A stretch of 64,000 nt of DNA, taken from positions 1 through 64,000 of the forward strand of contig CANIVT010000012.1 in NCBI GenBank assembly GCA_947471565.1, given 5' to 3'. This document shows, in pieces, positions 1 to 64,000 of this stretch. The notes below the pieces were generated by a model. It did no database searches, had not been told where the DNA came from, and worked only from the letters and a program-made list of their open reading frames with translations. Each line of letters starts with the position of its first letter. The stretch's first letter is position 1. The position numbers were made by a program, and so were the translations under genes. This DNA comes from Spartobacteria bacterium (GTDB lineage: Bacteria > Verrucomicrobiota > Verrucomicrobiia > Chthoniobacterales > UBA6821).

Positions 1-403
1 AATAAGATGCACTGTCTTCATGGAGGTTTTATTTAGGGAGTCTACCTCTTACCTTGCCGATCCAGGCACAGGCGTCGCACTCGGAACCGGCGCTGGCGGC
101 GGAACCGCTTTCTTTAACTCCCCTTCTCCTGCAGGCGGTGCAGGTGGATCTCCTGGCGGCGGACACTCCACTCCCACCACCACGCCGATATTCGTCATTA
201 GCAGACATACTAAGGGGATTATTCTAAAATTCATTTATTAGAAGGAGGTTGTATGACGTTCCTTCAATACTCCATACCCAGTCCTGTCAAGGGCTCTTTT
301 ACTCCCCTCCCATTCCTCTGCCTTAATCTAAGCATTATGCTTAGGGATGAGCTGACATGGAAAAATAGTTGCCTCAAACATCCCCAATTCTCATAACACC
401 ATC
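1..403. other. Intergenic stretch with only weak small ORFs
   Basis: No recognisable gene lies here. A Gly/Ser/Pro-rich reading frame on the plus strand (20-241) and a Pro-rich frame on the minus strand (49-234) overlap each other, and neither has a recognisable family. A 47-codon frame at 253-396 follows a strong ribosome-binding-like GAAGGAGG (241-248) but its product is not recognised. The region may carry the promoter of the gene at 404. Confidence 0.4.
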
Positions 404-856
404 ATGCCCAAATCCAAACCATCTCTCGATATCCTCAAACAATTCGCCATTCTCGAGAAGAAAGCTGCAAAGCAAGTTCAGGGTGCCCGGGCTGCTATCG
501 AGAAGAAAATCGCCAAGGAAGTTGCTGCCGTTCAGAAGAAGTACGCAAAGGAGCTCAAGCAACTTGATGGAATGCTCGCAAGGTTCGGTGTCTCTGCTTC
601 TACCACCACCGCGAAGGTCGCAAAGGCTTCCACCGGCGGCAAGCGCACCCGTCGCTCTCTCCCCAAGATTTCTGACGAGGAGATCAAGGCCAAGCTCTCC
701 CAAATCCTCTCCGGGAGTAAGAAGGTTTCTTCAGCTGTGATCTTCAAGGAAGTCGGACTTGCACGCCCTCGCTTTACCGCCTTCCTCAAAGCTCATAAAG
801 GATTCCTCCACATCGAAGGAAACAAGCGCAGCACTACCTACTCGCTGAAGGGGTAG
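404..856 (+). CDS. Hypothetical basic coiled-coil protein
   Basis: The predicted 150-residue protein is rich in Lys and Ala. Residues about 10-65 form an uninterrupted helical, coiled-coil-like stretch with many charged residues. A basic linker (TGGKRTRRS, about 77-85) follows. The last 60 residues have the look of a small winged-helix or effector fold ending in a short beta strand (RSTTYSLKG). The arrangement suggests a small DNA-binding protein, but no family was recognised and the function is unknown. No clear Shine-Dalgarno precedes the ATG. It stands apart from the mobilisation operon further right. Confidence 0.6.
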   Translation: MPKSKPSLDILKQFAILEKKAAKQVQGARAAIEKKIAKEVAAVQKKYAKELKQLDGMLARFGVSASTTTAKVAKASTGGKRTRRSLPKISDEEIKAKLSQILSGSKKVSSAVIFKEVGLARPRFTAFLKAHKGFLHIEGNKRSTTYSLKG

Positions 857-911
857 GACTGGCACATCTCTCTGTTACAGGGTTCAGAAAGAACTCCAAC
901 GCGACTTTCAA

Positions 912-1097
912 ATGAATGAGGTAGAACAACTTAGAGAAATGATCGCTCGGGAGCTTAATCGGGATAACCCACCCTCATCAGAAAACCTAAAAGCCCAACT
1001 GCTCAAAATTGCGGAAGAAAGCGGATGGTTGACCGAAGATCTACCAAGCAAGATCGACCATCATATAGAAGCGTTCAGACCCATTCATTCAGAATAA
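912..1097 (+). CDS. Small hypothetical protein
   Basis: This 61-residue frame begins with ATG 55 bases after the previous stop. The product is mostly charged and helical with no signal peptide, membrane segment or recognisable motif. It could be a real small gene co-transcribed with the coiled-coil gene upstream, or chance. A further frame at 1147-1401 was not accepted because it lacks any family feature. Confidence 0.35.
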   Translation: MNEVEQLREMIARELNRDNPPSSENLKAQLLKIAEESGWLTEDLPSKIDHHIEAFRPIHSE

Positions 1098-1391
1098 ATC
1101 GGGGTCAAAGACGTGAAATAGCTTCGCTCAATCCAACCTCAACGGCTTGGCCAAACCCAATGAACCCCCTCACCCAGTTGCGGAAAAAGTCATGCTTTCC
1201 GGCAACGCCACCTCGTACGAGCAAAACCTCCGAAAATCGGGCCTGCCGCTCATCCCACTGCGTATCGAGCTTGTTGGAACCAAAGGAACCACTGGCAATC
1301 AACGATTTATTGATCATCTAGTAAAGCGGCACATGACAGACAATATTGCAATAGAATGGCTCATCATTCTAAAATACGTTAACAAAACAAT

Positions 1392-1805
1392 ATGGCGCTA
1401 ACAGACCAACCTGATCTCGAGCCGTTAGACGATGGCGGCAGTCCTGAACCGCCCCAAGCGAAAGCACCATCCTCTCGCAAGAGCCTAACTAATCTCCGTC
1501 GGGAACTCAGCGACGATGAATTGAAGTCGCCTGCCGTTCAAAAGCTCCTTATCGATGAGATAGAGCGCCTTGAAGAAGAAGCTGCCACTGCCAAACAATA
1601 TGTTCCTCGCTTCTATACTGCGGACAAGAAATCTGCAGTCCTTGAGGAGAAGCTTACGACAGCCCGTTCAAGCGAGATCATCCACATAGCATGCATCACG
1701 GTAGGAGGTGTCTCTCTTGGTGCCACCTCTGCATCTTGGATACTTGGGGTGATAGGAGGAGTATTAATTGTGGCCGGAATAGCAGCAAAAGCAGTAAAAT
1801 TATGA
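1392..1805 (+). CDS. Hypothetical protein with C-terminal two-helix membrane hairpin
   Basis: The predicted 137-residue protein has three parts. An acidic, Pro-rich N-terminus (1-30) is followed by a charged helical middle (about 30-95), probably coiled coil. The last 40 residues form two closely spaced hydrophobic helices (around IIHIACITVGGVSLGATSAS and ILGVIGGVLIVAGIAA). The layout, a soluble head with a C-terminal hairpin, resembles small two-TM effectors such as SLATT proteins in general form only; no specific match is claimed. Its stop overlaps the next start as ATGA (1802-1805), so the two proteins are probably translationally coupled and act together. Confidence 0.6.
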   Translation: MALTDQPDLEPLDDGGSPEPPQAKAPSSRKSLTNLRRELSDDELKSPAVQKLLIDEIERLEEEAATAKQYVPRFYTADKKSAVLEEKLTTARSSEIIHIACITVGGVSLGATSASWILGVIGGVLIVAGIAAKAVKL

Positions 1806-2164
1806 GCCTCAAGATTACTGCAATTCGAGAAGCTGGCGTTCACGATAAGGAGCGAATCGTCATGCGAGCTAGTCAAGACCTTGACATCGGAGACTACGCT
1901 CTCCTCAGAACTGGCTATAACAGCGCGATCTCTAAAGTTACAACTCGTGTTCATAACGCGATGTGGTTTCCGAACAAGAAGATAAAGCAAGGAGATTTTG
2001 TTGTTGTTTACACTAAAAGCGGTCGATCTAGCGAAAAGGAATTTGAAGGGCACATATCGCATTTCCTTTACTGGGGTGAGGCTAGCACATTGTGGGATAT
2101 GCCTGATGTTTCGGCCGTTCTGCTGACAGCCCCCCAATGGCAAAGTTTTCGCCCAAAAGACTGA
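1802..2164 (+). CDS. Small beta-rich protein, lamin-tail-like pattern
   Basis: I start this gene at the ATG at 1802, which overlaps the upstream stop as ATGA; a longer frame from 1691 would run deep into the neighbour. The 120-residue product begins with the pattern I-T-A-I-x-E-A-G...ERIVMRA, then GDYALL, then GDFVVVYT, then HFLYWG and a closing hydrophobic strand. That order resembles the lamin-tail (LTD) immunoglobulin-like fold, in which a strand pair such as 'GDFVVVY' precedes an aromatic strand. This is a visual resemblance, not a search result. There is no signal peptide. Its function is unknown, but it is paired with the two-helix membrane protein. Confidence 0.6.
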   Translation: MSLKITAIREAGVHDKERIVMRASQDLDIGDYALLRTGYNSAISKVTTRVHNAMWFPNKKIKQGDFVVVYTKSGRSSEKEFEGHISHFLYWGEASTLWDMPDVSAVLLTAPQWQSFRPKD

Positions 2165-2680
2165 AAATGCTAACCATGCAGTCCACCGAATACCTATCTG
2201 TCGTCACGCCAGATGCTGGCTCCGCTGGCATCCGACGCGCCGTTGGGCAGGGGCCGGTGACTACGGCACGTTAGGGGACAATTTGGAAGCATCCAAACTG
2301 TTCTTTTCTTCGTTGGCTGAACTCCATCGCTATGTGGGGATTGGCGATGACTATGCAATGCTACGTGCCGCAGGGCACTGCCCGCTCGGAGAAGGAGCAG
2401 GCCATAGAGAGCTTTAACCAGAAGGTGTTCGCGTTCGGGCATCCAATCTGCGCTGCACAGATGAAGCCGGTTGTTCTGGTCGCGCTCGAAGGATTGGAGA
2501 CGTTGGCACGAGCGGTCCGAGGTGAATAAGAAACCTAACAATACGGTGCATCTACCATCCTCCCGTGCTGGTTGTTGTAGAAAATTCCGGTTTAATTCGG
2601 CGCTCAGTCATGTGCAGTTTCCAGAAGGATGTAGCTGCCATTTGTGTTAGATCCAATCTGCTTCGTCCCCCCCCCCACGC
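2165..2680. other. Probable degraded region with no confident gene
   Basis: No gene is convincingly present. A plus-strand frame at 2332-2529 encodes 65 residues (ending ALEGLETLARAVRGE) that look protein-like but match nothing I recognise. Its reading frame is closed upstream by a stop after a short peptide-like stretch, so it may be the tail of a decayed gene. A poly-C run (nine C, about 2667-2675) lies at the right end. Confidence 0.35.
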
Positions 2681-2908
2681 TCACCTCAGAATCTCCGCAC
2701 GGGTAGCTCTGCGAGTGGCCCCCAGATCCTCCAGCAATTCGTTCTTCCGGAAGAGCCGATGCTTGCCGAGTTTGTAGCTCGGCAGGAGCCCCATCTGGAC
2801 ATACTGCTGCATCGATCGCTCGGGGATACCGAGCCATTGAGCGTCAACCTGATCGGCCTGAATCTTCAGATTACCATGGAGCGAGTTACTTGATTGGATT
2901 TTCACCAC
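2681..2908 (-). CDS. Helix-turn-helix (excisionase/MerR-like) DNA-binding protein
   Basis: The 75-residue product contains a winged-helix pattern. Residues WLGIPERSMQQYVQMGLLP (about 25-43) form the helix-turn-helix, and YKLGKHRLFRKNELLEDLG (about 45-63) form the wing and following helix. This is typical of the HTH_17/excisionase-type domain found in phage and mobile-element proteins. It overlaps by 23 bases the 3' end of the truncated Clp-like fragment on the same strand. It could be a mobile-element regulator or excisionase, but no integrase was found in the window. Confidence 0.55.
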   Translation of the reverse strand: MVKIQSSNSLHGNLKIQADQVDAQWLGIPERSMQQYVQMGLLPSYKLGKHRLFRKNELLEDLGATRRATRAEILR

Positions 2909-3144
2909 GTGCGTTCTTCATCCCCTCCCTGACCACATTACCCAAAAACTTCTGAACCGTCCTCTTCATGGGACGGGCTCCCAGGGCTTTGGTGATTCCC
3001 TTCCAGATGAGTAGTTCCAAGGTCTCCTCATCCACAGAGAGCTCCATCCCCATCTCCCGGTAGCGCTCCACTGCTCCCCCGATCACGAGCAACGCTACCT
3101 CCCGTTGGGTCTCCAGTGAAAAAGGCTTGAAGACGAGACTTTCC
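2886..3144 (-). pseudogene. Truncated copy of the Clp-like ATPase C-terminus
   Basis: Read on the minus strand from just after a stop at about 3145-3147, this frame encodes roughly 86 residues. They align with the last third of the complete AAA+ ATPase at 3503-4408: ESLVFKPFSLETQRE here against EKIVFRPLSPETQRE there, and GARPMKRTVQKFLGN against GARPMKRTAQKYIGD. The Walker A and B motifs, the whole N-terminal two thirds and a proper start are missing. It is therefore a remnant of a second related gene rather than a working ATPase, although an internal ATG at 3092 could still give a 68-residue peptide holding the sensor-2 helix bundle. Confidence 0.7.
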
Positions 3145-3268
3145 CATCAAGAAGTCAGGTCAGCTTATGCCGTTAGTGCAGATGAAGTTAGACCAGTGTA
3201 AAGTCATACCCTCTTCCCGCGCTTTACGGCGAGTGCAAGCTCGCCGAGCCCTGCCTAACCCCCAGCAC

Positions 3269-3442
3269 TTACTCTTTCCGCTTTTTCTTCGTAGAAATCG
3301 GATGGGACTTGATGAATTCCCTGACTGCATGGACGACCACATCACTTAGGGTTACATCCGCTTTATCAGCAATAGCCTGAAGGGCATCCTTCTCATCAGC
3401 TGGGATCCGCACCGTCATGATTCCGTCTCGTCTTTTTGGCAT
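3269..3442 (-). CDS. Ribbon-helix-helix protein, paralogue of the one at 47553
   Basis: I start at the internal ATG (3442) because MPKRRDGIMTVRIP is shared with the gene at 47553-47747. The product of 57 residues has a short beta strand (IMTVRIP), two helices (DEKDALQAIADKA and LSDVVVHAVREFIKSH) and a basic tail (STKKKRKE). This is the CopG/Arc-type ribbon-helix-helix fold, which binds operator DNA as a dimer. It lies just downstream of the ATPase that ends the mobilisation operon and may be an element-borne regulator. The close sequence match to a gene 44 kb away suggests duplication. Confidence 0.7.
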   Translation of the reverse strand: MPKRRDGIMTVRIPADEKDALQAIADKADVTLSDVVVHAVREFIKSHPISTKKKRKE

Positions 3443-3502
3443 ATTGCAAAGTAGTTCAACAGAAGATTCTTGGAGTAGCAATTCAGATGATCCGCCATCC
3501 TG

Positions 3503-4408
3503 TCATGCAATCACCTGGAGAGAGTCTCCCTCTCCATTGATACACAGCACTCCCTTCACCTCGGCAGCCCCCCTCAAGCCCATCCGAATCGCATCCCCGA
3601 TATACTTCTGAGCCGTCCTCTTCATCGGACGTGCACCCAAGGTTCGATGAATTCCTTTCCGGACAAGGAACTCCAGCGCCTCTTCGGATAGCCCCAGATC
3701 CAAACCTTTCTTTCTGAACCGGGTCAGTTCCTCGTCGATCACTAAGCGGGCGATCTCCCTCTGTGTCTCGGGTGAAAGAGGCCTAAAGACGATCTTCTCA
3801 TCGAACCTGCCAATCAGCTCTGGTCGAAAGTACCGATGTAGCTCTGACAACACCGCCCGTTCCAAGGTAGCAAAAGGCAGCCGAGTCGGCCTCATCAACT
3901 GCTGAGATCCGATATTACTCGTGCAGACGATGAAGAATCCCGTCAGGTCATGGGTCTGGTGATCCGCCAAGGTAATCCGGGCTGCATCGAGCATCTGAAG
4001 GAAGAGATCCCAGATCAGCCGGTGCGCCTTCTCTATCTCATCGAAGAGGAGGACTCCCTTACTATGCATGGCGAGGATCTTCCCCAATCTACCAGGGTTG
4101 CCCGATTCATCCCCAAGGAAGAGCTTCACACTGTCGATGTGCTGGAACTCGGACATATCGAAGCGATAGAGAGCCCCCTCTCCTAAAAGATACCGGGAGC
4201 ACTCTAGGGTAAGCTCGGTCTTTCCGACTCCTGTCGGTCCCAGGAACAGGAACGATCCCAGCGGCTTATCAGGAGGCTGGAGCCCAAGCTCTCCACGCTC
4301 CAAGACGGAGCAGACTCTCGGGATGACATGGCCTTGCCCCCGGATCTTGGAGGAGAGGTAGCCCTCCAGGCCGGAGAGTTTCTGAAGAAGTGAAGGATCG
4401 GGATTCAT
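3503..4408 (-). CDS. Clp/Hsp100-like AAA+ ATPase in mobilisation operon
   Basis: The chosen start (4408) overlaps the coupling-protein stop as ATGA; a start at 4444 would overlap by 40 bases. The 301-residue product is one AAA+ module resembling the second ATPase domain of ClpA/ClpB: Walker A GPTGVGKT (57-64), Walker B LLFDE (120-124), sensor 1 TSN (163-165), an arginine-finger candidate R201 in GRFDEKIVF, and sensor 2 GAR (258-260) in the C-terminal small domain. The N-domain, first ATPase ring and middle domain of ClpB are absent, and no IGF/L-type ClpP loop is obvious. The operon position suggests it remodels a protein during DNA mobilisation, for example the relaxosome, but this is inference. 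Confidence 0.8.
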   Translation of the reverse strand: MNPDPSLLQKLSGLEGYLSSKIRGQGHVIPRVCSVLERGELGLQPPDKPLGSFLFLGPTGVGKTELTLECSRYLLGEGALYRFDMSEFQHIDSVKLFLGDESGNPGRLGKILAMHSKGVLLFDEIEKAHRLIWDLFLQMLDAARITLADHQTHDLTGFFIVCTSNIGSQQLMRPTRLPFATLERAVLSELHRYFRPELIGRFDEKIVFRPLSPETQREIARLVIDEELTRFRKKGLDLGLSEEALEFLVRKGIHRTLGARPMKRTAQKYIGDAIRMGLRGAAEVKGVLCINGEGDSLQVIA

Positions 4409-5934
4409 AGACTGGATGGCGATGAGGTTGTACCTCGCCACCATTGGCGAAGCGCATAGTCGGGACGCAGGCGGGTGAACCAGATGGGGTAAATCCCCTC
4501 TGGGGTGATGGGAGGAAGGAGTCTCTTTCTAAACGGTTTCTCGCAATGGCAGACGATCGCGGTAAAGCGTGGGAGCTTTCGCAACCGGAAGGCTTCCAGC
4601 CATGGCTTGATCCTGGTCTGGTAGTTGTAGGAACGCTTCCCTGCGGACCACCCCCAGGATTTTTCAGTGATCTCCCTTTCTCCGATACTCTTGGAAGCAA
4701 TCTGGGCGGAATCATGGTTTGCCACCGTGAAAATTAACTCGTTACTGAGGTTCAGCATCAGGACATCGGCATAGCGCTTGTCGAGTGAGCCAAGGAGTGA
4801 GGTGTATGCCTGGGTAGCCAGGACAATGGTGGCCCGAGCCTCTCGGATGACTCCAGCTGCCCGGTGATCCGCAAAGGCCGACTCAGCGCCTGTGATGATC
4901 TCCTGTCCCTCGTCAGCAAAGAGGATCAAGAGGTTATCTCTCTCCCTCTCCTCGGCCGTCTTGTCGAAGCGGCTGAGTGCATGGAAGTAGTAGGAGAGCT
5001 TTAGGATGGTATTGATGTAGAGCCGCTCGCTCTGGAACTTCTGTGGCATAGCGAGGCAAACGATCTTCCCCTGATCGATCTGCGAAACCGAGAAGGTCGG
5101 TTCCTCCGCGCAAAAGACCTCGGCGATCTCCGAGTTCAGAAAGAACTCCAGATAGGTGCTCAGTGTTCCCTGCACTCCTCCCAACTGTTCGGGAGGCTGA
5201 TCGAGATAGCTCTGAAAGGAGGCCAACAGTTCACTGGAGCGTTGATCTCCCTTCTTGGACAAGATCTCCATGGTCTCGGTGGAATCAGTAGTATTGAGCA
5301 GAAGTCGATGGATGTTCGGAATGGTCACGTAGGCCTCGATGTGACGCAGGATCTCGAAGGCGGTCTGGATCGCCAACTGGGCCTTTGTTGGGAAGAAGGG
5401 GTTTCCTCCCCTCCCCCCACTCAGTGAGATGGCAGTATCGACGATCACCTTGGCGTAGGTGGAGGCGGGGACAGCGGGGTTCCCCGTGAGGTTGATCGTG
5501 TGGAGTGGTCGCCAGAGCACACTCGCTCCCTCGGGGCGGGTCTGAAGAAGAATCAGATCCTCACTACGTCCGAAGTGGGCAGCCATCCGAACAAGGATCT
5601 CCCAGTAGAGACCTTTCTGATCGAGGCAGATCCCTCCCCAGTCCTTCACATTCTGAAAGATCTGAAAAGTGATCGAATTGATCCCCGACTGGGTCTTCCC
5701 AGAGCCCGTCCGACCGGTGATGAGCCACCCCCTGACGAAATCCTCCATCGACCAGGTAAGTCCTCCCAGGCGTAGGACCACATTGCCGGAATGGGCCTCC
5801 CCAAAGAGACTCCACGCACCAAAGCCGGCACAGAGGAAAACCACCAGCCATGATAGGGGCGGCAACAACACAAAATGCCCGACGATTGCTCCGACGATGC
5901 AGAGGAAGAAGATGATCAGGTCAGGGAGCCTCAT
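4405..5934 (-). CDS. Type IV coupling protein (TraD/TraG/VirD4-like)
   Basis: The 509-residue product starts with two membrane helices (about 5-22 and 24-41), as coupling proteins do. Walker A follows at GRTGSGKT (74-81). The Walker B strand LLILFADEGQE lies near residue 345, and an ATTxxxATQAY-like segment (ARATIVLATQAYTS) follows as in TraD/TrwB-type ATPases. Such proteins form a hexameric DNA pump at the inner membrane that carries the relaxase-bound strand to a secretion channel. The gene lies between the relaxase and the AAA+ ATPase. No type IV secretion channel genes are in the window, so the element may rely on another element's channel. Confidence 0.85.
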   Translation of the reverse strand: MRLPDLIIFFLCIVGAIVGHFVLLPPLSWLVVFLCAGFGAWSLFGEAHSGNVVLRLGGLTWSMEDFVRGWLITGRTGSGKTQSGINSITFQIFQNVKDWGGICLDQKGLYWEILVRMAAHFGRSEDLILLQTRPEGASVLWRPLHTINLTGNPAVPASTYAKVIVDTAISLSGGRGGNPFFPTKAQLAIQTAFEILRHIEAYVTIPNIHRLLLNTTDSTETMEILSKKGDQRSSELLASFQSYLDQPPEQLGGVQGTLSTYLEFFLNSEIAEVFCAEEPTFSVSQIDQGKIVCLAMPQKFQSERLYINTILKLSYYFHALSRFDKTAEERERDNLLILFADEGQEIITGAESAFADHRAAGVIREARATIVLATQAYTSLLGSLDKRYADVLMLNLSNELIFTVANHDSAQIASKSIGEREITEKSWGWSAGKRSYNYQTRIKPWLEAFRLRKLPRFTAIVCHCEKPFRKRLLPPITPEGIYPIWFTRLRPDYALRQWWRGTTSSPSSL

Positions 5935-6169
5935 CTGGGGGATCGGGGTGAAACCGGCTTACGAGGAAGTTGAAGAGCTTCCTCTGAGGATCTGAGATTT
6001 CCTGGGTGTAGGATTTGAGATTCACCGTGGTGACACCTGTTCCTTCATTGATGGCCTCATGAGAAAAGGCGTCCACGGAAGTGGGTTTAAAAACGAAATC
6101 TTCACAGATGACGTATTCAGAATGTCTGTCTCTGTCCTTGGCTTTGAGGTTGGGTCCTTCGATTGGCAT
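5921..6169 (-). CDS. Small hypothetical protein between relaxase and coupling protein
   Basis: This 82-residue frame overlaps the relaxase 3' end by 53 bases and the coupling-protein start by 14 bases. The product is hydrophilic, without membrane helices or a recognisable domain. Its position between two mobilisation genes, and the otherwise unfilled gap, argue that it is translated. It could be a relaxosome accessory protein, but nothing in the sequence shows this. Confidence 0.5.
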   Translation of the reverse strand: MPIEGPNLKAKDRDRHSEYVICEDFVFKPTSVDAFSHEAINEGTGVTTVNLKSYTQEISDPQRKLFNFLVSRFHPDPPDEAP

Positions 6170-7268
6170 GGTTTTGGTTTTGGTTGCTTGGGAAGCCGTA
6201 GTGTTGGCTGTAAATCCGATGATCCTCCCGGTAGGTTTGCTTCATCCGAAAGAGAAGGGTCTGCATCTCGCGAATGGAGTATTTCTCGATCGAAGCCGTC
6301 ACCTTCTCGATGGTTCGAACTGGCATTGGTTTGCTCTGCCGGAGGAGTCTCGGGATATACCGAATGAGGCGAACTGTGCGATGGGCCTGCCTCTTTTTCT
6401 CCAAAACTGTCTCCAGATTCTGAATGCTCTGGTAGGCATGACGGAGCCGGGTGGAATACAAGGATTGCTCCTGTTTTAGGGACTCCATCTGCTTCGCTGA
6501 GAGCTTGGGAGCGATAGTAATCTTGTCAGCATCGAGTCGGTTACCCAGTTCCTGACGGAGCTTCTCTGGATCGGCCAACAACTTGTCCCAGCGACGGTTT
6601 TCCCTATCAAATGAGCGCATCAGATACGTCATCTGGTTCTTGTTTCCCGAGTCTCGTGTGCGGGACATGCTCACCCCGACATACTTGCCATTGGCCGTAC
6701 GCGGACAAATGGCCACATGGGCATGAAGGTTGTCCGTATCGTGATGCAATCCGTAGGCATATCCGATCGAGTCATTCGGATGAAATCGCTCCTGAAAATT
6801 ACGCAAAACCTTCTTCAGGCTGATCTGGAGTACTGAGTCGGGATTGAGCCCGGAGGCAACGAGTTTGTCGTGAAAAGGAGCCGACATGCTGAAGACCAAA
6901 CGGTGCTGGATCACAGGATTTCGTGAGCTGCTCTGATACTGTTTCAAGTGCTCCAGCCACTCTTTACAGATCCGTTTTTTCCTTTCTCCATTACTCAAAG
7001 CCGAGGGTGAAGAGCGGCTCCCGTCGGGATTAATGACGATCTTGTGATGGAGAAATCCCCCTGCATGAACCTGACCGAGAGTCTCCTTGGAGGCGTAGTC
7101 TGCGAACTGCTTGAGTCTCTTCCCTAGGGTAGTGTGATCAGCCTGATCCTTAAGCGGGGATTGCCCGCTTCGCGAAGCGATTTTGCGTCCGGAAGTCTCG
7201 TCCAAATAATCCAAGTCCAGACGGGATCGCCACGTCTTTTTGAATGGAAAGATCATCCCATCCTTCAT
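6117..7268 (-). CDS. HUH relaxase (MobA/VirD2-like)
   Basis: The 383-residue product carries the relaxase metal-binding histidine triad in HHDTDNLHAH (about 175-184), preceded by the strand QHRLVFSMSAP (121-131). These are hallmarks of the MobA/VirD2-type relaxases that nick oriT and stay covalently bound to the transferred strand. The usual N-terminal catalytic tyrosine cannot be assigned by eye; Tyr21 and Tyr58 are candidates. The C-terminal 130 residues are charged and helical. The start overlaps the MobC-like gene stop as ATGA. An inverted-repeat cluster 260 bases upstream (7531-7604) is a plausible oriT. Confidence 0.8.
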   Translation of the reverse strand: MKDGMIFPFKKTWRSRLDLDYLDETSGRKIASRSGQSPLKDQADHTTLGKRLKQFADYASKETLGQVHAGGFLHHKIVINPDGSRSSPSALSNGERKKRICKEWLEHLKQYQSSSRNPVIQHRLVFSMSAPFHDKLVASGLNPDSVLQISLKKVLRNFQERFHPNDSIGYAYGLHHDTDNLHAHVAICPRTANGKYVGVSMSRTRDSGNKNQMTYLMRSFDRENRRWDKLLADPEKLRQELGNRLDADKITIAPKLSAKQMESLKQEQSLYSTRLRHAYQSIQNLETVLEKKRQAHRTVRLIRYIPRLLRQSKPMPVRTIEKVTASIEKYSIREMQTLLFRMKQTYREDHRIYSQHYGFPSNQNQNHANRRTQPQSQGQRQTF

Positions 7269-7495
7269 GCAAGGAGATCCATTTTCTCAACGAGCCAGTC
7301 GATCTTATGCTCGATGCGATTATGAAATTGCAGGTCGATCGATTCGTCTCCGGATACCTTGTAGAGAAGCGCCTCCAAAAGCTCATCGCGATTCCTCAAA
7401 CCCAACGACTTTTTGAGAGAATTGAGGCGGCGAAGCCCCTCCGAACTGACATTGAATTCGACGCGGCTGGTGCCGGGAATCTTCGTTCTAGGCAT
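7265..7495 (-). CDS. Small MobC-like accessory / ribbon-helix-helix-type protein
   Basis: The start at 7495 (MPRTKIPGTSR) is preferred over 7555, which would read through the inverted-repeat cluster. The product has 76 residues. The stretch SRVEFNVSSEGLRRLNSLKKSLGLRNRDELLEAL (given here in two parts: strand RVEFNV, helices EGLRRLNSLKKS and RDELLEALLYKV) fits a ribbon-helix-helix protein. Its position directly before the relaxase, with an ATGA overlap, is where MobC/TraY-like nicking accessory proteins are found. It likely binds the nearby candidate oriT and regulates the operon. Confidence 0.6.
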   Translation of the reverse strand: MPRTKIPGTSRVEFNVSSEGLRRLNSLKKSLGLRNRDELLEALLYKVSGDESIDLQFHNRIEHKIDWLVEKMDLLA

Positions 7496-7497
7496 GG

Positions 7498-7908
7498 TCA
7501 AATGATGAAAAATGCCGAGTGGATTCCGTAGCGTGCCTGACACGCGAAGGAACATGTTTTTTGCGCAGCAAAAGCGAAGCCGTGATTTCCCCGGGGGAAA
7601 TCACTTTGCTCTGTTACAATTGGACCGGGATAATTGTCCTTTAAACTACCTGTGGAGCCTCTTTTCCACGGTACTGAAACCCAAGGCTTGGACAGGGGTA
7701 AGGAGCCGATTGCCAGCAGGAGGAAGGTGAAGCCAACGACGGACGGTAATGGGCGGATGGAAAGCTTGTCTTTTTGCAGGGTGAGCTGATTGGAGGGAGG
7801 AGGCTGGCACCGGGTGAAAGCTTCAGCTGAACCCAGTGCCGAAAGCGCAGCGGCTGACTCCGGCCAATGAGCGTGACGGAGATGTTGATACATAGAGTGG
7901 ATGCTCAT
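7498..7908 (-). CDS. Doubtful reading frame between ardC and the MobC-like gene
   Basis: An open frame of 136 codons starts with an ATGA overlap on the ardC stop, which fits coupled translation. It has one hydrophobic stretch (VVGFTFLLLAIGSLPL). Against it, the last third runs straight through a cluster of inverted repeats that looks like an oriT, and the encoded sequence there has no protein-like character. If real, only the first two thirds may matter. No family was recognised. Confidence 0.25.
   Translation of the reverse strand: MSIHSMYQHLRHAHWPESAAALSALGSAEAFTRCQPPPSNQLTLQKDKLSIRPLPSVVGFTFLLLAIGSLPLSKPWVSVPWKRGSTGSLKDNYPGPIVTEQSDFPRGNHGFAFAAQKTCSFACQARYGIHSAFFII
7531..7604. other. Candidate oriT: cluster of three inverted repeats
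   Basis: Three perfect inverted repeats lie within 74 bases. They are GCGTG/CACGC with a 5-base loop (7531-7545), TTTTGC/GCAAAA with a 3-base loop (7559-7573), and GTGATTTCCCC/GGGGAAATCAC with a single central base (7582-7604). The cluster sits just upstream of the MobC-like and relaxase genes, the usual place for an origin of transfer. The nick site cannot be identified by eye. It could instead be an operator for the ribbon-helix-helix protein. Confidence 0.45.
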
Positions 7909-8882
7909 AAATGGATGCCCTTGCTTTGGGACTTCCCCAGGTCCTTTGTGCCGGGTGATTTGAGGGCCAGTACTGCTTCGGATTTCCTTGTGACCGAGTC
8001 TGCCGGAGACTGGGATTCCGCTAGGGACTCCTTCTGCTCGATACCGAGGATGAAATCAGTGCTCTTCTGAGCTTGAGATGAGGCCGTGAAGATTATCTTC
8101 GGATCGTTCTGGAACTTCTCGATCCAGGAGCCGAGGTAGGCGGCGGAATTGTCGAACTGAACTTGATTCAGGATACCAGCCTCATTCGAGAGGAAGGATG
8201 CCCCCAACTCCGCAATGAGCTCCTCCTTGGAGTAGCGTTCTGATCCGAACTTGATCGGCAGGGTGACACCCTCTCGATCGAGCCGTGAGGCATGACCGGT
8301 GGAGTGGGTCATCTCATGGAAGAGGGTCTGGTAATATGCCTCGGGGCTCCGGAAGGTCTTTTGGGCCGGGAGTCGGATGACATCCTCTGTAGGTGAATAC
8401 ACTGCCGCAAAGCCCGTGTGATAGATCGGACAGATCTTGGCTTCCTGGACGATCCTGGCGGCCTTTTCGATCGGCTGCATGGGGTTCTGAACAACCGTCT
8501 GTACCGGGGGCTCGATGCCCTCGCTTTGATCGAGATTGAAGGCATTACTCCAACGGATGAAGGGGATCCGAGTGGGGCGTCCATTACTGCCTAAGACAAG
8601 AGCCCCATTGCCATCCCGTTTCTCGAAGAACTTGTAGTAGATGACGGGGGTCGCTTTCTCCCCCTTCTTGATGTTTCCCCCAAGGTCATGGGCCTGCTTG
8701 AAGGTCAACCAGTAGGGAGACTTAAAATCACTCCCTCCTAGGATGAGAGAATTGATCCCACGGTAGGGCTTCTTGGAGACGATGTTCTGGACTCCCGCCC
8801 AGGGCTTCTGCCACGGGACAGTGCCCTTCTTGAGCTGCTCGATGAATCGCTCGGTAATAATCTCGTAGATGTCCCTACTCAC
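7905..8882 (-). CDS. ArdC-family antirestriction protein (zinc metallopeptidase domain)
   Basis: The N-terminal half matches the ArdC single-stranded-DNA-binding domain (DUF1738 type): YEIITERFIEQLKKGTVPWQ (6-25), then YRGINSLIL, and later YYKFFEK. The C-terminal half has the zinc-peptidase motif FHEMTHSTGH with HExxH at 189-193. ArdC proteins travel with conjugative DNA and protect the incoming strand from restriction. The gene is inside the mobilisation operon, overlapping its upstream neighbour as ATGA. The last 60 residues, after the peptidase domain, are polar and probably disordered. Confidence 0.85.
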   Translation of the reverse strand: MSRDIYEIITERFIEQLKKGTVPWQKPWAGVQNIVSKKPYRGINSLILGGSDFKSPYWLTFKQAHDLGGNIKKGEKATPVIYYKFFEKRDGNGALVLGSNGRPTRIPFIRWSNAFNLDQSEGIEPPVQTVVQNPMQPIEKAARIVQEAKICPIYHTGFAAVYSPTEDVIRLPAQKTFRSPEAYYQTLFHEMTHSTGHASRLDREGVTLPIKFGSERYSKEELIAELGASFLSNEAGILNQVQFDNSAAYLGSWIEKFQNDPKIIFTASSQAQKSTDFILGIEQKESLAESQSPADSVTRKSEAVLALKSPGTKDLGKSQSKGIHL

Positions 8883-9100
8883 AGGATCACCTCCTCGCGG
8901 GCGTGTACCAGGTGGAGGATAGCGTTATGTTCGGAGAGACCGAACCGGCGCCCCACAGCTGACGGGAGGTCTTCTCCATCAATCACACCTGTGAATAGCG
9001 GGGTGGCCCCCACGGCAACACCCCGATCAACCCAGCTGAAAAAGTACTCCTCTAGCAGCCGGTCGTGCAGATCAGAAGGGATCATGCCGGCGACCCTCAC
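8879..9100 (-). CDS. Small hypothetical protein, mobilisation operon
   Basis: This 73-residue frame overlaps ardC as ATGA (8879-8882) and overlaps the upstream gene as ATGA (9097-9100). Tight coupling on both sides supports a real gene. The product is acidic with no membrane segment or known motif; internal ATG codons (for example MIPSD, residue 6) are alternative starts. The role is unknown. Confidence 0.6.
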   Translation of the reverse strand: MRVAGMIPSDLHDRLLEEYFFSWVDRGVAVGATPLFTGVIDGEDLPSAVGRRFGLSEHNAILHLVHAREEVIL

Positions 9101-9417
9101 TTCCAGTTAATGGCGTGAGAGAAATCGAGAACGAGTTCCTCCACCTCGCTCTCAGTGTATCGGAGCGAGAATGCGAGGTCTTCGAGGCTCTCTTTGCCGA
9201 CTAGGTCAGAACGGACGCAGTAAAGCACCACGGCAGCACGAAGGCCTTTTTCTGAGGGTTCCTCCGCCTCGGCAACCCACTCAAAGGTACGGCCTAAGAC
9301 TTCACAGATGCGCTCAATGCTATCGTCCCCCCTCTCTGGTAGGGGTTCGATGTGATCAACAGGGTGCCTAGTCTCGGCGTTCTGGATGTCGTTTTCGGGT
9401 AGTTGGGGTGTATTCAT
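9097..9417 (-). CDS. Small acidic hypothetical protein, first gene of mobilisation operon
   Basis: I use the ATG at 9417 (MNTPQLPEND); an ATG three codons upstream (9426) is equally possible. The 106-residue product is strongly acidic. Its last 55 residues are helical, with the order LRAAVVLYCVRSDLVG and SLEDLAFSLRYTESEVEELV, which could hide a helix-turn-helix-like fold (LEDLAFSLRYTESEV). It is the first gene of the minus-strand operon and its promoter should lie at 9427-9700. Function unknown. Confidence 0.55.
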   Translation of the reverse strand: MNTPQLPENDIQNAETRHPVDHIEPLPERGDDSIERICEVLGRTFEWVAEAEEPSEKGLRAAVVLYCVRSDLVGKESLEDLAFSLRYTESEVEELVLDFSHAINWK

Positions 9418-9426
9418 CCCCCCCAC

Positions 9427-9986
9427 GCTGACCGATCAGGATCGTGCTCATGCTCCGAGACGGGAGCGAGATTTTAGGAGGGTGTATTTGCGAGAGGAGG
9501 CGTCTGTTGTCAGTGGGGCTTTTTATTTATGGGCCTTCAGAGGCTATCGAGCCACTTTTGAAAGTGGCGACACTAACAGGATTATCCTGTTGGGGCGCTG
9601 CAACTCCTGACGCCCAAAACAAATGCCACTGAACGCGGCAAGGCAGTCAATGTACCTAATCCGACTCGACCGGGATGGGATCTTGCCCGCTGGATAAAGA
9701 GGAGCATCTAGAACGTGGGCATAACTGTATAAATTAGCACGTTAAGTTGATAGATGAGCTAAATGTAGTCCTGTAATGCTGATTTTAAGTCCTACCCATT
9801 ACATTGATTACCAAGCTTTTATATTAGCAATAAAGACATTTTCTCATATATATTAGGTGCTTCCTGGTGGAGTTTCCTGGCAGATCGGACCGTAGAGAGT
9901 GCCAATATGGCCTCATCCGGAATGAAACCAATGCTTGATTGTCAAAGAACCTTGAAAATTAAGGCTAGTTTCGTCAAAATTTAAGC
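9427..9986. other. AT-rich intergenic region between divergent operons
   Basis: This 560-base stretch separates the start of the mobilisation operon (minus) from the start of the three-gene operon (plus). The right half (about 9710-9980) is distinctly AT-rich. It should hold both promoters. Short frames at 9386-9632 are not protein-like. I see no tRNA or perfect repeat. Confidence 0.5.
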
Positions 9987-10991
9987 ATGCCTGGTGAAAC
10001 CGCCAATATCGGAGAATTCGCAAGAATTGTATCAGAAAAAGTCTTTAGCAAATTCGGTTGGAAAATTTCAGGCACTGAAAACGAAAATTTCCCCTGTGAA
10101 AAAATTGAAGTTCATCAGAGGAAAAGTCGCAGTCCAACACACCCTTGCGACATCGTTTTCTACTATGACGATCCCTACGAAGAGAAAAGACAGTATTTTC
10201 TCACCGATTTAAAGAGTTACGGTCGTGATTCGATTACCAAAACAAGCCTACGTGCTGCCTTACGGGAACTTGGTAGGAGTGTCGATTGCGCAAATTCAAG
10301 CGCCGAATGGCGAAAAAAATACGTTAATCAAGATGTAGGGGATTGGCAAGTTCATGGCTTACTTTTCATTTTCAATCACGACAACAATTTCAAACACAGT
10401 TTTGAAACTTTTTTTCTCGACGAAAGCCCTGACGACATTGCGCTACCCAAAAACTCTCGTCTTTTTGTTTTTGGACCTGAGAGAATTCATTATCTTCAAA
10501 ATATTCTTGCTGACATCTCTAAATGTCGAGGAGATCAACGTTTGCCTCTTGAGAAATCCGTCTTCCTTTACCCCCACCGAATCCGAAGATTTTCGAAAGA
10601 GATGAACTCGGAAACTGCGAGGATCGAACTCCTCCTCGGCCCATGGCAAATCCTTCCGTTTGACTTTGAAGATACGGAGGGTAAGCACAAAACTGGCGTA
10701 TTTATCTATTATCAAGGATCTGGAAAAGACCCGGCCGAATTCGAGTACATTTTCGATTTTTGCTTTCGGAATCAACTTGTCAAAGACGGTCACACAATCG
10801 AGATTCGCATGCTGAATCCTGATTCAAGCGTCCTTCAGGTCTTGTCGCAAGCGAAGGAGAACTTCGAAAAAAACTTTTATTCCTCCCCAGACATAGCAAA
10901 ACGAATGATGCAGTTTAATGTTTATTCCATCGACGAGACAGAAATTAGATTCAGCTCTGAGATAGTCGGCATGGAGGCTCGAAATGGATAA
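9987..10991 (+). CDS. Unrecognised protein with PD-(D/E)XK-like nuclease motif (gene 1 of 3)
   Basis: The 334-residue product has an N-terminal region that fits the PD-(D/E)XK nuclease core. A helix (GEFARIVSEKVFSKFGW, 9-25) precedes a strand with D55 (CDIVFYY), then a strand ending in the D-L-K triad (FLTDLKSY, D74 and K76). A long helix follows (SLRAALRELGRSVDCA). The motif is seen by eye only. The C-terminal 200 residues alternate strands and helices and are not recognised. The stop overlaps the next gene by 8 bases (10984-10991). Base composition is more AT-rich than the mobilisation operon, which suggests a separate origin. A defence nuclease is a reasonable hypothesis. Confidence 0.7.
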   Translation: MPGETANIGEFARIVSEKVFSKFGWKISGTENENFPCEKIEVHQRKSRSPTHPCDIVFYYDDPYEEKRQYFLTDLKSYGRDSITKTSLRAALRELGRSVDCANSSAEWRKKYVNQDVGDWQVHGLLFIFNHDNNFKHSFETFFLDESPDDIALPKNSRLFVFGPERIHYLQNILADISKCRGDQRLPLEKSVFLYPHRIRRFSKEMNSETARIELLLGPWQILPFDFEDTEGKHKTGVFIYYQGSGKDPAEFEYIFDFCFRNQLVKDGHTIEIRMLNPDSSVLQVLSQAKENFEKNFYSSPDIAKRMMQFNVYSIDETEIRFSSEIVGMEARNG

Positions 10992-12108
10992 ATACTATCG
11001 ATCTTCGTTTTACTGGCCAGATGACAAAGATATTTATGACTTTCTTGATGGCGTAAACACACCAAATGAAAGAATTCGTAAGCTTTTGCGGTCCTTTGGG
11101 GTATTTGTGTCTCCTTCGGCGCCACGAAAAGAACTGCTTTCATATGTCTCTTTGCTTTATCACGATTGGAATGCCGCAAACAAAGTAGTCAGCATGGCCA
11201 CGGTCAGATCCGCGGAAGATAAAAGGACGAACCAGAATGTAAAATTTGAAGGTGGTTTTAATCTCATTCAGAGCGCAGTAGAAGATATTCGAGCACTACG
11301 ACACGACCGAGACAGGGAAAAATATACATTCATTGAAACCACCGCCGATACTATTGCGTTCACGGTGGATTACATTGATGTTTTGAGTGCTGCGACAAGA
11401 CTTTTGCAAGAACGAGAAAAGACTATCTTCGTTCAAATCACGAGAACACAAGATGGCTTCAAGGCTCGATATGACAACAACCCAAGGGCCAAACAGATCG
11501 TTGAAAACATCCTTGGAAAACTTGAGGAACAGGCAGCCGACGAAGGCCGTACAATCGAAAAGAATTCTATTGAGCTTAGCAGCCTGCAAATAGCTTCTTT
11601 ACGTGTTTCATTTTTCAAGAATCTACTAACAGGCATTGAAGGAACGGAGTTGCGCGATGTCGTAAATGTCCGCATGAAGAAGCTTGAGAAGCCACCTGAA
11701 AACGAAACAAATGAAAAAGATGCTGACTCCGATCCAGATCCAACGGACGACGAGCTTGAAGACGCTCTCGAAAAAGTAATCTTCTACGGCAAACGACTTT
11801 TCACGGTTCCCGAATTTCAAAAACTCGTCGATAAATCTTTCTTCATTGCGAATGCCGTGTGGCGAGCCGAACTCGCCACAGAAAAGCGCGAACATGTCGA
11901 ATTAACCGCCGGATTCAACGACGAGGGCAAAGATTTCTCTTACAAAATCTTGGGAATCTACACACGCGATGATGAAGGTGAGATTCGTGCTACGCGAGAG
12001 CATCCCCCAAAGGAATTATCCGAAACGCTACTTACAAAACTCGAATTTCACGCCGAGGTCACGATGAAGTCGTTGCTGAAGGAAGCTGAGGAGAGAGCAA
12101 ATGAATAG
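10984..12108 (+). CDS. Unrecognised protein with SAP-like N-terminus (gene 2 of 3)
   Basis: The 374-residue product begins with a segment (about 15-65) whose order, IRKLLRSFGVFVSPSAPRKE and then LLSYVSLLY, resembles SAP-type or similar small helical DNA-binding domains ('LLRSRGVFVS...KEELV'), which also occur in some defence proteins. Residues about 105-235 are largely helical. An acidic low-complexity linker (EKDADSDPDPTDDELED, about 244-260) separates a C-terminal alpha/beta part. It overlaps both neighbours by 8 bases, so the three proteins are probably made in fixed ratio and act as a complex. The family is not recognised. Confidence 0.65.
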   Translation: MDKYYRSSFYWPDDKDIYDFLDGVNTPNERIRKLLRSFGVFVSPSAPRKELLSYVSLLYHDWNAANKVVSMATVRSAEDKRTNQNVKFEGGFNLIQSAVEDIRALRHDRDREKYTFIETTADTIAFTVDYIDVLSAATRLLQEREKTIFVQITRTQDGFKARYDNNPRAKQIVENILGKLEEQAADEGRTIEKNSIELSSLQIASLRVSFFKNLLTGIEGTELRDVVNVRMKKLEKPPENETNEKDADSDPDPTDDELEDALEKVIFYGKRLFTVPEFQKLVDKSFFIANAVWRAELATEKREHVELTAGFNDEGKDFSYKILGIYTRDDEGEIRATREHPPKELSETLLTKLEFHAEVTMKSLLKEAEERANE

Positions 12109-12784
12109 ACACATCTGGTATTCATGCAACAAGGTGACTGAACGCCAAATTGAAACATTGCGACAAGCAATGCTTAATAACCCGTTCAAGGAAATTAGCC
12201 CGACAGGTTTTCGTGTCCAAGATGCACGTAAAAAGAAAATATCAGGAACCTTCATCGAGAAACTCGACTATTTTGATGAGGTCCTCGATCCACTGGGAGC
12301 CGCGCTCAAGGTTAGGCGCTTGCGATTTGATATAACGGAATTCTTGATTTCTACAGATTATCCACACATAGAACTTCTGAATCCTTCTCGATCTGTCCAA
12401 ACTATTCTTAACCGTCTAGCGGAGTTTTTGAATTTTGAGATCACTTATGAGCTCGTTTCATTCGATCTGGAAAGCCTACTAACTGAGTTGATTACTGTAT
12501 TCCCAAAAATAACCATTTCTCGTGTTCGATACGATGGCGTTCCTGTCGGACAAGATGCATTCGCTACAATCATTATTTCAGGACAAAAAGACGCCCGTGA
12601 AAGCATACCTTCATTCCTCAAAGGCAAAGCAAGAAAGCTCCGTAAATTCACAGTTATCTCAAAGGAACCGAGATTTCGTTGTGAGTTTTCAGATTCAGGC
12701 AGGATATTTCTCGATGGCACCGATAGCGATGAGCTGCTCAAAGCCCTCCGTGCCTGCTTCGTTCGATTGAACGCTGAAGCCTGA
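12101..12784 (+). CDS. Unrecognised protein (gene 3 of 3)
   Basis: The 227-residue product starts within the end of gene 2 (ATGAATAG overlap, 12101-12108). It has alternating helices and strands, no signal peptide or membrane segment, and no catalytic motif I can identify. The C-terminal part ends with FLDGTDSDELLKALRACFVRLNA (strand then amphipathic helix, quoted here as FLDGTDSDELLKAL and RACFVRLNA). By position it is the third component of the operon, perhaps a sensor or regulator. Nothing in the sequence proves that. Confidence 0.65.
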   Translation: MNRHIWYSCNKVTERQIETLRQAMLNNPFKEISPTGFRVQDARKKKISGTFIEKLDYFDEVLDPLGAALKVRRLRFDITEFLISTDYPHIELLNPSRSVQTILNRLAEFLNFEITYELVSFDLESLLTELITVFPKITISRVRYDGVPVGQDAFATIIISGQKDARESIPSFLKGKARKLRKFTVISKEPRFRCEFSDSGRIFLDGTDSDELLKALRACFVRLNAEA

Positions 12785-12851
12785 GCCTATCCCATACTCT
12801 TCAAACATCTCCGTCAGTTTGATTTCTCAACTTCATAAGACCCTTGATGTT

Positions 12852-12900
12852 GGCTCTTCTTCTTTGAGCGGGCACAGGGGTTGAGTATAGAAGAAGAGTC
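12852..12900. repeat. Inverted repeat at left edge of ISL3 remnant
   Basis: GGCTCTTCTTCT (12852-12863) and AGAAGAAGAGTC (12889-12900) are inverted repeats with one mismatch. ISL3-family elements commonly begin with GG-CTCTT-type ends, and a transposase fragment of that family starts 19 bases to the right, so this probably marks the left end of the insertion sequence. No matching right end was found. Confidence 0.45.
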
Positions 12901-12918
12901 GGCGTAGGTTTTTGGTTA

Positions 12919-13155
12919 ATGACATCTGAAGCACTGTTTACGGTAGCCTTTGGAATTGGGGAGGGATGGAGCGTGAAGAGCTGTAGATTTGAAGGGGCCC
13001 CTTCGAAGCTAATGCTGAATCTGGACTTCAAAGCAGGATACCGATTTGCGTGTCCGGCGTGTGAACCAGCAGTTCCACTCTCGACCCAGTGGTTAAGAGG
13101 TAAAGGCATCTGGACTTTTTTTATTAGTTCCTGCGTCGGACAAAAACAATTCTGA
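12919..13155 (+). pseudogene. ISL3-family transposase, N-terminal remnant
   Basis: The frame encodes a typical ISL3 transposase N-terminus: LFTVAFGIGEGWSVKSCRFE, then LNLDFKAGYRFACPACEPAVP with the first zinc-binding CPAC pair. After about residue 55 the sequence stops resembling the family (a WRHLDFF-like segment appears only as GIWTFF), and it ends at 78 residues instead of about 400. The rest of the transposase is missing, so the element is a dead fragment between the three-gene operon and the polysaccharide cluster. Confidence 0.65.
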
Positions 13156-13294
13156 TGCTCCTACACTTATCTCACCCAAGCCCTCACCGGATGTCGTGTA
13201 AGCAACAGACGCCCGCGTCGCATCAGGATACTGCTCATAAGCCCCATTTCACACCGCCAGAGCGGATTAGCCTCTTAAATCCCTATCCCCTAAG

Positions 13295-13780
13295 CTACGA
13301 GCTGCAAATCTCTCTGGCAAAAAATCCCCTCCCTTTGGAGGGCCACCATTCCAGCAAAAAGATCCGGACAATTTCCCTTTCTGTCATCGCTTCAGGGAGC
13401 CCAATTCCCTGAGGAAGCAGATGCACAAAATCTGCAGCAGCATTCAGCCGCAGTCGCAGACAATACCTCCCGCCGGTAGAAAGCTCCGGCCACAAGTCTG
13501 TTCTCGTCCATGTTTCGACAGCTTGTGCGACTTCTTCTAGGAAAGGAATATCTCCTAGAGCTAAGTCCTGTTCGACGGCTTCAGATGATTGCCCAGTGTT
13601 CCCGAACTCATGCCAGGACTCCACTTGTGATGGGATCCAAAGACTCATCAACTCATGGTCAAGCCGTCTGCAAATATCTGACCAGGTAGGAGGCATTCCC
13701 CAGTGAACACCACCAACCCGAGAAGGCCAAGGAATCAAGGGATCCCACATCAAGGCCACCGCGCCCGAGTTTGACTTCAC
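13295..13780 (-). CDS. Hypothetical protein
   Basis: The 161-residue product looks protein-like: it has many Trp residues and a clear helix-strand alternation (WSDICRRLDHELMSLWIP, EEVAQAVETWTRTDLWPE, YCLRLRLNAAADFVHLLPQG). No family was recognised. An internal ATG at residue 11 (MWDPLIPW) is an alternative start. It stands alone between the ISL3 fragment and the polysaccharide genes. Confidence 0.45.
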   Translation of the reverse strand: MKSNSGAVALMWDPLIPWPSRVGGVHWGMPPTWSDICRRLDHELMSLWIPSQVESWHEFGNTGQSSEAVEQDLALGDIPFLEEVAQAVETWTRTDLWPELSTGGRYCLRLRLNAAADFVHLLPQGIGLPEAMTEREIVRIFLLEWWPSKGRGFFAREICSS

Positions 13781-14129
13781 CCATCACTTTTTCGACGGGT
13801 TGGTGAGCTTCATCTTCACCAAGATAGCCGTATGGTACAAAGCTACCACCAGCACTGAATCAGATTTTTTTCCACTTGCTCCCACTTGCTGCGGAAGGGT
13901 CCATAGACTCGCAACGGACACCAAAACGGACACCAGATTGTGGTTTTGGAGTAGTTTTCGATAGGCACCGAGTAGTCTTGATTACTCTGTAGAAGGTGGT
14001 ATTTTGACCCTGCAAACGCGACAGACGCAGCCCGACATTCGTCCCTCGCCTTTCTTCAACCTTTTTCAAAACTCCTTCCCACCTTCAACTTTCCTTCTTT
14101 TTACCTCCTTTAGACTGCTGGAAAAGTTC
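13781..14129. other. Intergenic region with short direct repeats
   Basis: No gene is supported here. Two copies of ACGGACACCA lie 2 bases apart (13914-13923 and 13926-13935), and CCACTTGCT is also repeated (about 13872-13890). A minus-strand frame at 13860-14069 encodes a basic, low-information peptide. Repeats of this kind could mark an old junction, but there is no integrase nearby. Confidence 0.4.
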
Positions 14130-15071
14130 CTACATCAGATTCGCCAACCAGCGTTTCTGGAAAATCTGGTTCCACCACCAGACTTGAAGCGGTGATGTCG
14201 GACCATCAATGGAGTTGAATCGGTGAAATACTCTCTTCCCTGGACCCTGGAAGTGGAGAAGAAATGCTCTCACCAACTCGTCTTCCCTCTTGAAATATGG
14301 GATGGCACGACCCTCTTCCAGTTTCCAGAAGACCTTTTTCCGAGGGCGGCGTCGGAGCTCTAGATAGTCAAATCCTTGGGGAACATGAATATTTCCGTCA
14401 ACGAGACCATAGGTTTTATCAACATGATGAATAATCATGCTTCTATCTAATTCGAGATACTCGAATAGAAGTTGCATTTCCCCAAGAGTAAAAAGCTCTC
14501 CGGAATAACTTTGGGTTTTGAATTTTTCGAGTGCTCTAGAAATCTTTTCCCCGTCTCTATAATAGTCGTTAATAAAATTAAGAAAATCCGTGATGTCATC
14601 GTTTATAAAATTGAAACCCGGATTCCTATTGGTTAGCAGAATTGGCTTCTCAGGAAGATTATCTATTAAGGCATCGACCTTTTCGAAGACCGCGACATCG
14701 CTGTCCAGCATGACATAGACACGCTCAGGTTGTTTTTTTCGGATAATTTCCGTTACAAACCATCTTTCCAGAACAAATCGCTCATATTTTTCATTAAAGC
14801 AGGATATATGCCTGTAGTTTTTCTTAAAATCATCGAGTTCAGTAGAGTGAAAATCCTCCATTTGGAATGTTTTTACGCCAAACCGATTCATTATAGATGT
14901 GCTTTTTATACCATCTGTAATAAGATATATTTCGGATTCTGGGTTGAAGACTCGTACATGCTCAATAGCATGACATAAATAATCAGGGATTTTTCCGTAG
15001 TGATAAAACAAAAAGGTATTAGGATTCATCATATTATATGCTTTATCAAAAACGCGCTTAGACCACTCCAA
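14130..15071 (-). CDS. GT-A-type glycosyltransferase-like protein
   Basis: The 313-residue product has a Rossmann-like N-terminus (TFLFYHYGKIPDYLCHAIEH, about 19-38, then SEIYLITDG) and a D-S-D motif at 123-125 (YVMLDSDVAVF), the divalent-metal/nucleotide-sugar site of GT-A enzymes. An ATG at residue 15 is an alternative start. It is the last gene of the minus-strand polysaccharide cluster and probably adds a sugar in the cytoplasm. Donor and acceptor cannot be inferred. Confidence 0.6.
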   Translation of the reverse strand: MEWSKRVFDKAYNMMNPNTFLFYHYGKIPDYLCHAIEHVRVFNPESEIYLITDGIKSTSIMNRFGVKTFQMEDFHSTELDDFKKNYRHISCFNEKYERFVLERWFVTEIIRKKQPERVYVMLDSDVAVFEKVDALIDNLPEKPILLTNRNPGFNFINDDITDFLNFINDYYRDGEKISRALEKFKTQSYSGELFTLGEMQLLFEYLELDRSMIIHHVDKTYGLVDGNIHVPQGFDYLELRRRPRKKVFWKLEEGRAIPYFKREDELVRAFLLHFQGPGKRVFHRFNSIDGPTSPLQVWWWNQIFQKRWLANLM

Positions 15072-15080
15072 GGATAGTTT

Positions 15081-16067
15081 TTAACTTTTCTTGAAACGTG
15101 GAAATGCCGATGGAGAATTAAGAGAGTCTTGCTTCAAAAGATCTAGGTATTCTTTTGCAGCATCTCCAATTCCTTTATTGCGACGATACTTCTGCCAAAA
15201 AGTGGATTTACCTCCTGAAAACCATAAAAAAAGATGATAAACAGCCTCACGATATCTGGATCGAAACCAATCCTTTCTCACCAGATTCCTTGCATCTTTT
15301 TTAGGGTAATGTTTTGCCCAGAATCGATAGAGCCCAGGCGCCCTGAGTCGCCATGTATCGTATGGGTCCCTCCCTCGCTCACTAGCCGCCCCTATATGTT
15401 TGACGCCGACATCACTTACAAACCCAATTTCGTACCCTTTTTCACGGATACGCAAGCACAAGTCCGTTTCTTCACTGGTGAGGAAAAATTCGGGATCAAA
15501 TCCTCCTACCGAGAGAAAAACATCCCTTTTTATGAACATGCTTGCGCCAAATACCCAGGCGATCTCTCCTGGAAGTTTGGAAAAATCACGACTTGTCCGA
15601 TCTTGCTTAGGGTATGATAGAGATGGAGGGCATTCGACGCTACCATCATCCTCAGTTACCCTGGTGCCAGTTAGCCCCCATTGACTGTTTCTTTCCATTA
15701 CTTGAAATAGCCTTTTCAAGCTGTCCTTGCGCTCAAAGGCTGCATCCGGATTGAGTAGCATCACATATTTACCCCTGCTTGCATTGACTCCTTGGTTACA
15801 AGCACGCCCGAACCCCACATTCTCAGAATTACGCAGTAGCTTGAGCCCCTCTTCAAGAGCCATTACTTCTTCTGCAGTCTTGTCTACACTGACATTATCT
15901 ACGACTATAATCTCCAAAGAGACACCTTGCTGATCTAGTGCTGACTGCAGGCACGCTTTGATGCAGTCTGCGGAGTTATAGGTAACCACGATGATCGAGA
16001 CATCGATTTCATGATTTGTAGGACGCTGCACTTTCGCTGCGTCCATATCTTTCGACTTTTCACTCAT
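15081..16067 (-). CDS. Family 2 glycosyltransferase
   Basis: The N-terminal GT2 fold is clear: VSIIVVTYNSADCIKACLQS (23-42), the metal/nucleotide strand VVDNVSVD (55-62), and NPDA (106-109) in place of a DxD. The acceptor-side region has FGASMFIKRDVFLSVGGFDPEFF (quoted in two parts: FGASMFIKRDVFLSVGG and FDPEFF) and ETDLCLRI, typical of rhamnosyl/galactofuranosyl-type GT2 enzymes. It has no membrane helices. Its start overlaps the ABC-exporter stop by 8 bases (16060-16067), so both are in one operon. Confidence 0.85.
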   Translation of the reverse strand: MSEKSKDMDAAKVQRPTNHEIDVSIIVVTYNSADCIKACLQSALDQQGVSLEIIVVDNVSVDKTAEEVMALEEGLKLLRNSENVGFGRACNQGVNASRGKYVMLLNPDAAFERKDSLKRLFQVMERNSQWGLTGTRVTEDDGSVECPPSLSYPKQDRTSRDFSKLPGEIAWVFGASMFIKRDVFLSVGGFDPEFFLTSEETDLCLRIREKGYEIGFVSDVGVKHIGAASERGRDPYDTWRLRAPGLYRFWAKHYPKKDARNLVRKDWFRSRYREAVYHLFLWFSGGKSTFWQKYRRNKGIGDAAKEYLDLLKQDSLNSPSAFPRFKKS

Positions 16068-17868
16068 CTCTAAACTGCAAACTATACAGATTGGAATAGT
16101 GTTCTGATTTCTTCATCAACTCAGAATGGGTTCCTGTAGCTACAATCCTTCCCTGATCCATCACCACAATCATATCGCTACCCAGAATAGTCGAAAGTCG
16201 ATGGGCAATTGCCACGACCGTCCGCCCCTTGGAGAGTTTCTCCAAGGCATCCTGAATCATTTTCTCGGATTCAGAATCCAGAGCCGACGTCGCCTCATCA
16301 AGCAGGAGAATCGGAGCCGCTTTCAGAAGCGCACGGGCAATGGAGATGCGCTGCTGTTGACCACCCGATAGCAGACATCCCTTATCTCCCACCAGCGTTT
16401 TATAGCCCTGCGGCTGTTCCGTAATAAATTCATGTGCGTGAGCCAGCCGCGCCGCCTCCTCGATCTCGGCATCGGTGGCATCCAGACGACCAAAGCGGAT
16501 ATTCTCCTGGATTGTATCGTGAAAGAGAAAGCTCTCCTGAGTCACAATGCCTATCTGATCATGCAGGGAATGAAGAGTTACATCGCGCAGGTCGTGTCCG
16601 TCAATGAGGACACGACCCGCCTGCGGATCATAGAAGCGCATCAGGAGAGAAAGGATCGTGCTCTTCCCGGCACCACTTGCACCGACAAGAGCTACTTTGG
16701 TTCCTGGCTCAATCGAAAGATTGATATCTGTAAGAGCATTCCCATGCACACCTGTTGCATCATAAGAGAAATTCACATTCTCCAGAGAAAGGCGTCCTTC
16801 AGATTTCTTCAGAACCACGGCTCCGGGGCGATTCTGAATTGTTGGCTTTGTGGCGAGTAACTCCAGAATGCTCATGGCAGCACCCATACATGCCTGAATA
16901 GAGACATGGATCCTGCTGATATTTTTGATCGGATCATAGAGCAGGAACATTCCACCCAGTAGCGCAATGAAGCTACCAACAGTTAAGTGAGAGAAGTAGA
17001 CATAGAAAAGAGCCAGCGAGACCCCGAATGCGGAGACGATTTCGATCATCGGCTGAACGATGGCCGAGTTTTTAGTCACCTTCATTGAAATGCCAAACTG
17101 TTCTTGAAGCGATTTATCAAATTGCTTGAGCTGATAGTTTTCCCGGGAAAAGGACTTGATAATTCTGATCCCAGCAAAAGACTCCTGTAGGACAACCGCC
17201 ATGAGTCCCGACTCATTCTGCATGGTCTGCGATGCTTTCCGAACCTTACGCCCGTAGACAGCAACTGGAACAATGCATATCGGGAAGAGAAACAGCGCCA
17301 CAATCGTGAATTTCCAATCAATGTAGAAAAGGGCACCCATGGCCCCCAATCCGGTTAGCGGTTGCTTCACGAGATCCCCCACAATCTGGACCACGGACTG
17401 CTGAGCTACCGTTGCATCATTCAAAACTCGTGAAATAAGTATACCTGAACGTGACTTGTTAAAGTAATCCATGGACTGGGCCATGAGATTAGAAAAAACA
17501 CGACGGCGCATATCCCGGATCGCGCTCATGCTGACCCAACTCAGGAAATAGACGTTGGCATAGGAGAAGAAACTCCTGGTGATCATCACTGCAGGTATTA
17601 GGAGTGCCATCCAGAGGAAGGCATCGATCGCCGGCCCCTTTCCGATAGTTGCTCCCCTCATCATCGCCCCTTGGTCCACTTGACCGTGGAAAGCAGTATC
17701 ACCGATGCGGCGGATGATAAGCAACATACTGCTGTTCACCGCCGCAAATCCAACGCCAAAAAGGAGCCCCAGAATCAGTCGATACTTGTAGGGCATTAGG
17801 AATCCAAAGAGCTTTTTTATAGTATCAAACTCAGTTGAGACTTTGGATTTTGGTTTATTTAATGACAT
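16060..17868 (-). CDS. MsbA-like ABC exporter
   Basis: The 602-residue half-transporter has six membrane helices in the first 320 residues, then an ATPase domain with Walker A GASGAGKST (about 395), signature LSGGQQQR, Walker B ILLLDEATSALDS and H-loop AIAHRLST. This order is that of MsbA/lipid-flippase-type exporters, which form homodimers in the inner membrane. In this position it probably flips a lipid-linked glycan, or lipid A-like lipid, across the membrane. Other substrates cannot be excluded. Confidence 0.85.
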   Translation of the reverse strand: MSLNKPKSKVSTEFDTIKKLFGFLMPYKYRLILGLLFGVGFAAVNSSMLLIIRRIGDTAFHGQVDQGAMMRGATIGKGPAIDAFLWMALLIPAVMITRSFFSYANVYFLSWVSMSAIRDMRRRVFSNLMAQSMDYFNKSRSGILISRVLNDATVAQQSVVQIVGDLVKQPLTGLGAMGALFYIDWKFTIVALFLFPICIVPVAVYGRKVRKASQTMQNESGLMAVVLQESFAGIRIIKSFSRENYQLKQFDKSLQEQFGISMKVTKNSAIVQPMIEIVSAFGVSLALFYVYFSHLTVGSFIALLGGMFLLYDPIKNISRIHVSIQACMGAAMSILELLATKPTIQNRPGAVVLKKSEGRLSLENVNFSYDATGVHGNALTDINLSIEPGTKVALVGASGAGKSTILSLLMRFYDPQAGRVLIDGHDLRDVTLHSLHDQIGIVTQESFLFHDTIQENIRFGRLDATDAEIEEAARLAHAHEFITEQPQGYKTLVGDKGCLLSGGQQQRISIARALLKAAPILLLDEATSALDSESEKMIQDALEKLSKGRTVVAIAHRLSTILGSDMIVVMDQGRIVATGTHSELMKKSEHYSNLYSLQFRDE

Positions 17869-17914
17869 TTAATTAAAGATTTTATGCTCCAACTTTATTT
17901 TTTCAATATCCTTT

Positions 17915-19345
17915 TTAAGTTTTTTCTATAGGTTCTTTGGATATTAGATTTTTAATCAATTCTCCGATTACAGCCGGGGAATATTTTTCTGTGATCAGTA
18001 GACGCCCGGCCAACCCTTTATTAATGGCCTCTTCGCGGTTGTGATAAACCCTCCGCAATGCTTCAACTGCTGACTCTAGATGTGGATCTGCCCATACCTG
18101 ATTTTCCCAGTAAGGATACTCTCCTTCCTTTACGGGAATCAGTTCATAAGTGATCGGATATCCTGTCTCTGTCGTGATAAAATCTGTTGTCCCAGAGTAA
18201 TCCGTGGAAATAACCGCCTTGCCAGCCGCGAGTGCTTCCGCTGCACCAAATCCAAATCCCTCAGACCTGTGGAGTGAGATAAAGGCATTGCATTCCATAA
18301 CCAACCTGTCGATATCAGTCCTAGAAACAGTTTTATCGATAATTTTGATTCTGGCATCTGAAGCAGCGTGCGCTTTGAGCCACTCTCTGGCACCATGATC
18401 GTCTTTGCCACGAGCCTTGACCGTTAGGCTTACATCCTGTTGGGAAGGAAACGCCTTTTGAAAAGCCAGGATGGGAGCTTTAATATTCTTACGAGTGATA
18501 AACGAGTCAAAATCATAGTAGGTCAAAAACTTTAATCTGCTATCGCTACATTTAGGTGGAACTATTTCTGGAATTACAACAGGCTGTCTTACTAATACGA
18601 CCTTTTTTTTATAATCTGAGAACATTGATGCAATGAATTGTGAAGGGGCCCAGATTTCATCGTATTTTTGAATATACCGTTCAAAGTCCGAGGGTATTTT
18701 AGAAAGTTCCCAAAAAGGATATAGAATAGATTTTACACCAGACTGAATCTCGTATTTGCGTGAAGGAATCTCAGGAATAGCAATGACGAGCAGATTTTTA
18801 TTCCTGTCACGCTTCTCCTGTAAACGATAAGCATATCTAGTTTCAGAATTAGATTTTTTTAATGGCAAGTCATGTAATGAGGAAGCTATCGAAGCTGCAT
18901 CCACAGCCGCTACTAGATTTCTCGCCGCCTGTCCTAATCCTACCTCGGACTTCAGGTATCCACTTATTGAAATTCCATCTTTTACACGACCCGTTTTGGG
19001 CTTCACTTGGGGAGAATCTCTAACTGTTTTTTTTAGATCACTTTTTTTTATTATCCCAGATTCCAAGCGATGTATAGCATCTTGAATTGGATTACAGTCA
19101 CTATTTATAAAGTCGGGTGCTATAATCAGGTACCTTTCTTCATTGAATAATGGAGATGGTGAATACCCTTGTTTCCATCCGTATTTATTATAATGCTTAA
19201 GCGCACTGATATTGCTAAAGTCTATATCCTTATTATTTTTTTTGTACCATTTACTTTCGAATAACAGAGAATGGCAATATACTTGCCAAATTAAACGATT
19301 GATTTTTTTATAAATATATAATATTTTTTTAAAAAGATATTTCAT
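17915..19345 (-). CDS. GT4-type glycosyltransferase with long N-terminal extension
   Basis: The 476-residue product has an about 130-residue N-terminal part with a pattern YNKYGWKQGYSPSPLFNEERY, seen in other surface-glycan enzymes (quoted as YNKYGWKQGYSPSP and LFNEERY). The GT4 part begins near ISGYLKSEVGLGQAARNL. It carries the C-terminal donor-site motif LHRSEGFGFGAAEALAAG, which includes the E-x7-E pair. The same two segments recur in the next gene, so they are related. AT-rich codon use contrasts with the housekeeping genes. Confidence 0.75.
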   Translation of the reverse strand: MKYLFKKILYIYKKINRLIWQVYCHSLLFESKWYKKNNKDIDFSNISALKHYNKYGWKQGYSPSPLFNEERYLIIAPDFINSDCNPIQDAIHRLESGIIKKSDLKKTVRDSPQVKPKTGRVKDGISISGYLKSEVGLGQAARNLVAAVDAASIASSLHDLPLKKSNSETRYAYRLQEKRDRNKNLLVIAIPEIPSRKYEIQSGVKSILYPFWELSKIPSDFERYIQKYDEIWAPSQFIASMFSDYKKKVVLVRQPVVIPEIVPPKCSDSRLKFLTYYDFDSFITRKNIKAPILAFQKAFPSQQDVSLTVKARGKDDHGAREWLKAHAASDARIKIIDKTVSRTDIDRLVMECNAFISLHRSEGFGFGAAEALAAGKAVISTDYSGTTDFITTETGYPITYELIPVKEGEYPYWENQVWADPHLESAVEALRRVYHNREEAINKGLAGRLLITEKYSPAVIGELIKNLISKEPIEKT

Positions 19346-19486
19346 TAATAAATTGCGTTTTACGATATTAGCAAACCCTTATTGCATAAATTATTTTAAT
19401 AGACATAATTCTATTAAAAACTTACTTGTCAGTTTAAAAATGAAACTAGGATGGGTGTTTTTCAAATTACTATATATTAGTAGTAA

Positions 19487-21952
19487 TTATTTATTTAACG
19501 CGGCATTAATTAAAGTAGTAATTTTAGATTTTGAAAAATGCAGCGTAATATCTTTTTTAGCTTGTTTTACCTTTTTATCCCTCAATTCAGTATTTGTAAG
19601 TATTTCATGAAGCATTTTTGCTGCTTTCTCTTCGATTGGATCTGCCCATTGGCTACCAAAATATGGACCGTCTGCGGTCGTCGCATTTGTATATTCCCAT
19701 GGAACCATCCATGCGTTCTCTTTGTTAGCAAAGTCGACAGGGCCGGAATAATCTGTGGAAAGCAATGGAGTTCCAATTCTCATTGCATCAATCAATGACA
19801 AACCCAAGCCCTCTGCCCGGTGCAAAGATAAGAAACAATTTGATGCTTTAATTAGCGATAGAGTCTCATTTTTAGTCAAATATTTATTTATGAAGAATAT
19901 GTCAACTTCTGGGCATATTGATTTTAGATAAATCTCGTCTTGATCTTTAAGATTTGTCGTTTTCAATATAAGAATCGGTCGTATAGAAGTTAGACGCTGA
20001 AGTCTCTGCACAACACGAATGGCACCAATTGGATTCTTTCTCCCCAGGAACGATGTTGCATCAAATACGCTTAATATAAGCGGTCTAATAACATCGTTTT
20101 GTAAACTAAAATGAGCCTTCTCATGATATTTCTCCGGCAGTTCCGACAATGCTGGCGGAATAACGATAACGGGACACTGAATTCCTGCATTAATTAACGA
20201 TTTTTTAACAAATTCTGTTGCTACCCAGATCTGATCAAAATGATGTGAAACGTGAACATAACTCAGAGGAAGCTTTTCTGTTTCCCAATACCAATATGCG
20301 ATTTTACGACTTGAATGAGAATGGATATCTCCTAGCTCGGATTTAATATTTATATCAACTTGATCGGCATTGACACACAGAATCGATGTTTCATAGTGCT
20401 TTTTTTGACCGATCCTCAATGAAACTTTAGAGGAATACTCCAAATCCTCAGCCCGTGCATAGTGCCCACGAATATCAAACAAATCTATTTTCCCACCTGC
20501 AGATTCGATTGCTCTCACAATTCCACGTGCACTTTCTCCAACGCCTGTTTCAGCAGTAAGATAACCGATTAAGGCTATTGTACTCTCTTTACTTGTATTA
20601 TCCTGGACTACAATATTTTTGTTTTTTTCTTCTTCAATAAATTGAATAAATAACTGTTTGATAAACTTTCTTACCCAATATAACCATAAATATATATATT
20701 TATCTGATTCTTTTGATTTTTTTAAAACCATCTGATCTGCAACAGTTCTTACCTTTTTGATGTATAATCTCAATTCCCGATTATGACTTGATATTATTTC
20801 TACAGGATCTTTTTTTTCATTTAAGAGTGAATTTATCTTTTTTTCTAATTTAGACTTATTTTTTTTAATTCTACATTTTAATGTATAATGATACTGCAAA
20901 AGCCCAGCTATTAAAAGATTTTTATAGGGTTTATGGAAAGGATTTGGTATCTTAGACTTTATTTTTTTTTGGACAATATGAGCTAGTTCTTTTTTATTGC
21001 TAGTAATAGTTTCAAGATTACCCATATTTCCATATTTACCTCTCCAATAATCAAATCCAGCTTTTATTAAGTTATCAGAATATTCATTAAAAAGTATCTT
21101 TAATCCATTATTATTTGTAAACGAGTGCCTATTTTGATGCAATGATATCTGATCTTTGCATTTAGGACTATATCCTGAAAAGTGAAAGAATTGAAGCTTT
21201 TGATCATTAACCAAATAATCCCCTACATCATTTAATGAAATAGATCTTTCATGGAGATTCCAATAGGCAACATTATATGATTTGTCATGAAAGATACCCG
21301 TTTCTGGGGATGAGCAGAAAAATACCCCCCAACTTTGATCTGTAAAAATTCCTTGGTCCAATGCCACCCGACAATTCTCTTTAAGTTGACCTTGCCACCA
21401 CTGGATTAAAAGCTTGCCACTTTTAATCTCAGGATTCCAACCTACATAACCAAAATTGAATACGCCTGCCCGTAATATATCCAACTGAGTTAGTTTAAAG
21501 TTATCGTATGTAGGAGTCGTCATGTGCGGAATCAACGTGATGCTATGAACCTCGGAAAACTCACATAATCCCGAAAGATTATTATAAATAGCAATATCCG
21601 GATCAAAGTAATGAAGTACTGATCCAGGAAACTCTTTTTCTAATGCTAGAAATATTGATGGTTTAATAGCTGTACAATATTCAATTATTTCATAGCGTTC
21701 CCTCATCCCTTTGTCATCAGGAATATCATTCTCAACTGTTGCACGAAGATCTTTTTCAATTCCCTCAGAATGGATTCTAGAATTTATTTTTACTTCTTCC
21801 AATATGATTGATAGTTCTTCTGAACCAACATCTGTAATATAAATGAGGCCTTTAATACCACTCCCCGATAATGATAGTGTTCTCCGCCATTCAAGTGCAC
21901 CAGCAAGATAGGATTTCGTACAAATTGTGAAACCAATATGTTTTTTTATCAT
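19487..21952 (-). CDS. Two-domain glycosyltransferase (GT-A-like plus GT4)
   Basis: The 821-residue product appears to be two enzymes in one. Residues 1-310 are GT-A-like: GFTICTKSYLAGALEWRRTL near the start, and the metal-site candidate FDPDIAIYN near residue 115. Residues about 460-821 are GT4: LIGYLTAETGVGESARGIV, then VPPALS-like strands, then LHRAEGLGLSLIDAMRIG with E-x7-E. A Lys-rich, homopolymer-rich spacer joins them. It may add two sugars in succession, as in bifunctional capsule polymerases. The gene is strongly AT-rich. Confidence 0.75.
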   Translation of the reverse strand: MIKKHIGFTICTKSYLAGALEWRRTLSLSGSGIKGLIYITDVGSEELSIILEEVKINSRIHSEGIEKDLRATVENDIPDDKGMRERYEIIEYCTAIKPSIFLALEKEFPGSVLHYFDPDIAIYNNLSGLCEFSEVHSITLIPHMTTPTYDNFKLTQLDILRAGVFNFGYVGWNPEIKSGKLLIQWWQGQLKENCRVALDQGIFTDQSWGVFFCSSPETGIFHDKSYNVAYWNLHERSISLNDVGDYLVNDQKLQFFHFSGYSPKCKDQISLHQNRHSFTNNNGLKILFNEYSDNLIKAGFDYWRGKYGNMGNLETITSNKKELAHIVQKKIKSKIPNPFHKPYKNLLIAGLLQYHYTLKCRIKKNKSKLEKKINSLLNEKKDPVEIISSHNRELRLYIKKVRTVADQMVLKKSKESDKYIYLWLYWVRKFIKQLFIQFIEEEKNKNIVVQDNTSKESTIALIGYLTAETGVGESARGIVRAIESAGGKIDLFDIRGHYARAEDLEYSSKVSLRIGQKKHYETSILCVNADQVDINIKSELGDIHSHSSRKIAYWYWETEKLPLSYVHVSHHFDQIWVATEFVKKSLINAGIQCPVIVIPPALSELPEKYHEKAHFSLQNDVIRPLILSVFDATSFLGRKNPIGAIRVVQRLQRLTSIRPILILKTTNLKDQDEIYLKSICPEVDIFFINKYLTKNETLSLIKASNCFLSLHRAEGLGLSLIDAMRIGTPLLSTDYSGPVDFANKENAWMVPWEYTNATTADGPYFGSQWADPIEEKAAKMLHEILTNTELRDKKVKQAKKDITLHFSKSKITTLINAALNK

Positions 21953-22215
21953 TTTATTTTGAAATAATATTTTATTCGGTCTTTATTTTAAAATTTAGTA
22001 TTTTATACAATAAACAAGATGTTATTTTATTAAAGCGCTTATATGTGTATTGAAATGAATTTAAAAAACAAATATAATGATAACAAAATATTTTAATTAC
22101 TAAACTGTTTATTTTGGCCTCGACCCATACATGTTACCCCAAGTTACTTATATGAGTATTTAGCCGGTATAAGTAATGTGTTTTTTACGTGGAGAAGTGT
22201 GCTATCTAATTTTGA

Positions 22216-23004
22216 TCAATCAAGAATATTTGCAGGAGGACGACAAATTCCTAGTGGAGCCACATCATCAGGGAATGGTGCCTCAACCAACTCTTTAGAT
22301 GTGGGCCTTGCGAATAGAAGCCACTGAAATCCCCGTACCGCCGGCGGAATGATTGCGGTGATCGTCATTCCGTGCTTTCTGTACATCGAACGTACGTAGT
22401 TGTAGTCGTAGATAGTCGCATTGGTCGGGTCATCTACATTGATGTAGAGGCAATTCTGCGATTCCTGCATCATTGGAAAGCTCGCTTTGTCAAATAAGAA
22501 CCATGTTGCACGAAAAATACCGTCGCAACTCATAATGCGTCTACACTCGGAGAGGTAATTCTCAAGGTTGCGTTCGATAATGTGTGTGAAAACAGATGTC
22601 GCGGTGACGAGGCTAAATTGCTCATTTTCCGTTTCTAGCGGAGCAAACTCATGTTTTGATAATGGATTGAATTGTGCGTTGAAAACATCGTGATGCTTAA
22701 AATTAAATAAAGGATTAGTTTGTGAAAGGTTCTGTTGCGCCCATTCAATTGATTCGGCAAAAAGATCTACCCCGAGATAATAACCAACCGCCGCCTCTGA
22801 TTGTAGGAGCAATTGTCTGGCCACTCGCCCACAGCCACAGCCAAAATCAAATATACTTCGGTAGTTGGTGGCTGGCACTTCTTTTTCGAATACGAGACGT
22901 CCATCAGGGTTTTCATAATAGCTGTCTTCGATAGGCCCGACGGATTTCCGAAGACGTAGCGGTGGGTAGGGAATATTATTCATCTGAGATCTATGTTTTT
23001 TCAA
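22216..23004 (-). CDS. Class I SAM-dependent methyltransferase
   Basis: Motif I is FDFGCGCGRVARQLL (about 53-67), followed by GVDLFAESIEWAQ. The post-I strand FSLVTATSVFTHI is typical of class I methyltransferases. The 262-residue protein has no membrane segments. Its start overlaps the sulfotransferase stop as ATGA (23001-23004). The likely substrate is a sugar in the surface glycan, given the neighbours, but that is inferred. Confidence 0.8.
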   Translation of the reverse strand: MKKHRSQMNNIPYPPLRLRKSVGPIEDSYYENPDGRLVFEKEVPATNYRSIFDFGCGCGRVARQLLLQSEAAVGYYLGVDLFAESIEWAQQNLSQTNPLFNFKHHDVFNAQFNPLSKHEFAPLETENEQFSLVTATSVFTHIIERNLENYLSECRRIMSCDGIFRATWFLFDKASFPMMQESQNCLYINVDDPTNATIYDYNYVRSMYRKHGMTITAIIPPAVRGFQWLLFARPTSKELVEAPFPDDVAPLGICRPPANILD

Positions 23005-23936
23005 TTAACAAGTAGGTTGTAAAAATAATTATATATTTTGAGATCAACGCTGCATAACTTTTCTATTCTTGAGATCATATCCTTGGTCAGGTGATAAGCT
23101 TCGCTGTCAGGGTCAATGTTTTCTTGATATTTTTTTTGGGGTTGAGGAAGTTTCCACCTATCTGCCAGACGACCTATAAATTCATCTAGTCTCTGCGTTA
23201 TTCCTACTAATTCCATTTTTGACAGGCTCTCCATGGCTAGATCATGAAGCTCGTCCAGGGTAATCATCCCTTCGATCGACTTCCTAATCAGATGCATTGA
23301 ACTCGCGGTCAACTCAGCAAGCTGGCTGGCCTGGTGGTTTCCAAAGACTAGTGATGCCGATGATGTATGTAAAAACTCTTCCAATGAATTACTTAATATT
23401 TCTTTTCTTATTTTCTCATCAAATATTCCATTTTCATTTTTATTAAACTCCAGTTCGGTTGTGCGTCGAATATGTTTGTAATGAGAGAAACCTCGCTCAA
23501 CTGGGTTGCGAAGCAGCGTAGCCATGTGCAGTCGTCGTTCTTTTAACATCAATGGAATTCGGCCAAAATGACCACTATAGTAACTGAATGATAGTAGATT
23601 TTCAATACTTAATAAGTCTTGTTCGAAAAATCCCGGCATGAGATAGCCTTTAGGAGTAGCATCATACAGGTATTCATGTACACTCATACCTCCAGTTTTG
23701 TAAATGTGGAAAAAGTAGTAGATTTTGTGCTTTTTATCACCGGAACTAATATTTTTATATTTTTTATATTCGTATTCCCTACTTTTCATTATATTCTCTA
23801 CTAAATCTTTGAGGTTCTTGCTATTCTCAAGATGGTACTGTATAACTTCTTGGTTTTCGGGAGTGCGGTTAAAGAAATGTTGATAAGCCCACTTAATGTC
23901 TTCTACACTCAATTTACAACCTTTTTTATATGCCAT
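23001..23936 (-). CDS. Carbohydrate sulfotransferase-like protein
   Basis: The 311-residue product has the two PAPS-binding signatures of sulfotransferases: the 5'-phosphosulfate loop FHIYKTGGMSV (76-86) and the 3'-phosphate region LLRNPVERGFSHY (141-153), with Arg143 and Ser151 as the expected contact residues. This form resembles the family-2-type, heparan-like carbohydrate sulfotransferases. PAPS could be supplied with the help of the APS kinase at 27864-28463 in the same cluster. Its stop overlaps the methyltransferase start as ATGA. The target is likely the surface polysaccharide. Confidence 0.75.
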   Translation of the reverse strand: MAYKKGCKLSVEDIKWAYQHFFNRTPENQEVIQYHLENSKNLKDLVENIMKSREYEYKKYKNISSGDKKHKIYYFFHIYKTGGMSVHEYLYDATPKGYLMPGFFEQDLLSIENLLSFSYYSGHFGRIPLMLKERRLHMATLLRNPVERGFSHYKHIRRTTELEFNKNENGIFDEKIRKEILSNSLEEFLHTSSASLVFGNHQASQLAELTASSMHLIRKSIEGMITLDELHDLAMESLSKMELVGITQRLDEFIGRLADRWKLPQPQKKYQENIDPDSEAYHLTKDMISRIEKLCSVDLKIYNYFYNLLVN

Positions 23937-23987
23937 TTTTCAGAAATATATTGAAGTCATCAGACATTTATTTTTTTACTCTCTTGT

Positions 23988-25694
23988 TCACTTTATGTTG
24001 TGAAAATGTTTGGGATCTGGTGTGTTATTTTTTAAATAAATCTCCTGAGCACGAATATATTTATCTAACACATTAACTGGTCTATTAAACTCTGATGCCA
24101 TTTTCTCGCATTCGATAGCTATAAAATAGTCATTCAATCCGTCAAAGAATACAAAGGTGTATCCTTTTTTTTCTAAATACTCTCTAATACCATCATTTCT
24201 CAATATATTAGTTTCCGGAATCGTTGACTCAATCACAAGAATTTTTGGCCTAAATTCTAAGAATGAGCATCCTTTTAGCACCTCCTTCTCCATGCCCTCC
24301 GCATCAATTTTTAGGAAATGAATATCTGTAACCCCTAGTTTGCGTATGATATCGTCGAGTCGCACCGTTTTGCAAACAATCCGACTTGTTATGATATGTT
24401 TGTGTGCTTTAAGTAAATCCACTCCTTCGCAAGACGCAGTCGAAAGACCAGAATTTCCGACAATGTTCAATTCCCGTTCTCCATTTTCACTGCCAACTAG
24501 AGCGCAAATATTAATGTCTCGAGGACGCTCTTTTTCTAACATAGAGTAGAAGTGCGGATTGGGCTCAAAATTGATGCCTTTCCAACCTCTATCATAAAAG
24601 GCTTTTGTTACAGATTCCCATTCGGGGTGGGCGGCACCGACATCAATGTAAAAACCTCCCGTTACTTCTTTGAACACTCTCCACAGAAGTACGTCCTCCT
24701 GATTTTGAGCGTAAGATATAAAAGGAACTTCCTGTATGCTAATTGGAGGGGGGCCAAAAAGTGAGTTTTCTGCCTGGTTTAAAGATATTTCTGGTAAGAC
24801 AATATTTGAGTCTTCTGAAAAAAAGCTAGCCGCAATTAATCCATCACCGCTGAATGACTCTTCAACCGAGTGCTGCGCCAGAATAGTCCCGCCCATGGCC
24901 AAAATTTCGCGAAGGCAATCCTGATGAGTAGATGGGGAACCACTGATCGACTCGTGGTGAGTGGAAACTAGTAGAAATCTCACAAGCCCTCGCTCTATTA
25001 CACTTCTTGCAGAAGATATGAATGGGAGTTCAGCTCCTTGGGCATCGATATGTAGTAGTTCAATTGGACGACCATCGATAACTTCGAGCAGGCTTTCCAT
25101 ATTGTGACATGGGACATTGATGGTCCTTTGGTCTGATTCACGGCGAATTGCAAGAGACGGAAGATACTGTTCTCCGATGCAGGCATTGATGAGAAGCGCT
25201 TCGCGATGGTTTAGCGCGAGATTTCGCCGGCCGCATTCAAGGTTGTTCTCGTCGGGTTCGACACAAACCGCAGCTGAGCCTGGGACCGCGCCAAGATACC
25301 AATTGGAATAGTAGGCCCAAAAAGCACCTAACTCGACCATAAGTGTCCCCGGACGCACGTGCTTGAGAATGTGGTGAAAAGCCAGTTCTTCCTGAGGCTC
25401 ATGGTGGCCCTGCAGGTTTTCGATGATACGGATCATCCAATCACCATAGTAGCCACCAGCAATCACCTTGCTGCCCTCGTGCATGATTTGTATGCTTTGT
25501 CCATTCTGTGTGATTACTTTTCCTGCATCGGGAACTTTTGGAATATTGTCAGAGTCACGACATGAACATGTCATAACAACTCTCTCATCAATAGATAATG
25601 GGTAACTGCGCACGACGTTTACAGTCTCATCTTTAAAATCGGGATGTGTTTTTTCAAAACGTTTTTTAAGAATCTCCAATATTTTATTTTTCAT
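23988..25694 (-). CDS. Protein with two FkbM-type methyltransferase domains
   Basis: The 568-residue product carries two consecutive SAM-methyltransferase domains. The first has MVELGAFWAYYSNWYLG with VCVEPDENNLE and an NVPCHNMESLL...LHIDAQGAE order. The second has FYIDVGAAHPEWESVTKAF, INFEPNPHFYSML and VRLDDIIRKL...HFLKIDAEGMEKEVL, the classic FkbM sequence. FkbM proteins usually have a single domain of 200-300 residues, so this is a fusion of two. It probably O-methylates sugars of the glycan made by the cluster. Confidence 0.8.
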   Translation of the reverse strand: MKNKILEILKKRFEKTHPDFKDETVNVVRSYPLSIDERVVMTCSCRDSDNIPKVPDAGKVITQNGQSIQIMHEGSKVIAGGYYGDWMIRIIENLQGHHEPQEELAFHHILKHVRPGTLMVELGAFWAYYSNWYLGAVPGSAAVCVEPDENNLECGRRNLALNHREALLINACIGEQYLPSLAIRRESDQRTINVPCHNMESLLEVIDGRPIELLHIDAQGAELPFISSARSVIERGLVRFLLVSTHHESISGSPSTHQDCLREILAMGGTILAQHSVEESFSGDGLIAASFFSEDSNIVLPEISLNQAENSLFGPPPISIQEVPFISYAQNQEDVLLWRVFKEVTGGFYIDVGAAHPEWESVTKAFYDRGWKGINFEPNPHFYSMLEKERPRDINICALVGSENGERELNIVGNSGLSTASCEGVDLLKAHKHIITSRIVCKTVRLDDIIRKLGVTDIHFLKIDAEGMEKEVLKGCSFLEFRPKILVIESTIPETNILRNDGIREYLEKKGYTFVFFDGLNDYFIAIECEKMASEFNRPVNVLDKYIRAQEIYLKNNTPDPKHFHNIK

Positions 25695-25719
25695 GGTTTT
25701 TTGTGAATCGCTTTTTGCG

Positions 25720-26670
25720 TTATAAACATTCTAGTATAAGTTTTTTATTCATTTCTTCAAAAGCAATACGTGCATGCCAACCCAGTAATAAGGCAGCTTT
25801 TTTTGGACTCCCGACACTCTTGGCAATATCGGATGGGCGGAGTAACCCAGGATCAGAGTCCACATGGTCCCATGCATTAAATCCAATGCTTTGAAATACA
25901 TGCTCAACAAATTCTCTCAATGAATGAGTTTCTCCGGTTGCAATCACGAAATCTTCTGGTTTCTCATACTGAAGAATCCGCCACATAGCCTCTACATACT
26001 CCGGCGCCCAACCCCAATCCCGATAAATATTCAGATTGCCAAGCTTCAATCTTTCCTTGGAACCGTTGGCGATCCGTATTGCCGCTCTTACTATCTTTTG
26101 GGTAACAAATCGTTCCGGCCTTAGTGTTGACTCGTGGCTGAATAAAATTCCTGTAGCAGCAAAGATTCCATATGACTCTCTGTAGCATTTCACCTGTTGG
26201 AATGCATCAGCCTTCGCCACTCCGTAGGGACTTTTGGGATTGGCCGGGGTTTTTTCGGTTGCCGGCACAAGGGTTTCCCCAAACATTTCTCCCGATCCTG
26301 CATTAAATAATTTTATCGATGGATTATCCAATCTCAGCGCCTCAAGAATGTTGATTGTTGCTCCGGCAATGCTTTGAAACGTTTCCAATGGTCTCTCAAA
26401 TGAGATACTGACGGACGACTGCCCAGCAAGATTGTAGATCTCATCTGGGTCCAATTCACTGAAGAGTTTTCTAATACACTCCACTGAATCAAGTTGGAGT
26501 GAATGGGCGATGATCCGCTCTCTTATTCCGAGTTTAGTAAGGTTTTCAAAGGACGAAGCAATATGATCACGGGAAGCTCCGTGTACTTCATATCCATTCT
26601 CCAACAGAAGCTTTGCCAAATAAGCACCATCTTGGCCTGATACTCCCAGAATAAGTGCTTTTTTGGACAT
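25720..26670 (-). CDS. GDP-mannose 4,6-dehydratase-family SDR (Gmd/Rmd-like)
   Basis: The 316-residue product has the extended-SDR Rossmann motif LGVSGQDGAYLAKLL (8-22), an Asn-Ala-Gly-Ser-Gly-Glu-Met segment at the catalytic Ser/Glu position, and the YxxxK motif in SPYGVAKADAF. It is clearly a paralogue of the adjacent Gmd: both start with MSKKALI and GQDG. It is shorter and more divergent, so it may be a GDP-6-deoxy-4-keto-mannose reductase of the Rmd type or a second dehydratase. The sequence alone cannot decide. Confidence 0.75.
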   Translation of the reverse strand: MSKKALILGVSGQDGAYLAKLLLENGYEVHGASRDHIASSFENLTKLGIRERIIAHSLQLDSVECIRKLFSELDPDEIYNLAGQSSVSISFERPLETFQSIAGATINILEALRLDNPSIKLFNAGSGEMFGETLVPATEKTPANPKSPYGVAKADAFQQVKCYRESYGIFAATGILFSHESTLRPERFVTQKIVRAAIRIANGSKERLKLGNLNIYRDWGWAPEYVEAMWRILQYEKPEDFVIATGETHSLREFVEHVFQSIGFNAWDHVDSDPGLLRPSDIAKSVGSPKKAALLLGWHARIAFEEMNKKLILECL

Positions 26671-26690
26671 GTTCTTTGCTTTTCGTGAAC

Positions 26691-27716
26691 TTATTTCGAG
26701 TAGTATGCCGGGGTAAGCGGATCAGGAACCGGGAGTTCCTGAGCCTCTGCCATATCAGCATCAACCATAATCCTGACCAAATCTTTAAAATGCACTTTGG
26801 GTTCCCATCCTAATTGCTTCTTTGCTTTGGCAGGATCGCCAATGAGAAGATCCACTTCGGCCGGACGATCATACTTCTGGTCATACTTTACGAATTCTTT
26901 CCAATCCAAGCCAACATGGCCAAAGGCATGTTCTAAAAACTCCTTCACTGTGTGGGTCTCATTGGTCGCCATCACATAGTCATCAGACTGATCCTGCTGC
27001 AACATAAGCCACATGGCCTCGACATACTCTGCCGCATAGCCCCAATCCCTCTTGGCATCGAGATTGCCAAGGACCAGTTCTTTCTGCTTTCCAAGTTTGA
27101 TAGCGGCCACGGCCCTTGTGATTTTCCGTGTCACAAAAGTGCCACCGCGTCGAGGGCTCTCATGATTGAAGAGGATGCCATTCGTAGCATGCATCCCGTA
27201 ACTCTCGCGGAAGTTCACCGTAGCCCAGTAGGCAAAGACCTTCGCCACCCCATAGGGACTGCGTGGCCAGAATGGGGTCGTCTCCGTTTGCGGTATCTCC
27301 TGGACCTTACCAAACATCTCGCTGCTAGATGCCTGATAAAAGCGTGATTTGACTCCTGCTTCACGCATTGCCTCCAGCATACGGATAGCCCCCACTCCCG
27401 TCACATCAGCGGTGTATTCGGGAATATCAAAACTGACCCTGACATGGCTCTGCGCGGCCAAATTATAGATCTCATCAGGCTTTAAATCATAGATCAACTT
27501 GGTCATTTGTACCGCGTCGGCAAGATCTCCATAGTGAAGAAAGAGCTTTTTACCGTAGATCTCGGGATTGGTGTAGAGATGGTCGATGCGCCCGGTCGTA
27601 AACGTACTGGTGCGGCGGATAATCCCATGGACTTCATATCCTTTGGCGATAAGTAAGTCGGCTAGATAGGAGCCGTCTTGTCCAGTAATTCCAGTGATTA
27701 GTGCTTTTTTACTCAT
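26691..27716 (-). CDS. gmd: GDP-mannose 4,6-dehydratase
   Basis: The 341-residue product matches Gmd in length and motifs: [15 protein letters not shown] (8-22), SSSEMFGK with the catalytic Ser and Glu, [12 protein letters not shown] with YxxxK, and the [14 protein letters not shown] substrate segment. Gmd converts GDP-mannose to GDP-4-keto-6-deoxymannose, the precursor of GDP-fucose, GDP-rhamnose or related 6-deoxysugars. The gene next to it (25720-26670) is a likely partner. It starts an operon of minus-strand genes after a 147-base gap. Confidence 0.9.
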
Positions 27717-27863
27717 ATTGATTGTAATTATTATTTAACTTGAATTGTGAAGTTTTATTTTAGTCTTATTAATAAAATAGTTTTTATGATGATAGGTGCG
27801 AGAATTTCGAGACGGGGGATTTTTTCTTGCATTAAACTATATCCTCAATGTCATTCAGTTCAG

Positions 27864-28463
27864 TCACAGGTAAAAATCTGATTGGATGTTGATAATCTTT
27901 GTAACTACTTGATCAGCCATATCTTCCAAACATTCGCTCCCAGCGGTCAGTCGCAATTCAGGACTTTCTGGAGCCTCATAAGGAGAGTCAATTGCTGTAA
28001 AATTCTTGATTTCCCCACTTCGTACACGGCGATAAAGTCCTTTGGTGTCTTGTTTCTCTGCTATTTCCAAAGGTGTATCCATAAATACCTCAATGAACCG
28101 ATGATTGCCAACTAAGTTCCTGACCATACTTCTCTCTGCGGCGAATGGGGAGATAAATGATGCCAGAACAATCAGTCCAGCATCGACCATCATTAGCGCG
28201 ACTTCGGATACCCTTCTGATGTTCTCCACCCGTGATTTGTCATCGAAGCCAAGATCCTTACAAAGCCCTTTTCTTATTAAATCACCGTCTATAGCGTAAG
28301 GATGCATTCCGAGCCCAATAAGTTTTTTCTCCACAAGCCGTACCATGGTGGTCTTTCCGGCTCCAGATATTCCAGTGAACCAAACCAGACACGGTATTTG
28401 GTTGTTTATCCGACGAGTTTTTTGGTCTGGTTTTTCTGATTTGTGATTTGAGCTGTCGTTCAT
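27864..28463 (-). CDS. cysC: Adenylylsulfate (APS) kinase
   Basis: The 199-residue product has the P-loop GISGAGKT (31-38), the DGDLIRKGLCKDLGF substrate region with the next strand, and the conserved ISPFAAERSMVRNLVG segment followed by FIEVFMDTPLEIAEKQDTKGLY (quoted as FIEVFMDTPLEIAE and KQDTKGLY). APS kinase phosphorylates adenylylsulfate to PAPS. No ATP sulfurylase is in the window. The gene in this cluster most plausibly provides PAPS for the sulfotransferase at 23001-23936. It ends immediately before the rfbB fragment. Confidence 0.85.
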   Translation of the reverse strand: MNDSSNHKSEKPDQKTRRINNQIPCLVWFTGISGAGKTTMVRLVEKKLIGLGMHPYAIDGDLIRKGLCKDLGFDDKSRVENIRRVSEVALMMVDAGLIVLASFISPFAAERSMVRNLVGNHRFIEVFMDTPLEIAEKQDTKGLYRRVRSGEIKNFTAIDSPYEAPESPELRLTAGSECLEDMADQVVTKIINIQSDFYL

Positions 28464-28481
28464 TGTAACCTATACCCAATA

Positions 28482-28608
28482 CTAATTTTGATACTGCTTA
28501 TTGACCCAGTCTTTGTAAGCACTTGAGGTCACGTTCTGCACCCATGCTTGGTTATCGAGATACCACTGTACGGTCTTACGGATTCCTGTTTCGAAGGTCT
28601 CGGCGAGA
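28482..28608 (-). pseudogene. Duplicated 3' end of rfbB
   Basis: The minus-strand frame ends with about 40 residues ([20 protein letters not shown], then VQNVTSSAYKDWVNKQYQN) that are almost identical to the C-terminus of the intact rfbB at 34928-35992. Upstream of this segment the sequence becomes unrelated. It is a partial duplicate of the end of rfbB, 6.4 kb away from its parent, and has no start or catalytic region. Confidence 0.85.
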
Positions 28609-29324
28609 AGTAGAAAGTGGGAAGGGGGAGAAAAATGCAAAATGATAAATGATAAATGAAGAGTTGGACTGAATTGAGGGCGAAAATTGGAAAAGCGGAA
28701 AGATAAAATGTGAAAGTGGAAATTTAGAAATCCGAAACAAGCCAAAGGTGTAATGAAGTCCTGAAATGCTAAAGGTGATGGGCCACTTCAATCAAGGCAT
28801 GCTGCCGCACTTGGCCAGTCCTGTATGGGTAGAGGAGGTCACTGAAGTAGGGAAAAAGCCTGAGTCGAGGGACGAGCGTCGAGCGTCGAGGGCGGCAGCC
28901 ATTTAAAGCCAGAAGGCCAAAGGCGATCAGCTGAAACAACAACCGACTACAATCTCATGTGGCACAAGAGATGTCGACTTTTTTTGGGGTAGCTGGGAGG
29001 TGGGGGGATGGGGAGTGGGAGATGCCAGACGACAGACGACAGATGCCAGATGGGAGGTGGGGGAGAAAAGCAAAATTTGGAAAATCTGAAAGAGGAAATT
29101 GGAAAGCGAAAGGCGAAAGGAGGCTGAAACTTGAACCAAGTCGCTTGGAAGCGACGCGGATAGATTGCCGCTCTCGCTCCCGCGAGTAGCGCCTTTCAGG
29201 CTACGCTTGTGCGTAGGCTATCCCGAGCACCCCCATGCTCCAGTATTGCCGAAGGTAGCCCCAAGGGGGGCGAGCTGAGCGAGTGCGAACGAGTCAGTCG
29301 AGGGCTTTAAGGAAGGCTTAAAGA
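28609..29324. other. Repeat-rich intergenic region without genes
   Basis: Seven hundred bases hold no convincing gene. A copy of a repeat seen at 29905-29957 lies at 28704-28756, sharing 52 of 53 bases. Short GA-rich stretches and GTCGAG runs (about 28860-28900) also occur. A hairpin-forming GTCGCTTGGAAGCGAC sequence (about 29140) is present. Frames covering the region, such as 28959-29189, translate the low-complexity repeats and are not credible. Confidence 0.7.
28704..28756. repeat. 53-base dispersed repeat, copy 1
   Basis: The sequence from TAAAATGTGAAAG to GGTGTAATGA is repeated at 29905-29957 with a single mismatch. The copies flank the ORF6N gene and lie in the same orientation, so they could have mediated, or resulted from, duplication of the flanking DNA. 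Confidence 0.8.
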
Positions 29325-29867
29325 CTACTTTTTCCTCTTGATGGTGTGTTTGAATTTTAAAACTGCGAAATTTAGCTCGATGGAGGTTTCCGTGTCTTTG
29401 GTTTGGAGCTCATCGTCAAACAGTTCGGAAACAATTTCCCCGCTTCTCTTCATCAAAGGTTTTTGCTGTGCTTCATCTGATGTTACAGACAAGGTTCTGA
29501 TGGTCTCTGAGAGTTCCCGGACCTTGGCAAAGGTCTCTATGATTGTGAATGTTGCCTGGGCTGCCTGCTTGCTTTTTAAAATCGTTGCCAGCATGTAGAG
29601 GCCTTTCTCTGGAAATGCCGTCGGCTGCTTGACTTTGCCTCCCTTGATTGAAGTCGAAAATTTCGACTTCAAAGCAGCCCACTCGCCTGCTGATAGCTCC
29701 AATATGTATCCTTGCGGGAACTTTTGAGGGTTGTTTCGGACAGCCTCGTTGATTCTCTTGGTCTCTACTCCATATATCCGAGCAACATCGCTATCAAGGA
29801 GGGCCTTGATTCCTCTAATTTCAATAATAGCGGATTGGAGGTTTTCGATGCTAATTGGGTTTTTCAT
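29325..29867 (-). CDS. ORF6N domain protein
   Basis: The first 90 residues are a typical ORF6N domain: IRGIKALLDSDVARIYGVET, RINEAVRNNPQKFPQGYILE, and then LYMLATILKSKQAAQATFTI. ORF6N is a DNA-binding domain found in phage antirepressor-like and defence-associated proteins. The C-terminal part is helical. It lies alone between two repeat copies, which suggests a mobile cassette. Confidence 0.85.
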   Translation of the reverse strand: MKNPISIENLQSAIIEIRGIKALLDSDVARIYGVETKRINEAVRNNPQKFPQGYILELSAGEWAALKSKFSTSIKGGKVKQPTAFPEKGLYMLATILKSKQAAQATFTIIETFAKVRELSETIRTLSVTSDEAQQKPLMKRSGEIVSELFDDELQTKDTETSIELNFAVLKFKHTIKRKK

Positions 29868-29904
29868 GAAAAAGGGAAAGTGAGTGGTATAGGTTGGAAA
29901 AAGC

Positions 29905-29957
29905 TAAAATGTGAAAGGGGAAATTTAGAAATCCGAAACAAGCCAAAGGTGTAATGA
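29905..29957. repeat. 53-base dispersed repeat, copy 2
   Basis: This is the second copy of the repeat at 28704-28756; together they bracket the ORF6N gene. Confidence 0.8.
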
Positions 29958-30030
29958 GGAAGGAAGATCAAGTCAGATGTTAGTGGGCGGAAGTCTGAAT
30001 TCAGATGTCTCCAAGGGCTGAAAGTGCCTA

Positions 30031-30072
30031 GTCGATGGTCGAGGGTCGAGGGTCGAGGGTCGAGGGTCGAAG
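30031..30072. repeat. GTCGAGG heptamer tandem array
   Basis: Six consecutive heptamers of the form GTCGAGG, with the first (GTCGATG) and last (GTCGAAG) differing by one base, lie just downstream of yoeB. Similar but shorter runs lie near 28860 and 47820. Confidence 0.85.
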
Positions 30073-30096
30073 GGCTAAAATGGAAGAAATAGTATT

Positions 30097-30381
30097 TCAG
30101 TAATGATATCGGGCCTGCGCCAGGAAGATGCGATGATCCGTCACTTTGTACACGAGGCGGTGTTCCTGCGTTATCCTTCGAGACCAGACTCCGCTTCCCA
30201 GATTACGGAGCGGCTCGGGCTTTCCTATGCCTGCAAAGGGATCTCTCCGTATAGCCTCGACGAGATCAAGAATCTTACGAGCGGTCTTATGATCAGTGGA
30301 TACCCAGTAGGTCAGATCCTCCAAGAAATTCCGATCGATAATGATCTCCAGTTCCTGCTGGCTCATCCTTTCCTTATCCAA
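30097..30381 (-). CDS. yoeB: YoeB/Txe-type toxin
   Basis: The 94-residue product is a RelE-superfamily mRNA endonuclease of the YoeB group: DLTYWVSTDHKTARKILDLV, DPFAGIGKPEPLRNLGSGVW, RRITQEHRLVYKV and the conserved C-terminal RYHY. YoeB cleaves mRNA at the ribosomal A site. The gene follows its antitoxin and overlaps it by 8 bases (30374-30381), the normal order for this module. Confidence 0.9.
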   Translation of the reverse strand: MDKERMSQQELEIIIDRNFLEDLTYWVSTDHKTARKILDLVEAIRRDPFAGIGKPEPLRNLGSGVWSRRITQEHRLVYKVTDHRIFLAQARYHY

Positions 30382-30643
30382 TGCGTGACCGCAGTTGGTC
30401 GGGGGTCATGGCTTCCCCTTCCCCTGCTTCACAGCGATGAAGGGCCGCCAGAAGCCGACGGGCATTGGCAGGCGAACGCATCAGATGGGCGGTTTCCTGT
30501 ATCCCTTCCCACTCATCAAGCGGCAGCAGGACAACGGATTCTGTGCCACGCCTAGAGATGACCACAGGCTCACGAGTCTCCACGGACCTGTCCCAGACCG
30601 TGGCAAACTGTTCACGAGCCTCTGTGTAGGAGATGGTTGTCAT
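30374..30643 (-). CDS. yefM: YefM/Phd-type antitoxin
   Basis: The N-terminal 60 residues match the Phd/YefM DNA-binding fold (MTTISYTEAREQFATVWD, PVVISRRGTESVVLLPLDEW). The C-terminal 30 residues form the toxin-binding helix. It precedes yoeB on the minus strand and probably represses the pair by binding the region immediately upstream (30644-30700). Confidence 0.9.
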   Translation of the reverse strand: MTTISYTEAREQFATVWDRSVETREPVVISRRGTESVVLLPLDEWEGIQETAHLMRSPANARRLLAALHRCEAGEGEAMTPDQLRSRIG

Positions 30644-30706
30644 AGTTCAAGTCTAATCCCGTACAGGATACCCGTCCAGTGAGTTTGTGATCTGATTACA
30701 CCGAAT

Positions 30707-31546
30707 TCACTTCAACCCAAGTCCCTTCCGGATTCGGGCTAGTTTCTCTGACGCTTCAGCGTCACCACTCAGATTCCTAAAGGCAGCACGGATAAAGACG
30801 AACAGGATGGTCAGGAAGCCGGAGGCAAGGGTGGCCATGATGGCGATCTGGGCTTTCTTGGGCTTGACGGGCTTCTCGGGAAGGGTTGGCACTTGGATGA
30901 AGACTTCGGAGCCGAAGCCTAGCAACGACTGCCGGAGTCCATACAAACCCTGTTTCAGATTTACTATCTTATCGTTGATTGTCGCATATGCTCGTGCCAC
31001 GTTATCCCCCTCCGTACCAGGAACCACCTTGTCCACATTTGCACTTATTTTTTTTGCAGCCTGTTCGAGCACACTCAATTCCTCACTGAGAATTCTGATG
31101 TTTTCATTGATTCCGTCCAACGCTTTTCCCTTGGGAAGGCTGTAAGTCCTATATTCATTGATGATCAGGCTATTGAGATCACGCGCTCGGTCAGGAGTAT
31201 TTGCTTCTGTAGTTACGGTTAGATGGTTGGCTTTTTTATCGGCGCTTACCTGAATCTTACTGCTCAGTTTTTTGAGTGATGCTTCCCGATTTGATCCCTT
31301 GATCCAATCTGTCTTCTCTAGAACCTTCTCCATGACTTCTTGGGATTTCATGCCGGATTCAGAACTCTCAGCAAGGGAAAGCAATGAAACGCTCTGGTAG
31401 GTCGGGGGGATAAGCAATGAAACGCCCAAAGCAACCAGGCCAATCACCACCGGGACGAGAAGGATGAGCCTGATGTTCTCAGCCAGCACCACAAGGATAT
31501 CGAGGATGCTGATTTCGTAATCGTCTTGGGATGGTTGGTCAGTCAT
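30707..31546 (-). CDS. Wzz-type chain-length determinant protein
   Basis: The 279-residue product has a first membrane helix (about 24-48, LILLVPVVIGLVALGVSLLI), a periplasmic coiled-coil region, and a second membrane helix near 236-255 (IAIMATLASGFLTILFVFI) preceded by a Pro-rich PTLPEKPVKPKKAQ segment. This is the Wzz/PCP layout that controls the length of polysaccharide chains. No kinase domain follows, unlike Wzc. A fragment of another copy of its 3' end occurs at 33143-33208. Confidence 0.85.
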   Translation of the reverse strand: MTDQPSQDDYEISILDILVVLAENIRLILLVPVVIGLVALGVSLLIPPTYQSVSLLSLAESSESGMKSQEVMEKVLEKTDWIKGSNREASLKKLSSKIQVSADKKANHLTVTTEANTPDRARDLNSLIINEYRTYSLPKGKALDGINENIRILSEELSVLEQAAKKISANVDKVVPGTEGDNVARAYATINDKIVNLKQGLYGLRQSLLGFGSEVFIQVPTLPEKPVKPKKAQIAIMATLASGFLTILFVFIRAAFRNLSGDAEASEKLARIRKGLGLK

Positions 31547-31586
31547 GGGATGGAAGAAAGAGGCTGTTAGACTGTAGGCTATTGGT

Positions 31587-31740
31587 CTGTTAGGTCAGAG
31601 AAGTGATGCCGGTGAGAGAGCCATTGCCGAGTCGAATGACGAGAGACCAGAGTCGAGAGCTATATCGGTAATAGAGAATGGGTTATCGGCGATGGGGGAA
31701 GCAGGTAGGAGGAGAGAAATGATAAATGAAGAGTTGGACT
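31587..31740. repeat. 154-base repeat R, copy 1
   Basis: This segment (from CTGTTAGGTCAGAGAAG to GAAGAGTTGGACT) has a second near-identical copy of the same length at 33211-33364, with roughly a dozen mismatches scattered mainly in its right half. It lies immediately upstream of wzz on the minus strand. Confidence 0.85.
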
Positions 31741-31814
31741 TAAAGGACGGGGGAAAATTGGAAAAGCGGAAAGTGAAAAGTATTGGGTTGAAAAGTGAGA
31801 TGGTGGAGAAATAA

Positions 31815-33050
31815 TCAATACAGAAATCCAAACAACCAGAGTGGTATCCGCCGTCCGGAACCAATCGGAAGTTCATCGAGGGCCAAGTAGGCTTTTTTAG
31901 TCCCCGTAATCTGATCCGCCCCCTTGTTCTTGCCCCCCACCTCAATGGTAATATCGTCGTCCAAAAGGAAGTCCGCTTTTGCTCCCGAGGTGATATGGTG
32001 TGAGGAAGAGAGTATCCTGCAGAAGAATGTCTCTCTGAGGGAGCCAAGATCAGGCTCGCCGGTTGCGGTCAGTGCGTATGCGATATTCGGATCACCCAGA
32101 TAGATGCGGTCGGGCTTTTCCATGGATCGCAGTGCTTTTCCGGATTTGGAAATGGTCATGATGAGCCCGGCATCTTGCAGGCACTGGATGTAGTCTTTGA
32201 GCGTCCGATCATCCCCGATACCAAGCAATTCGCGCAGTTTATTAAGATCCGGTGTGTAGGGTACGTTGCCAGCCAATGCCGAGAGGAGTCTCTTGATCCT
32301 AGCAATGCTGGCACCTGTCATGGCTGGATAAATGGCCGGCAGGTCGCTTTCGATCACCGCATGGATGCTTTGCTCAAGAGCGATGAGAAAGGATCGTTTG
32401 TCAGTGTATTGGAGAAAGAACGGGTAGTAGCCCCAAGCAAGGTATTCACGAAATTCCTTGAGAACATGCAGTCCGTTGCCCCTTAGCGCCTCGACGATGC
32501 GGGGGGCTTCCACTTCATGGCCCTCTACGATGCCGGAGAGTGTCAATGGTTCCAGTTGCTGTCCGTGGCGGATCGACAGATATTCACGGAATGAGAGCCC
32601 TTCGAGTTTCTTTACCAATACCCGTCGACTCAGGTCATGACTCCCCCTCTGTAGCTGCAACATGGAGCTTCCAGAAGCAAGCACCTGCAGCATCGGCAGT
32701 GTGTCGATAATGCTTTTGAGGTCACGTGACCAGGTGGGGTTCTTGTGAGCCTCATCGAGACACAGAAGCTCTCCGCCACCATTGCTAAAATCGGTCGCAA
32801 TCTCGTAAAGTGGTTTTTGAGCTACAACAAAATGGTCGGCTGGGAGATACAGGCATTTCCCGGAGGATTCATAGTTCGGGTGCTGATCCACCAGGTGCTG
32901 GATGATACAAGTGGTCTTACCAACGCCTCTCTGCCCTGTGATCATTGTGCAGCGGCCCCCAAAGGGATTTTGCCTCATCAGGTACCGCCTAAATGGGCGA
33001 TGAGACTGCCTCACCATCTGCCGACTTAATTCAAACAGTTGTGGATTCAT
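31815..33050 (-). CDS. AAA ATPase with DUF4143 domain
   Basis: The 411-residue product has a P-loop GQRGVGKTTC (about 38-47), Walker B ELLCLDEAHKNPTW and the sensor-like LASGSSMLQLQRG. The C-terminal part (after about 210) has the DUF4143 order LLSALAGNVPYTPDLNKLRE and TIEVGGKNKGADQITGTKKA (nuclease-like fold). Such AAA_14-DUF4143 proteins are common, mobile-associated, and of unknown precise function. It lies between the two R repeats. Confidence 0.8.
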   Translation of the reverse strand: MNPQLFELSRQMVRQSHRPFRRYLMRQNPFGGRCTMITGQRGVGKTTCIIQHLVDQHPNYESSGKCLYLPADHFVVAQKPLYEIATDFSNGGGELLCLDEAHKNPTWSRDLKSIIDTLPMLQVLASGSSMLQLQRGSHDLSRRVLVKKLEGLSFREYLSIRHGQQLEPLTLSGIVEGHEVEAPRIVEALRGNGLHVLKEFREYLAWGYYPFFLQYTDKRSFLIALEQSIHAVIESDLPAIYPAMTGASIARIKRLLSALAGNVPYTPDLNKLRELLGIGDDRTLKDYIQCLQDAGLIMTISKSGKALRSMEKPDRIYLGDPNIAYALTATGEPDLGSLRETFFCRILSSSHHITSGAKADFLLDDDITIEVGGKNKGADQITGTKKAYLALDELPIGSGRRIPLWLFGFLY

Positions 33051-33142
33051 ACCTCAAATGGATTCCATTCCAATTTAACCTCAATAAAGGTGGAGTGCAA
33101 TCCATTTCAGCTGCCTCTTTCAATCAAAATCCTCACTCTACC

Positions 33143-33208
33143 TTAATCCAATCCCCTCCGGATTCGGGCTAGTTTCTCTGACGCTTCGGCATCGCCATTT
33201 AGATTTCG
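33143..33208 (-). pseudogene. Duplicated 3' end of the wzz gene
   Basis: The minus-strand frame translates to NLNGDAEASEKLARIRRGLD followed by a stop. It matches the last 20 residues of the intact wzz (NLSGDAEASEKLARIRKGLG, 30707-30770 region). The rest of the gene is missing. It abuts repeat R copy 2 directly, so an internal deletion probably removed about 780 bases between the fragment and the repeat. Confidence 0.85.
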
Positions 33209-33210
33209 GA

Positions 33211-33364
33211 CTGTTGGGTCAGAGAAGTGATGCCGGTGAGAGAGCCATTGCCGAGTCGAATGACGAGAGACCAGAGTCGAGAGCTATATCGGTAATGGGG
33301 AATGGGTTATCGGCGATGGGGAAAGCAGGAAAGGGGAGAGAAATGAAAAATGAAGAATTGGACT
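33211..33364. repeat. 154-base repeat R, copy 2
   Basis: This is the second copy of the repeat at 31587-31740, in the same orientation. It lies next to the wzz 3' fragment and just downstream of the HEPN gene. Confidence 0.85.
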
Positions 33365-33400
33365 GAATGGAGAGCGTAGTCGGAGAAGTAATCCCGGCTC

Positions 33401-33781
33401 TTAATGAGGATTCATTTGATCGAAAAGTTTCGTGACCCAATCTGCGGCATTCGCTGCTTCAGCGTCTGTGGGCGGCGGATCAAAGTCCCCGGGATATCTC
33501 TCAGCGAGATATTCATAGCTGAGGAATTCAGCGGTCTCCCGAAACCACTCCAGATCTATCCCTAAACCAGCAAGGCGGGTTAACAAATACGGAAGATTGT
33601 GTGTTTTCTCCGGGTTTTCACCAACTTCTACCATCTTCCCCTTCAGGAGTTTCTCAGCTGCTTGTTGGAGGAGAAGCACTGCGTAGAGCGATTCTCCGGC
33701 AAGAAGATCTTTGCGCGCCTTGTCCAGATCGCGCCTTCCAAAGGCATACCAATCAGCTGGGTTTTCAGGATTACCTCGCAT
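33401..33781 (-). CDS. HEPN-domain protein (partner of MNT)
   Basis: The start is put at 33781 (MRGNPENP), which overlaps the upstream MNT gene by 11 bases. The 126-residue product has HEPN signatures: WYAFGRRDLDKARKDL, LYAVLLLQQAAEKLLKGKMV and THNLPYLLTRLAGLGIDL. The catalytic R-x4-6-H motif of RNase HEPNs is not evident; instead EYLAERYPGDF occurs, as in the common HEPN/nucleotidyltransferase partner family. It probably forms a toxin-antitoxin-like pair with the MNT gene. Confidence 0.8.
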   Translation of the reverse strand: MRGNPENPADWYAFGRRDLDKARKDLLAGESLYAVLLLQQAAEKLLKGKMVEVGENPEKTHNLPYLLTRLAGLGIDLEWFRETAEFLSYEYLAERYPGDFDPPPTDAEAANAADWVTKLFDQMNPH

Positions 33782-34127
33782 AGAGCAGCTTGCCGTGATG
33801 GGCAAGATCCCAGTAAATCCCAAATGGTTTTTTCATTCTCTCAAGAAACACGTCGCGCCTGACAACGGCGGACTCCACGGGAAGATTCAGCCTGAGTCTG
33901 GAAATCTTGCGGGCAATTTCGATACCCATATGCGGGCTTTGCTCGGATGTCTCGGATTTCACTATAAGCAAGTCGACATCGGATTCCGGAGTCGGGTTCC
34001 CCTTGGCACACGATCCGTAGAGCCAGATTTCCGCCACATCGGGATCCGCTGAGACCTCGCGGATGCATCGATCCAAATCATCATCTGCTCCCGGCTTGGG
34101 CGGCAGGTTGATTTCCTCGGTGGCCAT
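33771..34127 (-). CDS. MNT-type minimal nucleotidyltransferase
   Basis: The 118-residue product carries the nucleotidyltransferase signature WLYGSCAKGNPTPESDVDLL, with GS at the nucleotide loop and D-x-D as the metal ligands. Such minimal enzymes form pairs with HEPN proteins and can modify the partner by adding AMP. It lies upstream of the HEPN gene on the minus strand. Confidence 0.85.
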   Translation of the reverse strand: MATEEINLPPKPGADDDLDRCIREVSADPDVAEIWLYGSCAKGNPTPESDVDLLIVKSETSEQSPHMGIEIARKISRLRLNLPVESAVVRRDVFLERMKKPFGIYWDLAHHGKLLYAR

Positions 34128-34191
34128 AGGATGAATGGTAAGATGCTGTTAGGTCAGAGAAGAAGGGGAATGTAGCTGGGACGAAGAGATC

Positions 34192-34635
34192 TCAAACTCC
34201 AAGTGCCAAGGGGTTCCAAACTTCCTTGAAGCCAAATCCCTGGAAATCTTTTTGATTCACCGTGGCAAATCGATCCACTCCATGGTGCTGTAAGGTGAAG
34301 GCGAGGCGCGCGTCGATGATGTGCCGGTATCCTGCTCGGGTATCAGCCGCATAGTTCCAGAGTTTCCTTGAAATATCCGGGTCGTAGTCAATGCATCTCC
34401 AGGAAGGGTTCTGTTTCAGTGCTGAACAATAACCAGCTGCTTCTAAGGCCGTGTAGGGCTTGGCGAAGACTGCGGGATTCCGTAGGAGAATGTAAAGTTC
34501 GACTAGAACCAACTCGCAAAGAACAAATTCCTCTTTATCGTCATCCAACGATGCAAAGAATTTTCTAGCAATCCCGTGCAACGGCGAGTCTGGATCGGCC
34601 GCGTGAACGAAGATGTTGGTATCAGCGGATAGCAT
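34192..34635 (-). CDS. PIN-domain toxin (VapC-type)
   Basis: The 147-residue product is a PIN ribonuclease with the acidic residues in place: D5 in MLSADTNIFVHA, Glu in VLVELYILLRN, Asp in HIIDARLAFTL and a further acidic position before the GFGFKEVWNP end. VapC toxins cleave specific RNAs. It overlaps its antitoxin by 14 bases. Confidence 0.85.
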   Translation of the reverse strand: MLSADTNIFVHAADPDSPLHGIARKFFASLDDDKEEFVLCELVLVELYILLRNPAVFAKPYTALEAAGYCSALKQNPSWRCIDYDPDISRKLWNYAADTRAGYRHIIDARLAFTLQHHGVDRFATVNQKDFQGFGFKEVWNPLALGV

Positions 34636-34879
34636 TCAGGTGTCGCTTCTCCGCTATATCGGACTCCGGATGAATGGTCGCAGGATCAACGAGATACCCT
34701 CCACTTCCACGCAAAACAGGCATAGACCAAGCATTCTGAAGCTCGGACTCGGATATGGTCTTCACATAGGCCTCCATTCCGCGGCGGATCAATTCCGCAA
34801 CAGACCAGTCACGGGCGCTTGCAATACGCTTGATCTGGTAAAACAAGGGTTCTGGAAGCTGGATCTGTGTTCTCGTCAT
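34622..34879 (-). CDS. VapB-type ribbon-helix-helix antitoxin
   Basis: The 85-residue product starts with MTRTQIQLPEPLFYQIKRIA and continues DWSVAELIRRGMEAYVK, a ribbon-helix-helix DNA-binding domain; the C-terminal half wraps the toxin. The same N-terminal sequence recurs in the broken copy at 36753-36980. CATCAAT (34882-34888) and ATTGATG (34905-34911) form an inverted repeat just upstream and could be its operator. Confidence 0.85.
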   Translation of the reverse strand: MTRTQIQLPEPLFYQIKRIASARDWSVAELIRRGMEAYVKTISESELQNAWSMPVLRGSGGYLVDPATIHPESDIAEKRHLNAIR

Positions 34880-34927
34880 GCCATCAATGTAATGTCAGCA
34901 TCTAATTGATGTCAACTTGCTTGTCTG

Positions 34928-35992
34928 TTAACCCTGATACTGCTTATCGACCCAGTCTTTGTAGGCACCGGAGGTGACGTTCTGCACCCATGCTTGGTTA
35001 TCGAGATACCACTGGACGGTTTTACGGATTCCGGTCTCAAAGGTCTCGGCAGGTTTCCAGCCCAGCTCAAGGTTGATCTTGGTGGCATCGATCGCATACC
35101 GGCGGTCGTGTCCGGGACGATCGGTCACGTAGGTAATCTGATCGGCGTATTTTTTCCCATCCGATCGCGGTGAGAGTTCATCAAGGATGGCGCAGAGGGT
35201 GTGGACGACATCGAGGTTGGGCTTCTCGTTCCAACCACCCACGTTGTAGGTCTCGCCAACCCTGCCTGCCTCGAGAACCCGGCGGATCGCCGAGGCGTGG
35301 TCCCTCACATAGAGCCAATCGCGAACCTGCTGGCCGTCGCCGTAGATCGGGAGTGTCTTGCCGGCAAGAGCATTGTGAATGATGAGCGGGATGAGCTTCT
35401 CGGGGAAATGGTAGGGGCCGTAGTTATTCGAACAGTTCGTGGTGAGGACTGGTAGGCCGTAGGTGTGGTGGTAGGCGCGAACGAGATGATCCGAGGCAGC
35501 CTTGCTCGCCGAGTAGGGGCTATTCGGCTCGTACTGTTTGGTCTCGGTGAAGGCGGGATCGGTCGGGGAGAGCGATCCATAGACCTCGTCGGTAGAAACA
35601 TGGAGGAAGCGGAAGGCTTTCTTGGCAGAATCATCGAGCCCGTTCCAGTATGCGCGGGTCGCCTCGAGCAGATTGAAGGTGCCGACGATGTTAGTCTGGA
35701 TGAACTCGGCGGGTCCATGGATGGATCGATCGACATGGGACTCGGCGGCGAAGTTGACGATGGCTCGGGGTTTGTGCTCTGCGAGCAAACGAGCAACAAG
35801 ATCTGCATCCCCTATATCGCCCCGGACGAAGGTGTGGCGGGGATTTCCCTCGATGGAGGCAAGGTTCTGCAGATTGCCGGCATAGGTCAGCTTGTCGAGG
35901 TTGATGACGGAGTCTTTCTCGAGAGCGATCCAATCAAGAACGAAGTTGGAACCGATGAAGCCGGCGCCGCCGGTGACGAGGATGGAGGTCAT
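34928..35992 (-). CDS. rfbB: dTDP-glucose 4,6-dehydratase
   Basis: The 354-residue product has the SDR Rossmann motif [15 protein letters not shown] (7-21), the DESHVDRS-like motif ([11 protein letters not shown]), STDEVYG with the catalytic Asp-Glu pair, and YSASK with the catalytic Tyr and Lys, all as in RmlB/RfbB. It converts dTDP-glucose to dTDP-4-keto-6-deoxyglucose. The gene is embedded among toxin-antitoxin modules, with rfbC and rfbA farther right. The last 120 bases occur again at 28482-28608. Confidence 0.95.
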
Positions 35993-35995
35993 GAT

Positions 35996-36035
35996 TAAGA
36001 GGCTGTTAGGCTGAAGACTTTTAGGCTTTTAGAAG
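35996..36035. repeat. Iterated AGCCT/AGTCT-type leader motif upstream of rfbB
   Basis: On the minus strand this segment reads as repeats of CTAAAAGCCT, AAAAGTCTTCAGCCT and AACAGCC. Similar motifs lie upstream of rfbC (38290-38322), rfbA (39930-39958), wzz (31561-31590) and the kinase-phosphatase gene (52108-52142). They could be regulatory, or a dispersed repeat. Confidence 0.6.
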
Positions 36036-36054
36036 GGATAAATGAAACGAAGGA

Positions 36055-36471
36055 TTAGAGACGGGCATCGAGAGTCTTTGCTTCCGGATACCGTAGAATA
36101 CGCTCATCCGCTGTCATTAACGTCAGTCCATGGCAGATAGACGTCGCCACAATCTGGCGGTCCGCTGGATCACGATGAAAGGAGCCGGGGAGTTGGTAAG
36201 CTTTCATCGCTATCTCGTGGCTCACCTCTTGGGACTTAAGTTTCAGGTCATCAATGGATTGCTCAATCCATTCGGCTAGTGTGCAACTTAATGCGAGATC
36301 CCCTCCATCAATCAGACGCGCAATTTCCAGAGTCGATACCGGGGTGATCCATCGTTCATTATCTTGATTCCCCAGTATCCCCCTTGCTGATGGCCCGAGC
36401 CTTTCGGAACCCTCAAAGGCCCATATCCAAACATGTGTGTCCAAAAGGACGATCACTTGTTCATCTCCCAC
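36055..36471 (-). CDS. PIN-domain toxin (VapC-type)
   Basis: The 138-residue product has the PIN acidic residues D11 (VIVLLDTHVWIWA), Glu49 (STLEIARL), Asp in RDPADRQIVATSI and the final acidic pair in LTADERI-like LMTADERIL. It overlaps the antitoxin upstream by 19 bases, a common arrangement. It lies directly upstream of rfbB. Confidence 0.85.
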   Translation of the reverse strand: MGDEQVIVLLDTHVWIWAFEGSERLGPSARGILGNQDNERWITPVSTLEIARLIDGGDLALSCTLAEWIEQSIDDLKLKSQEVSHEIAMKAYQLPGSFHRDPADRQIVATSICHGLTLMTADERILRYPEAKTLDARL

Positions 36472-36695
36472 TCGTTACCAAAATCCATCTTGATCAACGA
36501 ATCATCAGAGGGGCGTCGGGTGATGAGTTTCTGGCCAGCGCCCAATCTTACCTCTTGCTGACCCAGTGCACCATGAAGCGCTTCCTCGATGGTTGCCAAT
36601 ACTTCCTTGTTGAGACTGCGGTGATGCAGTCGAGCCCTTTGCTTCAGGGTTCGATGGATGGAATCAGGTATATCTTTCAGTGTAATTGAAACCAT
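36453..36695 (-). CDS. VapB/FitA-type antitoxin
   Basis: The 80-residue product starts with MVSITLKDIPDSIHRTLKQR and continues HHRSLNKEVLATIEEALHG, which is the FitA-like ribbon-helix-helix fold. A perfect 12-base inverted repeat covers the start codon (36689-36714) and is very likely its own operator. Confidence 0.85.
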   Translation of the reverse strand: MVSITLKDIPDSIHRTLKQRARLHHRSLNKEVLATIEEALHGALGQQEVRLGAGQKLITRRPSDDSLIKMDFGNEWEMNK

Positions 36696-36714
36696 ATTGG
36701 AACCAATATGGTTT
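36689..36714. promoter_or_regulatory. Perfect palindromic operator over the vapB start
   Basis: AAACCATATTGG (36689-36700) and CCAATATGGTTT (36703-36714) form a perfect 12-base inverted repeat with a 2-base centre. The antitoxin ATG (36695-36693 on the minus strand) lies inside the left arm. Ribbon-helix-helix antitoxins bind such palindromes to repress their own operon. Confidence 0.8.
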
Positions 36715-36752
36715 TTATTGAGTAGCTGTCAAGTATTCCTTACTCCGGTAGC

Positions 36753-36980
36753 TCAAATGAGATCGCGAAGGACTTCAGGATCATGCACCAGCATCTTGGA
36801 TGTGATGGGGGCCGGCAGTTTCCATCCAGAAAGATCCTTTTGCTTTAAAGAATGGTAAGCGCGAATGACAGACTCCGCACCCCTTCTGATTACCTCGGCA
36901 ATACTCCACTCCTGGTCGCGTGCCACGCGCTGGACTTCTCTGTAAAGCTAATCTGGCAACTGGATCTGAGCGCGAACCAT
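36753..36980 (-). pseudogene. Broken vapB with an in-frame stop
   Basis: The minus-strand frame starts ATG at 36980 and encodes MVRAQIQLPD, then a TAG stop at codon 11 (36950-36948), then 64 more codons in frame, LYREVQRVARDQEWSIAEVI and so on, to a TGA at 36755-36753. It is a paralogue of the antitoxin at 34622-34879. No toxin lies next to it. The stop makes it inactive unless TAG is read through. Confidence 0.85.
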
Positions 36981-37032
36981 GATTAATATTTGATGTCAGT
37001 TGTATTTCTTGTACTCGGCGAGTAATACGAGA

Positions 37033-37470
37033 CTAGGAAGGAATATATTCCAAGAGACTTTCGTCCCGGGACCCTATGAGCAGCGGCTTGATGCGGCGGT
37101 CGAACGTGGCAAAGATTCCGCCGTTTCGTTCGCAGAGTTGGAGCAGGTAGGCGTCCGTCGACTGCGCAGAACTGATCGAAATTTTCCCATCTGTCAACCA
37201 TTCGGAAAACGAGTAGTCGTTGTTCCAGAATCCATATCCTGGCGCGGCTTTCTTGAAATCCTCAAGCCGGCCAGCGACATCATACATAGGCAACGGTGCA
37301 TTCGGATAGGCGGGATGTGACAAGATTCTCAGCAGACCATTCTCCGTAATAGGGCAAGTCATCCATCCATGGCTACCTTTGGCGGCAAACCATTCATGAG
37401 CGGCAAGGTGATGGATGTGTGCTTCATCAAAAAGCGCCACAAGAGTATTCACATCCAGCAGATAGCTCAC
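37033..37470 (-). CDS. PIN-domain toxin (VapC-type)
   Basis: The 145-residue product has D6 (SYLLDVNTLVALFDEAH), Glu43 (CPITENGLLRIL), Asp in STDAYLLQLCE and FATFDRRIKP, which are the four acidic PIN positions. The gene overlaps the antitoxin by 4 bases (37467-37470). It lies downstream of its antitoxin and beside the broken vapB. Confidence 0.85.
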   Translation of the reverse strand: MSYLLDVNTLVALFDEAHIHHLAAHEWFAAKGSHGWMTCPITENGLLRILSHPAYPNAPLPMYDVAGRLEDFKKAAPGYGFWNNDYSFSEWLTDGKISISSAQSTDAYLLQLCERNGGIFATFDRRIKPLLIGSRDESLLEYIPS

Positions 37471-37697
37471 AGCGCGTCGTCCCTGAACTGGTTCACGACT
37501 TCCAACGTCACGGGCGTTGCATTGGTGGGACGATGCACAATTCGTAATCCATTGCGAATGGTTTGCCCGCTTTCAGTTGGCTGAATCCCCTTTCGAAGAA
37601 GTTGCGAGACCACTTTTCCAAGACTCACGCACTGATGCCGGGCCAGATCTTTGGCTACCTCCAAGACATCATCCTCAATCTCAAGCGTAGTTCTCAT
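37467..37697 (-). CDS. VapB-type antitoxin
   Basis: The start at 37697 (MRTTLEIEDDVLEVAKDLAR) gives a 76-residue product; a longer frame from 37838 would overlap rfbC. The N-terminus, RTTLEIEDDVLEVAKDLARH, then LGKVVSQLLRKG, fits a ribbon-helix-helix antitoxin of the type that regulates VapC. It overlaps the toxin start as ATGA. Confidence 0.8.
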   Translation of the reverse strand: MRTTLEIEDDVLEVAKDLARHQCVSLGKVVSQLLRKGIQPTESGQTIRNGLRIVHRPTNATPVTLEVVNQFRDDAL

Positions 37698-37728
37698 AGT
37701 AACATCATCGCACCACTGCATCATTTCT

Positions 37729-38280
37729 TCAATCGTATTTCTCGCAGTCTGCGAAGGAGGCTGCCACGGCGTCTTTCGGTGAAACGGTCGGTTCAATACC
37801 GATCTCGATGGGCCAGGTAATGCCGAGTTCCTGATCATCCCAGCGGAGGGAGCGTTCAGAGGCGGGGGCGTAGGGAGTGGTCACCTTGTAATGAAAATCG
37901 GCCGTATCGCTCACGACCAGAAACCCGTGGGCACATCCGGGAGGAACCCAGAGTCGCTCATGCGCATCAGCAGTCAGGTAGTAACCATCCCATGCTCCGT
38001 AGGTCGGGGAGCTTTTACGGAGATCAACCAGCACGTCATAGACCGTTCCTGAAGTGACCCAGACGAGCTTGCCCTGGGCGGCATCACCGGACTGGTAGTG
38101 CAGTCCACGAAGGACGTGCTTGGAGGAGCGTGAGTGGTTGTCCTGAACGAAATCGAAATCTCCCACGAGATCGCGAAAAGTGGCCTTGTTCCAAGACTCG
38201 AGGAAGAAGCCTCGCGCGTCACCGAAGACCTTCGGCTTCAGCAGGAAGGCGTCGTGGATTTTGGTGGGGAGTTTGGTCAC
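37729..38280 (-). CDS. rfbC: dTDP-4-dehydrorhamnose 3,5-epimerase
   Basis: The 183-residue product is the cupin-type RmlC: LKPKVFGDARGFFLESWNKA near the start, QDNHSRSSKHVLRGLHYQ (catalytic His region), LVWVTSGTVYDVLVDLRKSS and the LWVPPGCAHGFLVVSD tail. It epimerises dTDP-4-keto-6-deoxyglucose toward the L-rhamnose form. The last enzyme, RfbD, is not in the window. Confidence 0.95.
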   Translation of the reverse strand: MTKLPTKIHDAFLLKPKVFGDARGFFLESWNKATFRDLVGDFDFVQDNHSRSSKHVLRGLHYQSGDAAQGKLVWVTSGTVYDVLVDLRKSSPTYGAWDGYYLTADAHERLWVPPGCAHGFLVVSDTADFHYKVTTPYAPASERSLRWDDQELGITWPIEIGIEPTVSPKDAVAASFADCEKYD

Positions 38281-38392
38281 AGAGGAGAGGCTGTTAGCAG
38301 TTTAGACTGTAGGCTTTTAGGTAGATGCAGACTCCGATTAAGCCAAAGAGGAGTGGTCAGCATAGCGGGGCTAGCTGAGTCGAAGGAACGGG

Positions 38393-38686
38393 CTAGGCAG
38401 CAATCTCTAGGTAGTCCGATTTTACCTGCGCGGTGATTTTCGACGACTTCTTCATGAGCTGACGAAACTCACATGTGGCCTGGATATTGAACCAGAACTG
38501 AGGTGTTTGGTGAAAAAATGCACCCAGCTTGATCGACATCTCCGGACTGATACTGCGACGGGCCAGCACAATCTCATTGATGCTTCGAGGGCTCACTCCG
38601 ATTGCCCTAGCCAACGCATTCTGGGAAATACCCATCGGCCTGAGATAGTCCTCTAATAGAATTTCACCCGGAGTGATTGGCTTCAT
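38393..38686 (-). CDS. higA: HigA-type antitoxin
   Basis: The 97-residue product is a Cro/C1-type helix-turn-helix protein of the HigA group: [40 protein letters not shown] and the [16 protein letters not shown] tail. In HigBA modules the toxin gene comes first, as here (higB at 38718-38996). HigA represses the operon and neutralises the toxin. Confidence 0.9.
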
Positions 38687-38717
38687 AAATCATATCCTGT
38701 AGCGTTATAGTATATTG

Positions 38718-38996
38718 TCAATGATAGTCCGTAATCGCCACATCGGAGGGGCCCTTTTCGGTCCAGCGGAAGATAATCCGCCACTGATCGTTAATGCGGA
38801 TGGAATGCCATCCTGCACCTTTCCCTTTCAAGACCTCCAAACGATTCCCGGGCGGAACCAAAAGGTCTGTGAGATCTTCTGCGGAATGGAGAGCCGTTAG
38901 CTTTCGGGCGGCAACCCGTGCAATTTGAGCAAATCGTTTGTTTCTCTCTGTGCGGAAGAGTTCCTCTGTATCCTTGTCATCAAAAGAGAGAATCAT
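38718..38996 (-). CDS. higB: HigB-type toxin
   Basis: The 92-residue product has the RelE/HigB fold: [60 protein letters not shown] and RIIFRW. These proteins cleave mRNA on the ribosome. It lies between higA and rfbA on the minus strand. Confidence 0.9.
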
Positions 38997-39032
38997 GAAC
39001 AGAGGCCTGATCAGGGATCGCTGCTTCAGGAT

Positions 39033-39917
39033 CTACTTCTTCCGGCGTTTGAGGACGCCGCGGAGGTAGGTGCCGTAGGTTGATTTGCCAAGGGGTTCGA
39101 GGGAGCGCTCAAAGGCAGCCTCATCTAGGAATCCCATCTGCAGTCCTATCTCCTCAAGACAGGCAATGCGAAGGCCCTGACGGTTCTGGATAGCACGGAC
39201 GAAGTCAGCGGCCTCCAAGAGTGATTCGTGAGTTCCCGTGTCGAGCCAGGCAGTACCTCGGCCCAATTTCTCGACACGCAACCTCCCCTCCTCGAGGTAG
39301 ACGCGGTTGAGATCGGTAATCTCGAGTTCGCCGCGGGCGGAAGGCTTCAGCGCCCGGGCCTTCTCCACCACATCGGCGCCGTAAAAGTAGAGTCCCGGAA
39401 CGGCGAAATTACTCTTGGGATCAACCGGCTTTTCCTCCAGAGAGATCGCCTTGCCGGTGGCATCAAACTCCACAACCCCGTAGGACGATGGATCTGCTAC
39501 CTCGTAGCCGAAGACCGTTGCTCCGTCTTTGTTCTGATCAGCGGCAGCCAGAATGTCGGTGAAGTCATGACCGTAAAATAGGTTGTCCCCCAGCACGAGG
39601 GCAGCAGGTGATCCAGATAGGAACTCGGCGCCGATGAGGAATGCTTGGGCGAGACCATCCGGGGAGGGTTGCTCGGCATACTCAAACCGCACGCCATATT
39701 TGGAACCGTCCCCGAGCAATTTCCGGAAATTCGGCAGATCCTGCGGCGTCGAGATAATCAGGATCTCACGGATGCCAGCGAGCATCAGCACCGAGATCGG
39801 ATAGTAGATCATCGGCTTGTCATAGACGGGCATGAGTTGCTTACTCACGGCCATGGTCAGGGGATGAAGTCGGGAGCCGGTACCACCGGCGAGTACGATG
39901 CCTTTGCGTGATTTCAT
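39033..39917 (-). CDS. rfbA: Glucose-1-phosphate thymidylyltransferase
   Basis: The 294-residue product has the nucleotidyltransferase motif [13 protein letters not shown] (9-21), the [20 protein letters not shown] segment and [15 protein letters not shown], as in RmlA. It makes dTDP-glucose from glucose-1-phosphate and dTTP, the first step toward dTDP-rhamnose. Confidence 0.95.
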
Positions 39918-40237
39918 ACTGAGAAGGTATTTAGCGGTTTAGACTGTAGGCTTTTGGGAAAGGGAAGAAATTCAGGGAAGTATGATGTCCCATGCGAACC
40001 CTTTAAGACTTCAAGTTCTTGACCCTTGTTTCCATCGGGACACGCTACCGCCCTTGGCCAAAGTAAAAACAGGGCCTTGAACAGAGATGGGAGTGATTAT
40101 GGGCGTCCAGACGCAGGGGAGCGGGACAATGTTTCATTCCAGCAGGAACGACCACCCATGACCACCCCGGAAATTCGGGTCATAAATTCACAATAAAGAT
40201 CATAGAGGATTGCACCCCACTCCTGGCTTTGCCCTCT
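39918..40237. other. Intergenic region, no gene
   Basis: This 320-base stretch has the shared leader motif (39930-39958) at its left end. The rest holds no gene, repeat or clear terminator that I can see. Confidence 0.6.
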
Positions 40238-42646
40238 TTAACTCACCTTCCCAACCCACCAGTCTCGCCATTTGACTGGAGTCCATTTAGAAGGAAGATA
40301 GAGCAACGCGGCTATGGCCACGATCCAACTCAGAGCGCCGATCGCCAGGCAGAGGGAGTACCAAGCGGGGGCCTTGAACTGGAAAACGACTTCATGGGAG
40401 CCGGCCGGCACAAAGGTGCCAAGCAAAGCGGCCTCAGCCCGGGTCGTCTGCATGGGCTTGCCATCGATGGTCACGGTCCAGTCCGGGTGATAGGCCTCGG
40501 ATACCACGAGCCATCCTGAGGCATCCGGTGGCACCTGATACGTCATACGCTGGTAGTCGTCCATGCGATTGCCAACAAGTGGCACGCGGCCAAAGGGTTG
40601 ACCGTTCTGTGCCTGATACTGAGGGAGCAGGGCGATCTGGTTGGTCCCATTGGCCTGACCAGCAAATCCGGGCATCCCATTGGCTGATGGTGCTGTTTCC
40701 ACCGTGATCAGGTTCTTGGGCAGGAGTTGAAGCGCGGCTGGTGCGAGAGCATAGCTATCAGGAGGCAGCGCAACGAAATCATGCGCTAGGAAAGCCGGAT
40801 AGAGCGCTCCGGGATTGGCTAGGACGGCAAAGTACTTGTTCTCGAAGACCACAGGGTAGACTGAGCGGAAGAAATCCTGCATCTGCTTCGGCGAGAAAGG
40901 ATCCTCCTTGTCGAGAAGGATATAGGCCACGCCGGCAAGATTGAGATAGGATTGCAGTGAATCTCCGTTCGCGTTTCCTGCGACTTCGAGGTGGCGCAAC
41001 CACTTAAGCTGGAAATGCCTGGATGATGATTCCGTGTCAATGCTGCGGTTCGCGTCCTTAGGAAGCGTCTCATAAAAATATCTGCCGCTCAGCGGGTGAA
41101 CTCGTCCCTGAATGGGGGCGGATTTCAGGAAATCACAGGCAGCGGAATAGTCGGTCCAGAGATCGTTCGGCAAGAGTCTCGAAGTATAGATCTGAGACAT
41201 TGAGAACAACTGAAAGAGCATGATAACAAGCGCCGCCGCTGCCAGCGTCAGTCGACGCCGTTGAGGGATGAACTGAGTAAAGATCTCACCGGAGACCAAA
41301 GCCGACGCCGACGCCAGACAGCAAAAACCCGTTGTGGAAAAGAATGACTCCGGGGCCCGGATGTCCCGGAACATCGGGAAGAGAAGCTCCGCGATATGAA
41401 AGACTGGCAGTATCAGGAAAGCAACCGTGGCGATGAATGCCGGGATCACGCGTTCACGGAGCAGGTGCTTCGCCGTGAGCCAGGCTACCCAACCCAGCCA
41501 GACAAGTGCTAGCCAAGCTATAGGTATATTGGTGTCTGGCATCAGTTGGGCATGCTTCAGGAGGTCAAGATGATTTCCAATGATGCCGGCGGGGCCGGCC
41601 GCAAACCAAAGCGCTATCAACCAGGATGCATTCAAGATCAGGAACCAGAAACCCGTCTTCGTCTTGCGCCACTCCATGAGCTGTGGCAACGCCAGTCCCA
41701 GCGTGAGCAGCAGGAGCGGCACCACGCCCATGTGGAAAAAGGCGGAGTCCGATTCAAAATCCTGACCCATTCCAGACAACAGGTAATTGCTAGGATCAAT
41801 CAGTGAGACAGCGGCCTTGAATGAGTAATGAGCCTTCCATCCCTCCAGGGGATCAAAGAGAAAGCCTGCTGCATTGGGGAACTCCTTTACTCCGGGGAGC
41901 AACGGAATAAGTCCACAGATACAGGCAACCAACAGGGCAGCCATGTAGGCCTTGATGACAGGCAGCCAATCAGAGCAATGATCCCTTAGAACGGCCCATG
42001 CCCATAGAGCAAGAATAGGGGACATCACAACGGCTATTTTTGCATAGCTTAGGGCAAGACCAGCTGCTGCAATCCCAAGCAGGACAATTTCTGCAGGGGA
42101 TCGGTACTCCCCAACCTTCAAAATACCCCTGAAGAGCAGGGGAGTGAACACGAATGTCATGAACATTCCGAGATGCTCATAGACCGGTCCGCGGACCATC
42201 ATCATCGGGATCAGAAAATAGAGGCCAGCCCCGATAATTCCCACTAACCGAGAGCCTCCTGCACTCCTAACAAAAGCATTCATCGTGAAGAGGGACGCTG
42301 CTGCAAAAAGTAGCGTGATCAATTTAAACGAGGCCATTGCTCCGATGACTGGACCCAGAAAAGTCGGGCCAAGGGCAAGGGTACCAATACTCAACCCGGC
42401 AATATACATGGTCGCCAAGTGCTGGCCCATCATGTAATTAGGCGTCCACCAAGAAGGCCCATGTGTGAGCATTCCCTTGAAAACATCAGGAACTCGCACG
42501 GTATCGGCAAACCCCTCCTCTCTGGAAATCGGTGCCAGCAACCAAACAATCGATAAGAGAACGAAAAGACTGGTCAGCGTCCAGAAAGCAAGCTTCTCCA
42601 TGGAAGAGTTAGTTTCAGGAGTAGATTCGGGTGATTTTTTGCTCAT
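40238..42646 (-). CDS. YfhO-like polytopic membrane protein (GT-C-type)
   Basis: The 802-residue product has about a dozen membrane helices. The C-terminal domain with the sequence GWLVVSEAYHPDWTVTIDGK and the ending VPAGSHEVVFQFKAPAWYSL is the hallmark of the YfhO family, which is linked to glycosylation of cell-surface polymers. Its role is probably to add a sugar from a lipid carrier on the outer face of the membrane. Confidence 0.8.
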   Translation of the reverse strand: MSKKSPESTPETNSSMEKLAFWTLTSLFVLLSIVWLLAPISREEGFADTVRVPDVFKGMLTHGPSWWTPNYMMGQHLATMYIAGLSIGTLALGPTFLGPVIGAMASFKLITLLFAAASLFTMNAFVRSAGGSRLVGIIGAGLYFLIPMMMVRGPVYEHLGMFMTFVFTPLLFRGILKVGEYRSPAEIVLLGIAAAGLALSYAKIAVVMSPILALWAWAVLRDHCSDWLPVIKAYMAALLVACICGLIPLLPGVKEFPNAAGFLFDPLEGWKAHYSFKAAVSLIDPSNYLLSGMGQDFESDSAFFHMGVVPLLLLTLGLALPQLMEWRKTKTGFWFLILNASWLIALWFAAGPAGIIGNHLDLLKHAQLMPDTNIPIAWLALVWLGWVAWLTAKHLLRERVIPAFIATVAFLILPVFHIAELLFPMFRDIRAPESFFSTTGFCCLASASALVSGEIFTQFIPQRRRLTLAAAALVIMLFQLFSMSQIYTSRLLPNDLWTDYSAACDFLKSAPIQGRVHPLSGRYFYETLPKDANRSIDTESSSRHFQLKWLRHLEVAGNANGDSLQSYLNLAGVAYILLDKEDPFSPKQMQDFFRSVYPVVFENKYFAVLANPGALYPAFLAHDFVALPPDSYALAPAALQLLPKNLITVETAPSANGMPGFAGQANGTNQIALLPQYQAQNGQPFGRVPLVGNRMDDYQRMTYQVPPDASGWLVVSEAYHPDWTVTIDGKPMQTTRAEAALLGTFVPAGSHEVVFQFKAPAWYSLCLAIGALSWIVAIAALLYLPSKWTPVKWRDWWVGKVS

Positions 42647-42752
42647 ACTTGTGGAATTGAGGAGGACTTGTTAAACGCAGTTTTCTTTAACAGTTCAATG
42701 ACATTAAGTTCCTAGGCATTCTCAGTTTATCTGCAATACCCCTCTTCAGTCA

Positions 42753-43628
42753 TTAAAGAGACGGTTTTATAGCGGTAAAAGTCACTGCGGCAGGGTTCTC
42801 TGGGTACTCCAGCAACTCCACCTTGAACCCATGACTCTTGACTAAATCCATGAAGTCCTCTCCGAACTCATAGCATACCAGATACTGGCTTGTGGTCTGA
42901 TAAGATCCTCCATGATAACTGGGAGGATAGAATTGCTTGATCCCACGATTTTCAAGCTTGGCTCTCACCAATGTCGGACGACCGTCCCGAACAATTGGGA
43001 TGGAAAAGATCATGGCTCCCCCCGGTTTAAGTACCCTCCAGATTTCTGAGAGGGCCCTGTCGATATCGGGGATGTGTTCCAAGGTGTCAGAATGGAGAGC
43101 TATATCAAAGGATTCATCACCATAGGATAACCCAAGTAAATCCTCATGACGGATACGCTGATCATATGGCTCATATTCGGAGTATGAGACATAAGGTAAT
43201 CGGTTAAGGATTTTATGAATGCCACCACAGGAATTAATTTCAGCGATTCTAAGCATCCGGACACTTTTATCCAAGAAAGCAGCTTGAGCGTTTTGAAAGT
43301 CAGCTCCACGAGCGCGATTGATCCAATTAACCAGAGCCAAACCCATCTGACGTCCCCTGATGGAACCTCCGCAGGAAATGCATATTTCACCATCTCGTCG
43401 ATTGAACAAGACTTCCCAATCTGCTGTCAGATTCCATTCATCTATTAGCTTTTTACTTAGAACTGGACGATAAACACAAATTAGCAATGCCCCACACACA
43501 GGACAGCGGGGTTTTCCCGGGATGAATTGAAATATAGTATGCGCAATAGAAAAAAATACCCCTGAAATGGCTACTACAAACTTACGGGATGTGCAGGATT
43601 CAACTATTGATAAAAGATATTTTGTCAT
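42753..43628 (-). CDS. Class I methyltransferase with N-terminal zinc-binding segment
   Basis: A hydrophobic segment (about 19-35) and a CPVC...CISC pair of Cys motifs (about 39-85) precede the methyltransferase fold. The SAM region includes RIAEINSCGG, FDIALHSDTLEHI and WRVLKPGGAMIFSIPI, the usual motif order of the type-11 methyltransferases. The protein of 291 residues could modify a glycan. Confidence 0.7.
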   Translation of the reverse strand: MTKYLLSIVESCTSRKFVVAISGVFFSIAHTIFQFIPGKPRCPVCGALLICVYRPVLSKKLIDEWNLTADWEVLFNRRDGEICISCGGSIRGRQMGLALVNWINRARGADFQNAQAAFLDKSVRMLRIAEINSCGGIHKILNRLPYVSYSEYEPYDQRIRHEDLLGLSYGDESFDIALHSDTLEHIPDIDRALSEIWRVLKPGGAMIFSIPIVRDGRPTLVRAKLENRGIKQFYPPSYHGGSYQTTSQYLVCYEFGEDFMDLVKSHGFKVELLEYPENPAAVTFTAIKPSL

Positions 43629-43632
43629 TTGT

Positions 43633-44457
43633 TCAGCCTAGTAATTTATAAATTATCTGTCTTAAAAGGCCCATAAAATGGGAATTCAATCTCACGAGCA
43701 TCAATTGCAGATTGTTTAACTGGATGCTGCCTCCCTGTATTTGGAGCCTTGCAGCGTGGACGATATCCTCAGCTGCAACACGCGCAAGACCTCTGGCAGC
43801 TGCGTTTTTATGGATCCTGTAGTAACCCACCGGGTCGGTGTCGTAGTAAAGGTCCCCAATGCTCATTAATCTCAACCAATACTCCATGTCGGTGCAATAG
43901 ACGACACTTGGGTCAAATTCCCCCACCTTTTCCACTGCGGATCGGCGCCACATAACGCAAACGGGATCTCCGATGATGTTGGCTCCCGCCATGATACATC
44001 GCCGGATCATCGCCCGGCCGGAATGGAGGCCCTTCTTCCGAATTCCGCTACGCTTGAAGAGCGCCCTCCCGCTGCTGTTGATGATGGTTCTCGCGCCGGA
44101 AGCCAGAATAGCAGCGGGATGATGTTGTAATGCTTTGACCTGGCGCTCCAAACAGTCCGTATAAAGAAGATCATCGTGGCACAGCAATTTTAAAAACTCT
44201 CCGGAAGCGGCATGAATTGCCGCATTCCAATTCTCCGCCATGTTTTTTTGGGTAGCGTCAACGATGACCCTGACTCGAGGATCCTTTATTTCGCATGCAA
44301 GATCAGTCCGAATTGCATCGGCGATATTAGATTTTGAATTAATACAAAGAATCAGTTCCCAATCACTAAAACTCTGCGAAAAGACTTGAGAGACTGTTTC
44401 CTTCAAAAAAGGGGTTTGTTTGTAAAGTGGAATACAAACTGATACGAGCGGCACCAT
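43633..44457 (-). CDS. Family 2 glycosyltransferase
   Basis: The 274-residue product starts with the GT2 fold: PLVSVCIPLYKQTPFLKETV (3-22) and DWELILCINS, then the D-D motif LLCHDDLLY near residue 96. The acceptor-side sequence GEFDPSVVYCTDMEYWLRLM is typical for GT2. The donor and linkage are unknown. Confidence 0.8.
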   Translation of the reverse strand: MVPLVSVCIPLYKQTPFLKETVSQVFSQSFSDWELILCINSKSNIADAIRTDLACEIKDPRVRVIVDATQKNMAENWNAAIHAASGEFLKLLCHDDLLYTDCLERQVKALQHHPAAILASGARTIINSSGRALFKRSGIRKKGLHSGRAMIRRCIMAGANIIGDPVCVMWRRSAVEKVGEFDPSVVYCTDMEYWLRLMSIGDLYYDTDPVGYYRIHKNAAARGLARVAAEDIVHAARLQIQGGSIQLNNLQLMLVRLNSHFMGLLRQIIYKLLG

Positions 44458-44480
44458 ATAATTTATGTTTTTTATTCTCT

Positions 44481-45314
44481 TTAAGCATCTTCACAAATCG
44501 ATTGATCTAACTTGCTTTGAAAAGTGTGCTCGCTGTTTGCTTTTTTACGCCTGCATACAACCACAAGGTATTCATGGAGGCCCGGGCGTGCAGTAGCAGC
44601 AACATGATGCCTCTTCTTGTTCGGCAACAGAAACCACCTGCATTTTAAAATCTGGTTAAGGATTACCGCACTTTTTTTTCCTATGGAATTAGCAACCCAT
44701 TCAAATAAAGCAACTTTTAGAGGGATGTTTTTGTTCTGACCATACCAATCTTGAATTTCAAAATGTTTCCCAAGAACGGCTTCCAGTTCCGATGGGGCAT
44801 ATTCACGGACATGGAAATGATTCCATGGCCTGTCTTGCAACCGTGCTCCCGGGTTGGTTATCAATCGATTCGGTGTAGATAGGATGAGTAATCCATCCGG
44901 CTTGAGCACCCGTGATATTTCACTCACAAACCCGGCGTCATCATCAATATGTTCTATTGTTTCCAGGCTGATATATAAATCCACGCTGGCTTCCGGCAGG
45001 GGAAGTGATAAAGCCGATCCTTTTGTGAATGTTACGTTGTTTTTTTCAAGGTGTTTTGATGCAAATTGGACCGCATCATCATCTAGATCAAAGCCATGAA
45101 CCTCCAACGGGTTTGCCCTAATAAAAACGCGGGTTCCGACCCCGTTCCCACAAGCACAATCCACGATCCTTCGATTCTCGGCATATTGTGCAGAAAATTC
45201 ATATCGGGACTTGTGTTCGTCCACCGTCCACGGAGGAAGCCACGCCCCCGGTTTGATACGCTCTTCCGCTATTGATTTTTCTCTCGGCATGGAATTTACC
45301 TTTTTTTGCTCCAT
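44481..45314 (-). CDS. Class I SAM-dependent methyltransferase
   Basis: The 277-residue product has motif I IVDCACGNGVGTRVFIRANP, FDLDDDAVQFASKHLEK, then LYISLETIEHIDDDAGFVSE and ISRVLKPDGLLILSTPNRLI. An ATG at residue 9 (MPREKSIAEERI) is an alternative start. It is probably a glycan-modifying enzyme, given the glycosyltransferases around it. Confidence 0.8.
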   Translation of the reverse strand: MEQKKVNSMPREKSIAEERIKPGAWLPPWTVDEHKSRYEFSAQYAENRRIVDCACGNGVGTRVFIRANPLEVHGFDLDDDAVQFASKHLEKNNVTFTKGSALSLPLPEASVDLYISLETIEHIDDDAGFVSEISRVLKPDGLLILSTPNRLITNPGARLQDRPWNHFHVREYAPSELEAVLGKHFEIQDWYGQNKNIPLKVALFEWVANSIGKKSAVILNQILKCRWFLLPNKKRHHVAATARPGLHEYLVVVCRRKKANSEHTFQSKLDQSICEDA

Positions 45315-45397
45315 TTCAAGTTATCCTGATCACACTCCAAAACGAAGCCTTTCAAAGGATCAGTGTCAGCGATCAGCATGAGGTATGCTACTTTTGG

Positions 45398-46345
45398 TTA
45401 AGCTTTACCGGTTGTCTCATCGATAATGAAGAGCGGGCGACGCTTCTGTTCGATGAAGATGCGTCCGATATACTCCCCGATCATACCAAGCACAAAAAAC
45501 TGGAGGCTGGCCACCAGCATGATCAGTGCCATCAGGCTGGCCCATCCAGCAACCACGGTTCCGTACATCAGGTGATCAAAAATCGTCTTGGCCATCCCGA
45601 TCAGGCAGAGAAGTGCAAAGAGAAACCCCAGCATAGTCGCAAGACGAAGAGGTTGGATGGAGAAGCTAGTGATTCCATCCACGGCGATGCGCAAGAGCTT
45701 CACAAGAGTGTAGCCCGACTCACCGCTGAAGCGTGCGTCACGGTGATACTGAATGGCAACTTGATTGAATCCAAGCCAGCTGATCATTCCCCTTAAGAAT
45801 CGATGATGCTCAGGCATCTGGTTGACGAGATCGACCACACGTCGGCTAATCAGACGAAAATCCCCGGTATCAGGAGGAATTGTACAACCAGCCAAGGAAC
45901 TCAGGATGCGATAATATGTGTGGTAGCAGGCCTTCTTCCAAAGAGGCACCCCCTTGCGGCTAAGCCTCTGCCCATAGACATTGTCGGCACCCTCATCCAT
46001 TAACCTCATCATCTCGGGAAGAAGTTCCGGCGGATCCTGAAGATCGGAGTCGATGATGAGCACGCGCTCACCACGGGCACGGGAAAGACCGGCCGTGACG
46101 GCAAGCTGGTGGCCGTGATTGCGTGAAAGCTTGATCCCATTCACATGGCCGTCGTCAGCCGCGATGGAGCGGATCACTTCCCACGTGCCATCGGGCGACC
46201 CGTCGTCGACAAGGAGGATCTCATAGGTAATCGAGAGGCCCCCACAAACGGCTGAAAGCCGGGTATGGAGTTCCCGGAGTCCGGTGGCATCCCTGTAGCA
46301 AGGAACCAAGACGGTGAGTCTTGGGATATATCGGTTATTTTCCAT
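45398..46345 (-). CDS. Membrane-anchored polyprenyl-phosphate glycosyltransferase (GtrB/ArnC-like)
   Basis: The GT2 domain has LTVLVPCYRDATGLRELHTR (9-28), DDGSPDGTWEVI, and the D-S-D-L-Q motif of the GtrB/DPM1 group in LIIDSDLQDPPE. Two C-terminal membrane helices (about 233-255 and 262-290) follow, then the ending EYIGRIFIEQKRRPLF, which is characteristic. This family transfers a sugar to undecaprenyl phosphate. It overlaps the epimerase stop (46335-46345). Confidence 0.9.
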   Translation of the reverse strand: MENNRYIPRLTVLVPCYRDATGLRELHTRLSAVCGGLSITYEILLVDDGSPDGTWEVIRSIAADDGHVNGIKLSRNHGHQLAVTAGLSRARGERVLIIDSDLQDPPELLPEMMRLMDEGADNVYGQRLSRKGVPLWKKACYHTYYRILSSLAGCTIPPDTGDFRLISRRVVDLVNQMPEHHRFLRGMISWLGFNQVAIQYHRDARFSGESGYTLVKLLRIAVDGITSFSIQPLRLATMLGFLFALLCLIGMAKTIFDHLMYGTVVAGWASLMALIMLVASLQFFVLGMIGEYIGRIFIEQKRRPLFIIDETTGKA

Positions 46346-47294
46346 GAGGCTGAACTGATGAATTCCAAAGAGTGGAGATGCCCTCCTCCAAGGAAACCTT
46401 TGGCTCCCAACCGAGTTCGCGTTGCGCTTTTTCTATGGAAAGCACAACGCGAGGAGTCAATCGGAAGGAGTGTTTCCCGAAATCGGAGGACTCCTTGACC
46501 ACAGGACACCTGCTGACCCGCTCCAAAATCTCCAGAACTTCCCGGACGGAGTGACCAATGCCCGCTCCGATGTTGTAGATCTGAAAAGGGGATTTTTGAA
46601 AAAGCCCCAGCACGGCCGCGCTCACGGCGTCATCGACATGGACATAGTCGCGGACCGTCTCTTCCGAGCCGAAGATCTGGATGCTCTTTCCCTCCAGCAT
46701 TCTTGAAACGGAAACGCCGATCAGGCCCTGCCTGCGCTCGGGGGGGAGAATCGCCCCGTAGACGTTACTGAACCTCAGGATCGATGCCGTGAGCCAACCC
46801 TGCTGGGAAGCCAGATGAAGGTAATGTTCGATGGCAAGTTTCTGGATACCGTAGGGACTTAACGGATGGCAGGGCATGTCTTCGGAATACAGTCCACCGG
46901 AAGGGTTTCCATGGCCGTAAACGGAACCGCCGCTGCTGGCAAAGAGGAAATGGCATGGATCTCCACCCCTCCTCCGAAGGGCCTCCAGCAGGTTGAGCGT
47001 CGCCCCGATGTTGGAGACCAGATCGCTGGGCCAGTGTCTGTCTGAAATGGCAGGGGTGTTGGATTGCGCCAAGTGCCCGACGGCGGCCAGACCATGCACG
47101 AATTCCCCGCAATCGGCCTCGGACATCAGATCACCTTGAAACCACTCCACATTACCGCCAAGACGATCAGATGGAATGTTTCTGGCAAAACAGCGGATCG
47201 TTACTTCCGGATAAGTCGACGCAAGAGCAGCAAGAAGCCGGTTCCCGATGACGCCTGTGGCACCGGTCAATCCGATCAGTTTGATTTCATTCAT
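46335..47294 (-). CDS. NAD-dependent sugar epimerase/dehydratase
   Basis: The 319-residue product is an extended SDR: GLTGATGVIGNRLLAALAST (8-27), FASSGGSVYGHGNPSGG at the catalytic Ser, and SPYGIQKLAIEHYL with YxxxK. The closest general type is UDP-glucose 4-epimerase-like. The substrate cannot be fixed. It lies immediately upstream of the GtrB-like gene and overlaps it by 11 bases, so it may provide the donor sugar. Confidence 0.85.
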   Translation of the reverse strand: MNEIKLIGLTGATGVIGNRLLAALASTYPEVTIRCFARNIPSDRLGGNVEWFQGDLMSEADCGEFVHGLAAVGHLAQSNTPAISDRHWPSDLVSNIGATLNLLEALRRRGGDPCHFLFASSGGSVYGHGNPSGGLYSEDMPCHPLSPYGIQKLAIEHYLHLASQQGWLTASILRFSNVYGAILPPERRQGLIGVSVSRMLEGKSIQIFGSEETVRDYVHVDDAVSAAVLGLFQKSPFQIYNIGAGIGHSVREVLEILERVSRCPVVKESSDFGKHSFRLTPRVVLSIEKAQRELGWEPKVSLEEGISTLWNSSVQPHGK

Positions 47295-47314
47295 ACTTCA
47301 ATAATGCGCCAGAC

Positions 47315-47383
47315 TTAGAAACCGATGAAGGCCTCAGCCCTAATCCGGGTACCCAGACCACCGGCTAGAATGACACATTTCAT
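47315..47383 (-). pseudogene. N-terminal stub of an rfbF-like nucleotidyltransferase
   Basis: The minus-strand frame encodes MKCVILAGGLGTRI, the start of CDP-/NDP-sugar pyrophosphorylases such as RfbF, then eight unrelated residues and a stop. Everything after the nucleotide-binding loop is missing, so the rest of the gene was deleted at this point. Confidence 0.7.
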
Positions 47384-47466
47384 CCCGCCTTTGATACCGA
47401 CACTCCCTGCACTAGGAAAGCTCCAACCTTACCGAGTCTAGTCTCCGATCCCCCTAGCTTACTCGC

Positions 47467-47491
47467 ATATATATTGTTATACAATATATAT
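47467..47491. promoter_or_regulatory. Palindrome upstream of the RHH gene, probable operator
   Basis: ATATATATTGT (47467-47477) and ACAATATATAT (47481-47491) form a perfect 11-base inverted repeat around TAT. It lies 62 bases upstream of the ribbon-helix-helix gene at 47553 and is a natural candidate for its autoregulatory site. Confidence 0.65.
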
Positions 47492-47552
47492 CTATTTTAA
47501 TCTGAATGGTATTTTTTGTTGATTGGAAGGAGGAATGAATTAGTTTTCCTTC

Positions 47553-47747
47553 ATGCCGAAACGACGCGATGGGATCATGACAGTCCGCATTCCCACGGAC
47601 GAAAAAGATATGCTGCAGGCGATTGCCGACCATGCCGATGTTACCCTGAGTGATGTCGTGGTTCGTGCGGTGCGCGATTTCATCGAGGCCAACTCTGCCG
47701 CCCTGAAGAAGGGCGCGAAGGCCAAGACCCGCCCGATGGGCTTCTGA
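47553..47747 (+). CDS. Ribbon-helix-helix protein, paralogue of the one at 3269
   Basis: The 64-residue product starts MPKRRDGIMTVRIP and has the helices DMLQAIADHA and LSDVVVRAVRDFIEAN, then a basic tail. It is the same family as the product at 3269-3442, with only scattered changes. An AAGGAGG ribosome-binding-like site (47527-47533) precedes it, followed by a two-codon ATG-AAT-TAG frame (47535-47543). A strong terminator follows at 47775-47800, so it is transcribed alone. Confidence 0.85.
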   Translation: MPKRRDGIMTVRIPTDEKDMLQAIADHADVTLSDVVVRAVRDFIEANSAALKKGAKAKTRPMGF

Positions 47748-47774
47748 TTCCCGATCAAAACCTTTCACCGAAGA

Positions 47775-47800
47775 CCCGCGGTTCCACCGCGGGTTTTTTT
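47775..47800 (+). terminator. Rho-independent terminator of the RHH gene
   Basis: CCCGCGG (47775-47781), a TTCCA loop, CCGCGGG (47787-47793) and then seven T residues (47794-47800) make a typical intrinsic terminator just downstream of the stop at 47747. Confidence 0.9.
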
Positions 47801-48047
47801 GTGCCTCAGGCTAAAACTGAATCGAGGGACGAGAGGTCGAAGGTCGAGGGCTTTTTAGAAAAATGGAAAGGCAACCAAAGTATTGAGCCTGCCGAGTGCC
47901 GGGGAAGCAAGTATCGTCAAAAGGCAAAAAACGAGTAATGCTCGCGCAGGGCCGCAAAGACGCAGAGTTGAGGGCTGAAGTAGGATCATTCATCCAGAGG
48001 ATGAATCAGCTTGAGGCCACGAAATTGGGCAAACCCGCGATCCTTAG

Positions 48048-48446
48048 CTATGAGGTGGGATCCATGATATCGAGCAGGGCAGATGACGAATTAAGGTCGA
48101 CTCCCTTCCTTGTCCCGCCCTTCCCAAAACGGACAATATCGATCGGGGAAGCCGAATTTTTGAAAATCGGAACTCCGACTCGGGCAATATGTTCCCTGAC
48201 AGATTCAGGAACCCTTCCGATAACACAGACGTCAAAGGTCTGGGGTAACGAGAGTTCCTCCAATTCAGCCTCAATGGCTTCTGCCTGAAGCGCAGAAATA
48301 TTGCCCTCTAGCACAAGATCAATGTCTGAGGCTTCACGATGAACCCCCTTGGCCCGGGAGCCGAAAAGCGTTGCAGAAACCACCTCCGGTTGCCGTGTCA
48401 GAACAGTGCGGATCAATTCAAGTGCTCTGGAGGATAGGGGTTCCAT
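48048..48446 (-). CDS. mntA: MntA-type nucleotidyltransferase antitoxin
   Basis: The start at 48446 (MEPLSSRALELIR) gives a 132-residue product and sits one base after the HepT stop. The signature LFGSRAKGVHREASDIDLVL has GS and D-x-D in place. In the studied Shewanella MntA/HepT pair, this enzyme modifies a tyrosine of the partner by adding AMP. It is probably the antitoxin of the pair with 48448-48855. Confidence 0.85.
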   Translation of the reverse strand: MEPLSSRALELIRTVLTRQPEVVSATLFGSRAKGVHREASDIDLVLEGNISALQAEAIEAELEELSLPQTFDVCVIGRVPESVREHIARVGVPIFKNSASPIDIVRFGKGGTRKGVDLNSSSALLDIMDPTS

Positions 48447-48447
48447 C

Positions 48448-48855
48448 TCAAAGTTCCTTCCTGAGCTTATCTTTGAGTGCAGTAATGGCGGGCAGATACC
48501 TTGAATAAACTGCCTCGGTTGCATCCTCAAAATCCTTTCTGTCATAGGTGTGCGAAAGGAGATTTCGCTGATCAAGCATATCTATCCATATCTGCCCCTC
48601 TGATAGGAATCCCGAGGCGTAAGCGGACTTGAGTACTTTTCTCGGGGTCGCTTCTTCAAAAACCACACCCGCATTCTCGAGGTAGTCCTTCACGGTTTTC
48701 CAAGCCAATTCAAACGTGTACTCAAAGCGCTGAATAACTCCTTCCCTCTCAAGTTGATTGAGAGAACCCGGGCCGTTTTTCAATGCATCATCCAGCAACT
48801 CAGATGCCTTGGAAAAGTTCTCGTAGCGCTGTTTCCAACGGATGTCGTCAATCAT
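48448..48855 (-). CDS. hepT: HepT-type HEPN toxin
   Basis: The 135-residue product has the HEPN catalytic motif R-x4-H-x-Y in RNLLSHTY, which is the RNase active site and also holds the tyrosine that is AMPylated in the known pair. It also has the FEYTFELAWKTVKDYLEN helix of HI0074-like proteins. It lies directly upstream of mntA. Confidence 0.9.
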   Translation of the reverse strand: MIDDIRWKQRYENFSKASELLDDALKNGPGSLNQLEREGVIQRFEYTFELAWKTVKDYLENAGVVFEEATPRKVLKSAYASGFLSEGQIWIDMLDQRNLLSHTYDRKDFEDATEAVYSRYLPAITALKDKLRKEL

Positions 48856-48955
48856 TGTTTGGTTGTCTTGTTTGGTCAGTCACTAGTTTAACAAGAGGTA
48901 TGCTTTCTGTCGTAGCATCGCATCAGGAAAAAACCACTTCTTTAAAACAAAAAAA

Positions 48956-48982
48956 GCCCCGGAGTTTCCTCCGGGGCTTTTT
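48956..48982. terminator. Bidirectional terminator between hepT and rplQ
   Basis: GCCCCGGAG (48956-48964), a TTTC loop and CTCCGGGGC (48969-48977) form a perfect 9-base stem flanked by A7 on the left and T5 on the right. It can end the rpoA-rplQ transcript on the minus strand. Confidence 0.85.
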
Positions 48983-49002
48983 CTTGATTCTGTAAAGAGG
49001 GG

Positions 49003-49488
49003 TTATTCGCCCTTCTCTTCCTTAGCCTCTTTCGCTTTTTTAGGAGCGGCCTTTTTCTTGGCTGCGGGCTTTTCAGCCTTAGCCGGCTTTTCGGCGGCCT
49101 CCACGGCGGACTCTTTCTTCTTTACCTCGGGGGCGTAATCGACCCACTCAAGGTAGGCCATCGGAGCGCTGTCGCTCAGGCGAGCGCCGAGCTTCACGAT
49201 CCGGGTGTAGCCTCCCTTGCGGTCGGCGGCGGCCGGGGCAATCTCGGTGAAGAGCTTCTTCACGATGTCCTTGTGCTTGAGGTAGGAGAGCGCGATACGG
49301 CGAGCATGGAGATCCCCCTTCTTGCCGAGGGTGACCATCCGCTCGGCGAGCGGCTTGGTCGCCTTGGCCTTGGCGAGGGTGGTCTTGATGCGACGGTGCT
49401 CGATGAGGCTGCAGACCTGATTCGACAGGAGCGAATCGCGGTGGGCCTGCGAGCGGCCGAGCTTGACGGTCTTTTTCTGGTGACGCAT
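49003..49488 (-). CDS. rplQ: Ribosomal protein L17
   Basis: Residues 1-116 match L17: MRHQKKTVKLGRSQAHRDSL, EHRRIKTTLAKAKATKPLAE and YTRIVKLGARLSDSAPMAYL. The last about 45 residues (from VKKKESAVEA) are a Lys/Ala/Glu-rich extension that is not part of the common L17 fold. It lies downstream of rpoA with a gap of 33 bases, the usual bacterial order. Confidence 0.95.
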   Translation of the reverse strand: MRHQKKTVKLGRSQAHRDSLLSNQVCSLIEHRRIKTTLAKAKATKPLAERMVTLGKKGDLHARRIALSYLKHKDIVKKLFTEIAPAAADRKGGYTRIVKLGARLSDSAPMAYLEWVDYAPEVKKKESAVEAAEKPAKAEKPAAKKKAAPKKAKEAKEEKGE

Positions 49489-49521
49489 GGCGTGTCGTTT
49501 CTTTCGTTCTTACTGGGCGTC

Positions 49522-50535
49522 TTATTCGGCGACGGGCGCGGTGGCACCGTCGACGATGAGTCCGGGCTCGAACTTCATGCCGAGGCCAAGGCCGAGCTGG
49601 ACGAGCTTGTCCTTGATCTCGTTGAGCGACTTCTTGCCGAAGTTGCGGTACTTGAGCATCTCCGCCTCGCTCTTGAGGGCGAGTTGGCCGACGCTGGTGA
49701 TGTTGGCGTTGTTGAGGCAGTTCGCGGCGCGGACGGAGAGCTCGATCTCGTTGACGCTCATGGCGAGCAGCTTCTTGAGGCGGCTGTTCTCCTGGCTGAC
49801 CTCGGCTGGGGTCTCGTCGAACTCGACCTGGTTGTCGTCGAAGTTCACGAAAACGTCGAGGTGGTGGCGGAGGATCGCCGCGGACTGGAGCAAGGCATCG
49901 TCCGGGGTCAGACGGCCGTCGGTCCAGATCTCGAGGATGAGCTTGTCGTAGTCGGTGCGCTGACCGACGCGGGTCTGCTCAACGGCGTACTTGACCTTGG
50001 TGACGGGCGAGAAGATGGAGTCGATTGCGATCACGCCGATCGGCTTGTCAGCGGTCTTGTTCTCGTCGCCGGTGGCGAATCCGCGTCCGACGCGGACGGT
50101 GAACTCGGCCTCGAACTTCTGCTTCTTGTCGAGGGTGCAGATGTGCTGGTCAGGATTAAGGACCTCGACCTGGTTGGTCGACTGAATGTCGCCGGCAGTG
50201 ACGGCACCCTGCTTATTGACCGAGAGGGTCAGGTTGCGGGGCTCGTGGTCATGGGCCTTGAACTTGACCTTCTTGAGGTTGAGGATGATTTCGACGACGT
50301 CCTCGACGACGCCAGGGATGCTGGTGAACTCGTGCGGGGCCCCCTCGATGCGAACCGAGGTGATGGCGGCTCCTTCCAGCGAGGAGAGAAGCGTGCGACG
50401 GAGCGAGTTGCCAATGGTGTGTCCATACCCGGCCTCGAAGGGCTCGGCGACGAACTTGGCGTAAGTTTCGGTGGCGGTTTTCTCGTCCTTGACGAGGGTC
50501 TTCGGCATTTCGAAGCGACCGAGGCGGATAGGCAT
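49522..50535 (-). CDS. rpoA: RNA polymerase subunit alpha
   Basis: The start at 50535 (MPIRLGRFEMPKTLVKDEKT) gives a 337-residue product of normal length. The N-terminal dimerisation domain includes YGHTIGNSLRRTLLSSLEGA and ITSVRIEGAPHEFTSIPGV. The C-terminal domain (about 255-320) has ELSVRAANCLNNANI, SVGQLALKSEAEMLKYRNFG and KKSLNEIKDKL, the helix-hairpin-helix that binds promoter UP elements. Confidence 0.95.
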   Translation of the reverse strand: MPIRLGRFEMPKTLVKDEKTATETYAKFVAEPFEAGYGHTIGNSLRRTLLSSLEGAAITSVRIEGAPHEFTSIPGVVEDVVEIILNLKKVKFKAHDHEPRNLTLSVNKQGAVTAGDIQSTNQVEVLNPDQHICTLDKKQKFEAEFTVRVGRGFATGDENKTADKPIGVIAIDSIFSPVTKVKYAVEQTRVGQRTDYDKLILEIWTDGRLTPDDALLQSAAILRHHLDVFVNFDDNQVEFDETPAEVSQENSRLKKLLAMSVNEIELSVRAANCLNNANITSVGQLALKSEAEMLKYRNFGKKSLNEIKDKLVQLGLGLGMKFEPGLIVDGATAPVAE

Positions 50536-50827
50536 GGTATCTGGTATTCTAATTGCCGGGTTACCCTTGGCGCGTTTCGGTGACCAGCAAATGCAGATCA
50601 CCCAAGGACCGACGGCAAATGTTTGATGCGCGGTGAGGCATAATAGCCCGCCGAGGGCGGCCTGCAAGGATGAATTATGAAGGATGAGGGATGAAAAAGG
50701 GGGTGATAAGGGAGCCCGTCTCGCCCACTTTCATCTTTCATCATTCTGACTTCATACTTTTTTGCCAAAAAAAAAGAAGCGCCGCCCCCTTTCGAGGACG
50801 GCGCTTTGATTGGGAAACTCTCCGGAC
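50536..50827. other. Intergenic region between rpoA and glnA
   Basis: The stretch holds the rpoA upstream sequence and the glnA terminator at its right end. No gene is seen. The rest is simple sequence with pyrimidine runs around 50690-50760. Confidence 0.6.
50771..50805 (-). terminator. Terminator of glnA
   Basis: AGCGCCG (50778-50784) and CGGCGCT (50799-50805) form a stem around a C-rich loop. On the minus strand the hairpin is followed by a run of T (A residues at 50767-50775 on the plus strand), as expected for an intrinsic terminator 20 bases past the glnA stop. Confidence 0.8.
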
Positions 50828-51850
50828 TTACTTGGTCGGGACAGTCTTGATGGTCTGGAGCACGCGGCTCGCGATCTTGTACGGGTCGCCTTGGGAGTTC
50901 GGACGACGATCCTCAAGGTAGCCCTTGTACTCGTTGTTCACGAAGCTGTGGGGCACGCGGATCGAGGCACCGCGATCGGCGACTCCGTAGCTGAACTTGT
51001 CGATCGACTGGGTCTCGTGGAGTCCGGTCAGACGGAAGTGGTTGTCAGGACCGTAAACGGCGATGTGCTCGTCCTTGTACTTATCGAAAGCGGCCATGAG
51101 CTTCTCGAAGTACTTCTTGCCACCCTTCTCACGCATGAACTTGGTGGAGAAGTTGCAGTGCATGCCGGATCCGTTCCAATCAAAATCCTTACCGAGCGGT
51201 TTGCAGTGGAACTCGACGTCGACGCCGTACTTCTCACAGACGCGCATCAGGACGTAGCGGGCGAGCCAGATTTCATCGGCGGCCTTCTTGGAGCCCTTGC
51301 CGAAGATCTGGAATTCCCACTGGCCCTTGGCCACTTCGGCATTGATGCCCTCGTGATTGATTCCCATCTCGAGGCAGATATCGAGGTGCTCCTCGACGAT
51401 CTCACGGGCGATGTCACCGACGGCGGCATAGCCGACTCCGCAGTAGAACTTGCCCTGCGGCTCGTTGGGCCAGCCACCCTTGGGGAAACCGAGGGGCTGT
51501 CCGTCCCTGTAGAGGAAATACTCCTGCTCGAATCCGAACCAGGTGTCGGGATCATCGAGGATCGTGGCACGGGAATTGGTCGGATGCGGCTTGCCGTCGG
51601 GGAGAAGGACCTCGCACATGACGAGGTAGCCGTTCTCGCGGGTCGGATCGACGTAGCTGGCGACGGGCTTGAGCAGACAATCGGAGCTGCGCCCCTCGGC
51701 CTGGCGGGTCGAGCTGCCGTCAAATCCCCACATCGGCAGATCCTTGAGCGTGGGGGCCTTGGAGAACTCCTTGATGGTGGTCTTGCTGCGGAGGTTGGGA
51801 ACCGGCTCGTAACCGTCGAGCCAGATGTATTCGAGTTTGTACTTGGCCAT
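50828..51850 (-). CDS. Glutamine synthetase, class II-type
   Basis: The start at 51850 (MAKYKLEYIWLDGYEPVPNL) is chosen because upstream codons are not GS-like. The 340-residue length and motifs WGFDGSSTRQAEG, FGFEQEYFLY, NHEGINAEVAKGQWEFQ and DWNGSGMHCNFSTK are those of the short eukaryotic/GlnII group rather than the about 470-residue GSI. The adenylylation tail of GSI is absent. The nearby region upstream is not an operon with ntrBC or glnB. Confidence 0.9.
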   Translation of the reverse strand: MAKYKLEYIWLDGYEPVPNLRSKTTIKEFSKAPTLKDLPMWGFDGSSTRQAEGRSSDCLLKPVASYVDPTRENGYLVMCEVLLPDGKPHPTNSRATILDDPDTWFGFEQEYFLYRDGQPLGFPKGGWPNEPQGKFYCGVGYAAVGDIAREIVEEHLDICLEMGINHEGINAEVAKGQWEFQIFGKGSKKAADEIWLARYVLMRVCEKYGVDVEFHCKPLGKDFDWNGSGMHCNFSTKFMREKGGKKYFEKLMAAFDKYKDEHIAVYGPDNHFRLTGLHETQSIDKFSYGVADRGASIRVPHSFVNNEYKGYLEDRRPNSQGDPYKIASRVLQTIKTVPTK

Positions 51851-52146
51851 GATGTGGGGTGGTTGTGGTGTGTCCGGCTGTCGTTTATTGATCAGCCGAC
51901 GCCGTCCGGACCGACGACGAAGCTGGCTGAAACCGACTCTAAAGAGGGTCGGAATAGGATCAAGCAACTTTGGTGCCAGCCTTGCAAAATCTCGCAGGAG
52001 ATTTTGCAGACTGAAGCGGTTTAGGCTGTAGACTGTTAGACGAACGCAAGAGTTATGTCCCCTTGTATCCCGGGTTCTCCTCTTCCATCGTTCTCTAGGC
52101 TTCTGCACTAACAGCCTTTAGTCTTCATGCCTTCAGCCTTTTGATC

Positions 52147-53391
52147 ATGCTCACCGTTAAGGATACCCAGCGCGCCACGGTACAAATCGCATTTGATGGG
52201 AGTGTGCGGAAAGCGTTCCACGGGCCCAAGGCCGAGGAGCGCTTTACCAACGAGGTGCGGGTACTCCGCCATCTTGAGAAAGCGGGCTGCGGCTTCGTGC
52301 CCAGGGTGATCTCGGATGATCCGGAGAAGCTCGTTCTTGTCACGACCAACTGCGGCTCCCGCGTCGATCGTCTCGATCCCGAGCGGTGCAAGGAACTCTT
52401 CGCTGAACTCGAGGAATACGGCGTCCGGCATGACGACGCCGAGATGCGCAATGTCACCTACCGCCAGCAGGACGGCCGTTTCTGCCTCATCGATTTCGAA
52501 TTTGCAACGCTACTGGGAGAAAAAGCGGAATCCCGCAATGATCAGCATCTCCAAGAACCCCACACCGCATCCCTGCTCCTCTCCTGGTCGGGATCCTCGG
52601 ACAAAGGACCCGTGCGACCGAACAATGAGGATGCCTTCCTCGGTCTGGTCATCGACTCCCACGAGGTGCGGCATCTGGGGAGGAACGGGACGACCTCGAA
52701 TGCAGAGAGTGATCTGCTCTTTGCCGTGAGCGACGGGATGGGCGGGGCCAAGGCGGGGGAATTCGCCAGCAGGATCACCGTCGAAAAGATCACGCGGATG
52801 TTTCCCCGGCTAGTCCGGCAACGCATCGCTGGAAAACCGATCGAGTATGAGGCTGCCTTTGCGGCCCTGTTTTCCGAGATCCACAAGGCACTCCAATACC
52901 TCGGCGACAGCTACGAGGAATGCCACGAAATGGGCGCCACGCTGAGCATCTGCTGGTTTTCGGGAGGCATCATGCACTTCGCCCACATCGGCGACACGCG
53001 GATCTATCATCTCCCCGCATCAGGAGGAGTCATCGTGCAACTGACCAAGGATGACACCCATGTCGGCTGGCTTCAGCGGACGGGACAGATCAGCGAGCGC
53101 GAGGCAAAGATACATCCGGCGAAAAATCGTCTCCAGAAAGCCCTCGGTGCGGGCAATCAGTTCGTGGACCCTCAGGTCGGTGAGGTTGTCTGCTCTCCCG
53201 GTGACCGCTTCCTCCTCTGCACCGACGGCGTCACCGACGCCTTCTTCAAAGACAGGATCCCGGAGATTTTATCCGGATGCCCCAAGGGGACACCGCCGGC
53301 AAGCCATCTGGTCCACGAGGCGGTCGCTCTGTCAGGCAAGGACAACACCACCGCCCTGCTCGTGGCGGTGGGGGATCAGCCCGTCAGTTGA
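52147..53391 (+). CDS. Kinase-like domain fused to PP2C phosphatase
   Basis: The ATG at 52147 is used. Residues 1-130 form a compact protein-kinase-like lobe pair: K22 (VRKAF) and E36 (FTNEVRVL) in the N-lobe, H95-D96 and N102 in GVRHDDAEMRNVTY, and D116 in CLIDFEFA, all conserved catalytic positions of the RIO/LPS-kinase type. Residues about 145-414 are a PP2C phosphatase: GPVRPNNEDAF, AVSDGMGGAKAG, IGDTRIYHL, LLCTDGVTDAF and KDNTTALLVAV. The order kinase-phosphatase in one chain suggests a self-contained switch. The target is unknown. Confidence 0.8.
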   Translation: MLTVKDTQRATVQIAFDGSVRKAFHGPKAEERFTNEVRVLRHLEKAGCGFVPRVISDDPEKLVLVTTNCGSRVDRLDPERCKELFAELEEYGVRHDDAEMRNVTYRQQDGRFCLIDFEFATLLGEKAESRNDQHLQEPHTASLLLSWSGSSDKGPVRPNNEDAFLGLVIDSHEVRHLGRNGTTSNAESDLLFAVSDGMGGAKAGEFASRITVEKITRMFPRLVRQRIAGKPIEYEAAFAALFSEIHKALQYLGDSYEECHEMGATLSICWFSGGIMHFAHIGDTRIYHLPASGGVIVQLTKDDTHVGWLQRTGQISEREAKIHPAKNRLQKALGAGNQFVDPQVGEVVCSPGDRFLLCTDGVTDAFFKDRIPEILSGCPKGTPPASHLVHEAVALSGKDNTTALLVAVGDQPVS

Positions 53392-53833
53392 CAGGTGCGA
53401 AGGATCCGTTGGGTAACTGGCGGAAAAGCTGTCTTCCTCTGGGATAGGAGGGGACATAGCTGCCGTCGGTTTGCTGGACATAGCTGATCTTGGCCGGGAC
53501 AAAGCTCTCTCCTGAGCGGACGTAGAGTTGCTGATTAGACGGCTGTGACTGATAGCCGCCACCCTGGCCGCTGGCCTTCGGGATGAAGGCATTGATCGCC
53601 TGCGAGCCGACGCTTCCGGCCCCGGCCGAGATGGCTCCGGCGGCGACGGGGTTGACCCCTCGCATCAGCGCTCCGGTGCCTGCACCGATCCCGGCCGCCG
53701 TGACGGCCTGAACCGCCGCCGCGCCGAACGGCGTCATGACCTGACGCGGTTGCCCGTTAGGACCGATCTCGGTCGTGCAGGCAGAAAGAAGGGAAGAAAC
53801 GGCGACAAGGGATGCAAGGGAGGATGTCTTCAT
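53384..53833 (-). CDS. Outer-membrane-type lipoprotein
   Basis: The first 19 residues are a lipoprotein signal: a Lys-positive start, hydrophobic LASLVAVSSLL, and lipobox L-S-A-C19. The mature part has a Gly/Ala-rich glycine-zipper-like stretch (AAGIGAGTGALMRGVNPVAA, about 47-66). It ends in a convergent 8-base overlap with the kinase-phosphatase gene. The function is unknown. Confidence 0.75.
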   Translation of the reverse strand: MKTSSLASLVAVSSLLSACTTEIGPNGQPRQVMTPFGAAAVQAVTAAGIGAGTGALMRGVNPVAAGAISAGAGSVGSQAINAFIPKASGQGGGYQSQPSNQQLYVRSGESFVPAKISYVQQTDGSYVPSYPRGRQLFRQLPNGSFAPVN

Positions 53834-54039
53834 GACTATCCAGTTAGCAAATGATGAATGAAAAATGAAGAATGAAAATGATCTCCACGTCTTAGGTCAT
53901 CGCTGTTTTCAGTGGGTGGAAGGTGATGTCGTTCCCTCCCCCACGGGCCTGTCCAATGGGAAGGAGAGTCGGAAGCTCCTGCCCCTGCGACGCAAGGTCG
54001 CAGGGGGCGTGGCGGCCATCCCTGGCACCCGATATCCCA

Positions 54040-55710
54040 TCACCTATCCCCCAGACCCACCGCATGGAGAGAGGGAGCGGGATCCCTGGCCCAAGGAAGC
54101 TTGGAATCGGGCCAACGGGTCTTTTCGGGATCTCCCCAAAAAATATAGGAGACCCCAAGCATCCGGGCTTTTTCTCTCCAATCCGGCACCCCGTTCATGA
54201 CCGCGTTGAGGGCGTCCCAGCGCGCCTTGTAATCGAGTCCATGACTCCAGAGATGTCCCTCGTAGCCGCAGACAACGGGATGCCCCAGCATCAACACGGG
54301 TTGGTTATATTCGGGCGCACAGGCGATCACTGCGCCCGGCGGCACATCTTTAAGAAGCATCCGCACGCGATCTAGATCGCTCCGCTTCACGAGATCATAG
54401 CCATGCCTCCCGTCGAGCCCCGCCGCAAGCGTCAGGACTCCAGAGCCGAAGAGCAGGATGACGGCGATGACACGGAGTAAAAGTGATCTCTCGGCGAAGA
54501 GTCCTTGCCAAAGGAACGGGGCGATCACGAGCCAAGACCAGAGCATCAGTTTGGTATTGTCCCACGGCCATGGTGCGAAGCGGATAACCAGGCAGGCGGC
54601 AAAGATCACGGCCGCGGGCCAGACAAATGCGCGTGCCTCCGGCGATGAGTCACGTCGCATCAGCAGAGCACAGAAGACGACCGCAAGCGGCAGCGAGATC
54701 CCGAAGTTCCAAAACCAGAATCCGACTGTCCCGTCGCTCATCCAACCCGGTGCCAGACCGAGGGCATGGACAGCCGAAGGGCCTCCTGCACCACTCGTGA
54801 CCAACCATCCGCACAGCGCCATCGGGGGCCATGCAAAAAGGGCCAATCTTGCCAGGACACGCCGGGCGCCGTTCACCAACAACCAGAGTCCGGTCATGGC
54901 GACCCCAAGAAAAAGGGCCGCATGGATACTGAAGAGCGGCATCGCACCCAGCAACAAGGCCTGGACGGGAAGGGGGATATTCCGTTTTGCGGTGCCGAAG
55001 AATTCTTCCCTCCATGCCGAGAGAAGCAGCAACCCTGCGGGCAATGCAAAAAGGAATCCGCGCTGGGTAACAAAAAGGGTCAGGAAAAAGTTTTTCCACT
55101 GAAGGATCTCCTCAGGATCCACTCCTTCTTTCTTGGCCAAAAAAAGCCTGCCGATGCCGTCATTGAAAAGGAAGGCCGCCAAAGCCACCGACTTTCCCCA
55201 GCGCCAGAGGGCGATGCCCGTGAGGGTAGCACCGATGACGCCGAGCCAGACGAGTCCCATTTCCACCGGAACACCGATTCTAAGCAGCAGGGCGTTGAAA
55301 AGATCACTGCCCAACGGATACCGCAGCGGGTCTCCCGCCAGAATGGGACTGCTCGGCCACCAACAAGGAGCAACCGCCAGCCATCGGATGAACGAGAGAT
55401 GGAGCGCCAGATCACCGAGGTTATTCGGGGAGAGAATTTTCCATTCGTCTCCCGCAGGATAGATCAACCAGAGAAAGGCACGGGCCGAGGCGCAGGAATA
55501 AATGAGGATCATGATCCAACCGACGGGTCGGATGGCTCCCCAAGGCTTCTCCAGCGGAAGAAATCCCAATAGGCTCACCGCAACCGCCAACCCTCCTAGG
55601 AGTGCAATCCAGAAAGTTCCTTGATCCAGTCCGTGACCGATCAAAGCACATGGGATCGCCATCAGCACCGATGCCGCCACCCCTCCAAGGATCGAGACAG
55701 CTATCCTCAT
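54040..55710 (-). CDS. Large polytopic membrane protein, unrecognised
   Basis: The 556-residue product has ten or more hydrophobic helices with few long loops, the layout of GT-C-type glycosyltransferases or DUF2298-like proteins. The motif YPAGDEWKILSPNNLGDLAL near residue 90 could hold the acidic metal site of a GT-C. It overlaps the upstream Agl23-like gene as ATGA. A lipid-linked sugar transferase is likely but not shown. Confidence 0.6.
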   Translation of the reverse strand: MRIAVSILGGVAASVLMAIPCALIGHGLDQGTFWIALLGGLAVAVSLLGFLPLEKPWGAIRPVGWIMILIYSCASARAFLWLIYPAGDEWKILSPNNLGDLALHLSFIRWLAVAPCWWPSSPILAGDPLRYPLGSDLFNALLLRIGVPVEMGLVWLGVIGATLTGIALWRWGKSVALAAFLFNDGIGRLFLAKKEGVDPEEILQWKNFFLTLFVTQRGFLFALPAGLLLLSAWREEFFGTAKRNIPLPVQALLLGAMPLFSIHAALFLGVAMTGLWLLVNGARRVLARLALFAWPPMALCGWLVTSGAGGPSAVHALGLAPGWMSDGTVGFWFWNFGISLPLAVVFCALLMRRDSSPEARAFVWPAAVIFAACLVIRFAPWPWDNTKLMLWSWLVIAPFLWQGLFAERSLLLRVIAVILLFGSGVLTLAAGLDGRHGYDLVKRSDLDRVRMLLKDVPPGAVIACAPEYNQPVLMLGHPVVCGYEGHLWSHGLDYKARWDALNAVMNGVPDWREKARMLGVSYIFWGDPEKTRWPDSKLPWARDPAPSLHAVGLGDR

Positions 55711-57326
55711 CGTGCTGGGGAGGAACCCGGCGTTGACTGTGTGGTTGATTGCTGAGAACGAGGCTTCACCAATTGCGGTTTCCCATGCCTGCCATCGGCA
55801 AACCAGGAAGCGAAGACCGGTTCACGGAACCACACCGTGCATTCGTCCATTGAGTCGCGCAGGAGATAACGGCGCTTGAGATAGGGACCCGTGAGCTTCT
55901 GCTCAATCTCTCGCTCCCTGCTGCTGAGGGCCGTAACGAAATCCGCATCGAGTTTGTTCAGTTCTTTGTCTTTCTCGTAATAGCCGATCTTTGAAAAATC
56001 ACCGAGGGTCCAGGGAAGCGGATAGTAACTTTCCAGCAGGATCATTCCGCTGAGTTCATGATTCCGGAGATCACGCTCCGCCATGCCTAGCAGCGGCTCG
56101 GTGATGACCGCAATACCCGGCTGGGTCTGGACATAGACATAAGGTTCCTCGGGATCGGTGCAGTGACGGAAATTCAACCTGATGCAAAGCACCAGTGATC
56201 CCGCCAGTGCAATCAAGGCAACGAGAGTGACAACAGCCCACGGTAGTTTTTTTCGGAACTCCGCAACTCCCGCGCCAAAGAGCAGTGCGAAGGGCCAGAG
56301 GATCGAGATCATGCACCATGGGGTTTTGTATGGGACAACGGAGTAGGCGGCGAGCACACCCAGTCCGTAGATTGCCAGATACCGGAGCATCGCCGGGGCC
56401 GACCATGCCAGACGCACTGCCACGATCAGACCAAGGAGCGATGGCCATTCGTAGCGTACCATCAGCGCCACCCAGTACCAGTTGAGCAGACCGAACGAGC
56501 CGAACTGATAGTCCGTTTTCTCATGCCCCCCCGCGCCAACCCCGGTGTGGAACCACTTTGCGTAGGCCCGGAAGAAATCCGTCACCCCTTGCCAGTTCAG
56601 GAAGGTTCCGGAGTAGAAGAAGACCCATGCCACGAGGGCGATCATCGAAAAGAGCAAAGCGTCCCGGCCATTCCAGCGACCTGCTGCCAGAGGCTGAGCA
56701 GGCATTGAGGGGACCATTTTCTGCCAGAGCATGAGTACCGCCGCCGCCAATCCGAAGCAGACCAGATGAATCACCGCCGTTTCCTTGAGCAGAAGAAGGG
56801 CCGTCACTCCGGCAAAGACAAGGGCTAGATCCCGTCTTTCCCCCTCCCTCCAGAGCCCCAGTAGACCGAGCGTCATGATCATGAGGGCCAAAACAACCCA
56901 CGACTCATGGATCGCATAGCGTCCGTAGAAGACGGCTGCTGGGGAGACCGCAAGGGCCAACGCCCCGAGTCGCGCCGTGGTAATTCCGAAAAAGCGCTCA
57001 AATCTCAGAGCGACCAAGACCGAGGCAATGCTCGCAATGACCGCGGGCAGGCGCAGAGCCCAGAGACTCCGACCTCCGAGTGTCAGGAAAACAAAAAGGA
57101 CATAGAAGTAAAGAGGGCCGTGGTAATTCTCAGGATCATAGCGATAGAAGCCGTTGGCATGCATTTGATCGACGAACCATCCATTGATCCCTTCGTCGAA
57201 ATGAGGCGGCTTCATCTCAAGACCCCAGAGACGCAACAGGGCCGCCAGCAGGAGAATCGCTCCCTCGACCAGCAAAGCGGTCGACAGGAGATTCTTGACG
57301 GCGGGAACCGATGGGCGACTCTGCAT
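55707..57326 (-). CDS. Agl23/TIGR03663-like membrane protein
   Basis: The ATG at 57326 (MQSRPSVPAVKN) is preferred; the GTG at 57350 would start two bases from the opposing gene. The sequence MKPPHFDEGINGWFVDQMHA with NYHGPLYFYVLFVFLTLGGR matches the PMT-like TIGR03663 family (flippase-associated Agl23). A D-E pair in the first loop is the expected catalytic site. About nine membrane helices follow. It probably works with the GT2 enzyme on the opposite strand. Confidence 0.8.
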   Translation of the reverse strand: MQSRPSVPAVKNLLSTALLVEGAILLLAALLRLWGLEMKPPHFDEGINGWFVDQMHANGFYRYDPENYHGPLYFYVLFVFLTLGGRSLWALRLPAVIASIASVLVALRFERFFGITTARLGALALAVSPAAVFYGRYAIHESWVVLALMIMTLGLLGLWREGERRDLALVFAGVTALLLLKETAVIHLVCFGLAAAVLMLWQKMVPSMPAQPLAAGRWNGRDALLFSMIALVAWVFFYSGTFLNWQGVTDFFRAYAKWFHTGVGAGGHEKTDYQFGSFGLLNWYWVALMVRYEWPSLLGLIVAVRLAWSAPAMLRYLAIYGLGVLAAYSVVPYKTPWCMISILWPFALLFGAGVAEFRKKLPWAVVTLVALIALAGSLVLCIRLNFRHCTDPEEPYVYVQTQPGIAVITEPLLGMAERDLRNHELSGMILLESYYPLPWTLGDFSKIGYYEKDKELNKLDADFVTALSSREREIEQKLTGPYLKRRYLLRDSMDECTVWFREPVFASWFADGRHGKPQLVKPRSQQSTTQSTPGSSPAR

Positions 57327-57352
57327 CCAACCAAAGAACCAAGACGTCACGG

Positions 57353-58078
57353 ATGAATCAAGAACGCCCCGCCCTTTCCGTGGTGATCCCGGCTCGCAAT
57401 GAGGAACGTCGCCTCCCGAAAACCTTGAGGCTGATCCGCGAGTGGATCACTTCCTCCGGACGGACAACCGAGGTGATTCCGGTGGTCCAGGGACATGACG
57501 CGACCACGTCCATCGTGGAGCGGGAGGCACTGCATGACCACGCCCTCCAGCCGATCATCCAGCACGAGGGAGAGGGCAAGGGTATGGCTGTGCGCCTCGG
57601 AGTGACGGCGGCACGGGGTGACATCATTCTCTTCACCGATGCTGACCTGAGTGTTCCGCTGGAATCCCTCGAGAAACTCGTCGCGATGCTGGAAGAGCGC
57701 CCTGACATAGACGGCATCCTCGGCAGCCGACGTCTCCCGGCAAGCAACATTGTAATTCGTCAACCTCTCATGCGACGCCTTTCCGGCAAAGCCTTCAACA
57801 TCGCACTTAAGGCTGGCGGGTTGACCCGTTTTGCCGACACCCAGTGCGGTTGCAAGCTCTTCCGTCGCAATGCTGCCAAGGAGATCTTTGCCAAGTCCGA
57901 GCTTGATGGATTCGCTTTTGACGTCGAGATCCTCAATATCGCCGACCAACTCGGCTATCGCATGGAGGAGGTGCCTGTTACTTGGGCCGATGCCGGAGGA
58001 TCGCGGGTCTGGCTTCCGCGCGATGGATTTCGGGCCCTCAGAGATGCCTGGTCGCTGAGAAAAAGATTTGTCCCTTAG
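57353..58078 (+). CDS. Family 2 glycosyltransferase, dolichyl-phosphate glucose synthase-like
   Basis: The ATG at 57353 (MNQERPALSVVIPARNEERR) is used. The GT2 motifs are LSVVIPARNEERRLPKTLRL, FTDADLSVPLESLEKLV with D-A-D, and ADTQCGCKLFRR with QCG-type Cys pair, as in dolichyl/undecaprenyl-phosphate glucose/mannose synthases. It has no C-terminal membrane helices. It lies back to back with the Agl23-like gene (starts 26 bases apart). Confidence 0.85.
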   Translation: MNQERPALSVVIPARNEERRLPKTLRLIREWITSSGRTTEVIPVVQGHDATTSIVEREALHDHALQPIIQHEGEGKGMAVRLGVTAARGDIILFTDADLSVPLESLEKLVAMLEERPDIDGILGSRRLPASNIVIRQPLMRRLSGKAFNIALKAGGLTRFADTQCGCKLFRRNAAKEIFAKSELDGFAFDVEILNIADQLGYRMEEVPVTWADAGGSRVWLPRDGFRALRDAWSLRKRFVP

Positions 58079-59001
58079 GACCTTGATGAGGTCAGTACCT
58101 CAGAGGCCGTCTTGAAGTGCATCTTTGCCACCTTCGGCAACATCGCCTCGCCATAAGTGGTCACGATCCGTGCGGCTGACTCCTTCACCTTGGCAGAGAC
58201 ACCCTTGGGAAGCGGGATTTCCAGTTCCTTGGAATGCTCGTCGAGCCAGTCGATGAATCCTTCCCGCGCCATGATTGAGGCGGCGGCGACGGCGTAGTCG
58301 CTCTCTGCCTTGGTGCGCTGGTCGAGTTGGATTTTCCGTCCATCCTCCATGAGGGCCTTCTGCAGGACACGGGCGTCGGCAAACTTATCCGAGAGGGCGC
58401 GCGGACATGATGGCACTCGGGCGCAGAGATTCTCGATGATCCGGGCATGTCCCCAGGCCAGGAGGCGGTTGAGGTTCCCTATCTTGGCGTAGAGTTGGTT
58501 GTACTTTTCGGGGGCGATGACGATCCGCTCAAAGGGGGCCCCGGACTTTCGGATCACCTCGGCTAGTTCCCGGATTTTCTTGTCCGTTCCGATCCCCTTG
58601 CTGTCACGGATGCCAGCGTCGCGAAGGTGCCGCGCCAGATCGCCGTCGACAAAGACGCCTGCAATGACAAGCGGCCCGAGGAGATCCCCCTTGCCGCTTT
58701 CGTCGATGCCGAAGTGCGGGGAAAACTGCTCCGGATCGAGCACCTCCTCGTAGCCGAGGCGCGCCTCGCCTAGAACTTCAGGCTCCAGCACAAAGGTGAT
58801 GAAATCCTCAAGCCCACGCCCCTGCAGAAGGGCCTTGGGGCCCTTCTCGTAGACGGCGATGTTGAGCTTTTCCTTGGTGGCCGCAAAGAGGGTGTAGGGC
58901 TTCTCCTCAAACTTGAATCCACGCTCCTCAAGCACGGTCCGCAGTTTTGCAGCCTGTTCCTGCGTCAGGGGATAGGTCTTGGAATGAAGGGGCGGAGGCA
59001 C
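58075..59001 (-). CDS. rnhC: Ribonuclease HIII
   Basis: The GTG at 59001 (V-PPPLHSKTYPLT) is used as start, giving about 308 residues; a longer frame runs into mutY on the other strand and is unlikely. The N-terminal 80 residues are the TBP-like substrate-binding domain of RNase HIII. The catalytic domain has FGIDESGKGDLLGPLVIAGV, GIRDSKGIGTDKK and KAESDYAVAAASIMAREGF, which are the HIII acidic residues. It removes RNA from RNA-DNA hybrids. Confidence 0.85.
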   Translation of the reverse strand: MPPPLHSKTYPLTQEQAAKLRTVLEERGFKFEEKPYTLFAATKEKLNIAVYEKGPKALLQGRGLEDFITFVLEPEVLGEARLGYEEVLDPEQFSPHFGIDESGKGDLLGPLVIAGVFVDGDLARHLRDAGIRDSKGIGTDKKIRELAEVIRKSGAPFERIVIAPEKYNQLYAKIGNLNRLLAWGHARIIENLCARVPSCPRALSDKFADARVLQKALMEDGRKIQLDQRTKAESDYAVAAASIMAREGFIDWLDEHSKELEIPLPKGVSAKVKESAARIVTTYGEAMLPKVAKMHFKTASEVLTSSRS

Positions 59002-59052
59002 GGGTGGAGTCGAACGCTTGCGATCAGGGTCACGGTGCCCTAGGCCTCCTTT

Positions 59053-60072
59053 GTGGACAAGAAGAAGCAGAGGTATCATGACCCCCGGCGAATCCAAAAA
59101 GCCCTGACGGAGCTTCTGGCATGGCACGAAAAAAACGGACGCCATACTTTGCCGTGGCGCCTCGATTCCGATCCCTATGCGGTGCTGGTCTCCGAATTCA
59201 TGCTCCAGCAGACCACGGTGGCCACGGTCACCCCCCGATTCGCGGCGTGGATGCGACTCTTCCCCACCATTGCCCATCTTGCTTCGTCCTCCGAACAGGA
59301 GGTGCTCTCTGCCTGGGAGGGGCTCGGTTATTATTCGCGGGCCCGCAGGCTCCATGCGGCGGCCAAGGCGATTCTGGAGCGCCACCAAGGGATCATCCCC
59401 TCCTCGGAGGAGGAACTCCTCGACCTGGCCGGCATCGGCGCCTACACAGCGGCAGCGGTCAAGGCCTTCGCTTTTGATCAACGGGCCGTTGTTCTCGATA
59501 CAAATATCATCCGGGTCCTGTCACGCTGGGGGAATCTCTCCATCCCTGTCGATACGGCTGCAGGCAAGCTGGCACTTGAGGACCTAGCCGGAGCCTTCTA
59601 TCCCAAGACCAGATGCCGGAGCAGCGCATCAGCTCTCATGGATCTCGGGGCAATGATTTGCACGGCGGGGAACCCAGCCTGCGAGGAGTGCCCTCTTATG
59701 AACAGCTGTGCAGCAGATCAGCCAGAGCGCCTTCCAGTCAAATCACCCCGCAAGGTGACGACCAAAATCACGGAACACCGAGCGTGGTGGTTTAGAGGCG
59801 GAAAGCTTTACCTACAGCAATCACAAGGCCCCCGCTGGAACGGGCTCTGGATCCTTCCCGAACTCGGGGATGAAAAGCCCTCGGGCCGGGCCGTAGCCGA
59901 ACTGACCTACCCGATCACCCGATACCGCGTCAGGATGACGGTTTACCCCTCCAAAGCCCCCCCTCGAAAAGGCCTCCACAGCTTTACCCGCAACGAAATC
60001 GCCGGTCTTCCCATCCCTACCCCCCACCGGAAAGCAATCGAAGCGGCCTTCCGAGCGGTTGCGGAGGGATAG
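59053..60072 (+). CDS. mutY: Adenine DNA glycosylase MutY
   Basis: The GTG start at 59053 is used. The 339-residue product has the catalytic Glu in [20 protein letters not shown], the helix-hairpin-helix [20 protein letters not shown], the Asp in [14 protein letters not shown], and the iron-sulfur Cys cluster C-x6-C-x2-C-x5-C in [17 protein letters not shown]. The C-terminal domain after about 235 recognises oxoG. It is divergent from rnhC, with 51 bases between starts. Confidence 0.9.
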
Positions 60073-60097
60073 ATTCCCGTTCATACTCTGCTTCTCC

Positions 60098-61312
60098 ATG
60101 GCATCGTTACCCGACATCACGAGCGTCCCCGACTCGCATGGTCACTTCGGTCCCTACGGAGGTCGCTTCGTCCCAGAGACTCTGATGACGGCGCTGCTCG
60201 ATCTTGAGCGCGAATACGAAACGGCCCGCCAGGATCCCGCCTTTCAAAAAGAGCTCGATTATCTCCTGCGTGAGTTTGTCGGGCGGCCCACTCCCCTCTA
60301 CCTCGCCGAACGGCTGACCAGGGAGCTCGGAGGTGCAAAGATTTACCTCAAGCGCGAGGACCTGCTCCATACCGGCGCCCACAAGATCAACAATGCCATC
60401 GGCCAGATCCTGCTCGCTCGCCGTATGGGCAAGAAGCGAGTTATCGCGGAGACCGGAGCCGGCCAGCACGGCGTGGCAACCGCTACCGTCGCCGCCCGCT
60501 TTGGCTTCGAGTGCGTCATCTACATGGGGGCCATCGACATGGAGCGGCAGGCCCTCAATGTGGCCCGCATGCGCTTTCTCGGCGCCAAGGTTGTTCCCGT
60601 CACCGCGGGACAGGCAACGCTGAAGGAAGCTGTCAATGAAGCGATGCGCGACTGGGTCACCAATGTCCGCCACACCCACTACATTCTGGGTACCGCCTAC
60701 GGGGCGCATCCCTACCCGATGATGGTCCGCGATTTCCACCGGGTCATCGGCGTCGAGGCTCGCCGCCAGATCCTCGAGCATGAGGGACGACTTCCCGACC
60801 TACTGGTGGCCTGCGTCGGCGGAGGCAGCAATGCGATCGGCCTCTTCCATGCCTTCCTTGAGGACAAGGGTGTTCGGATGACCGGTGTCGAGGCAGGTGG
60901 CCGTGGCATCGTCCGAGGCGAACACGCCGCCCGATTCCAAGGTGGCCGCCTCGGCGTCCTTCAGGGAGCCAAGACCTGGCTCCTGGCCAATGCCGACGGC
61001 CAGATCGAGCTCACCCACTCCGTCTCGGCAGGCCTCGACTATGCGGCGGTCGGCCCTGAGCACAGCTTCCTTAAAGACGCCGGACGCGCCGAGTACACCT
61101 ACGCCACCGACGATGAGGCGTTGGCCGCCTTCCACAAGCTCTCCTCCATTGAAGGAATCATCCCCGCGCTTGAGACTTCCCACGCAGTCGCCGAGGCGAT
61201 GAAGGTCGCCCCAAGCATGAATTCCGACCAGATCATCGTGGTGAATCTCTCCGGACGCGGAGACAAGGACGTCTCCCAAGTAATGGAGTTAGAGAAGGAT
61301 TTGCCGGCGTAA
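60098..61312 (+). CDS. trpB: Tryptophan synthase beta subunit
   Basis: The ATG at 60098 ([20 protein letters not shown]) is used. The 404-residue product has the PLP-lysine K96 in [12 protein letters not shown], the conserved [15 protein letters not shown] segment, and [11 protein letters not shown] phosphate-binding loop. It makes tryptophan from indole and serine, normally with TrpA, whose gene is not in the window. It is followed by a 16-base perfect palindrome (61306-61321). Confidence 0.95.
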
Positions 61313-61321
61313 CGTTACGCC
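61306..61321. other. Perfect 16-base palindrome at the trpB end
   Basis: GGCGTAACGTTACGCC is perfectly self-complementary and covers the trpB stop codon (61310-61312). It lies in the convergent gap between trpB and the polysaccharide export gene. It lacks a loop and a T-run, so it is not a good intrinsic terminator. Confidence 0.75.
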
Positions 61322-61329
61322 CGGGATCC

Positions 61330-61902
61330 TTACCAGAAACTGCGAGGTATCGAGACCTTGTCTCCAGGCTGCATTGCCGGATCAGCCTCCATGTTCTGGC
61401 GGACTTTCTTCACGTTCACGAAAGTTCTGCCCCCGTTGCGCAGGATGCAGACCTTGGTCTGGTCGGCATAGTCGGTGAATCCGCCTGCAGCCGAGATGGC
61501 ACCCAACAAGGTCAGATCCGGAGTATAGCGTACCCTTTGGGGGGCGCGGACATCGCCCTCGATGTCGACCAAGCGATCGAATTGGACCGATACGGTAACG
61601 ATGGGAGCGGAATAGATTCCCCGGCTCTTGTAGGCGCCCTCGATGCTGTTCTGCACATCGGCCTGTCTGAGTCCGGACGCATGGATCTTCCCGATGTAGG
61701 GAAGATTGATGTTCCCTACCCCGTCTACCGTATAATTTCCCGAGACCTGACTGATATCCTCGGCAGGAACTCCCGCCAACCGGATCGAGACCTGATCACC
61801 GGAGCGCAGTGGCACATCGTCGGCACGAGAGACCTCCGCACCGACGCAAATCAGGATCGCGAGCAAGAACCGGATAAGGCCACTATTTCGGAGAGAGTTC
61901 AT
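61330..61902 (-). CDS. Wza/KpsD-like polysaccharide export protein
   Basis: The 190-residue product has a signal peptide (LIRFLLAILICVGAEVSRA, about 9-27) and the polysaccharide-export domain: PLRSGDQVSIRLAGVPAEDI, VDGVGNINLPYIGKI and then an SLBB-like repeat, VDIEGDVRAPQRVRYTPDLT and ISAAGGFTDYADQTKVCILR. It lacks a lipobox. It is probably the periplasmic/outer-membrane part of the export machine with the Wzc-like kinase next door. Confidence 0.85.
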   Translation of the reverse strand: MNSLRNSGLIRFLLAILICVGAEVSRADDVPLRSGDQVSIRLAGVPAEDISQVSGNYTVDGVGNINLPYIGKIHASGLRQADVQNSIEGAYKSRGIYSAPIVTVSVQFDRLVDIEGDVRAPQRVRYTPDLTLLGAISAAGGFTDYADQTKVCILRNGGRTFVNVKKVRQNMEADPAMQPGDKVSIPRSFW

Positions 61903-61905
61903 GGA

Positions 61906-64000
61906 TCAGTAATCGCCGCGAGTTTCCCGGGCAGGATTCACTTTCTTACCCTTCTCCTTGTTGTCAACGGGATCCTCTGGTGAAGACTTGCGGTTGGTTG
62001 ACTGCATCGGGCTGTAATACTGATAGTAGCTCGTGTAGTACTCGTAGTATTCATCGTGCCGGATATCGGTGTTATTGAGGACGCATCCGACGATTCTGGC
62101 TCCCACGTTGGTGAGTCCCTGCTTGACCCGCTGGAGCATGGCCCTAGGAAAGCGGCGGTGCTGAACCACGACAAGGGTAAGATCCACCGAACTCGCGATC
62201 ACGGAAGCATCGCTGACACCAAGGATCGGAGGAGAATCAAAAAAGACCATGTCAAACCCGCCCCTTACCTGCTGAATGAGGTCGATCATTCTCTGCGAGT
62301 TCAGGATTCCCGCTGCATCAATCGGCAACCTTCCGCTGGGCAGAAACGTGAGGTTTTCCACATCCGTGGTAACCAGCAATGGCTCCAGCGGGATGTCGTT
62401 GGTGAGAAAATCCGTAAGCCCCCGTTCGTTGGAGACGCCAAAGAAACGATGCTGGGAGGGGCGTCTTAAGTCGGCATCCACAATCAATGTGCGATACCCG
62501 CCCTTCGCAAAGGTGAAGGCAAGGTTATTGAGCGTCGTCGACTTTCCCTCGCCTACCCCGCCGCTGACCACAGTCAACGTGTTGGCGTCTGGGGACTTCC
62601 TGTTGAACTCGATGTTCGTCCTCATGATGCGATAACCCTCAGCATCGGGACAATCGGGGGGCGCATCCTTCAGGACGGCCACATCGCGGGGAATCACAGC
62701 CAGCACCGGGACACCGAGCGCTGCCTCGATGTCCTGCATGGTCTTAACGCTTGTGTCGAGATACTCGATCAGGAAAGCGAGGCCCACGCCCAACGCCAGG
62801 CCGACCGCGACCGCGATGATCATGTTCTGGGCCACCTTCGGCTTGGCCGGAAAGTCGGAAACCTCGGCTTTTTCCCAGATGGCTGCCGGACTCTGGGGCA
62901 TCGTGCGCTGCATCGCCTCGGTGGAATAACGAGACTCGGCTGACTCCAGAATCCTCTTGGCCTTCAGGTATTCGTTTTTGGCCTCCTGATAATGGAGGGC
63001 CTTGGACTTCGCCTCCATCTGATGCGTCCGGGCGTCCCCAAGCTTCTGCTCCATGGCCTCGAGTGATTTCTCTGAGATTTCCAGATTGGCCGCGAGCGAT
63101 TTCCTGAGAACCGCGATCTGGTCAGCCAACTGCTGGGCATAGACCCTCTTCTTGGCCTGGAGCGACTGCACATTCGGGTGGTTGGGACCGAGCCCCGAGT
63201 TGAGCATATGGGCTTCCTCGGAAACGCATGCCTCGTACTGGGGAAGGATCTGGGTGATCGTTGCATCGTCCATCTCAAAGGTCTTCAGGCTCCGCATGAT
63301 CTGCTCGTCGGTCATTGCCTGGATCTGTTGCTGCTTCGATTTCAGCGTGGCGACCTTGATGCGGCTGTCATTCACCTGACTCTCGACGTTCTGGAGGATG
63401 GCTTCCTCGGCCTGACGGGGATCCTCAACGCTCTCGGGATTGAGGTCGTAGATCTTCCCTTCGACACGGATCTTCGTCATCGAGTCGCGCAGCTCCTCGA
63501 CCTTCCTACGCTGTTTCTGGACTTCATCCTCGAGCTGGACGAGAGAGCGGGCCACCCAGCTCTGCTGCTCGTCGATGCGCTTCTTCTGGTATTCCAGAGC
63601 AATGGTATTTGCCAGGTCGGCAGCCTCCTGGCGATCCTTGTCCAATATCGAGATCTGGATGAGGTCGGTATTCCTTACCTCGGAAACCGTGAGCATGGAG
63701 CGCAGTTTCAGATAGGCCACATCGCGGGATCGCAGATCCCATTTCTGCATCAACTTCATCGCATCGATCACCGGATAGAGGATCTCCTTGCGCTGGAGGA
63801 TTTGGAACTGGGTCGTGGAAAAACGGGGGTCGTACCGAGGTCCACTCTGCCCGTTGAAGATCTGCATGTTGTTGTTGTCTTCCTTGACCTGCATGGTCAC
63901 GGAGGACATGTACTGGCGCGGGGTGAGATAAGTCGCCACACCGGCCGTGATGACCACCAATAAGAAGACAAGGATGATGAGAGGAAGCCTGACCCTGATG
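61906..64000 (-). CDS. Wzc-like tyrosine autokinase, 5' end outside window
   Basis: The reading frame stays open to the window edge (IRVRLPLIILVFL before the first listed residues), so the start is missing. The product has an N-terminal membrane helix, the PCP periplasmic coiled coil, and a second membrane helix (about residue 395). The BY-kinase has Walker A GGVGEGKSTTLNNLAF, Walker A' TLIVDADLRRPS and Walker B MVFFDSPPIL. The tail has a cluster of Tyr (about 15 within the YYEYYTSYYQYYS region) that is the autophosphorylation site. It controls chain length and export. Confidence 0.9.
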   Translation of the reverse strand, partial: IRVRLPLIILVFLLVVITAGVATYLTPRQYMSSVTMQVKEDNNNMQIFNGQSGPRYDPRFSTTQFQILQRKEILYPVIDAMKLMQKWDLRSRDVAYLKLRSMLTVSEVRNTDLIQISILDKDRQEAADLANTIALEYQKKRIDEQQSWVARSLVQLEDEVQKQRRKVEELRDSMTKIRVEGKIYDLNPESVEDPRQAEEAILQNVESQVNDSRIKVATLKSKQQQIQAMTDEQIMRSLKTFEMDDATITQILPQYEACVSEEAHMLNSGLGPNHPNVQSLQAKKRVYAQQLADQIAVLRKSLAANLEISEKSLEAMEQKLGDARTHQMEAKSKALHYQEAKNEYLKAKRILESAESRYSTEAMQRTMPQSPAAIWEKAEVSDFPAKPKVAQNMIIAVAVGLALGVGLAFLIEYLDTSVKTMQDIEAALGVPVLAVIPRDVAVLKDAPPDCPDAEGYRIMRTNIEFNRKSPDANTLTVVSGGVGEGKSTTLNNLAFTFAKGGYRTLIVDADLRRPSQHRFFGVSNERGLTDFLTNDIPLEPLLVTTDVENLTFLPSGRLPIDAAGILNSQRMIDLIQQVRGGFDMVFFDSPPILGVSDASVIASSVDLTLVVVQHRRFPRAMLQRVKQGLTNVGARIVGCVLNNTDIRHDEYYEYYTSYYQYYSPMQSTNRKSSPEDPVDNKEKGKKVNPARETRGDY

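Follow-up and report, generated by a model that had tools for sequence, protein, structure and literature searches.

The first 64,000 nucleotides of contig CANIVT010000012.1 of a Spartobacteria bacterium (the window) carry three tandem genes of AT-rich composition beside a set of mobilisation genes, which raises the question of whether the trio is a defence system, whether such a system is already known and how its proteins might act. A sequence-only reading had suspected an undescribed defence system with a PD-(D/E)XK-like first gene, a SAP-like start in the second and no recognisable motif in the third, and had proposed structure prediction, comparison with GAPS4-type proteins and a search for the three genes together in other genomes. 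The features concerned are the following:

9987..10991, + strand: gene 1 (Hp1), ORF of 334 aa; two-domain protein with a predicted N-terminal PD-(D/E)XK domain and a C-terminal domain
10984..10991, + strand: start/stop overlap of genes 1 and 2, 8 bases, ATGGATAA, read from the sequence
10984..12108, + strand: gene 2 (Hp2), ORF of 374 aa; GapS4b homologue
12101..12108, + strand: start/stop overlap of genes 2 and 3, 8 bases, ATGAATAG, read from the sequence
12101..12784, + strand: gene 3 (Hp3), ORF of 227 aa; predicted RdgC fold, probable DNA-binding subunit

All three frames were intact and both overlaps were exactly 8 bases long, and the ORFs and the sequence thus reproduced the layout first described. 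The GC content of the trio was 43.2%, below both that of the mobilisation operon (3503-9426, 54.4%) and that of the window as a whole (50.6%), in agreement with the AT-richness noted earlier. Searches for promoter and terminator signals belonging to the trio gave none above chance.

The PADLOC profiles of Rst_3HP matched the three proteins in order, Hp1 with gene 1 (E 1.5e-51, profile positions 1-333 of 333), Hp2 with gene 2 (E 1.7e-24, positions 5-355 of 359) and Hp3 with gene 3 (E 1.6e-10, positions 16-214 of 227), and the genes are adjacent, in that order and on one strand. PHROGs 7059, 6531 and 5850, each annotated as of unknown function, also matched the trio, and in a Vibrio phage record these three genes carry the name Rst_3HP. 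Members from Klebsiella and E. coli fitted the Hp1-Hp3 profiles near-perfectly (792, 820 and 521 bits), and the trio in a Klebsiella phage and in E. coli is flanked by the genes for the phage portal and the replication endonuclease, which is the position of the P2 hotspot. Rousset et al. 2022 (PMC9122126) describe a three-gene system from the P2-phage hotspot that protects against P1, one of eight phages tested on it, and give no clear predicted domain for its three genes. From the profile scores and the hotspot position, we infer that these E. coli sequences are the system tested in that work. DefenseFinder lists Rst_3HP as mainly prophage-encoded (PMC9090908).

Because of the ordered PADLOC matches, the Vibrio phage label and the members in the P2 hotspot, the window trio is, at the level of sequence, a divergent Rst_3HP carried as cargo beside mobilisation genes. 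The suspicion of a defence system therefore holds by homology, whereas the system is not undescribed, its P2-hotspot form having been published with anti-P1 activity; protection against phage by the window trio is predicted from that form. Pfam searches with the three proteins and ten relatives of each gave no match above chance, and a PDB sequence search with profiles gave no relevant match. Matches to the PADLOC profiles DrmMII (E 0.007) and E1-E2 (E 0.069) were judged to be chance.

Relatives found by scanning came from proteobacteria, Verrucomicrobia, Acidicapsa, an Armatimonadetes MAG, a cyanobacterial MAG and others, as well as from viral contigs, P2-like phages, filamentous phages and plasmids, and they often adjoined integrases. 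The complete trio was present in 168 of the 176 loci with gene 1. Seven of the eight incomplete loci ran into a contig end; the remaining one (L063, Nannocystis) had a gene 2 homologue split over two frames and no detected gene 3, reflecting either decay or a sequencing error. After subtraction of two copies of the window from the complete loci, 166 non-duplicate loci were left, all with the same gene order on one strand, so the proposed search for the trio in other genomes found the genes co-occurring and ordered. Pairwise distances among the three proteins were strongly correlated (0.93, 0.80 and 0.83; the highest value under permutation was 0.10), indicating that the three genes travel together. 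With the profiles of one known system matched in order and 166 non-duplicate loci, the arrangement is far beyond chance. Within E. coli, a close form was found in 18 of 5426 genomes.

Upstream of the trio, on the minus strand, lie genes for a Clp-type AAA protein, a type IV coupling protein, a MobA/VirD2-like relaxase (window 6117-7268; Pfam score below the cut-off) and an ArdC-type antirestriction protein. The IS fragment at 12919-13155 encodes the N-terminal part of a transposase that has a full-length relative of 409 aa in a congener (L226). The coupling protein, the relaxase and a real transposase fragment thus bear out the description of the trio as adjoining mobilisation genes and an IS fragment. 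The relaxase family was found in 8 of 15 congeners, in multiple copies in some, and a second copy is present elsewhere in the source genome (G000:C10:70711-71811). Gene 1 was found in none of the 15 congeners searched; its absence there, while eight have the relaxase, points to acquisition by transfer. The ArdC-type protein (7905-8882, minus strand; ArdcN plus a zincin-like peptidase) is encoded about 1.1 kb from the trio, and the same element thus bears both the defence trio and an anti-restriction gene. Just 3' of gene 3, a stretch of 55 bases (window 12790-12845) is found again, with about 78% identity, close to the beginning of several contigs in one congener (G013), and it behaves as an IS end or a short repeat would.

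Gene 1 had been read as nuclease-like, and D55, D74 and K76 of its PD-(D/E)XK motif were found where that reading had placed them. Together with E4, they were invariant in 109 dereplicated gene 1 relatives, a set in which conservation of D55 and of D-L-K is partly circular. Because the peptides used in the scans contained D55 or D-L-K, the count was repeated on 19 relatives found by tblastn or profile without use of the motif, and all four residues were again invariant; these 19 independent sequences, and E4, which was in no search pattern, make the fair test of conservation. The model of gene 1 (pLDDT 90.8) has an alpha-beta-beta-beta-alpha-beta core (helix 2-22, strands 51-54/56-61, strand 68-78, helix 85-104 and strand 120-130), with D55 between the first core strands and D74 and K76 on the following strand. 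The proposed structure prediction therefore yielded a nuclease core. The N-terminal fold matches, namely HamA of Hachiman, FokI, XisH proteins and EndoMS, were middling (Z about 7.5 to 8.3) yet consistent, all being nucleases, and the fold neighbours also included Cap4 and Can2 of defence systems, whereas Foldseek gave no match for the model at E <= 0.001. NCBI annotation of one E. coli genome names the gene 1 homologue a PD-(D/E)XK nuclease domain protein. The assignment of gene 1 as a predicted PD-(D/E)XK nuclease with an intact motif is thus supported by the model.

Residues 162-319 of gene 1 matched RPB5, LmuA and EcoT38I in the fold comparison. The N-terminal domain of RPB5 belongs to the restriction-endonuclease-like fold, and the model suggests that the C-terminal domain (about 162-319) is a second, degenerate and apparently inactive fold of this kind. 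This C-terminal half, close to RPB5 and LmuA, has no obvious active site.

The comparison with GAPS4 proved well chosen. The NCBIfam model GapS4a matched gene 1 with 45.7 bits (E 5e-12) against a cut-off of 270 bits, which places gene 1 as homologous to the curated family and outside it; because the match was below the cut-off, true GapS4a loci were retrieved for comparison. In small search sets, the gene directly downstream of GapS4a was recognised by the gene 2 profile at values from 1e-14 to 1e-5. Profile-profile comparison gave 97.5% for gene 1 with GapS4a and 97.3% (E 1.8e-11) for gene 2 with GapS4b, whereas all four wrong pairings remained below 1%. Gene 2 and GapS4b are homologous but distant, and no curated GapS4b model matched in the model libraries searched. 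These profile comparisons show homology of gene 1 to GapS4a and of gene 2 to GapS4b. In L188, L215 and L216, the GAPS4 loci that extended far enough downstream, two genes were present and no third. The D74-x-K76 of gene 1 aligned with S-x-K in six GapS4a sequences, with serine in place of D74, so the two nucleases may differ in active-site arrangement. Among viral contigs, no GapS4a was confirmed. In one Vibrionaceae genome (L189, G168), gapS4a is interrupted and gapS4b is still open.

Although no recognisable motif had been seen in gene 3, structure prediction gave a confident model (pLDDT 95.5) with an RdgC-like fold. Compared with E. coli RdgC, Foldseek returned E 1.3e-7 and probability 1.00, and superposition gave Z 11.9 with an rmsd of 4.8 over 214 of 227 residues; Iml3/CENP-L came next (Z about 10.6), and RexA was weaker. 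Sequence similarity to RdgC was not detected, either with Pfam PF04381 (E <= 1 for gene 3, 0.5 for ten relatives) or with hhalign (about 1%). According to the model, gene 3 is a protein of the RdgC fold and, by sequence, not of the RdgC family. The record of Pseudomonas phage 54-4 names its gene 3 an RdgC-like exonuclease; nothing found for gene 3 supports the "exonuclease" label. RdgC, Iml3-Chl4 and RexA have a common fold and bind DNA, and RdgC-fold proteins do so without sequence specificity (PMC11077077). In the case of lambda RexA, which has this fold, the capacity to bind DNA did not correlate with phage exclusion (PMC11077077), and a common fold is therefore no proof of function for gene 3.

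For gene 2, the SAP-like start survived only as a resemblance of the N-terminal consensus by eye. The Pfam SAP model gave no match to gene 2 at E <= 1 or to ten relatives at E <= 0.5, and a short domain can escape Pfam. The alignment of gene 2 was without any conserved stretch. Taken together, 3HP resembles a nuclease core of the GAPS4 type with an RdgC-fold protein added as the third component. In the literature searched, in which no relevant paper on GAPS4 was found, neither a 3HP-GAPS4 nor a 3HP-RdgC link appeared.

As to how the trio might act, we consider it probable that it is a divergent Rst_3HP in which genes 2 and 3 recognise phage DNA and gene 1 cuts it. The three proteins would form one complex, which gene 3, as a putative RdgC-fold DNA binder, and gene 2 would place on phage DNA. 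What is recognised would probably be a structure and not a sequence, for example an end of the DNA or an intermediate of replication or recombination, and placement would then set the nuclease of gene 1 free to cleave DNA. Cleavage may be confined to phage DNA or may also kill the host, and on this point the explanation is least certain. It is a possibility of some weight, although we do not favour it, that gene 1 is an abortive-infection effector, with genes 2 and 3 as the sensor that detects infection, after which all DNA of the cell, host DNA included, would be degraded; this departs from our explanation solely in which DNA is cut. The fold neighbours Cap4, Can2 and HamA of gene 1, which come from other defence systems, are in line with such an effector, and the published protection against P1 among the eight phages tested (PMC9122126) fits a specific trigger, but nothing found here points to host DNA cleavage or cell death. 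A more detailed arrangement, which we regard as rather doubtful, would join the GAPS4-type core to an RdgC/Iml3-like clamp, genes 2 and 3 forming a heterodimeric ring or horseshoe on DNA, as in Iml3-Chl4, that gates gene 1. The profile of gene 2 (about 146-291) is weakly similar to that of gene 3 (about 78-193), with p 0.012 to 0.045 and a score of 19.9, where the highest of 60 block-shuffled controls reached 19.7; this similarity hints at a paired clamp, with which it is compatible, and is a lead only.

It is improbable that gene 3 acts as a protector that coats or encircles the DNA of the host or the element in the manner of RdgC while genes 1 and 2 attack the rest. Recognition could reside in genes 1 and 2, as the GAPS4 loci examined have a and b only, and DNA binding by RdgC-fold proteins is not sequence-specific (PMC11077077), but GAPS4 does without a protector. 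Decay or loss of expression, leaving the window copy as a remnant on a mobile element, seems very unlikely: a broken transposase fragment next to the trio, promoter and terminator signals no better than chance and the lack of the trio in 15 congeners would agree with decay, whereas three intact frames, exact overlaps and the retention of all catalytic residues despite deep divergence argue against it. We give hardly any credence to a non-defence module for maintenance or recombination of mobile-element DNA, built from a nuclease and an RdgC-like protein. RdgC is recombination-associated, and mobilisation genes adjoin the trio as integrases often do its relatives; however, the P2-hotspot system was shown to protect against P1 (PMC9122126), and the carriers are unrelated (P2-like phages, filamentous phages, plasmids and chromosomes).

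Two of the three proteins of a system published as lacking clear domains now have a predicted fold. The system itself was already known; this analysis adds its relationship to GAPS4 and the RdgC-like fold of gene 3, and four residues (E4, D55, D74 and K76) and one clamp-like protein can be named as testable. If the proposed relationships are true, 3HP and GAPS4 would be one nuclease defence family differing in the accessory DNA-binding part, and an RdgC-fold protein would join RexA among anti-phage systems.

Compared with HamA (Z 8.1) and other PD-(D/E)XK defence nucleases, gene 1 has a similar nuclease fold; unlike Hachiman, the trio has no helicase partner and has other partner proteins. Gene 3 resembles RdgC, Iml3, CENP-L and RexA in fold across almost all of its length (Z 11.9 for RdgC and 10.6 for Iml3), whereas it differs from RdgC in having no detectable sequence similarity, in its length (227 residues vs. 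about 302) and in its constant occurrence here within the trio. The likeness to GAPS4 lies in the homology of gene 1 to GapS4a (97.5%) and of gene 2 to GapS4b (97.3%); however, the GAPS4 loci examined lack gene 3, gene 1 falls under the 270-bit cut-off, and S-x-K stands against D-x-K. Although the window proteins share only 34%, 22% and 21% identity with the Klebsiella form (genes 1, 2 and 3) of Rst_3HP and are encoded beside mobilisation genes instead of in a P2-like phage, the likeness to Rst_3HP comprises all three genes, their order, near full-length matches, the tandem overlaps and carriage by mobile elements.
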